From Snodgrassella sp. (GTDB taxonomy: Bacteria; Pseudomonadota; Gammaproteobacteria; Burkholderiales; Neisseriaceae), in the NCBI GenBank assembly GCA_024103515.1, contig JAGGIK010000011.1, forward strand, positions 1,956 to 46,757: a stretch of 44,802 nt of DNA, written 5' to 3'. The notes beneath the pieces are model-generated. The model saw nothing but the letters and a program-made list of their open reading frames with translations. It was not told where the DNA came from and did not search any database. The position numbers were made by a program, and so were the translations under genes. How positions within the stretch are numbered: the stretch's first letter is position 1; every line of letters starts with the position of its first letter. Positions 1 through 44,802 of this stretch are shown one piece after another.

Positions 1-1
1 A

Positions 2-2920
2 TTGGCCAATATTCGGGTGCAGTTGCAAACGCTCAACAATATGCAGTTTAGCGATGAGGAGTGGCAACGATTTGTATTAGAGTATCTGGACAAACCGAAT
101 GAATCGATGGTCGATAAAAGCCGTAAAATTCACCATAATCATATCTACGATTTTGTGTTTGATGATGGGCATATTCAGAATATTTATCTGCTCGATAAAA
201 AAAATCTCAGCAACAATAAATTACAGGTGATTCGCCAGTTTCGACAAACCGGTAATTATGCTAATCGCTACGATGTTACTATCTTGGTTAATGGCCTGCC
301 TTTGGTACAGGTGGAACTTAAAAAACGTGGCCTTGCCATTCGTGAAGCGTTTGGACAGGTTCATCGCTACAGTAAAGAGAGTTTTAATCAGGACAATTCC
401 CTGTTTAAATATCTACAGTTATTTGTGATTTCAAACGGTACCGATACCCGGTATTTTGCCAACACCACCAAACGGGATAAGGCCAGCTTTGATTTCACCA
501 TAAACTGGGCGAATGTTAAAAATGAACTAATTAGAGACTTAAAAGATTTTACCGCCACCTTTTTTGCCAGCCGTGTGCTGTTAAGTGTTTTAATCACTTA
601 CTCTATTCTGGACATCAATGATACTTTATTGATTATGCGCCCTTACCAGATTGCCGCAACCGAACGGATTTTATGGCAGATTATCAGTGCTTATCAGGCC
701 AAAAACTGGAGTAGCTTACAAAGTGGTGGCTTTATCTGGCACACCACCGGATCAGGAAAAACCCTGACCAGCTTTAAAGCAGCGCGTCTGGCCACCGAGC
801 TGGAATTTATTGATAAAGTGTTTTTTGTGGTGGATCGTAAGGATCTGGATTATCAAACCATGAAGGAATATCAGAAATTCTCAAGAGATAGTGTGAATGG
901 TTCCGATAGTACTACTGGCTTGGAGCGCAATATTGAGAAACAGGATAATAAAATTATTGTCACCACCATTCAAAAACTCAATAATCTGATAAAAGCTAAG
1001 GATGATTTAGCGATCTTTAATAAACAGGTCGTGTTTATTTTTGATGAAGCACACCGCTCACAATTTGGTGAAGCACAAAAAAATATTAAGAAAAAGTTTA
1101 AAAAATATTATCAATTTGGTTTCACCGGCACGCCAATTCTGGACGCTAATGCGTTTGGCGAACAAACTACCGCCAAGGTGTTTGGGCGAGAACTACATAG
1201 CTATTTAATTACCGACGCTATTCGCGATGAGAAGGTACTTAAATTTAAAGTTGACTACAATGATGTATGCCCGCATTTTAAAGCGATTGAATGTGAGCAA
1301 AATCTGGAAAAACTCAGTGCCGCCGAAAATAAGCAAGCATTACTGCATCCCAAACGAATTGAACAGATCAGCCAATATATTCTAAACAATTTTAACCAAA
1401 AAACGCATCGTTCAAATGGCAGCGGCAAAGGCTTTAATGCCATGTTTGCCGTGAGCAGTGTGGACGCGGCAAAGCTATATTATGAGTCGTTAAAAAAACT
1501 GCAACAATCATCCAGTAAACCATTGAAAATTGCTACTATTTTTTCTTTTGCTGCTAATGAGCAACAAGATCCCGCTGGTGCTATTGCTGATGAAAGCTTT
1601 GAAACCAATGCATTGAATCAAAGTGCCAAAGAGTTTTTAGCCGCTGCGATTAATGATTATAATCAAATGTTCAAATCCAACTATGATGTCAGCAGCGGGC
1701 AATTTCAGAATTATTACCGTGATTTATCTTTGCGCGTAAAAAAACAGGAAATTGATTTATTAATCGTCGTGGGTATGTTTCTGACCGGCTTTGATGCGCC
1801 AACCCTCAATACGCTATTTGTCGATAAAAACTTACGTTTTCATGGCTTAATCCAGGCTTTTTCACGCACCAATCGCATCTATGATGACACCAAAACCTGC
1901 GGTAATATTGTGGCATTTCGTGATTTAGAACCAGCCACCATTGACGCCATCAAACTATTTGGCCGAAGAAACACTCGGGATGTGGCATTAGAAAGAAGTT
2001 ATGAGGAACATATGCAGGGTTACACCGATGAGATTTCCGGTGAAATCCATAGCGGATATTTAGCTATTGTGGCTGAGCTACAGCAATGTTTTCCCCATCC
2101 GGATCAGATTATTACTGAAAAAGATAAAAAAGCGTTTATTAAATTATTTGGCCAGTATTTACGTGCCGATAATGTATTACAAAATTATGATGAATATATT
2201 GCTTTAAAGGCATTGCAACAGCTGGATACAACGGATAAACAGGCGGTTGAACAGTTTAAAGCGCAGTATTATGTTTCAGATGAAGCTTTTGAACGGATGC
2301 AAAAGATTAAGATGCCAACAGAAAGAGCAATCCAGAATTACCGTTCAACTTACCATGATATTCGTGACTGGCTGTATAGACAACAAGCCGCTGAAAAACA
2401 GGAGCAGCTAACCATTGATTGGGATGATGTGGTTTTTGAGGTGGATTTATTAAAATCGCTAGAAATCAATTTAGATTATATTCTGGAATTAATTTTTGAA
2501 CAGAACAAGCAAGATAAGAATAAACAAGTCATTGTTGAAGATGCACAGCGCTTAATCCGCTCCAGTTTAGGCTATCGTGCCAAGGAGGAATTGATTATTG
2601 AATTTATTCAACATACCGATTTAAATGCTATTGCTGATAAAGCCGGTATGATTGATGTCTTTTACCAGTATGCCCAACAGCAGCAACAGGCTGAGGTTAA
2701 GGCATTAATTGGTGATGAAAATTTAAATGAAGCTGCTGCTAAGCGTTATATTGCATCCTCATTAAGGCGTGAATATGCTACTGACAACGGTACGGAGCTG
2801 AACGAAATCCTGCCCAAAATGAGCCCGCTTAATCCGCAATATTTACCCAAAAAACAAAAGGTATACCAGAAAATTATTGAGCTGGTTGAGAAGTTTAAAG
2901 GCATAGGTGGCGAAATTTAA
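2..2920 (+). CDS. hsdR: Type I restriction enzyme R subunit (5'-truncated by window edge)
   Basis: This is the DNA translocase/endonuclease subunit of a type I restriction-modification complex. It cuts unmodified DNA after ATP-driven translocation, together with HsdM and HsdS, which are not in the window and would lie upstream. 972 residues are visible. In this numbering a PD-(D/E)xK nuclease core is seen as D91 with E105-L-K107. Helicase motifs follow: HTTGSGKT at 247-254 (Walker A), DEAH at 348-351, FTGTP near 374 and QAFSRTNR near 618. The C-terminus ([14 protein letters not shown]) is typical of the EcoR124/type IC family. Compared with EcoR124I HsdR as I remember it (about 1,038 residues, catalytic D151/E165/K167), about 60 N-terminal residues are missing. 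The TTG at base 2 is therefore an internal Leu codon, not the start. No frameshift is seen, so the subunit is probably functional. Confidence 0.95.
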
Positions 2921-2929
2921 TTGTAAACC

Positions 2930-2971
2930 ATCAGGAAGAGGAGATGAGAATTAACGTTTTATCTTCCTGAT
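2930..2971 (+). terminator. Possible hairpin after hsdR
   Basis: A 10-bp perfect inverted repeat (ATCAGGAAGA at 2930-2939, TCTTCCTGAT at 2962-2971) begins 9 bases after the hsdR stop. The loop is 22 bases and A residues, not T, follow the stem, so it is a poor intrinsic terminator. It may act as an RNA-stabilising hairpin. Confidence 0.35.
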
Positions 2972-3724
2972 AAAAACTGATTAATTCAGGCGTGCTTAAT
3001 ATGCTTTCATGCAATCGTAATGAAATGGTTAATATTCCTTTCTCAGGATAAATGCGCGTGCAACAAGTTAGGTTGTCTGTGTGAATATTTTATATTTGTT
3101 TGGCTGGATATTGTTTGATGATTTATGGGCAAGTGGTATAACAAAGCGGCAGTTATTCTTTGGTTATTTCTCTTGCCGGTGTTTGATGATTAAATAGATA
3201 TTAATTCAGTATTTGGTTGGATGCGGACGATTAAGTGTGCCATATGGCTACGCTAATATGTGCAGTTAAACGGATATAGTCTGTGCTGAGATCCTATGGT
3301 TTTCCCGCTGATGGGTGTTATTGCAGGCAACTCAGATTCATTATTTATCAGCCAGTTTTGTGGTAGCCAGTATATTCAGCTAGCCAGTCTGATAGCCAAG
3401 ATTCTACCCACGAGGCATCTGGCTGAAATACCATTGTTTAATATTGCACGCTTAAATTTATTGTATTCAATGCTTGTAAGCGATGTGGATTTTAATTACT
3501 GTAACGTCTGATTTGATTGGCTAATCGGCACTTTGCTTAACAGGTGCTGATAATATTTTATGATAAGAATTGGCGGCGTTTTGTTTGCGTTGTTATAGCT
3601 GTGCAGCCGGTTGCTCTGTGCCGGTGCAGCAAGCTGTTTGTTGGAAAAGTTGTCAGGCAGACTATCTGGCTTTATCGTAAGGTAAGAGGCAATATAAGCA
3701 ATTTAAATGGGATAAAATTAATTG
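2972..3724. other. Non-coding stretch, nothing recognised
   Basis: About 750 bases between the hsdR hairpin and the small membrane-protein gene. Two short open frames on the plus strand (3296-3511 and 3544-3732) have no clear ribosome binding site, no recognisable domain and an odd composition. I do not call them genes. No transposase remnant, tRNA or strong promoter was recognised. Confidence 0.5.
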
Positions 3725-4015
3725 TTAACTGAATTTAATCGCCCATACCATGCATGTAAGCACTGCCAGTATAATTACCGCGTTTTTCTCAAGCCGGCTT
3801 CTGGCAAATTTGCAATGAATTATCTGCATAATAACCAATATTAAAGTTAAAATAGTCATTCCAATCGCTGTATTTGCAGAACTATCTTCTGGCAGTTGAA
3901 CTATCGTCTTATCCATTCCCTGCATCCACTGATATTTATTAGTTGAAGTACCCAATAATATTAATAGCCCTATAATATAAATTATCGGGTATATAAGTTT
4001 ATTAATGTTTTTCAC
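3725..4015 (-). CDS. Small hypothetical membrane protein
   Basis: A 96-residue protein with three predicted membrane segments (about residues 7-22, 49-66 and 78-94), a polar loop at 23-48 and a basic stretch (KFARSRLEK) before the third segment. I do not recognise the family. The start is a GTG preceded by a weak purine-rich stretch. It lies between hsdR and gyrB, on the same strand as gyrB but downstream of the gyrB terminator, so it should have its own promoter. The hydrophobic pattern looks like a real inner-membrane protein, but length and start are uncertain. Confidence 0.5.
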   Translation of the reverse strand: MKNINKLIYPIIYIIGLLILLGTSTNKYQWMQGMDKTIVQLPEDSSANTAIGMTILTLILVIMQIIHCKFARSRLEKNAVIILAVLTCMVWAIKFS

Positions 4016-4137
4016 CTTGGCACCTGCACAAATTTTGGCCAGAATTTAACAATAAAATCGCCATATGATGTATTTTTATTTGTTGTTTTAATGGATAAAT
4101 TTATACTTCGATTATAGCGTGCTCCTTTAATTGATAA

Positions 4138-4162
4138 AAAAGGATGGCTGAGCCATCCTTTT
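4138..4162 (-). terminator. gyrB intrinsic terminator
   Basis: A perfect 12-bp inverted repeat (AAAAGGATGGCT / AGCCATCCTTTT) around a single central base, so the real loop will be a few bases larger. It lies 17 bases past the gyrB stop. On the minus strand it ends in a run of T, as expected for a Rho-independent terminator. Confidence 0.85.
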
Positions 4163-4178
4163 AGTGTGATAAGGTGAT

Positions 4179-6578
<2,400 letters not shown>

Positions 6579-6780
6579 TTACTAATCTGAAAAGCTGGTC
6601 ATTCTGATGTGGTGAGACTACCAGTTAGTTCTGCATCTAAATTTGCGATGATAACTGGCCAAACACGATAGACCAAAGGATATATTATAGCAGAAAACAG
6701 AATTTATTTCAGATAATATATCTATTTAACATGATGTTTTACTTGCTGTTTATTTAGCCTGTTAGATTCTGCATAAAATT

Positions 6781-6838
6781 AAACTGCCGTAAGTCTGACG
6801 ATGATTATTGATATCATGAGAAGGACTTAGGGCAGTTT
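6781..6838 (-). terminator. Terminator downstream of dnaN
   Basis: Arms at 6781-6795 and 6824-6838 pair over 15 positions with one mismatch. T-rich sequence follows the stem in both directions. The hairpin lies 20 bases past the dnaN stop on the minus strand and probably ends the dnaA-dnaN transcript before gyrB. The 28-base spacer between the arms is longer than usual. Confidence 0.65.
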
Positions 6839-6857
6839 TTGGTAACTCAAATGACAA

Positions 6858-7961
6858 TTAAATACGCATTGGCATGACGATATATTTAAAGTTTGGGTTG
6901 TTGGGGATGGTAAATAAGGTTGAGCGATTGGCATCACCAAAGGCCAGTTGTAAATCATCGGCATGCACGTTGCGCAATACGTCCATCAGGTAGTTGATGT
7001 TAAAACCCACTTCCAGTGTGTCACCCTGATAGGCAATTTCCAGTTCTTCGCGCGCTTCTTCTTGCTCGTTATTGTTGCAGGTTACGCTCAGCAGACCGGG
7101 CTGGATTTGCAGACGGGCACCGCGGAACTTTTCATTGGCCAGAATGGCTGCGCGTTCCAGTGCGCCCAGCAGCTCAGTACGATTGGCCAGAAAGATTTTA
7201 TTGTTATCAAGTGGAATCACACGGTTGTAATCTGGGAATTTTCCATCCACGACCTTAGATACAATAATGGTGTCATTGCAGCGAAAGCGAACTTGATTGT
7301 TGAGTAATTCAATGGTGATTGGTTGCTCTGGAAACATCAGTAATTTCAAAAGTTCTAATACGGTTTTACGCGGCAGAATCACTTCTGCCTTGGGTAAGTC
7401 TGCATCGAGATCGCAGGCAGCATAGGCCAGACGATGTCCATCGGTGGCTACCAGACGCAGCTGATTGCCTTCAGTCTGCATCAGCAATCCGTTCAAATAA
7501 TAACGTATGTCCTGTATTGCCATGCTGTACTGTACCTGAGACAGCATTTCACGGAAAACTTCCTGTGAGAGGGTAAATATTGCATCGACATTCTGTTCTA
7601 CATTCATCAATGGAAAATCTTCGGCCGGAAGTGTCTGTAAATTGAACCGGCTTTTACCTGCTTTCAAAACCAGCCGATTATTGCTCCAGTCTAATGAGAC
7701 GATCGAACCAGCAGGTAAGGCACGTAGAATGTCTTGAAGTTTTTTGGCATTGGTGGTCACGCGAAAATCTTCAGCCTCACTTTGTGGGCCAATGGTATCA
7801 ATCTGAATTTCCAGATCTGTAGCCAGAAATTTTGTTTCCCCCTGGTGGCTTTCCAATAAGACATTAGACAAAATAGGCAGGGTATGGCGACGTTCAACAA
7901 TACCGGTTACGGCTTGCAGCGGTTTAAGCAAACTATCGCGCTCTGCTTGTAATATCAGCAT
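6858..7961 (-). CDS. dnaN: DNA polymerase III beta sliding clamp
   Basis: The ring-shaped processivity clamp of the replicase, which also docks mismatch-repair and translesion enzymes. At 367 residues it has the usual length and three repeated clamp domains. It starts MLILQAERDSLLKPLQ, contains the conserved VVERRHTLPILSN-like segment (here IVERRHTLPILSN near residue 21), GRFPDY-like KFPDYNRVIP near 243, and ends with the classic PMRI peptide (YIVMPMRI). It follows dnaA with a 22-base gap on the same strand, the standard dnaA-dnaN operon, and is followed by a hairpin. Confidence 0.98.
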   Translation of the reverse strand: MLILQAERDSLLKPLQAVTGIVERRHTLPILSNVLLESHQGETKFLATDLEIQIDTIGPQSEAEDFRVTTNAKKLQDILRALPAGSIVSLDWSNNRLVLKAGKSRFNLQTLPAEDFPLMNVEQNVDAIFTLSQEVFREMLSQVQYSMAIQDIRYYLNGLLMQTEGNQLRLVATDGHRLAYAACDLDADLPKAEVILPRKTVLELLKLLMFPEQPITIELLNNQVRFRCNDTIIVSKVVDGKFPDYNRVIPLDNNKIFLANRTELLGALERAAILANEKFRGARLQIQPGLLSVTCNNNEQEEAREELEIAYQGDTLEVGFNINYLMDVLRNVHADDLQLAFGDANRSTLFTIPNNPNFKYIVMPMRI

Positions 7962-7983
7962 ACTCTATATCCTTGATCCTTGT

Positions 7984-9582
7984 TTAATCTCGTAAAATCA
8001 TCATTAAGGTTTCATACGCTTTAGCCGTTTCGGCATCGTCTTTGCGTAGCTTGGTAATACTTTTTACTGCATGCATTACGGTGGTGTGGTCGCGACCACC
8101 AAATCCGCTGCCAATAGCCGGTAGGCTGAGCTGGGTCAATTCTTTAGCCAGCGTCATGGCCATCTGCCGCGGACGAGCTAGATTGCGGGTACGTTTTTTG
8201 CCCACCATGTCACTGATGGTAATACCGTAGAATTTAGACACAGTATTCTGGATATGTTCCAATGTCATTGGTTTGTGATTGACGGCCAGAATATCCTGTA
8301 ATGCCTCTGTGGCTAAGCCCACATCAATCGGACGGTTGGCAAAGCGACTTTGAGCGACTACGCGCTTGAATGCCCCTTCCAGTTCACGCACATTACTGCG
8401 AATATGTTTGGCAATAAAGAAAGCTGCCTCGTCTTCAAGCTGAACCTGTGCCAGCTCGGCTTTTTTCTGTAGAATGGCCACACGCATTTCCAGTTCTGGC
8501 GGTTCGAGTTCCAGACTCAGCCCCCAGGAAAAACGTGATTTCAGACGGTCATCCATGCCATCAATATGTGATGGAAGAGTATCACAGGTAAGAATTACCT
8601 GTTTTTTTTCGTCAATTAAATGATTATAGACGTAAAAAAACTCTTCCATGGTGCGGTCTTTGCCGGCAATAAACTGCACATCATCCATAATCAGCAGATC
8701 AACTTGCTGATATTGCAGACGCATGGCGTCAAAGGATTTGGCGTGAAAAGCATTCATAATGCCGCGAATAAATTCATCAGCATGGATATAGCGGATTTTG
8801 ACTTTGGGGTTGGTGGCAAACAGCTGGTTGCCAATGGCTTGTACCAGATGGGTTTTACCTAAGCCGGTGCTACCATAAACGAAAAAAGGGTTATACATAC
8901 TGTTTCCCGGATTTTCCGCGATTGATAAAGCAGCTGCATGCGCCAGACGATTACCTTTACCTTGCACTAAGGTGGCAAAGGTATGTTCTGGATTCAAATT
9001 GGTATCGGTATAACGGTTCTTTTTAGCCTGTTCACTTGCACTGTCATGGCTAGTAGAAGCGGAATTGGCTAAATGATCGGTTTTATCTGCTTTATGCGCT
9101 TTGGGTTTGATGATTATGTCATCATGATGGGTTGCGCTGGTATCAGATTTCTGCTGAGTATTACGTAGCCGTTTGGCAATGATATCCTGCGCAGATACGG
9201 TACTTTTCAGTTCGGCTGTTTGCTTCGGTGTTGTTGTCGTGGAGGATTCTATTTCAATTGAGTTTTCGGCGGGCTGTTTCACTGGCTCGGCTTTGGCCGG
9301 CTGACTAGTAGCTGCTGCAGAAGCCTGGAGTAATTGTCCTTGTCCAATTTTCAGTACCAATGGACTAGTATTGTCAATATTTGTAGCCCGACGAGCATCT
9401 TCAATGGCCGACCAAAATCGGTCTCGAACATGATTAAATGTAAAGGTGTTGCGTGCGAATATTACCCATTTGCCATTTTCTTCACCTACAGTTAAAGGAG
9501 CAATCCACATCTGGTATTGCTGAGCAGGTAAATTTTGTTGTAGATGTAACAGGCACTGTGGCCAAAACTCGGTGAGGGTCAT
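7984..9582 (-). CDS. dnaA: Chromosomal replication initiator DnaA
   Basis: AAA+ ATPase that opens oriC and loads the DnaB helicase. It also regulates transcription at DnaA boxes. 532 residues, somewhat longer than the usual 450-470 because the linker (about residues 85-195) is long and rich in Ala, Thr, Ser and Lys. Domain I is at 1-80. Domain III has Walker A GSTGLGKT at 237-244 and Walker B LLIMDD ending at 301. Domain IV carries the DNA-binding signature GGRDHTTVMHA near the C-terminus. The ATG at 9582 gives the expected MTLTEFWPQCL beginning. It diverges from rpmH, and a TATAAT-containing promoter lies 65-92 bases upstream. Confidence 0.98.
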   Translation of the reverse strand: MTLTEFWPQCLLHLQQNLPAQQYQMWIAPLTVGEENGKWVIFARNTFTFNHVRDRFWSAIEDARRATNIDNTSPLVLKIGQGQLLQASAAATSQPAKAEPVKQPAENSIEIESSTTTTPKQTAELKSTVSAQDIIAKRLRNTQQKSDTSATHHDDIIIKPKAHKADKTDHLANSASTSHDSASEQAKKNRYTDTNLNPEHTFATLVQGKGNRLAHAAALSIAENPGNSMYNPFFVYGSTGLGKTHLVQAIGNQLFATNPKVKIRYIHADEFIRGIMNAFHAKSFDAMRLQYQQVDLLIMDDVQFIAGKDRTMEEFFYVYNHLIDEKKQVILTCDTLPSHIDGMDDRLKSRFSWGLSLELEPPELEMRVAILQKKAELAQVQLEDEAAFFIAKHIRSNVRELEGAFKRVVAQSRFANRPIDVGLATEALQDILAVNHKPMTLEHIQNTVSKFYGITISDMVGKKRTRNLARPRQMAMTLAKELTQLSLPAIGSGFGGRDHTTVMHAVKSITKLRKDDAETAKAYETLMMILRD

Positions 9583-9646
9583 GCTTCTGGCTTAATTTGG
9601 GTTGAATCGAAGATTTAGGGCAAAATACATATATCATATAAAGTGT

Positions 9647-9674
9647 ATTATACTAATTATACGCACAAATCAAA
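9647..9674 (-). promoter_or_regulatory. Candidate dnaA promoter
   Basis: On the minus strand a perfect -10 hexamer TATAAT (9647-9652) is preceded, after 16 bases, by TTTGAT (9669-9674) as a weak -35. It points at dnaA from the divergent dnaA/rpmH interval. Assigned by sequence match only. Confidence 0.55.
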
Positions 9675-9739
9675 ATACTGACCACGCTTTGTCATTATGT
9701 AAAGACAGTTTTGCCAAGTTGGGCATTAATCTATACACA

Positions 9740-9768
9740 TTGACAAAGTGCTGTTCTTGTTGTGTAAT
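9740..9768 (+). promoter_or_regulatory. Strong sigma-70-type rpmH promoter
   Basis: TTGACA (9740-9745), a 17-base spacer and TGTAAT (9763-9768), which also has an upstream TG. This is near-consensus for the housekeeping sigma factor and sits 36 bases before the rpmH start, as expected for a ribosomal-protein gene. A weak DnaA-box-like CTATACACA (9731-9739) lies immediately upstream and could let DnaA influence the promoter. Confidence 0.75.
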
Positions 9769-9804
9769 GCTACGTTTTATTTAGAGTTAATTCGGGAATA
9801 AATT

Positions 9805-9939
9805 ATGAAACGCACTTATCAACCATCCGTTACCCGTCGCAAACGCACTCATGGTTTTCTGGTTCGTAGCAAAACACGTGGTGGTCGTGCTGTATTGGCC
9901 GCTCGTCGCGCCAAAGGCCGTAAACGCTTGGCTGTGTAA
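9805..9939 (+). CDS. rpmH: 50S ribosomal protein L34
   Basis: A 44-residue, very basic protein of the large ribosomal subunit. It begins MKRTYQPS and carries the family signature ([17 protein letters not shown], then [11 protein letters not shown]), matching L34 over its full length. It is the first gene of the rpmH-rnpA-yidD-yidC series conserved next to dnaA in many bacteria. A strong TTGACA/TGTAAT promoter lies just upstream. The rnpA start follows its stop by only 9 bases. Confidence 0.98.
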
Positions 9940-9948
9940 GCTTTAATA

Positions 9949-10305
9949 ATGGAATTTCATTTTGGCAAAAAGTATCGCCTATTGAAAACGGATGAATTTT
10001 CATCCGTTTTTGCGTTACGCTGCCAAAAAAGCCGAGGCTGTTTACAGATATTTCAAGCACGTAATACACTGGGTTTCCCTCGTTTGGGGCTGATTGTAGC
10101 TAAAAAAGTAGCTAAGCGAGCCAACAGACGCAATTATATGAAACGGGTACTACGAGAGTGGTTTCGGCAACATAAGCATGAAATGCTTGCGGTGGATGTT
10201 ATCATTCGTGTTCGCCAACCTTTCACACGCACGGATTACCGTGTTGTCGTCAACAATTTACAACAGCTACTGCTAGCAGCCGGTGCACATAAAACATCGC
10301 AATGA
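9949..10305 (+). CDS. rnpA: Ribonuclease P protein component
   Basis: Protein subunit of RNase P, which with the catalytic RNA (not in this window) removes the 5' leader of precursor tRNAs. 118 residues, the usual length. The RNR signature is seen as [19 protein letters not shown] (about residues 52-70), and the aromatic-basic N-terminal segment ([17 protein letters not shown]) is typical. It starts 9 bases after rpmH, and its last four bases (ATGA) overlap the yidD start, so translation is probably coupled. Confidence 0.96.
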
Positions 10306-10511
10306 AATTTTTATTGCTTGGGTTGATTCGTGTCTATCAATATGCAATCAGCCCGCTTTTGCCGCCAAGCTGTCGCTTTCGTCCGACCTGTTCACAATAT
10401 GCAGTGATGGCCTTGCAAAAATACGGCGTGGTGAAAGGCGGCTGGCTGATTTTAAAACGTATCAGTCGTTGTCACCCATGGGGTGGTTGCGGTGATGATC
10501 CTCTTCCTTAG
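10302..10511 (+). CDS. yidD: Membrane protein insertion efficiency factor YidD
   Basis: A small membrane-associated protein that helps YidC-dependent insertion of inner-membrane proteins. The 69 residues carry the family hallmarks: an N-terminal hydrophobic/amphipathic helix ([19 protein letters not shown]), the cysteine motif [12 protein letters not shown] and the C-terminal [14 protein letters not shown]. It overlaps rnpA by four bases and precedes yidC by 21 bases, the standard order. Confidence 0.97.
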
Positions 10512-10532
10512 CAATTAAATACGGAAAAGACT

Positions 10533-12191
10533 ATGGATTTTAAACGATTATTGATATTTATTGTGCTGACAATGGCTATTTTGTTAGGCTGGGAAAAAAT
10601 GTATCCAAAGCCTAAGCAAGAGGCTACAGTACAACAGACATCATCGGCCGCAACAAATACTTCTACTCAGGCCAGCAGCGCTACTGACGTTGCACTGAGT
10701 AAAACTGATCCGATTACCGTTGATACTGACACAGTTAAAGCGATTATTGATGAAAAAACCGGAGATTTGCGTCATTTGGTATTAAATCAGTACAAAGCCA
10801 CCACAGATGCCAGCAAACCATTTGTTTTACTCGATAATGGCCAGAACGGTCATCAATATATAGCTCAGTCGGTATTATTAAACCGGCAGGGTGATTATCT
10901 GTTTAAGGATTTGACATTTAGCGCACCGCAAAAACATTACACGCTCAGTGGCGATAAATTAGAAGTGCGTCTGACTGCAACCGAACAGAATGGTATAAAA
11001 GTTACCAAGATTTACACCTTTACTAAAGGCAGTTATCTGATTAATTTGCGGTATGAAATTGCTAACCACAGTACTCAGCCATTGCTGCTGGATGTGGCCT
11101 ATCGCGTGTTGCGTGATGGCAAAGAACCTGAAGGTACCGGTTATTTTGACCACACATTTACTGGTCCGGCTTTGTATACCCCAACTGGTAAATTTGAAAA
11201 AATCGCCTTTTCTGATCTGGACAACGATTATTCTTCTGGTCGCGATAAAGCTGACTATGAACGCAAAACCAATACCGGCTGGATTGGCATGATGCAACAT
11301 TATTTCATGACCACTTGGATTTTGCAGCCAAAAGACGGTGAGAGTGTGTGTGCTGGCACAGATTGTCAGATTGATATCCGCAAACGCAGTGATGGTCTTT
11401 ATTCAGCTGGTGTGAGAATACCTGTTAAAGATATTCCTGCAAATTCTACTGGTAGCTTCGGAATTTCCTTGTATTCTGGCCCTCAAATTTATTCAGTTAT
11501 TACCAGGGTGGCTGATAATCTGCAAATGATCAAGGATTACGGTAAAGTTTCATTGTTCTCATCACCTTTATTCTGGCTGCTGAATTGGTGGCATAATCTG
11601 GTTAAAAACTGGGGCTGGGCAATCATTTTGCTGACATTGACAGTAAAAGCCATACTATTCCCGTTAACCAATGCTTCTTATAAGTCTATGGCTAAAATGC
11701 GTGCTGTGGCGCCACGCTTACAGGCGTTAAAGGATCAGTACGGTAATGACCGCATGCGCCTGCAACAGGAAATGATGAACATTTACAAAAAGGAAAAAAT
11801 CAATCCGGTAGGTGGTTGTTTGCCGATGTTGCTGCAGTTTCCCGTGTTTATCGGTCTATACTGGGCATTATTTGCATCGGTAGAGTTACGTGGAGCACCA
11901 TGGATAGGCTGGATTACCGATTTAGGCCGTCAGGATCCTTATTATATTCTGCCGGTTCTGATGGCGCTGACTATGTATCTGCAAACCTTTATGAATCCGC
12001 CACCCACAGATCCAATGCAAGCTAAAATGATGAAAGTCATGCCGATTGTGTTTTCAGTGATGTTCTTCTTCTTTCCCGCAGGTCTGGTTCTGTATTGGTT
12101 GACTAATAATATCCTAACTCTGGTACAGCAGTGGTTTATCAATAAACGTATCGAACATCGTGCAAAAATGCACCGTTCACTGGATATTTGA
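10533..12191 (+). CDS. yidC: Membrane protein insertase YidC
   Basis: Inner-membrane insertase/chaperone, acting alone or with SecYEG. 552 residues, typical for Gram-negative YidC. It has an N-terminal membrane anchor (about residues 6-20), a low-complexity Ser/Thr/Gln linker, a large periplasmic P1 domain (about 55-340) and then the conserved insertase core with five membrane segments. The core shows KNWGWAIILLTL, the cytoplasmic coiled hairpin with KAMAKMRA-like (here YKSMAKMRAVAPRLQ), NPVGGCLPMLLQ and PAGLVLYWLTNNIL. A perfect terminator follows 12 bases after the stop, ending the rpmH-rnpA-yidD-yidC unit. The tRNA-modification gene mnmE, often next, is absent. Confidence 0.98.
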   Translation: MDFKRLLIFIVLTMAILLGWEKMYPKPKQEATVQQTSSAATNTSTQASSATDVALSKTDPITVDTDTVKAIIDEKTGDLRHLVLNQYKATTDASKPFVLLDNGQNGHQYIAQSVLLNRQGDYLFKDLTFSAPQKHYTLSGDKLEVRLTATEQNGIKVTKIYTFTKGSYLINLRYEIANHSTQPLLLDVAYRVLRDGKEPEGTGYFDHTFTGPALYTPTGKFEKIAFSDLDNDYSSGRDKADYERKTNTGWIGMMQHYFMTTWILQPKDGESVCAGTDCQIDIRKRSDGLYSAGVRIPVKDIPANSTGSFGISLYSGPQIYSVITRVADNLQMIKDYGKVSLFSSPLFWLLNWWHNLVKNWGWAIILLTLTVKAILFPLTNASYKSMAKMRAVAPRLQALKDQYGNDRMRLQQEMMNIYKKEKINPVGGCLPMLLQFPVFIGLYWALFASVELRGAPWIGWITDLGRQDPYYILPVLMALTMYLQTFMNPPPTDPMQAKMMKVMPIVFSVMFFFFPAGLVLYWLTNNILTLVQQWFINKRIEHRAKMHRSLDI

Positions 12192-12203
12192 TCGGAATAG
12201 TCC

Positions 12204-12233
12204 AAAAAAGCACTTCAAATGAAGTGCTTTTTT
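12204..12233 (+). terminator. yidC intrinsic terminator
   Basis: A 14-bp perfect stem (AAAAAAGCACTTCA / TGAAGTGCTTTTTT) with AA at its centre, ending in six T. It starts 12 bases past the yidC stop. Confidence 0.9.
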
Positions 12234-12649
12234 ATTTTGCCATGACATTATTTCATTCTGCTCAACAATGGAGAAATTAGCTATAGCTAGTCAGAAATCA
12301 TATTTTAATCAATTGCTAAAGTATTCGGTACATTCATAATTGGGTGAATATATCCGATAGATAAGACTATATTGATTTATCCAGAATGTAGAAGTAAAAC
12401 AGCATGCTTGATATTTAAACGTGTACACACTGATTTCAATATTAATTCATCGTAGCATTTTCTTAAGCATGCTTGGCACAACGTAGTGTATTGAATTGAT
12501 TATATAATGAGTATACAGATAATAATTGGCTTGAATATTTGATTTTATCCCTATAACACATATTAATTATCAGCCTAAACATTCATTGATAATGGAGAAC
12601 CTATAAAAATGATGTATTGACTAAACTTTGAATTAAGCCATTTCCAAAA
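12234..12649. other. AT-rich non-coding stretch with weak DnaA-box-like sites
   Basis: No open frame or RNA gene is recognised. It is very AT-rich, holds two copies of the palindrome AAGCATGCTT or a close variant (near 12400 and 12465), and two near-matches to the DnaA box TTATCCACA: TTATCCAGA at 12377-12385 and TTATCCCTA at 12545-12553. A third, TCATCCACA, is at 12823-12831. This is only weak support for an origin. Confidence 0.35.
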
Positions 12650-12960
12650 AAATCAACACAAATGGAAAAAATTAAAAGAAATACCGTAGAGCCGGCCAAA
12701 GTACAAAATACAAAAGGATTCAGGTAAATTTACCGGGTTGATGAAAAAATGAGAGATTGTAACTGCATTAGACTGAGCAGTAGCTGAACATTTAGACCAT
12801 AAAAAACATCAAAACCAAGTAGTCATCCACATAACCATTATAGTCAAAAGGCCGTTTTTGGTGGCGATAACGTGTTAGTACTGGCTAAAACTTAAAATAG
12901 AGAAGGTTACTTTGAATCACAGTGAATTAAAGAGTAGCAAAGCCAACCTCATCCTATATT
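12650..12960 (+). mobile_element. Decayed IS256-like transposase remnant
   Basis: Broken plus-strand frames give a piece resembling the N-terminal region of IS256/mutator transposases. A segment reading TALD-stop-AVAEHLDHKKHQNQ (from about 12760) resembles the usual ALNAE..EHLGY.KH..G region. In another frame VFGGDNVLVLAKT and NREGYFESQ (about 12855-12920) resemble the following K-T-V..PRDR.G.FEPQ region. Several stops and frame changes make it non-functional. Element ends were not located. Confidence 0.45.
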
Positions 12961-13035
12961 TTATCTATTTATTCGTTAAAGGTAACGGTTAACTCCGTCA
13001 TCAAACTCTTTAATAAATCGCCCCATTGCACATTC

Positions 13036-13625
13036 GTAACTACTCCCTAAAATAGTATAACCTAAAAGTAGCAAATTCTCTTTAATTAACCCCCAGAGGA
13101 TTTAAACGTCAAATCAATAACACCATAGCAATTCGTAGCTATTTTATAAGAAGCTGAAGTTGGTATGTTCAATAAAAATTTGCGGTATATATGGCATGGG
13201 GAATTCAACTTTCTATCAATGATGTGATCAATACGATGGTATGGAAACCTCGGATAATAAACGCTTAAAGTAACTAAAAGCTGAAAACCGCAAGCTTAAA
13301 CAAATGTTTATTGAGCTGAGTTTAAAAGCTTAGCTTCAGGAGCAATCGTAAATAAATTTTAGTATCCACTCAGGCAGGTAAAGCTTGGGCTATGCAACCG
13401 CAAGAAAGATCTTTTGCTACAATTACCATTGGGCTGCGCTATCGTTGGCTTAAGCCGCTGTGCTGACGATGATCAAGCTAAGTTAGCGGATGATGCAGTG
13501 ATGATGGCGGTACTCAGTGTGTTACGGACAAGCATTGACGCTGGGACTAGCCCAAGTGTTTTAAACGCATCAGCAAGCTCGACTATAAATACGACCATAA
13601 ACGGGCTTAACGGCTATATTTTTGT
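13036..13625 (+). mobile_element. IS-A remnant (IS3 family), 5' half
   Basis: The same element as the nearly full copy at 23016-24212, in the opposite orientation. It begins with the terminal sequence GTAACTACTCCCTAAAATAG and includes the end of orfA (ENRKLKQMFIELSLKA-like, about 13285-13330, with stops) and the start of orfB (PLGCAIVGLSRCADD, about 13428). It then breaks off after GGCTTAACGGCTATATT. The leucine-zipper-like orfA end and the VGLSR motif are typical of IS3-family (IS407-like) elements. Frames are interrupted, so it is dead. Confidence 0.7.
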
Positions 13626-13811
13626 GAAACATTTTGTATCATTGGTATTTCGTTGAGTGCAGAATGACTTTTGCATTCAAATAGCAATAAAATGTGGAGT
13701 AGCACAATTAATTAATGCATTTTTATCTTACTTCTTTGACCTTCATTTGATTATGTATATTTACAAAAGCTTTTAACTCTCATATTTCAATCCAAATTTA
13801 TATGCATAAAC

Positions 13812-13837
13812 AAAGCCAGCCTGATAAAGCTGGCTTT
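13812..13837 (-). terminator. Terminator downstream of gloA
   Basis: A 9-bp perfect stem (AAAGCCAGC / GCTGGCTTT) with an 8-base loop. T-rich sequence follows on the minus strand. It lies about 60 bases past the gloA stop. Confidence 0.65.
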
Positions 13838-13899
13838 AATCTAATTTATGCTGAAAAATAAGCGATTAAAATTTTTGATGGCCCCTTATTTTAAAATAT

Positions 13900-14283
13900 T
13901 CATGATTTTTGAATTAATTCAATTTTATATCCGTCAGGATCTTCAATAAAAGCGATCACTGTTGTACCATGCTGCATCGGACCCGCTTCACGGATAACCT
14001 TTTGTCCTTTAGCTCGAACAGCATCACAGGCTGCATAAATATCATCCACTTCAATGGCTATATGCCCATAGGCATTGCCCAGATCATAGTTGTGCTTATC
14101 CCAGTTATAGGTCAGTTCCAATACAGTATGATCTGCTTCTTCGCCATAACCGACAAAGGCCAGAGTAAAACGACCGCTAGGAAAATCTTCACGACGTAAT
14201 AATTTCATGCCCACTACATCCTGATAAAAAGCCAGCGATTTATCCAGATCAGTGACACGCAGCATAGTATGTAATATTCTCAT
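13900..14283 (-). CDS. gloA: Lactoylglutathione lyase (glyoxalase I)
   Basis: Isomerises the methylglyoxal-glutathione hemithioacetal to S-lactoylglutathione, the first step of methylglyoxal detoxification. From the ATG at 14283 the protein has 127 residues, close to bacterial GloA. All four metal ligands are in their usual places: H5, E56 (VLELTYNW), H74 (GHIAIEVDD) and E122 (GYKIELI). The start is set by AAGGA seven bases upstream; an in-frame TTG 15 bases earlier has no such site. It is an intact single gene in the middle of IS remnants, with its own terminator. Confidence 0.95.
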
Positions 14284-14650
14284 GGAGTATTCCTTCAATT
14301 TTTATTTATGCTAAAGGATAACATACAACATTCTACAAAAACGAGCTCGATACGATGCGATTCCATTCCCAATAATTATTTAATTTTTATTTCAAAATAC
14401 TGATGTGAGCAGAAAAATCATTACTAAAGTTAATCATGCTGATCTCAAACATCTATTAAACTTTTCACCACTCACCTAAATTGTTAAATTCGACTTATGC
14501 CGACACTATTCACCAAATCACTTATAAATAATAATCTATTACCAATTAACAATTTAAACATCAATCAAAGATTAGCGATATAATCAAAAGAGAACTACAG
14601 ATGTCCTCATCACCTAAAATTGAAACTATCCCAAACTTAGTACAAGACTC
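14284..14650. other. Non-coding stretch upstream of gloA
   Basis: An AT-rich interval that should contain the gloA promoter, but I could not pick a convincing pair of hexamers. No gene or known RNA was recognised. The right side runs into the end of the next IS-A remnant. Confidence 0.4.
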
Positions 14651-15071
14651 AAGTAGAAAATAATACTGCTTGTTTTAGGATTCGATATTCAATCGGCGTC
14701 ATATTATTTAATGCTTGATGAGCTCTTTAGGGGTAATAAATGCTTAGCCATTCTTCGGCTATTTTCATTTCTTACCCCAGATTATTAAATAGGTATCAAT
14801 CCAGTACTTTGGTGCGATAAATACAATTAAATCATTCAATATACTCGTTTTGCTATCGGCAACTAGGTTGAATATCATTTGGGGTGATACCATGTGATTT
14901 TGCTCAATAAGTGAACGTATTTGCGGTAAATTCCGTTCCATTATCCACGCGTATTTTGAGAGGATAAGCATGATATTCGGCCAGGTTATCCAGATAACGG
15001 CTCATCCTGCTAGCCGGCAAACTGACCGCCATATCAATGCCTAACGCTTCACGATTAAAGTCATCGATGAC
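14651..15071 (-). mobile_element. IS-A remnant (IS3 family), 3' half
   Basis: The minus strand encodes broken pieces of the DDE integrase domain: VIDDFNREALGIDMAVSLPA-like, then IRVDNG(T/A)EF (second catalytic Asp) and the QNEYIE region (catalytic Glu). It is near-identical over long stretches to 23050-23470. It stops just after the sequence GTCATCGATGAC, where the end of the IS-B mini-element begins. This suggests that IS-B or a derivative inserted into this copy. Confidence 0.7.
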
Positions 15072-15471
15072 TGGAATGGCAACACCTATTCAAACAACAA
15101 AATTAAGAGGTAGCCGTTTGTTAAATTCCACCTCAGACAAATAGCCCAACGACGAAAGGTCAGAATTTCAAGGAATTTGATAATCAATTGCTAGATAAGT
15201 GTATTAATACATTTAATATACAGCGTTCACTCAGTAAAAAGGGATGTCCGTATGACAATGCAGTGGCAGAAGCAACATTTAACAGCATGAAAACTGGATT
15301 GGTTAAAGGGGAAAATTCATGACAACTGGATAATTAGAACAAGCCTTTGCGGCTTATGCTTATTGGTACAATCATAAACGGTTACATTCGTCGTTAGGCT
15401 ATTTGCCTGAGGTAGAATTTAACAAACGGCTACCTCTTAATTTTGTTGTTTGAATAGGTGTTGCCTTTCCA
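15072..15471 (+). mobile_element. IS-B mini-element with two inverted copies of the same end
   Basis: A 400-base segment bounded by long inverted repeats, about 88 bases each (15071-15158 and 15385-15472) with 5 mismatches by eye. Each outer end reads TGGAAWGGCAACACC, a TG...CA type terminus usual for IS3-family elements. The interior (about 15150-15440, plus strand) encodes the end of an IS3-family orfB, including SLSKKGCPYDNAVAEATFNS with the catalytic Glu region, followed by a stop and frame changes. A normal IS would have different left and right ends. Here the 3' end occurs twice, once inverted. Confidence 0.65.
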
Positions 15472-15657
15472 GAGTCGATTGAGTATATAATTTGGTGACA
15501 GAACCAATTGTTATTTTAAATGGCAAATATACAATAATTAGGATGGGATCAATATTTAATAATTTAATATAAATAATAAAAAGTTAATATTAAACTATTA
15601 TTAGTAATTTTTTATTGTATAATAGAGATAATTTTAATTAAATATTTTAAATAGAAT

Positions 15658-17211
15658 ATGATTAAAAAGAAAAAGTTGGTCTTATATACTTTATCTCTAT
15701 ATTTTACATCTTTGGTTTGTCTATTATTTGGTTTAGGTTATACGGAAAATTGGGATAATAAAAATATTATCACTGGAATAATTTTTTTCTGTTGTTATTT
15801 AACAGGTGCAGCAAATAGATATACATTAATTTTTTTATTAATATCTTTCTCAATTTTATCGCTGTATTTTCCTAGTGGTTTAATTTATGGTAAGCCAACT
15901 GTTGAAGTGTTGAATCCTTTGCTACAAACCAATAAGTTTGAGGTAATAGGCTATCTTTTGGCTTTAAGGTATTATTTATTAATACCAATCCTTTTTATAG
16001 GTATTCAATACTTGATATATCATATAACTAAAAATACTCAAGGTAAAAAATCAATAACTACAATTATATTATTTTGTATTTTTTATATTCTGAGTTTATT
16101 TGGGATGTCGTTTGCTAATCAAAATATAAATGAGGAAGCTCCGCTAAAAAATATAATATTGGCTTTCAAAACAATACAGAAACAAAAAGCAGAGATAAAA
16201 AAATATATTGGAGATGATAAAAATATTCAAATAAATTTAATTGATAATCATGATGATACAGAAGTTAGAGTAGTCATTATTGGTGAATCTGTGAGAAAAG
16301 ATTATTTATCCGTTTATGGCTATCCTTTAAACACTACTCCATACCTTAAAACCGCAAAAGGAATATTCATTGATGGATTAATAGCAGCCGCTTCCAACAC
16401 TCAATTATCTTTGAGCAGAACTTTATTCAAAACTATGCCCAACGAAAATAGAATAGATTGGGGTATCAATTTTGTTTCTTTGGCTAATAAAGCAGGATAT
16501 GAGACCTATTGGATAAGTAATCAAGGTATTTCAGAATATGGTGATGATATATTCTACGCATTGGCACACTCAACTAATCAGGCTCATTTTTTTAAGAAAG
16601 GAAACTATTTATCTAGTGCTACAGATGACGAAAAAATTTTACCTATTTTAACAAAAGTTGTTCACAGTAATATTAAAAATAAGGTGATTTTTATTCATAT
16701 GATGGGCTCGCATGAACCCGTGTGTTATAGATTAGGCAAATTTCAGTCTAGTTTTCAAATTCACAACGAAGCAGACTGTTATGCAGCAACAATTGAAAAA
16801 CTAGATCTATTTGTAAAAAAAATAACCGATATTCTTAAGAATAAAAAATATAAATTAATGTACTTTTCTGATCATGGTTTGTCTGTGGAAAAAAAGCGAA
16901 TAATCCATTCTGCAGATATATATGAAGTATATCAGGTGCCTTTGTTTTATTTAGATTCAGAAGCAAGGGAACATATTCTGTTAAAGAAAAAAATCAGTAG
17001 TATGAATCTAATAGATTTGTATTCAAATTTTATTAATATAAGAACAAATTTTACCAATAAAAAATATAGTTTTTATTCGATTGCAGAATTGGAAGATAAC
17101 CTTGATCCTCTGGTTTATTGGAAAAATTATAAGCATCTTTCAAGCATAAAAAATAAACAACCTCCAATTACTGATATTAATGTTTCTAGAAAGAAAAGCG
17201 TTAAGGAATAA
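15658..17211 (+). CDS. Phosphoethanolamine transferase, EptA/LPS type
   Basis: An inner-membrane enzyme that probably moves phosphoethanolamine from phosphatidylethanolamine to LPS (lipid A or core) or another surface glycan on the periplasmic side. 517 residues: four or five membrane segments (within about 8-150), then a sulfatase-fold domain. Catalytic features are visible: GES at 209-211 with the following SVYGYPLNTTPYL, nucleophile Thr in SNTQLS (T248), H352 in GSHEP, D405-H406 in FSDHG, and H417. Base composition is far more AT-rich than in the core genes, and decayed IS-A/IS-B lie on both sides, suggesting transfer. The exact acceptor cannot be told from sequence. EptA, EptB, Cpt and Lpt-6 types remain possible. 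Confidence 0.88.
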   Translation: MIKKKKLVLYTLSLYFTSLVCLLFGLGYTENWDNKNIITGIIFFCCYLTGAANRYTLIFLLISFSILSLYFPSGLIYGKPTVEVLNPLLQTNKFEVIGYLLALRYYLLIPILFIGIQYLIYHITKNTQGKKSITTIILFCIFYILSLFGMSFANQNINEEAPLKNIILAFKTIQKQKAEIKKYIGDDKNIQINLIDNHDDTEVRVVIIGESVRKDYLSVYGYPLNTTPYLKTAKGIFIDGLIAAASNTQLSLSRTLFKTMPNENRIDWGINFVSLANKAGYETYWISNQGISEYGDDIFYALAHSTNQAHFFKKGNYLSSATDDEKILPILTKVVHSNIKNKVIFIHMMGSHEPVCYRLGKFQSSFQIHNEADCYAATIEKLDLFVKKITDILKNKKYKLMYFSDHGLSVEKKRIIHSADIYEVYQVPLFYLDSEAREHILLKKKISSMNLIDLYSNFINIRTNFTNKKYSFYSIAELEDNLDPLVYWKNYKHLSSIKNKQPPITDINVSRKKSVKE

Positions 17212-17220
17212 GAAAATTGT

Positions 17221-17580
17221 ACATACCCCATAGTTAGCACAAAACTGATGTAAAAATTATACAGCTTGTTTGAGTGTTTAATATTCAATCAGCATCATTT
17301 TATTTAGTGCTTTATGGGTTTTTCGGTATTATAATTATTAGCCACTTTTCAGTTACTTTTCTTGCTTGTTCCAAGATTAGTAAACAGATACAAATCCAAT
17401 TTTCTGCTCTATATGCAAGGTTAAATCGTTTGAGATAGCTATGTTAATCTGGATGTCTGGTTGAATATAGTCTATGGTTGTCTCATGTGATTTTGCCTTG
17501 TTAGTGAACTTATTCTCAGTAAGTTCCGGTTCATTGTCTACACGCATTTTTAGTGGGTAATCACAACATGGAAACTTAAA
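17221..17580 (-). mobile_element. IS-A remnant (IS3 family), 3' end
   Basis: A more diverged copy of the 3' end of the element at 23016-24212. It starts ACCCCATAGTTAGCACAAA (compare ACTCCATAGTCAGCACAAA at 23018). On the minus strand it encodes pieces such as MRVDNEPELTENKF and SHETTIDYIQPD, matching IRVDNGAEFTGNTF and SHGITLDDIQPG of the better copy. Non-functional. It separates the phosphoethanolamine transferase from the following glycan module. Confidence 0.65.
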
Positions 17581-17744
17581 TAAAATATAATATGGCACAA
17601 ATTTTGCTTAAATAATATAAATCTTTTGTTAGGGATTGTGATAGGGCTGTATTTACAGCATGGTTGATATAGCAATATTGATGGTTGTGTTAAATATATA
17701 TAAAATAAGTATGTTTTTTTTGATTGTACAGTTTGGGGAAATTT

Positions 17745-19175
17745 GTGAATAAGTCATGCCATCCTCTTATAGTGGATTTAGATGGAACATTAATTCTGAC
17801 TGATTCATTACATGAAACGTTAATAGTCTTAATTAAAACCCAACCTTTTGCAATATTTAAATTGCTAAAAGCTTATTTGCAAGGTAAAGCAGCATTTAAA
17901 AAGTATGTTTATGAACAAGTAGGCTATGATGTAGAACAAATGCCTTATCGACATGAACTTGTGGAATATATCAAGCAGGAAAGAGAGCATGGAAGGAAAG
18001 TTTTTCTGGCAACAGCCGCCTATAAAGGGATAGCTGTAAAAACAGCTGAATATCTGCAATGCTTTGATGGCGTTATTGCAACTGATAATAAACATAATTT
18101 GAAAGGAATTCATAAGCTTAAAGCTATTCAGCAGAATTTTGGCCAAGATTTTATTTATGCGGGTGATAGTAGTGCTGATCTGGTAATTTGGCAGAATTCA
18201 TGTGGTGCTATTGTAGTAGGAAACAAGGTGAAAAAATTAGCTCAAAAGTTAGAGCAATCTAATATACCTGTTGTAAAACAATGGGATAATTCAGCATTCA
18301 GTTTGGTCGTCTGGATGAAAGCTATACGCCTGCATCAGTGGTTAAAAAACATTCTGCTATTTGTTCCTTTACTAATAGCATTCCAATTTTATGATTTTCC
18401 GAACCTTTTTTTAACATTTATTGCTTTTATTTCTTTTTCTTTAGGTGCATCTGCGACCTATATTCTTAATGATTTATGGGATTTGCAAAATGATCGTGCT
18501 CATAACAACAAAAAATTTCGACCTTTTGCAGCGGGAAAGTTATCTATTGCACAGGGTATAACAGCGAGTTCATTGCTATTAATGAGCGCTTGTTTGATTG
18601 CTATTTATGTTTCTTGGTTTTTTCTAGGCATATTCTTATTATATTTATTAATCACGACTTTATATAGCTTTAGATTAAAGCAAGTTATATTAATGGATAT
18701 TATTGTTTTGTCCGTATTGTATACCATTAGAATTATAGCTGGAGGTATTGTTACGAGTATCAGTCTGAGTTATTCACTTCTGGCTTTTTCTGTGCTGATT
18801 TTTTTAAGTTTAGCCACTGTTAAACGTTGTGCAGAATTAGTAGCAATGCCTGATGAGGTAATAACCATAACAGGAAGAGGGTATATTAAATCTGATTTGG
18901 ATGTTCTCTGGCCTTTAGGTGTTAGCACTTATATTGGCGCTATAATTGTATTTGGTCTTTATATCAATGCTCCCGATACGATTATTCATTATAGCAAACC
19001 AGCATTATTATGGATTGTACAGCTTTTCTTGATTTATTTAATAGGCAATTTATGGATGGTGACTAGACGCGGTCTGATGCATGATGACCCAATTATTTAT
19101 TTTATTCAGGATAAAAAAAGCTTGATTATATTGGCGTTGATTACTTTTGTTATATCAATAGCCCGTTTTTTATAA
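17745..19175 (+). CDS. HAD phosphatase-UbiA prenyltransferase fusion (polyprenyl-phosphate phosphoribosyltransferase-like)
   Basis: Probably makes a polyprenyl-phosphate-linked pentose: the UbiA part would transfer 5-phosphoribose from PRPP to a polyprenyl phosphate, and the HAD part would remove the 5-phosphate. 476 residues from the GTG at 17745, which has GGGGA five bases upstream. Residues 1-180 are a HAD domain with DLDGTL (D11, D13) and GDSSAD (141-146). Residues 190-476 are a UbiA-type membrane domain with about eight or nine spans. It carries NDLWDLQNDRAH (242-253) and KKFRPFAAG, close to the NDVRDVEADR..KRFRPIAAG motif of mycobacterial DPPR synthase Rv3806c as I recall it. First gene of a four-gene AT-rich unit; 21 bases separate it from the next. 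The phosphoribosyl role is inferred from motif similarity. Confidence 0.85.
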   Translation: MNKSCHPLIVDLDGTLILTDSLHETLIVLIKTQPFAIFKLLKAYLQGKAAFKKYVYEQVGYDVEQMPYRHELVEYIKQEREHGRKVFLATAAYKGIAVKTAEYLQCFDGVIATDNKHNLKGIHKLKAIQQNFGQDFIYAGDSSADLVIWQNSCGAIVVGNKVKKLAQKLEQSNIPVVKQWDNSAFSLVVWMKAIRLHQWLKNILLFVPLLIAFQFYDFPNLFLTFIAFISFSLGASATYILNDLWDLQNDRAHNNKKFRPFAAGKLSIAQGITASSLLLMSACLIAIYVSWFFLGIFLLYLLITTLYSFRLKQVILMDIIVLSVLYTIRIIAGGIVTSISLSYSLLAFSVLIFLSLATVKRCAELVAMPDEVITITGRGYIKSDLDVLWPLGVSTYIGAIIVFGLYINAPDTIIHYSKPALLWIVQLFLIYLIGNLWMVTRRGLMHDDPIIYFIQDKKSLIILALITFVISIARFL

Positions 19176-19196
19176 ATGTGAGTTAAAGGAATTACA

Positions 19197-19571
19197 GTGA
19201 ATATAATAACTTATTTGCTGGCAGTTACTAGTGTTACTTTAAATGCTTTTGCTCAAATAGCATTACGCAAAACCATGCAGTCCATTGGAGCAATGCCGCA
19301 GGGGATATATGATTGCTTGCATTTCGGTGGTCAATTACTTATTAATATTTGGTTTTTGACCGGTATGAGTTTATATGCAGTAAGCATTGGCTTGTGGATG
19401 GCTGTACTAGGTAAGGTAGAGGTAAGTCTAGCTTATCCTTTGTTGTCTATTGGTTATATTATTACGGCTTTTATTGGCTATTTTTTCTTACATGAAAATG
19501 TTAATTTAATGCGTATTATTGGCTTGGCTACTATTTGTGTAGGAATAATAATTATTTCTAGGAGTGTATAA
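19197..19571 (+). CDS. SMR/ArnE-like four-helix membrane protein, possible lipid-linked sugar flippase
   Basis: A 124-residue, very hydrophobic protein with four membrane segments, of the small multidrug resistance/EamA type that includes the ArnE/ArnF undecaprenyl-phosphate-aminoarabinose flippase subunits. Visible hallmarks are FAQIALRK near the N-terminus and VEVSLAYPLLSIGYIITA in the third-fourth segment region. The start is GTG at 19197 with AAAGGA seven bases upstream. It lies between the HAD-UbiA gene and the epimerase gene, with gaps of 21 bases and 1 base. From context it most likely flips, or helps flip, the lipid-linked sugar made by the neighbours. A stand-alone drug exporter is less likely. 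Confidence 0.75.
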   Translation: MNIITYLLAVTSVTLNAFAQIALRKTMQSIGAMPQGIYDCLHFGGQLLINIWFLTGMSLYAVSIGLWMAVLGKVEVSLAYPLLSIGYIITAFIGYFFLHENVNLMRIIGLATICVGIIIISRSV

Positions 19572-19572
19572 A

Positions 19573-20547
19573 TTGCGCCATATTATTACTGGAGGAAGTG
19601 GCTTTACCGGTCAGATACTTGCTCGAAAATTATTGGAAGCTGGTAATGAAGTTGTTAATTTTGATCTGAAAAATTATACGGATAAGGAATTAGATAAGAA
19701 AAGTCAATATGTTTATGGTGATATTCGGTCAAGAGAAGATATCAAAAAATTAAACCTGCGTGCTGATGATGTGGTCTACCATTTAGCTGCGCGACAATTT
19801 GCCGATGCTGTTCCAAAACGTAATCGTGATGATTGGTTTTTTGAAGTGAATGTCAATGGTACCCGCAATATTTTGCAGGAAATGGTAGAAAATGACGTTA
19901 CTCGAATGGTTTTCTTCTCAACTGATATGACTTACGGCATGGCTAGTACTTGCCCAGTTAGCACTGATCATCCGCAAAATCCTTTGGGACCATATGGTCG
20001 TAGTAAGGTTGAGGCAGAAAAATTAATTCGAGGTTATCAGGATCTAAACGCGACAATATTTCGTCCGCGATTAATTACTGGAGCCGGACGTTTAGGTGTC
20101 TTAGGTAAGTTATTTCGTCTTATCGCTTTAAATTTACCTGTTCCGATGATAGGTAATGGCATGAATCACTATCAGATGGTCAGTGTAGAAGATTGTGTTT
20201 CTGCAGCAATGCTTGCTTGGCAAAAAGATTTTCCTCGTGAAACCTATAATTTAGGATCTTTTCAACCGCCCACGACTAAAGAACTATTGCAAGCCGTAAT
20301 CAAGCATGGTTGTTCTAAATCTTTTGTTGTGCCTGTTCCTTCTGGTTTGATTAAACCAGTTTTGTCTGGGTTAGATAAAATCGGTTTAACACTACTTTAT
20401 CCTGAGCAGTTTGCGATTGCAGATCAGAATATTTTGCTGGACTGTAATAAAACTATTCAAGAACTTGGCTGGGCACCTTCATGTTCGGATATCGATGCAA
20501 TGTGTGCGGCTTACGATAATTTTATGAATATTAAGAAAAACCCATGA
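19573..20547 (+). CDS. NAD(P)-dependent sugar epimerase/dehydratase family protein
   Basis: An extended short-chain dehydrogenase of the nucleotide-sugar epimerase type. From the TTG at 19573 (AGGAG eight bases upstream) it has 324 residues. An in-frame GTG at 19564 would overlap the previous gene and lacks a well-placed binding site. The Rossmann motif GGSGFTG is at residues 7-13, HLAAR near 70-74, and the catalytic pair Y141/K145 in GPYGRSK. The partner Ser is in FFSTDMTYG. The substrate is not readable. In this setting it could act on the polyprenyl-phosphate pentose or on a nucleotide sugar. Its last four bases (ATGA) overlap the next gene. Confidence 0.85.
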   Translation: MRHIITGGSGFTGQILARKLLEAGNEVVNFDLKNYTDKELDKKSQYVYGDIRSREDIKKLNLRADDVVYHLAARQFADAVPKRNRDDWFFEVNVNGTRNILQEMVENDVTRMVFFSTDMTYGMASTCPVSTDHPQNPLGPYGRSKVEAEKLIRGYQDLNATIFRPRLITGAGRLGVLGKLFRLIALNLPVPMIGNGMNHYQMVSVEDCVSAAMLAWQKDFPRETYNLGSFQPPTTKELLQAVIKHGCSKSFVVPVPSGLIKPVLSGLDKIGLTLLYPEQFAIADQNILLDCNKTIQELGWAPSCSDIDAMCAAYDNFMNIKKNP

Positions 20548-22865
20548 ATCAGCGAACAATATCTTCCTCTCAAGCAATTTTATTTTCTGTATTATCTGCT
20601 CTTACTATTGTAGTTATATGTTGCCTATTTCATAACAATTTTTTTTGTGTTGATGATAGTGAATATGAAATGCTCGGTTTTCTAAGACAAATCGGTCATA
20701 TATGGATCAATGGTTCAATTCCTTTCATTGTGGACTCAATGTATTTGGGTGGCAACGAAATGATTGATTTGGGCAAAGGAATATTTTTACCACAAAATAT
20801 TTTGGTTTCTCTGATTGCTTCTAAATTTAATTATATTCAGTTACCAGGGATAATATTAGCTTTTATCAATTTAGTTCTGGTTTGTCTGTCTGCTTTGTCA
20901 ATAGCAAAGACCTTTAAGCTGCGCAACTCTTACGCCTATGCATTTGCAAGTTTAGCAACAATTCAGCCTATTTTTCTATATTACTATCTTGGTGCATGGT
21001 GGAATGCCGGTAATGGACAAGCATGGGCAATGGTGAGTATTGCTACTTTTCTGTTACTAAAAAGTAATTATAATGTAAAAAATATTATTATAAATTTTGT
21101 ATCGGTAGTTTTTTTAATGTCTGCAGGTTGGCCTCATGGGATAATTGGGTATGCAGCTTTCGTTTTGGTCACACAATTTTTTGAATTAACGTATCAACGT
21201 AATTGGAAAAAGAATATATTTTTAATTGTACCAAGTTTATTGGCTTTTATTTTTTCTTTGCCAATTTATTCAGAATACATTTATTCACATGATTTAATTA
21301 ATCGTATTAGTGGTTTTTACAGTGATCAAAGAAGATTGACGCCTTCTTGGTCAAGTATTGTTTTAGGATTTTTTCCGGCTTCTTATGATTTCATGAATAC
21401 TTCGGGATATAAAATGATTTACTTCCCGATTGGGTTTTCGACTCTATTTATTCCTTTGGCGCTATGTTATCGTAAAATAAACTTATTGTGGCAAAAAGAT
21501 GCCAATCTTAAATGGCTAGTGATGTTAATTTTTGGCTTTTTCATGTTAACTCAAATGCCAGGACAATTTGGGCCTTTACGCTGGCCTTTTCGTTTTTTAC
21601 CATTTATTTGTTTATTTATCAGTCTGACAGTATTTTATATTTTAGAAAATGCTCCTACTATCATTATGAAAGGTGTAGTGCTAAGTAGGACAGCTTATAT
21701 AAGTTTATATATTTTTTTAGCCGGCCTATTATTTTTAATACCGTTATATATGGGATTTGATATATTCGGATTAACATTAATATTACTTCTATTATTATTT
21801 TTGATTGAAAGGGAGTTATTTGATCTAAAGAAAAGTGTGCTAGCCAATTTTAATAAAAATTATTTTATAATTATAATATGCACTTTTTGTTTGGTTTCTT
21901 TTAATTCATTGGGTACACATCCAATATATTTATTATTACAAATATTCTCTGTGTTACTGCTTTTAATTTGTCCGGTGGTGATTAATCGAAAGAGCCAATT
22001 TGGATTGAGTTTGTTGAATTTTGTCACATTAGTAATAATGTTAAATGGTATGCCCACTATCGGTGGTCTATATGGGTATGAAATTAAATTATCAGACAGT
22101 ATTCAGCGTCCAAATAATATTAATCTGCAAGGTTATGTTCTTTCTTTACCTATGAATCTCATATTAACTGAATCTAAGCAATTAAGTGATGCATTTTCTG
22201 CTCAGTTTGGTATCTATGATATTAAATCTGTAAATGGATATTCTCCTGTTGGTAATAAAAGGTTGGAAGCCATACTGCCTGTTCATAAAAGTGCTCATGG
22301 TGTGTTTTCTTCAAATGAAACTTTAAAAAATATTTTGAGTAAAGGCGATAATTTCGATGTTTGTCAGGCAATTCTAATGCGTATTAGTACTGTCATTGTC
22401 AATAAGGTTGATTATGACAAATTTAAAGATAATTTTAGTCGATGTGGTTATACTCAGGTACAGGTAGCTGATTATCGTCAAAATTTGTATGTTTCTTTAC
22501 CCTTGTCACAGACAAACGGTTGGGAAAATAATTTACCTTCTGCTTTTCCTGCTATAAAAGGTATAGATGTTGTTTCACATAAGAATAATGTCGATCTGAT
22601 TAATATTCCTGCTCATAATGAAGCGTTAACTTTAATTTTTCCACGCTTGTGGTGGTATGGTTATACTGCAAAAATCAATGGCCAATCATTGCCCGTTACT
22701 TCTGATAAATCTGGATTGTTGGTACAGGTAAATGTGCCACCTTCAGCAACAGGGATTTTGAAATTAAGTTATTTTCCTGTTACTTGGCGCTATGTGTGGT
22801 TTTTACCTTTACTAGCACTAGCAGGTCTGGGCGTTTTGGTATTCCGCTATAGAGTAAAAAAGTAA
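20544..22865 (+). CDS. Large multi-spanning membrane protein, GT-C/YfhO-like glycosyltransferase candidate
   Basis: A 773-residue protein with about a dozen membrane segments. After the first span, an extracytoplasmic loop has an acidic motif (FFCVDDSEYEMLG, about residues 33-45), as in GT-C transferases that use lipid-linked sugars. The central part is hydrophobic. From about residue 520 there is a mostly soluble domain, then a beta-rich piece (WWYGYTAKINGQSLPVTSD) and a last membrane segment with a basic end (VFRYRVKK), as in YfhO-like proteins. It overlaps the epimerase gene by four bases. It is the likely transferase of the module, moving the flipped furanose to an acceptor. Family assignment rests on topology and context, not on a clear signature. 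Confidence 0.65.
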   Translation: MNQRTISSSQAILFSVLSALTIVVICCLFHNNFFCVDDSEYEMLGFLRQIGHIWINGSIPFIVDSMYLGGNEMIDLGKGIFLPQNILVSLIASKFNYIQLPGIILAFINLVLVCLSALSIAKTFKLRNSYAYAFASLATIQPIFLYYYLGAWWNAGNGQAWAMVSIATFLLLKSNYNVKNIIINFVSVVFLMSAGWPHGIIGYAAFVLVTQFFELTYQRNWKKNIFLIVPSLLAFIFSLPIYSEYIYSHDLINRISGFYSDQRRLTPSWSSIVLGFFPASYDFMNTSGYKMIYFPIGFSTLFIPLALCYRKINLLWQKDANLKWLVMLIFGFFMLTQMPGQFGPLRWPFRFLPFICLFISLTVFYILENAPTIIMKGVVLSRTAYISLYIFLAGLLFLIPLYMGFDIFGLTLILLLLLFLIERELFDLKKSVLANFNKNYFIIIICTFCLVSFNSLGTHPIYLLLQIFSVLLLLICPVVINRKSQFGLSLLNFVTLVIMLNGMPTIGGLYGYEIKLSDSIQRPNNINLQGYVLSLPMNLILTESKQLSDAFSAQFGIYDIKSVNGYSPVGNKRLEAILPVHKSAHGVFSSNETLKNILSKGDNFDVCQAILMRISTVIVNKVDYDKFKDNFSRCGYTQVQVADYRQNLYVSLPLSQTNGWENNLPSAFPAIKGIDVVSHKNNVDLINIPAHNEALTLIFPRLWWYGYTAKINGQSLPVTSDKSGLLVQVNVPPSATGILKLSYFPVTWRYVWFLPLLALAGLGVLVFRYRVKK

Positions 22866-22932
22866 AATTAATATAGAAATTTGTCAATATATTAATGTTT
22901 TTGGTCTTTAATGTTTATCTGCTGAAACTCTT

Positions 22933-22967
22933 AATGCACTTTAATTTTTGATTAAGGTGCATTTTTT
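22933..22967 (+). terminator. Terminator of the glycan module
   Basis: A 12-bp stem with one mismatch (AATGCACTTTAA / TTAAGGTGCATT), a 7-base loop and a T run. It lies about 70 bases past the stop of the 773-residue gene. Confidence 0.8.
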
Positions 22968-23015
22968 ATTGTGATTTTTTTATAGAAAATTTTATTTTTA
23001 AATATATAAAGTGTG

Positions 23016-24212
23016 AATACTCCATAGTCAGCACAAATCTGATGTAGAAAATCATGTTGCTTGTTTTAGGGTTTTATACTCAATCGGCGTCATATTATTT
23101 AGTGCTTGATGAGGTCTTTCGGTGTTATAAACTGTTAGCCATTCTTCGGTTATTTTTATTTCTTACCTAGGTTATTAAGGTTATTAAATAGATAAAGATC
23201 CAGTATTTCTGTGCGATAGCTACGATTAAGTCGTTCAATATACTCGTTTTGCTATGGCCTGCCTGGTTGAATATCATCTAGGGTGATACCATGTGATTTT
23301 GCCCAATAAGTGAACGTATTCCCGGTAAATTCCGCTCCATTATCCACGCGTATTTTGCGTGGATAAGCATGATATTCAGCCAATTAATCCAAATAACGGC
23401 TCACCTACCAGCCGGTAAACTGACCGCAATATCAATGCCTAACGCCTTACGATTAAAGTCATCGATGACATTGAGGGTTCTAAACCTACGTCGATTGTGA
23501 CTGCTGTCGCGCATCAAAGCCATTGACCAGTATTCACCTTGTTTACTGGGTACCAATGGTTTTTCTGGACTTCGTGGAGCAATACGCTGCTAACGCTTTA
23601 CCCTGAGATTATGCTTTAATTAACAATATAGCCGTTAAACCTGTTTATGATTGCATTGATAGCCAAGCTTACTGATGCGGTTAAAACACTTGGAAAAGTC
23701 CCAGCGTCAATGCCTATCCGTGATCGCACTGGGTACCGACATCATCAAATAATCATCCTGTAATTTGGGTTGATAATAGTAAGCACAGCGGCTTAAGCCA
23801 ACAATAGCGCAGTTGATGGCAATCGTAACATTATGGCTTTGTTGTAGTTGCACTCCCAAGCTTTACTTGCCTGGGTGGGTACTAAGACTTTGTTATGGTT
23901 TCCTTCTGAAGCTAGGATTGTAAACTTAGTTCAGCCAACATTTGCTCAAGCTTATGGTTTTCAGCTTCCCGTTGCTTTAAGCGTTTGCTATCTGAGGTTT
24001 CCATACCAGCGTATTGATCACACCATTGATAAAAAATTGAATTCCCCATACCGTATTTACGGCAAATTTTTAATGGCCATACCAATTTTAGCTGCTTATA
24101 AAATAGCTACGAATTGATAGGGCGTGTTATTTATTTGATGTTTAAATCCGCTATGGGTTATTAAAGAGAATTTACTACTTTTATGCTGTATTATTTTAGG
24201 GGATAGTTACAA
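23016..24212 (-). mobile_element. IS-A, nearly full-length decayed IS3-family element
   Basis: About 1.2 kb, the normal size for an IS3-family element, oriented to the minus strand. The 5' end is near 24212 (GGGGATAGTTACAAAGG). orfA lies at about 24100-23920, with a conserved RLKQREAENHKLEQMLAELS-like segment. The orfB core includes EYWSMALMRDS..NRRRFRTLNVIDDFNRKALGID (first Asp), IRVDNGAEFTGN (second Asp) and QNEYIERLNRSYR (Glu), typical of the IS407-like branch. Stops and frameshifts interrupt both frames, so it cannot move by itself. Parts of the same element occur at 13036, 14651, 17221 and 40468. Confidence 0.8.
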
Positions 24213-24685
24213 AGGGACTTTGCAATTTATTCAGATTTTATGGGTATGCTGATTGTTAATTAAATAGCTTATGTTGTAATTTGTTGGTATAAAAACAATT
24301 AGATTTTAATTGTAAATTTTTTAGGTAAGGAATAGAATAACTTGATTCGTGTTCTGTATTTATTTAAATTAAATTCGAGAAAAATAGACAGCCTTTAAGC
24401 AATTTTGCTGGCCGCAACTATGGTGAGGACATTAAATTAGGTTCAGTTTTATATCGGTTTCATACCCCAAAGATCAATAATGTGCGAACGATAATCAATC
24501 ACCGACAAATTCGGTGCTTTTTGACTGAGCGTTAGTTAGGTTAATGCATAGATAAAACCACGATAAATTAACGATCAGGTATGACAGAACCGGGCTACTC
24601 TTTATATCTAAATATTTGAGATGTTTTTCTCAATATTTATGGAGTTCGAGGCTGCTGGATAAGGCAGCTGTATTGGTGATTTATG
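24213..24685. other. Non-coding stretch between IS-A and trmL
   Basis: AT-rich, without an open frame that looks real. A short stretch near 24475-24500 has small dyads, but no T-tailed terminator for trmL was convincing. Nothing else was recognised. Confidence 0.4.
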
Positions 24686-25168
24686 TTACTTCAGTCTGGC
24701 AAAATTCTGTTGCCTCAAGGCTTCATACACTACGATCGCAGCTGCGTTTGACAAATTTAATGAGCGAATATGTTTAGATTGAGGAATGCGTATACAGTTC
24801 TGGGCGCGTGCTTGAGCAAAATCTTGGGGAAGGCCTGTGGTTTCTCGACCGAAGAGAAAATATATTTCCTGTGAGCTGTCGCTGTAGTCGAATTGGGTGT
24901 AGTTAAGTGTCCCGTATGTTTCAATTAAGTATATTTGTGTATTAGGTCCTGATTCGGTTTGAGAAATAAATTCTTCTAGATTGCTGTGATGGTGAATATC
25001 AACATATGGCCAGTAATCTAATCCTGCTCGTTTAAGCATTTTGTCGTCGGTTGAAAAGCCTAACGGGTGAATGAGATGCAGGCTGGTGTTGGTGCCAGCA
25101 CAGGTACGGGCAATATTACCTGTATTGGCTGGTATTTGTGGTTGGTAGAGGACGATATGCAATCCCAT
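24686..25168 (-). CDS. trmL: tRNA (cytidine/uridine-2'-O-)-methyltransferase TrmL
   Basis: A SPOUT-class methyltransferase that methylates the 2'-O of the wobble nucleotide (position 34) of certain leucine tRNAs, using S-adenosylmethionine. 160 residues, the usual length. It starts MGLHIVLYQPQIPANTGNIAR (residues 1-21, the RNA-side motif 1). It then has LFGRETTGLP near 105-114 and the trefoil-knot motif RIPQ..HIRSLNLSNAAAIVVYE near 127-149. Stand-alone gene in a gene-poor region. Intact and with normal composition, so part of the native backbone. Confidence 0.95.
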   Translation of the reverse strand: MGLHIVLYQPQIPANTGNIARTCAGTNTSLHLIHPLGFSTDDKMLKRAGLDYWPYVDIHHHSNLEEFISQTESGPNTQIYLIETYGTLNYTQFDYSDSSQEIYFLFGRETTGLPQDFAQARAQNCIRIPQSKHIRSLNLSNAAAIVVYEALRQQNFARLK

Positions 25169-25619
25169 GATGTGATCTCTTGTTCAAAACCGATTAGTTT
25201 ATACCAAAATCAGATTTATTTTGTATTTTTGGTGTTGTTATTATTTTTCTGTTTTAGAATATTTCTATATCAAAGTCATTTTAATCGGTTGATTCAGGTT
25301 GTTATACCGTGGAAATCTAAATATTTTTGTTTATGATGTTTGTGTAATTTTTAAAGAAAATTTATGCAGTGAAATAAGTATGAAATTAATTTTAAGAAGG
25401 AACTAATGTGTTGATGAAATTATAAAGAGCTTGGTGAGTGGGCAACACTTGGATATATGATTTTTTTAAAGGTAAGATAAATTTATTATTGAAAAGGGAT
25501 AATATTATTCAATTCAAATAAATGAGTTGAATTTATAGCGCTGATTTTAAACAATAGCTTATTAATCTTGCTTAATCTGGTTAACTTATACTTAACTGGT
25601 GCGTAAATATGATTTAACA
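25169..25619. other. Non-coding stretch upstream of trmL
   Basis: An AT-rich interval with short open frames but no credible gene. It should include the trmL promoter; none was clear enough to call. Confidence 0.4.
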
Positions 25620-26885
25620 TTATCTACTTTGGATCATTGGATAACACAATCAACGCGGGTGGTTCATGTGCAACCAATAAAAATTGAAGCTTGGGGGGCG
25701 CTAGAATTGCTGGTATTGAAAACAGCCTAAACAGATTCGTACGGAAAACGATATTCTAAAGCGAGCAGCGCTGATAAAGGTATGTAATTCAGCATTCTAT
25801 CAGTCAGTCATTTTTGTTGTGGTATAAAAAGTTATGTTGACTTCTCGGCTTATCAAGGCGTTAGGTCTATTATTGGTGTAAAACAGTAAAACAGTAAAAC
25901 AGTAAAACAGTAAAACAGTAAAACAGTAAAACAGCAGGTGGGCGTCGATTATATTGATAATATTTAGTTATGATTAATTGGTGCTGTTAATCCTATGGTT
26001 TTAAGGCGAATACATTTAATTTTGCCGCAAGAAGGGATTTGGGTGTCTGGTTATTATAGTGGTCCGGTTACGATTGAACATGACAAATTATGTCAATAAA
26101 CAGTAAATAATGACATTTTAGCCAATTATTTATTATGTCAGTGTGAAGGGAACAATAATTTGTTGTTGCTGACTTAGCTTTCATTAGGGTTAATCAGCGT
26201 AGGAATGGTTTGGGTGTTAGTAAGTTTATCTGATCGACACATAGCTATTTAGGGTGTTGGCCTGTATACAACAGCAGATTTATTCATGTCGTCTTTAAGT
26301 AAAATAACAGCAGTTAGGGCGTGGTTTGGTGATGATATCGGTACTGAATGTTATCACTGACAAACATTTACGTTGCGGGCTTTTCCAAATGTTTTAATTG
26401 TATTAGAAAGTTTGGTCGTAATCAGTAGAATCATAGATGTGTTTAGCGGGTATATTGCCAGTAAAGCTTAACCTCGGTGGTAAAGGGTAAACAATGTATT
26501 CTATTATGCAGCCCAAAAAGGCAATTATTATTGATATCGAAGATGAAGTTGTTCCATTTAGACCGTGGCAAAATGTTGGATAGCCAGTTATTAAATAATT
26601 ATGTTAACAAATTATGTTAACAAATTTAGCATTAAATGTTGATTAAGCCAGAAAGGGATTTATATGCTAATGTTCTTAAATCGGCGACAATGAAAAACAG
26701 TTAAAACGATATTGGTGTGAGGCGTAAATTTATGCCCACAATGGAATGATAATAAGCTTTTGCTACATAAGCATATTGGTATAAACATAAGTGATCACAT
26801 TCGTTATTAGGGTATTTGCCTCTTGTTGGATTCAATAAAAGTGCATTCTTTAATTTTGTTGTTTGAATATGTGTTGCTAGTCCAG
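25620..26885 (+). mobile_element. IS-B-like decayed IS3-family element with tandem-repeat tract
   Basis: An orfA piece is read near 25730-25790 (QIRTENDILKRAALIKV). The orfB end and terminus lie near 26740-26885: the plus strand resembles 15330-15471, ending TTTAATTTTGTTGTTTGAATATGTGTTGCTAGTCCA. The total is about 1.27 kb, fitting one IS3-type element, and the order matches the minus-strand copy at 42902-44075. The centre (about 25980-26650) has many stops and does not look like a normal transposase, so the piece may be chimeric or strongly decayed. It contains the seven-copy TAAAACAG repeat and a doubled 13-mer around GTTAAC near 26597-26622. Confidence 0.5.
25879..25934. repeat. Tandem repeat, seven copies of TAAAACAG
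   Basis: Seven perfect 8-base units, 56 bases, directly after TATTGGTG. The array ends in CAGG. It lies in decayed IS3 sequence with no intact reading frame across it. Perfect identity between units in otherwise decayed DNA suggests recent slippage. Confidence 0.98.
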
Positions 26886-26923
26886 ATTTTATAGTATAAA
26901 TTATTTTTTGTATTTACTATTTT

Positions 26924-27121
26924 GTGTTGAGTTTGATGTGTTTAGGGCTTATTTATTTGTTTGTTTGTTTGTTTGTTTGTTTGTCGCCATCTTATGCTTG
27001 GCTCAACCAGCATATGCTGGTTATGTTAATACATGTTTGTGAACTGGGTGCTATTGGAGGAACTACAATAAGTATATTTTTTTGCGTCGTAGTGATGCTA
27101 GTAGGCAGTTATTTCTACTAG
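26924..27121 (+). CDS. Doubtful small membrane protein spanning a TTTG repeat
   Basis: 65 residues from GTG 26924 (or 61 from ATG 26936). The N-terminal half is a hydrophobic segment encoded largely by the TTTG repeat (LIYLFVCLFVCLSPSYA, signal-peptide-like), followed by a polar turn and a second hydrophobic segment (ISIFFCVVVMLVG). No good ribosome binding site is seen. The other two frames after the repeat close within about 20 codons, so changes in repeat number would switch this frame on or off. It may be a relic or a chance frame. Confidence 0.25.
   Translation: MLSLMCLGLIYLFVCLFVCLSPSYAWLNQHMLVMLIHVCELGAIGGTTISIFFCVVVMLVGSYFY
26956..26983. repeat. Tetranucleotide repeat, seven copies of TTTG
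   Basis: Seven perfect TTTG units (28 bases) near the start of the 26924-27121 frame. Tetranucleotide tracts of this kind mediate phase variation in Neisseriaceae and Pasteurellaceae genes when they lie in a coding region or promoter. Confidence 0.97.
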
Positions 27122-27734
27122 GGGATATGATATAATTAATTTTGAAATCAAGGTGTTGGTTGCTAAATCAGAAATAGCGGGACAAGTTGATAGCGGATGT
27201 AAGTTACTACATAATCAGCTTAATGAATTATCAATGTTTTTGCTAAAAGCTTATGATTTAATCAATGTAAAAAGGGGAGAATCAATCAAATTATTGCATA
27301 TTGTTAAGCGTGCTAAAGTTTTTATAAATAGTTTTGGTGCTTATATATTTTATAAAGATTAATTTTGTTGTGTGTGTGCGTTACTTGTGGAAAGTAAGTT
27401 ATTTTGTTGTCCACTTATGCTGTTAAGATTCAATATTTCTTTTCGTTAGTTATTGGTGGTTGTTGTTTAATAACCAATTATTTTTTTAAAGATTCTCTGC
27501 TTAAAGTGCCTAAGAATGTGATTGGGTCTGCTAAATCAATATTTTTCTTTAGAAGCTGTGTATCAATTTATTTTTTTACATTAAATTTATTTGCTCATGA
27601 GTGATAAGCATTGTATTTTTATGCAAGAAATTTATATTTTTATAGCTAAATGTTATTAAGTTGTTTTGTTTAATTTATGCTAATGTTAATGTATGTTTTA
27701 TGTAAAGAGATGTTTACTCGCTAAAGGAATGTTT

Positions 27735-28922
27735 ATGGAAGATATTAGACGATTAATAGAAGCAGACCTGAATGATTTTATTCAATTACGGCATGATATT
27801 CATGAGCATCCAGAACTGGCTTTTAATGAAACTCGTACCAGTGATAAGGTAGCCCAATTATTAGAACAATGGGGCTACCAAGTTGAACGAGGGATTGGTG
27901 GTACTGGCTTGGTGGCACAATTGCGCCTTGGTGACGGTACAAAACGCATTGGTATCCGTGCTGATATGGATGCTTTGCCTATTCACGAGGAAAGTGGTGT
28001 GGCATACAGCAGTGCTAATGAGGGCAAGATGCACGCATGTGGTCATGATGGACATACGACCATGTTGCTGGCTGCCGCCAAGGTGCTGGCGACTAGAAAA
28101 TCTTTTAATGGGACGGTGAATTTGATTTTTCAGCCGGCTGAGGAATTTGGACGTCCGAATAGTGGTGCAGCACGGATGGTTGCTGAGGGCTTATTTGAGA
28201 AGTATCCCTGCGATGCGGTTTTTGGGATGCATAATATGCCCGGCTATCCTCAAGGACAATTACATTTTTATGATGGTTGGATGATGGCATCCTCTGATGC
28301 GGTGACTATTACCGTGAAGGGGGTAGGCGGTCATGGTGCTAAGCCCCACAATACACACGATCCGATTGTGGCTGCATCTTCTATTGTGATGGCATTACAG
28401 ACGATTGTATCACGTAATGTCAGTCCGTTGGATTCTGCTGTGGTAACGGTGGGGATGTTTCATGCAGGTGTGGCTAATAATGTGATTCCGGAACAGGCTG
28501 AACTGAAGCTGACGGTACGTTGCTTCAAGCCTGAAGTACGTAAGTTATTGCAGGAACGTATTGAGGCGGTGGTACATGCACAAGCGCAAAGTTTTAATGT
28601 CGAGGCACATGTGGATTACCAGCATGGTTATGCGCCGGTATTTAATACCAGTGAAGAGACACAATTTGCGCGGCAGGTGGCCCGTAAAGTGGTAGCGGAA
28701 GAGGATATTGTTGATCAGACTGAAGCAATTGCCGGCAGTGAGGATTTCTCCTTTATGCTGGAAAAATGTCCGGGTTGTTATTTGTTTGTGGGTAACGGAC
28801 TGAAAGAGGATGACGCAGCATCAGGTTATGATCTGCATAATCCTTATTATGACTTCAATGATAAGAATATTGCAGTAGGAGCAACTTACTGGGTAACACT
28901 GGCAGAAGAGTTTTTGAAATAA
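27735..28922 (+). CDS. M20 family amidohydrolase (hippurate/N-acyl-amino-acid hydrolase type)
   Basis: A cytoplasmic zinc-dependent hydrolase of the M20D group that splits N-acyl amino acids such as hippurate or N-acetyl amino acids. From the ATG at 27735 (AAGGA six bases upstream) it has 395 residues. Earlier in-frame starts at 27693 and 27729 are less well placed. Metal-site elements are visible: D79 in RADMDALP, C102 and H104 in HACGHDGH, E136/E137 in QPAEE, H166 in GMHN, and a C-terminal His in DLHNPYYDFND. Substrate cannot be told. 38 bases before an MHS transporter gene on the same strand, so an import-and-hydrolyse operon is likely. Confidence 0.92.
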   Translation: MEDIRRLIEADLNDFIQLRHDIHEHPELAFNETRTSDKVAQLLEQWGYQVERGIGGTGLVAQLRLGDGTKRIGIRADMDALPIHEESGVAYSSANEGKMHACGHDGHTTMLLAAAKVLATRKSFNGTVNLIFQPAEEFGRPNSGAARMVAEGLFEKYPCDAVFGMHNMPGYPQGQLHFYDGWMMASSDAVTITVKGVGGHGAKPHNTHDPIVAASSIVMALQTIVSRNVSPLDSAVVTVGMFHAGVANNVIPEQAELKLTVRCFKPEVRKLLQERIEAVVHAQAQSFNVEAHVDYQHGYAPVFNTSEETQFARQVARKVVAEEDIVDQTEAIAGSEDFSFMLEKCPGCYLFVGNGLKEDDAASGYDLHNPYYDFNDKNIAVGATYWVTLAEEFLK

Positions 28923-28960
28923 GCTCGGTTGAATATTGTTTAGATAAAGGGAGTATTTGC

Positions 28961-30241
28961 ATGAATACAGGACAAGAAGTAGTAGAAATTAAAAAACCAC
29001 CGGCGAAGGCGATTGCAGCGGCTGTAACCGGAAATGCCTTGGAATTTTATGATTTTATTATTTATTCTTTTTTTTCTGTTTATATCGCGGCATCATTTTT
29101 TCCAACGGATGACGAATTTACCAGTTTGCTAGCGGCTGTAGCGGTTTATGGCGTTGGTTTTTTTACCCGACCACTTGGCGGCTTGTTAATTGGTGCCTAT
29201 GCCGATAAAAAAGGGCGCAGGGCGGCGATGATTCTAACGGTAACTTTAATTACTGTAGGTACGCTGGGTCTGGCTGCAACACCAAGTTATAGCAAGATTG
29301 GCATCGCAGCGCCATGTATTGTACTAATGGCTCGGCTGGTACAAGGATTGGCTCTTGGTGGAGAGGTTGGTCCGGCTTCGGCAATGTTGCTTGAATCGGC
29401 GCCTAAAGATAAGCGTGCTTTTTATGCCAGTTGGCAGATGGCCAGTCAAGGTATAGCTGTGGCAACAGGTGGAGTGGTTGGTTTTTTGGTTTCATTAAAA
29501 CTGACTGAGGATCAATTAGCCGATTGGGGGTGGCGTATTCCTTTTCTGGGCAGTCTGATACTGATACCGATAGCAATATATATACGCCGTGCATTACCAG
29601 AAACTTTGGAAGAACCGACCTATGATAATGGTAAGGATATGCTTTCCATTATATTTAGTCGGTACAGGAAATATGTTGTATTAGGTATTGTGGCGCTGAT
29701 GTCGACTGCTATTACTGCTCAAGTTGGAAATTACATGACTACGTTTGCTATAAAGAAGCTTGGTTTTAAAGCTGAAATAGCCCAGCTATCCACTATCCTT
29801 GGCGGGGTAATGATGTTTCTGTTCTCATTACTGGCAGGGTATATGGCCGATAAATATGGACGGAAGCTGATTATGTTCTGGCCAAGGCTGCTATTGATGG
29901 TGGCGATAGTGCCAATGTTTTATGTGTTGATGGAGACTCAAAGCCAGTGGATTCTTTTGTCGGTAACGATGATGGTTACTGCACTTACTGGGATGAGCGG
30001 TGCGGCGAGTCTAGTGGCGATCCCGGAAATGATTCCAATTTCGATACGAGCCACGGGAGTGTCTTTGATCTATGCTATTGGTGTGACTATCTTCGGAGGC
30101 ACTGCTCAATTTATTTTTACTTGGTTGATTCAAGTGTTTGGTACGCTATCTATGGCTTATTATGTAGCTTTTACCAGTTTGTTGTCATTAATTGCGGTAT
30201 ATATGATGCCAGAAACCCGCCATGTGAATGTAAAGGATTAA
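28961..30241 (+). CDS. MHS-family MFS proton symporter for an organic acid
   Basis: A 426-residue inner-membrane transporter with 12 membrane segments. The metabolite:H+ symporter branch is shown by GNALEFYDFIIYSFF at the start of helix 1, FFTRPLGG..IGAYADKKGRR in the helix 2-3 loop, RLVQGLALGGEVG in helix 4 and WGWRIPFLGSL in helix 6. The second MFS loop motif is YMADKYGRK. Family members move citrate, tricarballylate, alpha-ketoglutarate, shikimate or proline/betaine; the helix 1 and 4 regions look most like CitA/TcuC. It follows the amidohydrolase by 38 bases, so its substrate may be the N-acyl compound or its acid. A terminator follows. Confidence 0.9.
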   Translation: MNTGQEVVEIKKPPAKAIAAAVTGNALEFYDFIIYSFFSVYIAASFFPTDDEFTSLLAAVAVYGVGFFTRPLGGLLIGAYADKKGRRAAMILTVTLITVGTLGLAATPSYSKIGIAAPCIVLMARLVQGLALGGEVGPASAMLLESAPKDKRAFYASWQMASQGIAVATGGVVGFLVSLKLTEDQLADWGWRIPFLGSLILIPIAIYIRRALPETLEEPTYDNGKDMLSIIFSRYRKYVVLGIVALMSTAITAQVGNYMTTFAIKKLGFKAEIAQLSTILGGVMMFLFSLLAGYMADKYGRKLIMFWPRLLLMVAIVPMFYVLMETQSQWILLSVTMMVTALTGMSGAASLVAIPEMIPISIRATGVSLIYAIGVTIFGGTAQFIFTWLIQVFGTLSMAYYVAFTSLLSLIAVYMMPETRHVNVKD

Positions 30242-30260
30242 TTTTTTTGGCAAGCCATGT

Positions 30261-30289
30261 AAAAAGCCAGCAAAGTATGCTGGCTTTTT
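30261..30289 (+). terminator. Bidirectional terminator between MHS transporter and transketolase
   Basis: A 12-bp perfect stem (AAAAAGCCAGCA / TGCTGGCTTTTT) with a 5-base loop and flanking A and T runs. It lies between two convergent genes, 20 bases past the transporter stop and 8 bases past the tkt stop on the other strand. Confidence 0.9.
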
Positions 30290-30296
30290 TGTGGTC

Positions 30297-32285
30297 TTAT
30301 TTTAGAAGATTTCTAACGACTTCTACAACATGGTCAACGGTAAAGCCGAATTCTTTAAACAGTTCTTCTGCCGGTGCTGATTCGCCGAATTGCTCAATAC
30401 CGATGATAGCACCATCAGTTCCAACATATTTATACCATGAATCGCTCACGCCAGCTTCAATGGCAATCCGTGGCAAGTTTGCTGGAAGTACGCTCTCACG
30501 GTAAGCTTTATCTTGCTGGTCGAAAATACGGGTGTTGGGCATGGATACAACATGAGTGGAGATCCCCAGTTGTTGTAATTTTTCCTGAGCATTGATGGCC
30601 AGCTCAACTTCGGAGCCTGTAGCAATTATTACTGCCTGTACAGCCTTTTCAGAGGCGGTTTTTAATATGTAGCCACCGCGATGAATATTGGCCAATTGTT
30701 CGGCACTGCGTGGCATAAACGGCAAAGCCTGACGGCTGAATATCAAGCAGCTAGGGTGGTTTTCTGCGGCTACGGCATCAGCCCAAGCAATGAGAGATTC
30801 TACGCTGTCACATGGACGCCAAACACTCATATTGGGGATTAGACGCAAGGTAGCAATTTGCTCGACTGGCTGGTGTGTTGGGCCGTCTTCACCTAGGCCG
30901 ATTGAGTCGTGCGTGAACACAAATATCGGGTTGATTTTCATCAGTGCGGCCATGCGCAAAGCATTACGGGCATATTCACTGAACATCAGGAAGGTGGCAC
31001 CAAAAGGTTTAACTCCGCCATGTAAACTTAGGCCATTCATGATGGCGGCCATCCCAAATTCGCGTACGCCATAATGGATGTAGTTGCCACCGTCTGTGGC
31101 GGTTACTGCAGTACTGCCGGACCAGTCGGTCAGGTTGGAAGGAGTCAAATCGGCTGAACCACCGACAAATTCTGGCATAATTTGTGCCAGAATTTCGATG
31201 CTGTTCTGACTGGCTTTGCGGGTAGCCAATTTTTCTGCTTTGCTACAAACGTCGTTTAGTGCGTTTTGGACATGTGTGGTAAAGTTTTCTGGAAGTTTAC
31301 CATCCATACGGCGGATAAATTCAGCAGCTTCAGCAGGGTATTGTTGCTGGTAACGGTTGAATAAATCCTGCCACTGTTGCTCCAATTTTGCTCCGTTTGT
31401 TGCTGCATTCCAGTCATCATAGATTTTCTGTGGAATGGTAAACGGTTCATGTACCCAGTTCAAGGCTTTACGGGTAGCTGCAATTTCCTCAGCACCTAAT
31501 GGGGCGCCATGGGTTTTATGGCTGCCTTCTTTGGTAGCGGATCCTCTACCAATTTTGGTTTGGCAACATATGATTGATGGTTTATCTGTTTGGGCTTTGG
31601 CTGCCGCCAGTGCGGCACGAATGGCTGCTTCATCATGTCCATCGACATTGGTCACGGTATGCCAGCCATAGGCTTGAAAGCGCTCTGGAATATTTTCACT
31701 AAACCAATTATCGACTTTACCATCAATTGAAATATTATTGTCATCATACAGGACAATTAATTTTCCCAATTTTAATGTCCCTGCAAGCGAACATACTTCA
31801 TGAGAAATGCCTTCCATTAAGCAGCCATCACCCACTAATGCAAAGGTATGATGATCGACGATGTTAAAACTGGGTTTATTAAATTGAGCGGCCAGTATTT
31901 TTTCCGCCAATGCCATGCCTACAGCATTAGCTATTCCTTGTCCTAATGGACCTGTTGTGGTTTCAACGCCCTCGGTATAACCATATTCTGGATGACCGGG
32001 TGTTTTACTATGTAATTGACGAAAGTTTTTCAATTCTTCAATGCTTAAGTTATAGCCACTCAAATGTAATAAGCTATATAGCAGCATGGACGCGTGACCA
32101 TTGGATAGGACAAAACGGTCACGATTATAGAATTTAGGGTTAGTAGGGTTGTGTTGCAGAAATTCGCGCCATAAAACGGTTGCCATTTCCGCCATTCCCA
32201 TTGGTGCGCCGGGATGTCCTGAATTGGCTTGCTGGATTGCGTCCATGGCTAGAAAACGAATTGCATTGGCTAAATGTGATGGCAT
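30297..32285 (-). CDS. tkt: Transketolase
   Basis: Thiamine-diphosphate enzyme of the non-oxidative pentose phosphate pathway. It moves two-carbon units between sugar phosphates and supplies ribose 5-phosphate and erythrose 4-phosphate. From the ATG at 32285 (AAGG seven bases upstream) it has 662 residues, the usual length. An in-frame start 21 bases earlier has no such site. Visible: [13 protein letters not shown] near residue 20, [17 protein letters not shown] near 60, the cofactor motif [12 protein letters not shown] with DDNNISIDG near 155-190, and [15 protein letters not shown] near 455-470. Stand-alone, convergent with the MHS transporter gene. Confidence 0.98.
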
Positions 32286-32606
32286 GTGATTACCTTTTAA
32301 TGTCATGGTAGCTGCTGGAATTTTTTTGAATTAGAGATGTTTGTGTGTATGGACTTGTTCTTGCAGGATAGATTATCCGGATTTTATGAAAAAGCAGCAA
32401 CAATAGTATTGATTTCTGACTGGCAGATTAGTAATTAATGGCAGAATGACGGTAATGATGTTGATGTTTTTTGTGGATATAAGTTGCTGTTTGGTATTTA
32501 TAAAATAATATTTGTAAATATTATACTTTTGTTTTATCCTTTGTATGATTTGTTGTAGGCATGATGAATGAAGACTCGTAGCATTTTATCTATAGGGGGA
32601 AAATTT
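32286..32606. other. Divergent tkt / comEA-like intergenic region
   Basis: About 320 bases that should hold promoters for transketolase (minus) and the ComEA-like gene (plus). It contains a perfect AT-rich dyad at 32505-32524. No other feature recognised. Confidence 0.4.
32505..32524. promoter_or_regulatory. Perfect AT-rich dyad, possible operator
   Basis: ATAATATTT-GT-AAATATTAT: two 9-base arms with perfect symmetry, about 80 bases before the start of the ComEA-like gene. It could be a repressor site, but such dyads also arise by chance in AT-rich DNA. Confidence 0.3.
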
Positions 32607-32930
32607 GTGAAAAAGTTTTTATTTATGCTGATATCGCTATTTGGCTGTATCTGTGCCATGGCGATGGTCAATATTAATACTGCAACCGTACGTGAGCTTG
32701 AAACTTTGCCCAGTATCGGTCCGGTCAAAGCGAAAGCAATTGAAGATTATCGTCGGGAACATGGGCACTTCAAATCTAAGGAAGAAATTATAAAGGTAAA
32801 AGGAATTGGCCAGGCTACTTTTGGAAAATTAAAAGATCATATCTCTGTCGAGGATTCTGCTAAAGCTCCTTCCGCTTTTTCAGGAAGCAAACCTAAATAT
32901 GCGGTACCGGCTACTGCTATTGATAGGTGA
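32607..32930 (+). CDS. comEA: ComEA-like exported helix-hairpin-helix DNA-binding protein
   Basis: A small periplasmic DNA-binding protein that in competent Neisseria and others captures incoming DNA and pulls it through the outer membrane. From the GTG at 32607 (GGGGGA six bases upstream) it has 107 residues: a signal peptide (about 1-21, VKKFLFMLISLFGCICAMA), then the ComEA motif VNINTATVRELETLPSIGP with the paired HhH hairpins SIGPVKAKAIEDYR and KVKGIGQATFGKLKDHI. The C-terminal tail is short and low-complexity. The usual ComEA role needs type IV pili and ComEC, which are not in the window. The gene symbol rests on fold and length. Confidence 0.85.
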   Translation: MKKFLFMLISLFGCICAMAMVNINTATVRELETLPSIGPVKAKAIEDYRREHGHFKSKEEIIKVKGIGQATFGKLKDHISVEDSAKAPSAFSGSKPKYAVPATAIDR

Positions 32931-33397
32931 TGTAATTTAGAGGCACTAGCCGGTATTTACTTTGGAGTCATTGATGTTAGAAATGGTATTTTGTGGCATT
33001 GTAATCCACTGAGTTAATTAGAAGTTGCGTTTACATTAGGTGGTAATTTTATAATTTTGCAGCAATTATAATGATGTTTGGGTGATGCTGACAGCTGTAA
33101 TTTTATCCATTCAGGTCATTGGTGATTAATGTTACCTTGCATTATTACCACTCTAGTTCTTAATTATCCGTGGTCGTTTTAATTTACTTGATGTTTTCAA
33201 ATTTGGATAGCGATGGTTGAAATAGGGAAGAATGAACGGTTCTTTATGTGTTAAAACTGCAAATCAGTTATCTTACCGTTGATTTATTTTTGAAATAATG
33301 ACAAAATTTTAAAAATAAACATGATTTTATAATTCAATAATTTATGATAATATTTGATCTGTCGCTATCTGTACTTTGTATGGTGATAAAAATGTTA
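32931..33397. other. Non-coding stretch between comEA-like and LysR genes
   Basis: AT-rich convergent interval without a credible open frame. No strong T-tailed hairpin was found for either gene. Confidence 0.4.
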
Positions 33398-34285
33398 TCA
33401 GCTGGTAAAAATATTTGCTTTAATATGATTGTAAAAGTTTTCTGCCTGAGGGGTTAATGGGCGTTTTTTATGTTTAATGAGATAGATTGATCTTTCTAAG
33501 GTACTATCTTTGATATCACGTATAACCAGATTTTTATATTCAAATTGAAAAAGTGTTAATCTGGGGACAAGGCCTATGCCGTAGTTAGCTGCTACTAAGC
33601 CCATCATTGTTGTTAGCTGGCTGACTTCAAGAATGTATCTGATCCCAAATAAATCGACGATCTTATCAACATATAATCGGATACTTGTCCCCTTGGTAAA
33701 GCCGATCATGTCATAACTTAGTAAGTCATTCAGACTGACGGTTTCTTTGGTGGCCAAAGGATGGTCTTTGTGACAGATAAGATGAAATTTATCAGAAAAT
33801 AAAAATTCTGAGGAGATTTCAGCAAGCGAAGATGAGTTAGCGGTTAGGGCCAACTCGGCATGGCCGTGTAGCAATGCTTGCAGGCATAGATCCCATTGTG
33901 TATCAAGTAATTCTACACGGATGTTGGGATGCTGATGGTGGAAACTGGCCAGTAGCTGGGATACCCATTGCACGACAATAGATGGCATGGCTGCCAGTAC
34001 GAATTTGTCCTGATTGCGGTTAGCATGAGAACGAATTTCTTTGGTGGTGCGTTCATAGGAAAATAATAGTTCACGTGCTAATTTTATAAAGTGAACGCCA
34101 TTTTCGTTAAGCTGGACTTTGCGGGTATCACGGTCAAACAGGCGATAACCAATTTCTTTTTCAAGATTAGCAATCAGTCCACTAAATGCTGGTTGTGACA
34201 AATGAATTTTCTGTGCTGCGCGTGTAAAGTTATCTTCTTCAACTAAGACCAGAAATGCTTTTATCTGTTTAATTGATATATTCAT
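33398..34285 (-). CDS. LysR-family transcriptional regulator
   Basis: A DNA-binding regulator with an N-terminal winged helix-turn-helix (about residues 1-60: KQIKAFLVLVEEDNFTRAA, then KIHLSQPAFSGLIANLE) and a C-terminal periplasmic-binding-protein-like effector domain (about 88-290). From the ATG at 34285 it has 295 residues, normal for the family. A GTG 24 bases earlier is possible but less typical. It is divergent from the CitMHS-AtuA-CoA-transferase-thiolase cluster, the usual LysR arrangement, so it most likely activates that cluster in response to its substrate or an intermediate and represses itself. A T-N11-A dyad lies in the shared region. Confidence 0.93.
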   Translation of the reverse strand: MNISIKQIKAFLVLVEEDNFTRAAQKIHLSQPAFSGLIANLEKEIGYRLFDRDTRKVQLNENGVHFIKLARELLFSYERTTKEIRSHANRNQDKFVLAAMPSIVVQWVSQLLASFHHQHPNIRVELLDTQWDLCLQALLHGHAELALTANSSSLAEISSEFLFSDKFHLICHKDHPLATKETVSLNDLLSYDMIGFTKGTSIRLYVDKIVDLFGIRYILEVSQLTTMMGLVAANYGIGLVPRLTLFQFEYKNLVIRDIKDSTLERSIYLIKHKKRPLTPQAENFYNHIKANIFTS

Positions 34286-34377
34286 ACTTAATTTTACACT
34301 GTAAAACACTACGTTATTTTTAATTTTAACATATTTCCTGCTAATTAGACAGGATATTTGTCAATTTTATGCGCCCA

Positions 34378-34392
34378 TTATTGGATTAATAA
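34378..34392. promoter_or_regulatory. Candidate LysR binding site (T-N11-A dyad)
   Basis: TTATT-GGATT-AATAA, a 15-base interrupted palindrome that contains the T-N11-A pattern with flanking symmetry. It lies in the 229-base divergent region, 92 bases from the LysR start and 122 bases from the CitMHS start. A second imperfect dyad, CCTG-N9-CAGG (34337-34353), lies nearby. Confidence 0.4.
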
Positions 34393-34514
34393 GTTTAGTT
34401 TATAAGTCTATACTTAATATCGATTAGACATAGTGCGTCACTATTGTAAGAATGTATCTGTTTTTATAAAGATCCACGTTTCTTTTCATTACAACTGACC
34501 AAAAGGGTACATTT

Positions 34515-35882
34515 ATGCTTGCATTAATAGGCATATTGACTATTGCTACTCTGCTTTTCTGCATTATGAGTAAGCGGCTTTCGCCGATAGTTTCTTTAAT
34601 TATTATTCCTATTCTGGGTGCTATTGTTGCACTTTATGTTGTGCCGATAATTCAAGGTAGTGTTGAGGCTTTACCTATTTATTCAACCATCCCTAAGATG
34701 GCGGTTAGTGGTATAGCCAAACTGGCACCGATGGCGGCGATGTTTGTGTTTGCCATCATTTTCTTTGGTGTCGTTAGTGATGCGGGTATGTTTGATCCAA
34801 TTATTGCCAAAATTCTGCAAATTGTTGGAACCAGCCCAAAGAAAATTATTATTGGTACTGGTGTTTTGGCTTTGATTGCACACTTGGATGGTAATGGTGC
34901 TGTCACTTTCCTCATTACTGTACCAGCTATGATTCCGTTATACGATAAACTGGGTATAGATAAAAGAATTCTGGCGGGCATTACTGCATTAAGTGCTGGC
35001 GTAAATTTCTTGCCTTGGACCGGTCCGATGATTCGTGCTGCTTCCGCGGTGGAAGTATCTACTCATGATCTTTTCACACCATTGATTCCTGCTCAGATCA
35101 GTGGCTTGGCTTTCATGGTATTCATGGGTTGGTACTGGGGTCGTAAGGAAGAAAAACGCCTCGGTCTGGTGGGTGGTCGTGCTGGTGGTACGATAGCTGA
35201 TGGTGAAGGAGCTGAAACCATTACTCACTTCAAACCAAAAGAATTAACTGAAGAAGAGTTGAAATTACGTCGTCCACATTTGTTCTGGCCAAATATTATT
35301 CTGGTGTTGGTGGTCATTACTTGTATGGTCGCTACCAAAATAGCGCCAACGATTATTTTCATGGTAGCTTGCTGTATTGCGTTGACCTTGAATTATCGTA
35401 AACCTGCTGAACAGTCTGCTCGGATTAATGCTCATGCTAAAGGTGCATTGATGATGGCTACTATTCTGTTTGCTGCAGGGGTATTTACCGGCATTATGAG
35501 TGAATCTGGCATGCTTAAAGCCATGGCTGTAGCGACAGGTGAATTTGTACCGAATGGTCTGGCTTCTCATATTCCTTTTATTGTGAGTTTGATTGCCATG
35601 CCATTGAGTCTGATTTTTGACCCAGATTCTTATTATTTTGGAATTATGCCAGTAGTAGCAAATATTGGTGGATTCCCCCCGATTCAGGTTGCTCAAGCTT
35701 CTTTGCTAGGTCAGATGACCACTGGTTTCCCTGTGAGTCCGCTTACTCCTGCCACTTTCCTGTTATGTAGCCTCAGTGGTGTGGATCTGGCCGATCATCA
35801 GAAATTCAGTATTCCGGTATTGTGGGCAGCATCTATTGTTATGGCCATCAGTGCCGTGCTGACAGGCGTGTTCCCACTCTAG
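34515..35882 (+). CDS. CitMHS-family organic acid:proton/metal symporter
   Basis: A 455-residue inner-membrane transporter with about 11-12 membrane segments, of the CitMHS family (CitM/CitH of Bacillus take up metal-citrate complexes). Family segments include IFFGVVSDAGMFDP near residue 83, LIAHLDGNGAVTFLITVPAM near 120-140, VNFLPWTGPMIRAA near 160, and PLSLIFDPDSYYFGIMPV near 375. A hydrophilic charged loop is at about 205-250. The start ATG has AAAGGG nine bases upstream. First gene of the cluster controlled by the divergent LysR; 43 bases to the AtuA-like gene. Substrate could be citrate or another di- or tricarboxylate; the neighbours argue for one broken down through CoA esters. Confidence 0.9.
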   Translation: MLALIGILTIATLLFCIMSKRLSPIVSLIIIPILGAIVALYVVPIIQGSVEALPIYSTIPKMAVSGIAKLAPMAAMFVFAIIFFGVVSDAGMFDPIIAKILQIVGTSPKKIIIGTGVLALIAHLDGNGAVTFLITVPAMIPLYDKLGIDKRILAGITALSAGVNFLPWTGPMIRAASAVEVSTHDLFTPLIPAQISGLAFMVFMGWYWGRKEEKRLGLVGGRAGGTIADGEGAETITHFKPKELTEEELKLRRPHLFWPNIILVLVVITCMVATKIAPTIIFMVACCIALTLNYRKPAEQSARINAHAKGALMMATILFAAGVFTGIMSESGMLKAMAVATGEFVPNGLASHIPFIVSLIAMPLSLIFDPDSYYFGIMPVVANIGGFPPIQVAQASLLGQMTTGFPVSPLTPATFLLCSLSGVDLADHQKFSIPVLWAASIVMAISAVLTGVFPL

Positions 35883-35925
35883 AAATGCAGTAGGTTTTTC
35901 TTTAATTGCAATAAAGGTATATTTT

Positions 35926-37263
35926 ATGAAAAAAATTAGAATTGGTTGTGGTGCCGGTTATGGTGGTGATCGTATCGAACCAGCGGTAGAACTGGTCCAA
36001 AAAGGGAATATTCAATATTTGGTGTTTGAATGTCTGGCCGAGCGTACTATCGCCATCGGTCAACGTCAGAAAAAGCACAATCCAGAAGCTGGTTATAATG
36101 AGCTGCTGGCTGCGCGTATGAAAGCTGTGCTACCAGCATGTCTGGAAAAAGGCATTAAAATTGTTACTAATATGGGTTCTGCAAATCCGCGTGCGGCTGC
36201 TAAAGTTACAGCTGAGATTGCTCGCTCACTGGGTGCTAAAAATCTGAAAATTGCCATCATTGAAGGTGATGATGTTTATGAACAGGTAATTGCGCAAGAT
36301 TCTAAACTGGATGAACTGAATGAACCGATTTCTCAATGTGGTAAGAAGATTGTTTCTGCTAATGCTTATATTGGTGCAGAACCGATGGTAGAAGCGCTGA
36401 ATAATGGTGCAGATATTGTTATTGCCGGTCGTGTGTCTGATCCGTCTTTATTTCTATCTATTATGATGCATGAATTTAAATGGGCTGCAGACGACTGGGC
36501 ACATCTAGGTAAAGGCACCATTCTGGGGCATTTACTGGAGTGTGCCGGTCAGATCACAGGTGGTTATTTTGCTGATCCGGGCTTTAGAGATGTACCTGAT
36601 TTGGCGCGTCTGGGTTTCCCAATTGCTGAAATTAGTGAAGATGGCGACGCTATTATTACTAAAGTAGAAGGTTCTGGTGGTATGGTGACTCCGGATACCT
36701 GTAAAGAACAGATGTTATATGAAATCCATCGCCCTGATGAATACAAAACGCCTGATGTGATTGCTGATTTCACCAATATTACTTTTACTCAAGAAGGCAA
36801 GGACCGTGTAGCTGTAACTGGTGGTAATGGTCGTGCACGTCCTGAAACCCTGAAAGTATCAGTAGGCTATGAAGATGGCTTTATTGGTGAAGGAGAAATG
36901 AGTTATGCCGGTCCCGGTGCTGTCGAGCGTGGCAAACTGGCTTTAGATATTGTTAAAGAACGTTTTGCTATTTCCAATGTTAAACCGCAGGAAGTGCGCT
37001 ATGACCTGATCGGGGTGAATTCTTTGCATGGAGCTACTTTATCGCAAAACAGCCAGCCTTATGAAGTGCGTGTCCGCGTTGCCGGTCGTTTCGCTACTAA
37101 AGCTGAAGCTGCTGTTGTTGGTAATGAGGTTGAAACCTTGTATACCAATGGTCCTGCAGGTGGTGGTGGTGCAATGAAGTCTGTTAAGGAAATTGTAGCG
37201 ATGGACTCTACCTTTATTTCCCGCGATCTGGTTAAAACCAATATTGATTATCTGGAGGTTTAA
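35926..37263 (+). CDS. AtuA-family (DUF1446) protein, main domain
   Basis: 445 residues matching the AtuA/DUF1446 family, named for acyclic terpene utilisation in Pseudomonas; the reaction is not known to me. Visible: IGCGAGYGGDRIEPAVELV at residues 4-22, LVFECLAERTIA near 40, NMGSANPRAAA near 85, ADIVIAGRVSDPSLF near 160-175, GQITGGYFADPGF near 205-220, and a Gly-rich segment NGPAGGGGAMKSV near the C-terminus. AtuA proteins are often longer, with a further C-terminal domain; here that domain is the separate next gene. AAAGG lies ahead of the ATG. Found between the transporter and the CoA-transferase genes, it probably acts on the imported acid or its CoA ester. Confidence 0.88.
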   Translation: MKKIRIGCGAGYGGDRIEPAVELVQKGNIQYLVFECLAERTIAIGQRQKKHNPEAGYNELLAARMKAVLPACLEKGIKIVTNMGSANPRAAAKVTAEIARSLGAKNLKIAIIEGDDVYEQVIAQDSKLDELNEPISQCGKKIVSANAYIGAEPMVEALNNGADIVIAGRVSDPSLFLSIMMHEFKWAADDWAHLGKGTILGHLLECAGQITGGYFADPGFRDVPDLARLGFPIAEISEDGDAIITKVEGSGGMVTPDTCKEQMLYEIHRPDEYKTPDVIADFTNITFTQEGKDRVAVTGGNGRARPETLKVSVGYEDGFIGEGEMSYAGPGAVERGKLALDIVKERFAISNVKPQEVRYDLIGVNSLHGATLSQNSQPYEVRVRVAGRFATKAEAAVVGNEVETLYTNGPAGGGGAMKSVKEIVAMDSTFISRDLVKTNIDYLEV

Positions 37264-37265
37264 TA

Positions 37266-37568
37266 ATGAAGTTACGTGAAATTGCACATTCCCGTACTGG
37301 TGACAAAGGTAATACCTCAAATATCTCACTGATTGCCTATCGGGCTGAGGACTATGAAAAACTGAAAAACGCGGTAACTGCAGAAAAAGTTAAAGCTTTT
37401 TTTAGTGATATTGTAACTGGTGATGTGGTTCGTTATGAATTGCCAAATATCGGTGCTTTGAATTTTATTATGTATGGTGCTTTGGGTGGTGGTGTAACCC
37501 GTACTCTGGCACATGATATGCATGGTAAAGGTTTAAGTGCAGCAATTCTTGATATGGATATTGATTAA
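37266..37568 (+). CDS. AtuA C-terminal-domain protein
   Basis: A 100-residue protein equal to the C-terminal ferredoxin-like domain found fused in longer AtuA-type proteins. Its motifs are KLREIAHSRTGDKGNTSNISL at residues 2-22 (core AHSRTGDKGN), RYELPNIGALNFIMYGALGGG near 59-79 and LDAHGK-like AHDMHGKGLS near 84. The ATG follows the upstream stop by two bases, and GGAGG inside the end of the upstream gene serves as its binding site, so both parts are made together. It likely pairs with the upstream protein as a two-subunit enzyme. Reaction unknown. Confidence 0.85.
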   Translation: MKLREIAHSRTGDKGNTSNISLIAYRAEDYEKLKNAVTAEKVKAFFSDIVTGDVVRYELPNIGALNFIMYGALGGGVTRTLAHDMHGKGLSAAILDMDID

Positions 37569-37574
37569 TTCAGA

Positions 37575-37604
37575 TTTAACGGCGTCGCAATTGACGCCGT
37601 TAAA
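37575..37604 (+). terminator. GC-rich hairpin between AtuA pair and CoA-transferase genes
   Basis: A 12-bp perfect stem (TTTAACGGCGTC / GACGCCGTTAAA) with a 6-base loop, starting 6 bases past the AtuA C-domain stop. Only a short T tract follows. It could end or reduce transcription, or protect the upstream mRNA end. About 93 bases follow before the next start. Confidence 0.6.
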
Positions 37605-37697
37605 TTTGCCATAAAGCAATTATAAGTACCAGTTTTTGCAATAAATATAACATTATTCTTTAATTGGATTGATAGATTAGATTAGGGCGGGGAGCCT

Positions 37698-38351
37698 ATG
37701 AAGACGAAACAACTTGATTTGGTGGATGTTAAAAATCATCTCTGGGATGGTATGACTATTATGTTTGGCGGATTTATGGGAATTGGAACGCCGGCTAAAC
37801 TGGTGCAGGCAATTTTGGATGCAGGTACCAAAAATTTGACCATCATTGGTAATGATACCGCATTTGTTGATACCGGAGTTGGTCCATTAATTACTAATAA
37901 TCGAGTGAAGAGACTGATTACTTCACATATCGGAACCAATCCAGAAACTGGCAAGAAAATGATTGCTGGTGAAATTGATGTCGAACTGGTTCCGCAGGGA
38001 ACATTGGCGGAACGTATTCGAGCAGCCGGTGCCGGTCTGGGCGGAATTTTGACTCCAACTGGACTGGGTACAGTCGTTGAAGAAGGCAAACGCCGTATTA
38101 CTGTGGATAACCGTGATTATTTACTGGAATTACCATTACATGCAGATTTGGCCATTGTTGCTGCACAGAAAGCAGACAAAATGGGTAATCTGGTATATGA
38201 ATTATCCGCACAAAACTTTAACCCATTAGTGGCTATGGCTGCTAAAACCGTAATTGCTGAGGCAAATACTGTAGTAGATGTGGGTGCAATTGCCCCAGAT
38301 GAGGTGGTAACGCCAGCTGCTTTGGTTGACTATATTATTTATCCGGAATAA
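37698..38351 (+). CDS. atoD: 3-oxoacid/acetate CoA-transferase subunit A
   Basis: Alpha subunit of a class I CoA-transferase that exchanges CoA between acetyl- or succinyl-CoA and a 3-oxo acid or similar acid. 217 residues. Features are [15 protein letters not shown] near 14-28, [16 protein letters not shown] near 51-66, HIGTNPETG near 77-85, [21 protein letters not shown] near 95-115 and VVEEGKR near 126. A strong GGGGAG ribosome binding site precedes the ATG. Subunit B follows 13 bases after the stop, and thiolase after that, as in the ato operon for acetoacetate use. The true acid may differ. Confidence 0.93.
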
Positions 38352-38364
38352 AAAGGGGACGAGT

Positions 38365-39030
38365 ATGAATGCTAAGGAGTTGATAGCACGCAGAATTGCG
38401 ATGGAATTTAATAATGGAGATGTAGTGAATCTGGGTATTGGTCTACCCACTCAAGTGGCGAACTATGTACCAGAAGATGTACATATTACTTTGCAATCAG
38501 AAAATGGTTTTCTGGGCTTAACTGCTTTAGATCCAGATAATGCTAATCCTAATATGGTCAATGCGGGCGGGCAGCTTTGTGGTATCGCTGCCGGTGGCAG
38601 TACTTTCGACAGCGCATTTTCTTTTGCTCTGATCCGCGGTGGTCATGTTGCCGCTTGTGTACTTGGTGGTCTAGAAGTCGATCAGGAGGCTAATCTGGCC
38701 AATTGGATGGTGCCAGGGAAAATGGTTCCGGGTATGGGTGGAGCAATGGATTTGGTAACCGGTGCGCGTAAAGTGATTATCGGGATGGAGCATTGTACCA
38801 AAAATGGTGATTCCAAAATTCTGAAAAAATGTACGTTACCACTGACAGCACAAAATAAGGTCAATCTGATTGTCACTGAATTGGCTGTATTTGGTTTTGC
38901 TGATCGAAAGATGGTTTTGCGTGAACATGCACCGGGTGTGGATCTAGATACAATTAAAGCCAAAACGGTAGCTGATTTTGTGGTGGCTGATGATTTCAAG
39001 GAAATGGTAATCAGCCAGCGTGATTTATAA
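38365..39030 (+). CDS. atoA: 3-oxoacid/acetate CoA-transferase subunit B
   Basis: Beta subunit with the catalytic glutamate, which forms a glutamyl-CoA thioester during turnover. From the ATG at 38365 (AAGGGGA upstream) it has 221 residues. An in-frame start 39 bases earlier lies inside subunit A and is not needed. The motif SENG with E46 is the expected nucleophile; VNLGIGLPTQVANYV near 21-35, GGHVAACVLGGLEVDQ near 93-108 and KMVPGMGGAMDLV near 118-130 are typical. Directly follows subunit A and precedes thiolase by 31 bases. Confidence 0.94.
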   Translation: MNAKELIARRIAMEFNNGDVVNLGIGLPTQVANYVPEDVHITLQSENGFLGLTALDPDNANPNMVNAGGQLCGIAAGGSTFDSAFSFALIRGGHVAACVLGGLEVDQEANLANWMVPGKMVPGMGGAMDLVTGARKVIIGMEHCTKNGDSKILKKCTLPLTAQNKVNLIVTELAVFGFADRKMVLREHAPGVDLDTIKAKTVADFVVADDFKEMVISQRDL

Positions 39031-39061
39031 AAGACAGCTATTAAAAATTTAAGGAATAATG

Positions 39062-40243
39062 ATGGAAAATATAGTTATTGTAGGTGCTGTCCGTACGCCA
39101 GTAGGCAGCTTTAATGGTTCACTAGCCAGTGTTGATACTATAGATCTGGGTAGAATTGTGATCACTGAAGCCATTAAACGCGCTGGTGTGGATGGTGCTC
39201 TGGTCAACGAAGTGATTATGGGAAATGTTCTGCAGGCTGGCCTGGGGCAAAACCCAGCTCGTCAGGCTGCGTTAAGCGCGGGGCTGGCCGATTCTGTTGC
39301 TGCCTATACCGTTAATAAAGTATGCGGCTCAGGCTTGAAAACCGTGGCCTTGGCTGCCCAGGCAATTGCTGCCAAGGATGCAGATGTTATCGTAGCAGGT
39401 GGTATGGAAAATATGAGCCGTGCGCCATTCTTGCTAGACAGCAAAGCGCGTTGGGGCTATCGCATGGGTAATCAGCAAATTATTGATACCATGGTTCATG
39501 ATGGGTTGACTTGTGCTACCAACCACTACCATATGGGTATTACTGCAGAAAATATTGCTGAAAAATACCAAATCAGCCGTCAGGAACAAGATGAATTGGC
39601 GTTGCGTTCACAGCAACTGGCATCAAAAGCCGTAGCTGATGGTGTATTTGATGCAGAAATCGTGCCAGTAACCATCAAAACCCGTAAAGGCGATATTGAG
39701 TTTGCCCGCGATGAGTACCCACGTGCACAAACCACTGCAGAAGCTTTAGCTAAGTTGAAACCAGCGTTTAATAAAGAAGGGACGGTGACTGCTGGTAACT
39801 CTTCTGGTATCAATGATGGTGCGGCTGCCGTTGTGGTGATGACAGAAAATAAAGCAAATGCTTTAGGCTTGAAACCGCTGGCAAGAATCCGCAGTTATGC
39901 CAGTGGCGGAGTAAGCCCGTCACTGATGGGTATGGGGCCGGTTCCCGCTACGCGAAAAGCATTGCAAAAAGCCAATCTGAGCTTAAACGATATTGACCTG
40001 ATCGAAGCCAATGAAGCATTTGCGGCTCAATTTCTAGGAGTAGGTCGTGAATTGAATTTCGATATGGACAAAACTAATATTCATGGTGGTGCCATTGCTA
40101 TTGGTCATCCAATTGGTGCCAGTGGAACACGTATTCTAGTTAGTCTGTTGTACGGTTTGCAGTCACAGGATAAATCATTGGGGCTGGCTACCTTATGTAT
40201 CGGTGGTGGTCAGGGTATCGCCATGGTTGTTGAACGGATGTAA
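39062..40243 (+). CDS. atoB: Acetyl-CoA C-acetyltransferase (thiolase II)
   Basis: Cleaves acetoacetyl-CoA with CoA into two acetyl-CoA, or condenses them in reverse. Starting from the ATG at 39062, six bases after AAGGA, it has 393 residues, normal for the family; an ATG three bases earlier is less well spaced. Catalytic residues are visible: C88 in [10 protein letters not shown], the His of [14 protein letters not shown] near 349 and the Cys of TLCIGGGQG near 379. It begins [17 protein letters not shown]. Last gene of the cluster and followed by a terminator. With the CoA-transferase it would turn acetoacetate or a related acid into acetyl-CoA for the TCA cycle. Confidence 0.96.
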
Positions 40244-40268
40244 TTTCATTAATTAAATGTAATGGCTG

Positions 40269-40306
40269 AAAACAAGTCATATGGTTCGTGCCCTATGACT
40301 TGTTTT
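40269..40306 (+). terminator. Terminator after thiolase
   Basis: A 13-bp perfect stem (AAAACAAGTCATA / TATGACTTGTTTT) with a 12-base loop and a T run. It starts 25 bases past the thiolase stop. Confidence 0.88.
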
Positions 40307-40467
40307 TTGGTAACCACAATTATTATGTTTCCAAAGAAGGGCTTTGGGTACATTATTGGTGTAAAAGACTATTAAAAGAAGTAATTGAAAAAGTCACTAA
40401 TATTGGGTTTATTGATCTGGATACTAATTAATACTGTGGCTATTGATTTATATTTAAATCTTGTGTG

Positions 40468-40516
40468 GATTAATAAAGAGAATTTTCTACTTGAGAGCTG
40501 TGCTATTTTAGGGGTG
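40468..40516 (-). mobile_element. IS-A terminal fragment
   Basis: About 49 bases (TTAATAAAGAGAATTTTCTA, then CTATTTTAGGGGTGGCTACA) that match the 5' end of IS-A at 24160-24212 with several changes. It has no transposase sequence. Confidence 0.5.
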
Positions 40517-40609
40517 GCTACACCCACAGCCTGCAAATAAATGGTATTTGCGCATGATTCCATAAGACGATGAAAATCGAATATTATGCTATTATATTTA
40601 GGTGTAGAA

Positions 40610-40800
40610 TAGATACCAAACTAACAGAGATACAATAGGATATTGATCGATGGTTAGAATTTTATAATCCAGCCAGAGCCTGTTCAGGCAAATTTTATTA
40701 TGGTAAAAAAAATTTGGTAAAATTAGTTAGAAATAAAGAGCTGGTCACAGAAAAGCAACTGAAGAACTTATATTACTCATCGAACAGTCATTGTATTAAA
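40610..40800 (+). mobile_element. IS481/IS3-like transposase C-terminal remnant
   Basis: The plus strand reads ...IDRWLEFYNPARACSGKFYYGKKN..., then ...KELVTEKQLKN, resembling the end of IS481-type transposases (usually WLxxYNxERxHQGKxCxGKTP, then a Lys-rich tail). Earlier parts are lost. Confidence 0.5.
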
Positions 40801-41004
40801 ATGAATGCCGATGAGTAAGTAGTGTGCTAGCTTAAATTTAAGCTAGTGTAATGATTGCTGATTTATTGATCACTTTATTGGCCACACCGGCAGAAATACA
40901 ACAAGTTAGGCCTAATCCTTGCCAATATTCTGATCGCAAATAAAATGCATTAATTAAGTTGTTTTAGCATGAAATCTATTTTTAGATATCATTCGTGATC
41001 AAGA

Positions 41005-41391
41005 TTATATGGCTGCGATATAAAGTGCCAGAATACAAACGATGCCTAATCCCCAAAGGCAAGATCTGGCAAAGGCTTTGTCGTTGATATACATTAGAAA
41101 ATAACCGAATCGGCTCAATATAAACAGCATGCTCCAGCAGTTAATGGTTAACTGTGCTGCATTGCCGGTGACATGAGCAATAATGACTGCAGCAGCAAAA
41201 GGGGCAAATATTTCATAGCCATTTTGTTGTGCAGCATTGGCACGGGCAGCTTTGCCTTGTGCATGGGCGAGAAATTCACGGGGATGATGATTGTCAGTAG
41301 AGCTGAAACCTGCGCTTTTTTTTGCATAATAAGCAGCTATCCAAGGTAGAAACATCGCAATCACTACACACCAGTACGCTAAAGTCATCAT
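41005..41391 (-). CDS. MAPEG-family membrane protein
   Basis: A 128-residue protein with four membrane segments. The family covers eicosanoid and glutathione metabolism proteins in animals; bacterial members are small glutathione-transferase-like membrane proteins of unclear substrate. Visible: an N-terminal membrane helix (TLAYWCVVIAMFLPWIAAYYA), the conserved loop with HAQGKAARANAAQQNGYEIFAPFAAAVI (residues 43-70; the RANxAxxNxxE motif) and a third/fourth helix region ending in YIAAI. The double ATG (41391 and 41388) leaves the exact start open; AGGA is better placed for the second. Divergent from pgk. Confidence 0.88.
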   Translation of the reverse strand: MMTLAYWCVVIAMFLPWIAAYYAKKSAGFSSTDNHHPREFLAHAQGKAARANAAQQNGYEIFAPFAAAVIIAHVTGNAAQLTINCWSMLFILSRFGYFLMYINDKAFARSCLWGLGIVCILALYIAAI

Positions 41392-41479
41392 GTTTTCCTA
41401 TTGAAATTTATCTATAAACTCGAAATTGACTAAAATGGCCTGTTGGGCATTAGTTTAATCCAAAATGCAAACTTTACCA

Positions 41480-41488
41480 TGTGGATAA
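41480..41488. promoter_or_regulatory. Isolated perfect DnaA-box sequence
   Basis: TGTGGATAA, the reverse complement of the consensus TTATCCACA, in the MAPEG/pgk divergent interval. A single 9-mer can be chance, but a DnaA-titrating or regulatory site cannot be excluded. Confidence 0.3.
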
Positions 41489-41633
41489 TATATAAGATAA
41501 TTCAAAGTTTTTTAAGTTTATTTTTAAATCAATCATTATTTAGACTGTATTTTACGCGTTGAACTCATGCAAGTGGCTATTGGCCGGACTTGAACGAGCT
41601 TGTTACTGTTTAATTTATTTCAGGGACTCAATC

Positions 41634-42809
41634 ATGTTGTTTAAAAAACTGGCAGACCAGAATGTGTCTGGAAAGACTATTGTCATGCGTGTGGATATGA
41701 ATGTGCCCATTAATAATGGAGCAATTACTGATGATACACGGATACGTGCTTCGTTAGATTCAATCCGTTTTTGCCTAGAACAGGGCGCAGCTGTTATTGT
41801 GCTGACACATCTGGGAAGGCCTAAAGCAGGTGAACCTAAGCCTGAGGACAGTGTTGCACCTGTAGCCATGCGTCTGGGTGAATTATTGGGATTAAACGTG
41901 CCTGTTTTGGAAAACTGGCGTGAACACAAGCCGCAATTACAAGCTGGTCAAGTAGCTATGTTACCTAATGTGCGTCTGAATATAGGCGAAAAGCAGAATG
42001 ATAGCCATCTGGCTATGGCCTATGCCACTTTAGGTGATATCTATGTAAATGATGCTTTTGGAACTGCTCATCGAGCTGAAGCGTCTACCGCCGCTATTGC
42101 TGATGCGGCTCCTATTGCTTGTGCCGGCATGTTATTGACTGCGGAACTGGAAGCGCTTGGTCAGGCCTTACAAAATCCTCCACGTCCCTTAGCGGCAATT
42201 GTGGCTGGGAGTAAAGTTTCTACTAAGCTGACTATTTTGGATAGTTTGGCAGATCAGGTTGATCAATTGATTGTTGGCGGTGGTATTGCGAATACTTTTT
42301 TGCTGGCACAAGGTTTTCCAATCGGCAAATCTTTGGCTGAAGTGGATTTGGTGGACGATGCGCGCCGGATTATGGCCAAAATAAAGGCGAAGGGTGGAGA
42401 AGTGCCATTGCCAACTGATGTGGTGGTAGCCAAGCAATTTGCTGCTGGTGCGCCGGCTAGCGTAAAAAATGTTGCTGATGTTGCCGAAGACGATATGATT
42501 TTGGATATTGGTCCGGAATCCGCATGTAAATTGGCTCAGTTGATGCAGTCTGCCCAGACAATTGTCTGGAACGGACCAGTAGGGGTATTTGAATTCCCCG
42601 TTTTTGCTCAAGGCACACGGGTGCTGGCTGAGGCGATAGCGGGCAGTGAAGCGTTTTCGATTGCTGGTGGTGGCGATACATTGGCTGCGATTGCTAAATT
42701 TGGTGTAGCTGAGCAAATAAACTATATCAGTACCGGTGGTGGCGCTTTTTTGGAATTTCTAGAAGGCAAAACTTTACCCGCAGTGGCGGCATTGACTGCC
42801 CGCGCCTGA
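41634..42809 (+). CDS. pgk: Phosphoglycerate kinase
   Basis: Glycolytic/gluconeogenic enzyme interconverting 1,3-bisphosphoglycerate and 3-phosphoglycerate with ADP/ATP. From the ATG at 41634 (AGGGA seven bases upstream) it has 391 residues, the usual length. Longer in-frame starts have no site. Family features in order: [13 protein letters not shown] near 18-30, LTHLGRPK near 57, [13 protein letters not shown] near 138-150, [12 protein letters not shown] near 186, [14 protein letters not shown] near 213, WNGPVGVFE near 315 and [11 protein letters not shown] then [14 protein letters not shown] near 340-375. Intact backbone gene between IS-rich flanks, with its own terminator. Confidence 0.98.
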
Positions 42810-42868
42810 TAGTGAATAATGTGTGATCAGCTAAATCTGGAAATACTGTAAAGCATATCCTCTATAGG

Positions 42869-42892
42869 AAAAGCACTGAATTCAGTGCTTTT
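42869..42892 (+). terminator. pgk intrinsic terminator
   Basis: A perfect 24-base palindrome (AAAAGCACTGAA / TTCAGTGCTTTT), so the central bases form the loop, followed by further T. It lies about 60 bases past the pgk stop. It shares the core AAAAGCACT...AGTGCTTTT with the yidC terminator. Confidence 0.88.
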
Positions 42893-42901
42893 TAGCTTAG
42901 A

Positions 42902-44075
42902 ATGGCAACACCTATTTAAACAATATAAGGGGTAACCGTTTGTTAAATTCTATCGGAGGCAAATAGCCTAATAATAAATGTAACCGTTGGTGATCATATC
43001 AATAAACATAAGCCGCAAAGGCTTATTGTCATGCTTGAGTTGGCGTGAATTTTTCTCCTTTAACCAATTCAGTTCTCATGCTGTTAAATATTGCCTTTTT
43101 CACTATATCATCATACAAACATCCTTTTTACTCAGTGAATGCTGAACATTCAATCTATTGCTAGCTTACCCAGCAACTGTTCAGCAAACGCCTTTGCTTT
43201 TTCTAAATCAAATCGAATTAATGCTGGCAGCAGTTGTTTAAACTGACCTGAGGCACGCATTAATACAATGGTTGTTTGATATTGATTCACACCCTAACCA
43301 GTAACCGCTTGCTTAGATAGATTAATAAATAGTACAGATGAATCATTGCAGTGATAATTAATACCCATATAGCTTAAGCCTGCCACGACAATCTACTGTT
43401 TACTACCGATAATCCAACTAACGTGTAAATGATTGGCTGTGACTGCGCTATTGCTTATCATCTGAGATGCTCGATAAGGTTTAAACGTATACTTTGATCT
43501 CCATGCTAGCGACTTCATGACTTGGGCAATGTCACGAACAAAAACACGGATAACCTACTGGTGGTAAAGCGAAATGAGTGCGTCTTCTTGCATAGGATTG
43601 ATGACTAAAAATAGCCACTATTTTATTGGCATGATGGGCGACCGATTTCGGTTTAGTAGCTCGGCATTGATTATAGGTGTAGTGTCTGCGATATTCCTAA
43701 ATCGCGCCATCAAGCCACTACCGCATAGCGATGCTGCTTTGCTTGCAGAATTTTGATTTTGTGCCATGATCAGTGCAGTCTGCTTTAGGCTATCACTTTG
43801 CGGCCGTAGCTGCGTCAGCTCTTTTCGTCAAGCAATCAGTTCATTTTGTTCTACAGCGCAGTTATCTTTGATCTTAACAGAACCACTTTTATTTGATTGG
43901 CTTATCCAGCGGTCTAAAGCGGAAGGTATCAAATCGTATTGCTTGGTCAATTTACCGCGTGATTTTCCTGCTCATCAAGTTCAACCATTTATGCTTGGAA
44001 ATCAGCACTAAAAGACCATTGTGTACGTTGCTGTTGATTGATCATTTTCTTTTTTAGAGCTAAGTTAATCTTAAC
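42902..44075 (-). mobile_element. IS-B-like decayed IS3-family element, minus strand
   Basis: The 3' end and terminus lie at 42902-43160 (GAATGGCAACACCTATTTAAAC..., matching the IS-B end at 15072). An orfA lies at about 44060-43720 on the minus strand: QQQRTQWSFSADFQA, then LTKQYDLIPSALDRW in shifted frames, and a segment ending LKQTALIMAQ that resembles LRTENDILKRAALI of the 25620 copy. About 1.17 kb in total. The middle (about 43160-43710) is open in long pieces with stops (for example YMGINYHCNDSSVLFINLSKQAVTG) but I do not recognise it as a transposase; it may be a foreign insert. Non-functional. Confidence 0.5.
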
Positions 44076-44395
44076 CCGTAAAAAAGTTGTATGAATTGGT
44101 GTAGTCTATTCAGCTTTAAAATTCATACTATAATGATTATTGATGTCTACTCAATCCACTATCATTTTTTTCTCAAACTTTAACTGCTGGTAATGCATAA
44201 TAGGATTTCACCAATTATTTTAATAAAAATCCATATATACTATTTTATCAATTTTTTTTAAATAAAAAGCCAAATTTTTTGAAAATATATTTATACATCA
44301 AATGTATGAAATTATAAGTGCATTAAATTAATTTCTGATTTTATATGATGAATAAATAATTAAAGCTGAGAAATGTTACTAATAGAGAGGCCTAA
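44076..44395. other. AT-rich non-coding stretch
   Basis: Very AT-rich, no open frame of note and no recognised RNA or IS sequence. It ends at the hairpin of the last gene. Confidence 0.4.
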
Positions 44396-44431
44396 ATATC
44401 AAGGTCAGATAAAACAATCTGACCTTGATAT
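44396..44431 (-). terminator. Strong hairpin downstream of the last gene
   Basis: A 15-bp perfect stem (ATATCAAGGTCAGAT / ATCTGACCTTGATAT) with a 6-base loop, 12 bases past the stop of the minus-strand gene. There is almost no T tail on either strand, so termination may be partly by another mechanism. Confidence 0.6.
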
Positions 44432-44443
44432 GTAATTAGCTCT

Positions 44444-44802
44444 CTACCAATTCATATAATTGGTTTCCCGCCAACCAAGGCTTTTAAAGCTTATGGGACA
44501 CATGGGTATATTCTTTAGTTTAATCTTTTCTCCGTTGGATAGATATGCACGTGGTTTTACTCGGAAACAATTTTTTAATGGCGTGATTTCACCAGGATTT
44601 TTCTGTATACCAGATTTACCTGCATTAAGTGAATTATATTCATGATTAGCTGATATTTTCATGCCAATTAGACCGTCCATAGCCATACTGCTGTTGATGG
44701 TCTGATTATTCTGATACAACAAATGTGGGCTCTTATTGTCCAGTCTGCCACCGCTGCGACTATCAAACTGCGTGATACGTGAAAGCATATTGGTGGATTC
44801 AA
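44444..44802 (-). CDS. C-terminal part of an unrecognised protein (truncated by window edge)
   Basis: About 118 residues in an open frame that continues beyond the right end; the residues before the first visible Met (ESTN) are in frame, so that Met is probably internal. The part is polar, basic and Asn-rich, with few hydrophobic stretches and two Cys (in KNCFRV and PMCPIS), ending ETNYMNW. A secreted or surface protein with a C-terminal disulfide would fit, such as a pilin-like or effector protein, but I do not recognise the family. Followed by a strong hairpin. Confidence 0.55.
   Translation of the reverse strand, partial: ESTNMLSRITQFDSRSGGRLDNKSPHLLYQNNQTINSSMAMDGLIGMKISANHEYNSLNAGKSGIQKNPGEITPLKNCFRVKPRAYLSNGEKIKLKNIPMCPISFKSLGWRETNYMNW

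Follow-up and report, generated by a model that had tools for sequence, protein, structure and literature searches.

A compact four-gene unit in a bee gut Snodgrassella predicted to make and use a lipid-linked pentofuranose

A packed, operon-like unit of four genes in a Snodgrassella genome (bee gut) probably makes and uses a lipid-linked pentofuranose. Judged from sequence, we give this reading a probability of roughly two in three. Five steps leading to a surface acceptor are proposed. The UbiA domain of a HAD-UbiA fusion would transfer 5-phosphoribose from PRPP onto undecaprenyl phosphate at the cytoplasmic side, and the fused HAD domain would remove the 5-phosphate to yield undecaprenyl phosphate-linked ribofuranose. 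An SDR epimerase would then invert a single ring carbon (C3, judging from its relatives) to form the lipid-linked xylofuranose, a small SMR-type protein would flip the lipid-linked sugar, and a YfhO-like protein acting as a transferase of the GT-C type would attach the sugar in the periplasm to the surface acceptor. The UbiA and HAD steps are proposed on the strength of close homology to an enzyme that has been tested biochemically. The epimerase step is predicted from homology with a genetically tested enzyme, flipping and transfer from protein family and gene context. A pentofuranose donor pathway is already described: HAD-UbiA, four-helix flippase and SDR epimerase were characterised in Citrobacter youngae O1/O2, the flippase role of the four-helix protein being putative in that work (Kelly et al., 2024; PMC11127046). 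The final enzyme differs in Snodgrassella.

All four open reading frames were confirmed on the plus strand of the window, i.e., the whole stretch of 44,802 nucleotides that was analysed (Table 1). An initial sequence-only reading had described four tightly packed genes with a 4-base overlap before the last one, which was borne out, as was the gap of 21 bases between the HAD-UbiA and SMR genes. Its 1-base gap before the epimerase holds for a start at TTG 19573 and becomes an 8-base overlap for a start at GTG 19564. The TTG start is preceded by AGGAG eight bases upstream, and the E. coli homologue begins at the same residue. The motifs quoted from the proteins (NDLWDLQNDRAH, KKFRPFAAG, GGSGFTG and Y-x3-K, the latter formed by Y144 and K148 when numbered from 19564) are all present, and the acidic first loop of the 773-residue protein was identified as VDDSEYE, after the first hydrophobic segment. 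A hairpin was found where the unit had been said to end in a terminator; since terminator-like sites in the region were as frequent as in shuffled sequence (3 versus 3.3 expected), it was assigned by the length of its stem and by where it lies. Promoter-like sites in the region did not exceed chance (27 versus 30.8 expected). By eye, the unit sits outside any O-antigen cluster.

Table 1. Features of the Snodgrassella unit and its surroundings (window coordinates).
Feature	Position	Strand	Remarks
HAD-UbiA fusion	17745..19175	+	476 aa from GTG 17745; longest ORF opens at TTG 17724
SMR/ArnF-like four-helix protein, predicted flippase	19197..19571	+	124 aa
Extended SDR epimerase	19573..20547	+	start taken as TTG 19573; GTG 19564 in the ORF list
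Many-spanning YfhO-like protein, predicted GT-C pentofuranosyltransferase	20544..22865	+	773 aa
Terminator-like hairpin closing the unit	22933..22963	+	14-pair stem, then T-rich stretch
Upstream repeat, degraded insertion sequence by eye	17214..17563		74% to 23008-23369
Downstream repeat, degraded insertion sequence by eye	23008..24125		further copies or pieces within 13046-15071

The HAD-UbiA fusion matched NF006088 with 560 bits (cutoff of 351), and PF12710 and PF01040 were both above cutoff, in line with the notion that the module brings its own phosphatase domain. Residues D11, D13, D243, D246, R361 and E364 correspond to ORF15 residues of C. youngae, the majority of them mutation targets (PMC11127046). 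In all nine aligned rows the active-site positions of ORF15 were conserved, and this fusion of a HAD phosphatase to a polyprenyl phosphoribosyltransferase of the UbiA type has its active sites intact. The residue given as D247 in that paper is N in L100 and in all aligned rows. Next to the fusion gene lies the gene of the four-helix protein, which is ArnE/F-like as first read: PF00893 (24.3 bits) and PF00892 (33.7 bits) were above cutoff, and the ArnF model NF002816 gave 51 bits, under its cutoff of 99.

The 773-residue protein had no match in Pfam or NCBIfam. Using hhalign, it was aligned over 650 columns (probability 98.4, E 8e-15) to two Rhodococcus proteins, one of them annotated as YfhO family, and the fourth protein is probably a distant YfhO-like relative and a predicted GT-C type transferase. 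The YfhO model PF09586 did not match it at the gathering score; the Rhodococcus homologues themselves yielded 18.7 and 20.8 bits at a cutoff of 28.5. In all four aligned rows, a DD-x-x-[YF]-E motif comes after the first hydrophobic segment. Close homologues were seen only in Snodgrassella, and no viral relatives were found among 219 pattern stretches. Polyprenyl phosphate-linked sugar, a small flippase and a YfhO-type protein also form the CsbB-GtcA-YfhO system, in which a cytoplasmic glycosyltransferase makes the donor from a nucleotide sugar, unlike the UbiA/PRPP route of the window. That system glycosylates lipoteichoic acid (PMC7389260, PMC5836110). The likeness extends to the Rhodococcus homologues, both of which adjoin a GtrA flippase with a glycosyltransferase nearby. 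Membership of the 773-residue protein in GT136 was rejected (BLAST E 0.14 and hhalign probability 0.1 to a GT136-like protein), and the unit is therefore kept apart from the GT136 systems. Against one further GT type from a HAD-UbiA neighbourhood, the hhalign probability was 0.2.

Two alternatives concern the ends of the pathway. Were the UbiA domain a quinone or heme prenyltransferase in an accidental neighbourhood, only its membership in the UbiA superfamily would speak for this role, and we consider it extremely improbable. The DPPR-synthase model NF008978 scored 127 bits, the heme-O and 4-hydroxybenzoate models 27 and 25.8 bits, and the role was rejected on this basis. The closest solved structure was that of DPPRS (8j8j, 134.7 bits; next different UbiA relative 35.9), so the domain groups with DPPR synthases as proposed from the start. 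Moreover, the same genome holds a separate UbiA protein (201 bits) on contig C16, and other bacteria also show HAD-UbiA linked to a flippase and an epimerase. At the other end of the pathway, the 773-residue protein might be no transferase, e.g., a transporter or export protein, with the module serving a transferase elsewhere. The missing Pfam match, the lack of sequence relatedness to the GT136-like protein and the other GT type, and a structure prediction from 4 sequences that was unusable (mean pLDDT 37.8) fit this view. It is nevertheless improbable in the light of the YfhO-like homology across 650 columns, the sharing of the unit with HAD-UbiA in 5 of 5 carriers, and the retention of the gene in two genomes without flippase and epimerase (dN/dS 0.29).

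Donor synthesis and transfer could also proceed as proposed with another sugar: arabinofuranose, if the epimerase works at C2, possibly helped by an oxidase encoded elsewhere, or ribofuranose itself. Xylofuranose remains our best guess from sequence kinship, and we regard another sugar as unlikely. The third protein is indeed an SDR epimerase (PF01370, 127 bits), 60% identical to that of the E. coli O99 locus, and in the tree it joins the enteric enzyme at a fork (82/97) that was not starred. The link to ORF13 passes through epimerase remnants in a C. youngae locus taken as O1-type, which are 64% (33 aa) and 59% (41 aa) identical to the window enzyme and 91% (34 aa) and 75% (40 aa) to the E. 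coli one. In C. youngae O2, ORF13 alone is reported to switch Ribf to Xylf, i.e., one epimerase suffices (Kelly et al.; PMC11127046). No DprE1 or DprE2 was recognised among the window ORFs; thus the locus carries an ORF13-type SDR epimerase and not the oxidase and reductase pair of the decaprenyl-phosphate-arabinose (DPA) pathway. The initial idea that the lack of DprE1 implies new chemistry is not supported, since this single-epimerase conversion is published and the window enzyme falls into that branch. DprE1 is not needed, because the window epimerase matches the E. coli O99 enzyme, which itself matches the C. youngae remnants. In the E. coli O99 stretch examined, none of the annotated genes is DprE-like. 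In favour of another sugar, more distant epimerase relatives (42-44% identity) are accompanied by a DprE1-like gene, either lacking a DprE2-like partner (L110) or together with one (L153); specificity for C3 may therefore not extend to the whole family. The Snodgrassella genome (86% complete, searched with the PF04030 model only) also holds one FAD oxidase, L120, with some DprE1 likeness (86.8 bits on the DprE1 model). It is unlikely to be DprE1: it lies on another contig, has a signal-like N-terminus and scored 92.8 bits on a general FAD-oxidase model, while two DprE1-like genes beside HAD-UbiA reached 349 and 319 bits; none of the three attained the model cutoff of 500.

Within the genus, the unit was found in 5 of 14 genomes and not found in 9. 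Two carriers are intact, one has a split epimerase, and two lack exactly flippase and epimerase, so that conservation of the complete set among relatives, proposed initially as a check, was seen only in part. Strains without flippase and epimerase include wkB298 (L040). HAD-UbiA above cutoff and the 773-residue protein co-occurred in the same 5 genomes. The existence of this two-gene form means that the module is not "minimal" as had been supposed. In the two genomes without the middle genes (G007 and G013), the 317-base spacer gave no flippase or epimerase match better than E 0.1. HAD-UbiA (dN/dS 0.075) and the transferase look to be under purifying selection there, with values of 0.067 and 0.061 for two neighbouring genes. 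This absence of the middle genes alongside apparent selection on the outer ones suggests switching between strains towards unepimerised ribofuranose. We tentatively extend this to a genus-wide proposal, which we hold to be possible rather than probable: gain and loss of the middle genes would switch the surface sugar, strains with the full module displaying xylofuranose and those with a split epimerase or without the middle genes ribofuranose, the latter via HAD-UbiA and the YfhO-like transferase with a borrowed flippase, and the YfhO-like protein would be the first member of a pentofuranosyltransferase family separate from GT136. At the module-less site, the contigs of G008, G003 and G004 end too soon, G002 and G010 carry another two-gene unit, G009 has about 1.5 kb only, and G011 matches on one side only. 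PF04932 (O-antigen ligase/PglL-type) occurred in all 14 genomes and therefore does not discriminate.

Few bacterial surface glycans are known to contain pentofuranoses. Among the papers listed in literature searches, none linked Snodgrassella to such a sugar, which is weak evidence of absence. If the proposal is true, a symbiont of the honey-bee gut carries on its surface a furanose that strains can gain, lose or change; it would further suggest that the donor-making enzyme pairs with end transferases of several kinds, and that a dedicated flippase is dispensable. One-step gene knockouts work in S. alvi wkB2 (PMC11389375).

The C. youngae O1/O2 system (ORF12-15; PMC11127046) shares the HAD-UbiA fusion, the ArnE-like four-helix flippase, a single SDR epimerase and a large membrane protein, predicted in the window to be a GT. 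The order HAD-UbiA, SMR, epimerase is identical in the related E. coli O99:H6 locus and in C. youngae CCUG 30791, where the epimerase is reduced to remnants and the GT opens with D31, E34 and Y35, in agreement with the published description (PMC11127046). The terminal GT of C. youngae is of the GT136/DUF7024 type, whereas the fourth protein of the window is YfhO-like, and its gene is co-directional with the others, while the GT gene is convergent in the E. coli O99 locus. Identity to the enteric counterparts is 38-39% for HAD-UbiA, 60% for the epimerase, and 68% (E. coli) and 62% (C. youngae) for the flippase. The flippase tree joins Snodgrassella and the enterics (98/97). A mosaic origin, with flippase and epimerase closer to the enterics than HAD-UbiA, is only suggested, since that grouping could not be rejected for HAD-UbiA either (AU p 0.109). 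The mycobacterial DPA pathway (Rv3806c, phosphatase, DprE1/DprE2, Emb/Aft) shares the DPPR-synthase type UbiA and, as predicted for the window, a lipid phosphate-linked pentofuranose donor and GT-C end use (PMC11127046). In the window, however, the HAD phosphatase is fused and of another family, and a single SDR epimerase is found in place of DprE1/DprE2. Pilin arabinosylation in Pseudomonas (PSPA7_6245-6251, TfpW) likewise relies on a DPPRS-like enzyme to supply a pentofuranose for the surface (PMC12369383, PMC11127046), but the P. aeruginosa enzyme is described without a fused HAD domain (PMC11127046), and inspection by eye of the surroundings of the window unit revealed no pilin or TfpW gene. 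Among 80 HAD-UbiA relatives, none of the markers sought was found near 24; short contigs do not explain these, as only 8 of the 24 stretches were under 12 kb. Within the stretch examined around each relative, an SMR-like match was found in 31 of the 80 and a DprE1-like and/or DprE2-like ORF in 24, three of which had DprE2-like ORFs only that may be other SDRs.

Four genes on one strand were found as the sequence-only reading had described them, and the outline of the lipid-linked furanose pathway it proposed for them held. The chemistry it supposed to be new was, however, already published. The Citrobacter youngae ORF12-15 system for the O1/O2 pentofuranoses, reported by Kelly et al. (2024, PMC11127046), consists of the same set of parts as the window module. 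There, the HAD-UbiA protein ORF15 forms farnesyl-P-Ribf (Ribf, ribofuranose), ORF12 (GT136) transfers the sugar, the SDR epimerase ORF13 alone decides for xylofuranose (Xylf) over Ribf in the O2 side chain, and ORF14, named MATE, is a four-helix ArnE-like protein. The novelty, judged by sequence, lies in a module of a bee symbiont that ends in another, YfhO-like protein and that occurs in naturally reduced forms. Coordinates are summarized in the table.

Features of the window and of the loci fetched for comparison (L-numbers)
Feature	Position	Strand	Basis or remark
Four-gene module: HAD-UbiA, SMR, SDR epimerase, 773-aa membrane protein	17745-22865	+	ORF calls
Hairpin, 14-pair stem, 3' of module	22933-22963		
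Repeats flanking module on both sides	17214-17563 and 23008-24125		degraded-insertion-sequence look by eye
Further copies of flanking repeat	within 13046-15071		
Phosphoethanolamine-transferase-like ORF, 517-aa sulfatase-family membrane protein	15658-17211		NF028537 86 bits, cut-off 500
Inverted repeat, 86 nt arms, 230 nt spacer	15071-15156 and 15387-15472		95% complementary
Two-gene unit: PF09414 RNA ligase, AAA_33 protein with weak HD match	L162:2515-4517		genome G002
ORFs of equal lengths and start as L162 unit	L167:822-2824		genome G010
HAD-UbiA, DprE1-like gene, SMR, epimerase	L110:7986-12353		Roseibium album
Adjacent SMR and ORF13-like epimerase	L151:7012-8476		
Adjacent SMR and ORF13-like epimerase	L154:6717-8135		
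FAD oxidase, lactone-oxidase/DprE1 group, away from module	L120:1471-2883		own genome, contig C12; signal-like N-terminus by eye

The window HAD-UbiA matched NF006088 with 560 bits (cut-off 351). Phosphoribosyltransferases ranked highest of the remaining UbiA models (127, 123 and 108 bits, each under its own cut-off); the general prenyltransferase model reached 51, heme-O 27 and 4-hydroxybenzoate enzymes 26 bits. Searching the PDB with a profile of seven sequences, decaprenyl-phosphate phosphoribosyltransferase was found with 134.7 (8j8j) and 102.6 bits (8j8k), and the next different UbiA relative with 35.9 bits. ORF15 residues named in a figure legend of PMC11127046 were transferred to the C. 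youngae CCUG 30791 locus (L100) and from there to the window. D18, D248, D251, R366 and E369 correspond to D11, D243, D246, R361 and E364 of the window, and each is identical in all 9 rows of the alignment. At the position given as "D247" in the paper, L100 and all aligned rows have N.

In L100, HAD-UbiA and SMR are accompanied by two remnants of an epimerase and by a GT present as two pieces. The ORF separating the remnants is a transposase by eye, and the GT start carries the D31/E34/Y35 pattern given in PMC11127046. Because of the remnants, the intervening ORF and this GT start, L100 was taken as a probable O1-type locus. In a DNA search, 6 of 5,426 E. coli genomes contained the series HAD-UbiA, SMR and epimerase, among them a record labelled O99:H6, where the series is followed by a convergent DUF7024 gene whose product shares 57-60% identity with the two GT pieces of C. 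youngae. Comparing the window with the O99:H6 locus, identity was 38% for HAD-UbiA, 68% for SMR and 60% for the epimerase; the fourth protein and the GT of that locus were unrelated in sequence comparison. The C. youngae epimerase remnants shared 64% identity over 33 aa and 59% over 41 aa with the window epimerase, and 91% over 34 aa and 75% over 40 aa with the E. coli epimerase. An 11-row tree placed window and enteric epimerases together (82/97, fork not starred). Given these matches and this placement, C3 epimerisation is our best guess for the window enzyme.

Epimerase relatives with 42-51% identity were compared at seven loci (L110, L144, L151-L155). The SMR adjoins the epimerase in five, and HAD-UbiA lies within the fetched stretch in three. 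The DprE1-like gene of L110 scored 319 bits (cut-off 500); no DprE2-like ORF was found in its fetched stretch, and the SDR there may stand in for DprE2. L153 combines DprE1-like (349 bits) and DprE2-like (153 bits, cut-off 250) genes with SMR and epimerase. With such genes beside its members in L110 and L153, the wider epimerase family may not be confined to C3 epimerisation. The fetched stretches of L151 and L154 contain no HAD-UbiA; their SMR-epimerase pair may act on different lipid-linked sugars, unless the synthase is encoded elsewhere. Such epimerase relatives occurred in 6 of 369 class genomes, the own genome included (E <= 1e-60), and in 15 plasmid records (E <= 1e-30).

A genome scan yielded at least 519 HAD-UbiA relatives, of which the best 80 formed the census. 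Using cutoffs of 40 bits for SMR-like, 200 bits for strong epimerase and blastp E <= 1e-10 with L153 proteins for DprE1/DprE2-like matches, these 80 fetched stretches contained an SMR-like match in 31, a DprE1-like and/or DprE2-like ORF in 24 (3 with DprE2-like only, perhaps other SDRs), SMR and DprE1-like together in 1, a strong epimerase match in 2 and a fourth protein of the window type in 2 (both from Snodgrassella). No marker at all was found in 24 of the best 80, 8 of these 24 stretches being shorter than 12 kb. The membrane proteins following HAD-UbiA at 11 loci had N-termini strongly dissimilar among themselves, which would fit one donor module with exchangeable transferases. Two groups of them were compared with the window fourth protein.

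For this fourth protein Pfam and NCBIfam gave zero matches, a PDB sequence search up to E 1 gave none, and its AlphaFold model was of unusable quality. It was present in 1 of 369 class genomes (the own one). Searching plasmids brought up two Rhodococcus proteins (E 2e-6 and 1e-5, query coverage 42-44%), 96% identical to each other and one annotated as YfhO family; each gene adjoins a GtrA flippase, with a glycosyltransferase nearby. Profile comparison with this pair gave a probability of 98.4 (E 8e-15, 650 columns). For a GT136-like group and one other GT group, the probability was 0.1 and 0.2. A conserved DD-x-x-[YF]-E follows the first hydrophobic segment, probably where GT-C enzymes often bear the catalytic acid.

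The same 5 of 14 Snodgrassella genomes (G-numbers) contain the fourth protein and a HAD-UbiA scoring above cut-off. The four-gene module is complete in G000 and G005. The epimerase of G012 is split across two ORFs, possibly by a draft error, and its fourth protein has an uninterrupted frame of 722 aa that is 42% identical and internally shorter. In G007 and G013 a 317-base spacer separates HAD-UbiA from the fourth gene, and neither an SMR nor an epimerase remnant was found there. Between these two genomes dN/dS was 0.075 for HAD-UbiA, 0.29 for the fourth protein and 0.067 and 0.061 for the two genes that follow. The constraint on HAD-UbiA thus looks like that on neighbouring genes, that on the fourth protein looser, yet with a ratio well below 1. 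Such low values suggest that both proteins are used in the absence of SMR and epimerase. Away from the module, 11 of 14 genomes have a weak SMR match, possibly an ordinary drug-efflux SMR, and an SMR encoded elsewhere might supply flipping. The module's chromosomal place is occupied in G002 and G010 by genes for an RNA ligase and an HD/AAA protein; PADLOC gave no match for the G002 unit.

Within the module the genes are spaced by 21, 1 (-8 with an alternative start) and -4 bases. The phosphoethanolamine-transferase-like ORF, about 0.5 kb upstream, is the nearest envelope-type gene of the window, other neighbours being judged by eye; a tie to lipid A or LPS may exist. One repeat in several copies surrounds this gene and the module, and, as a degraded insertion sequence by eye, may have moved or trapped both.
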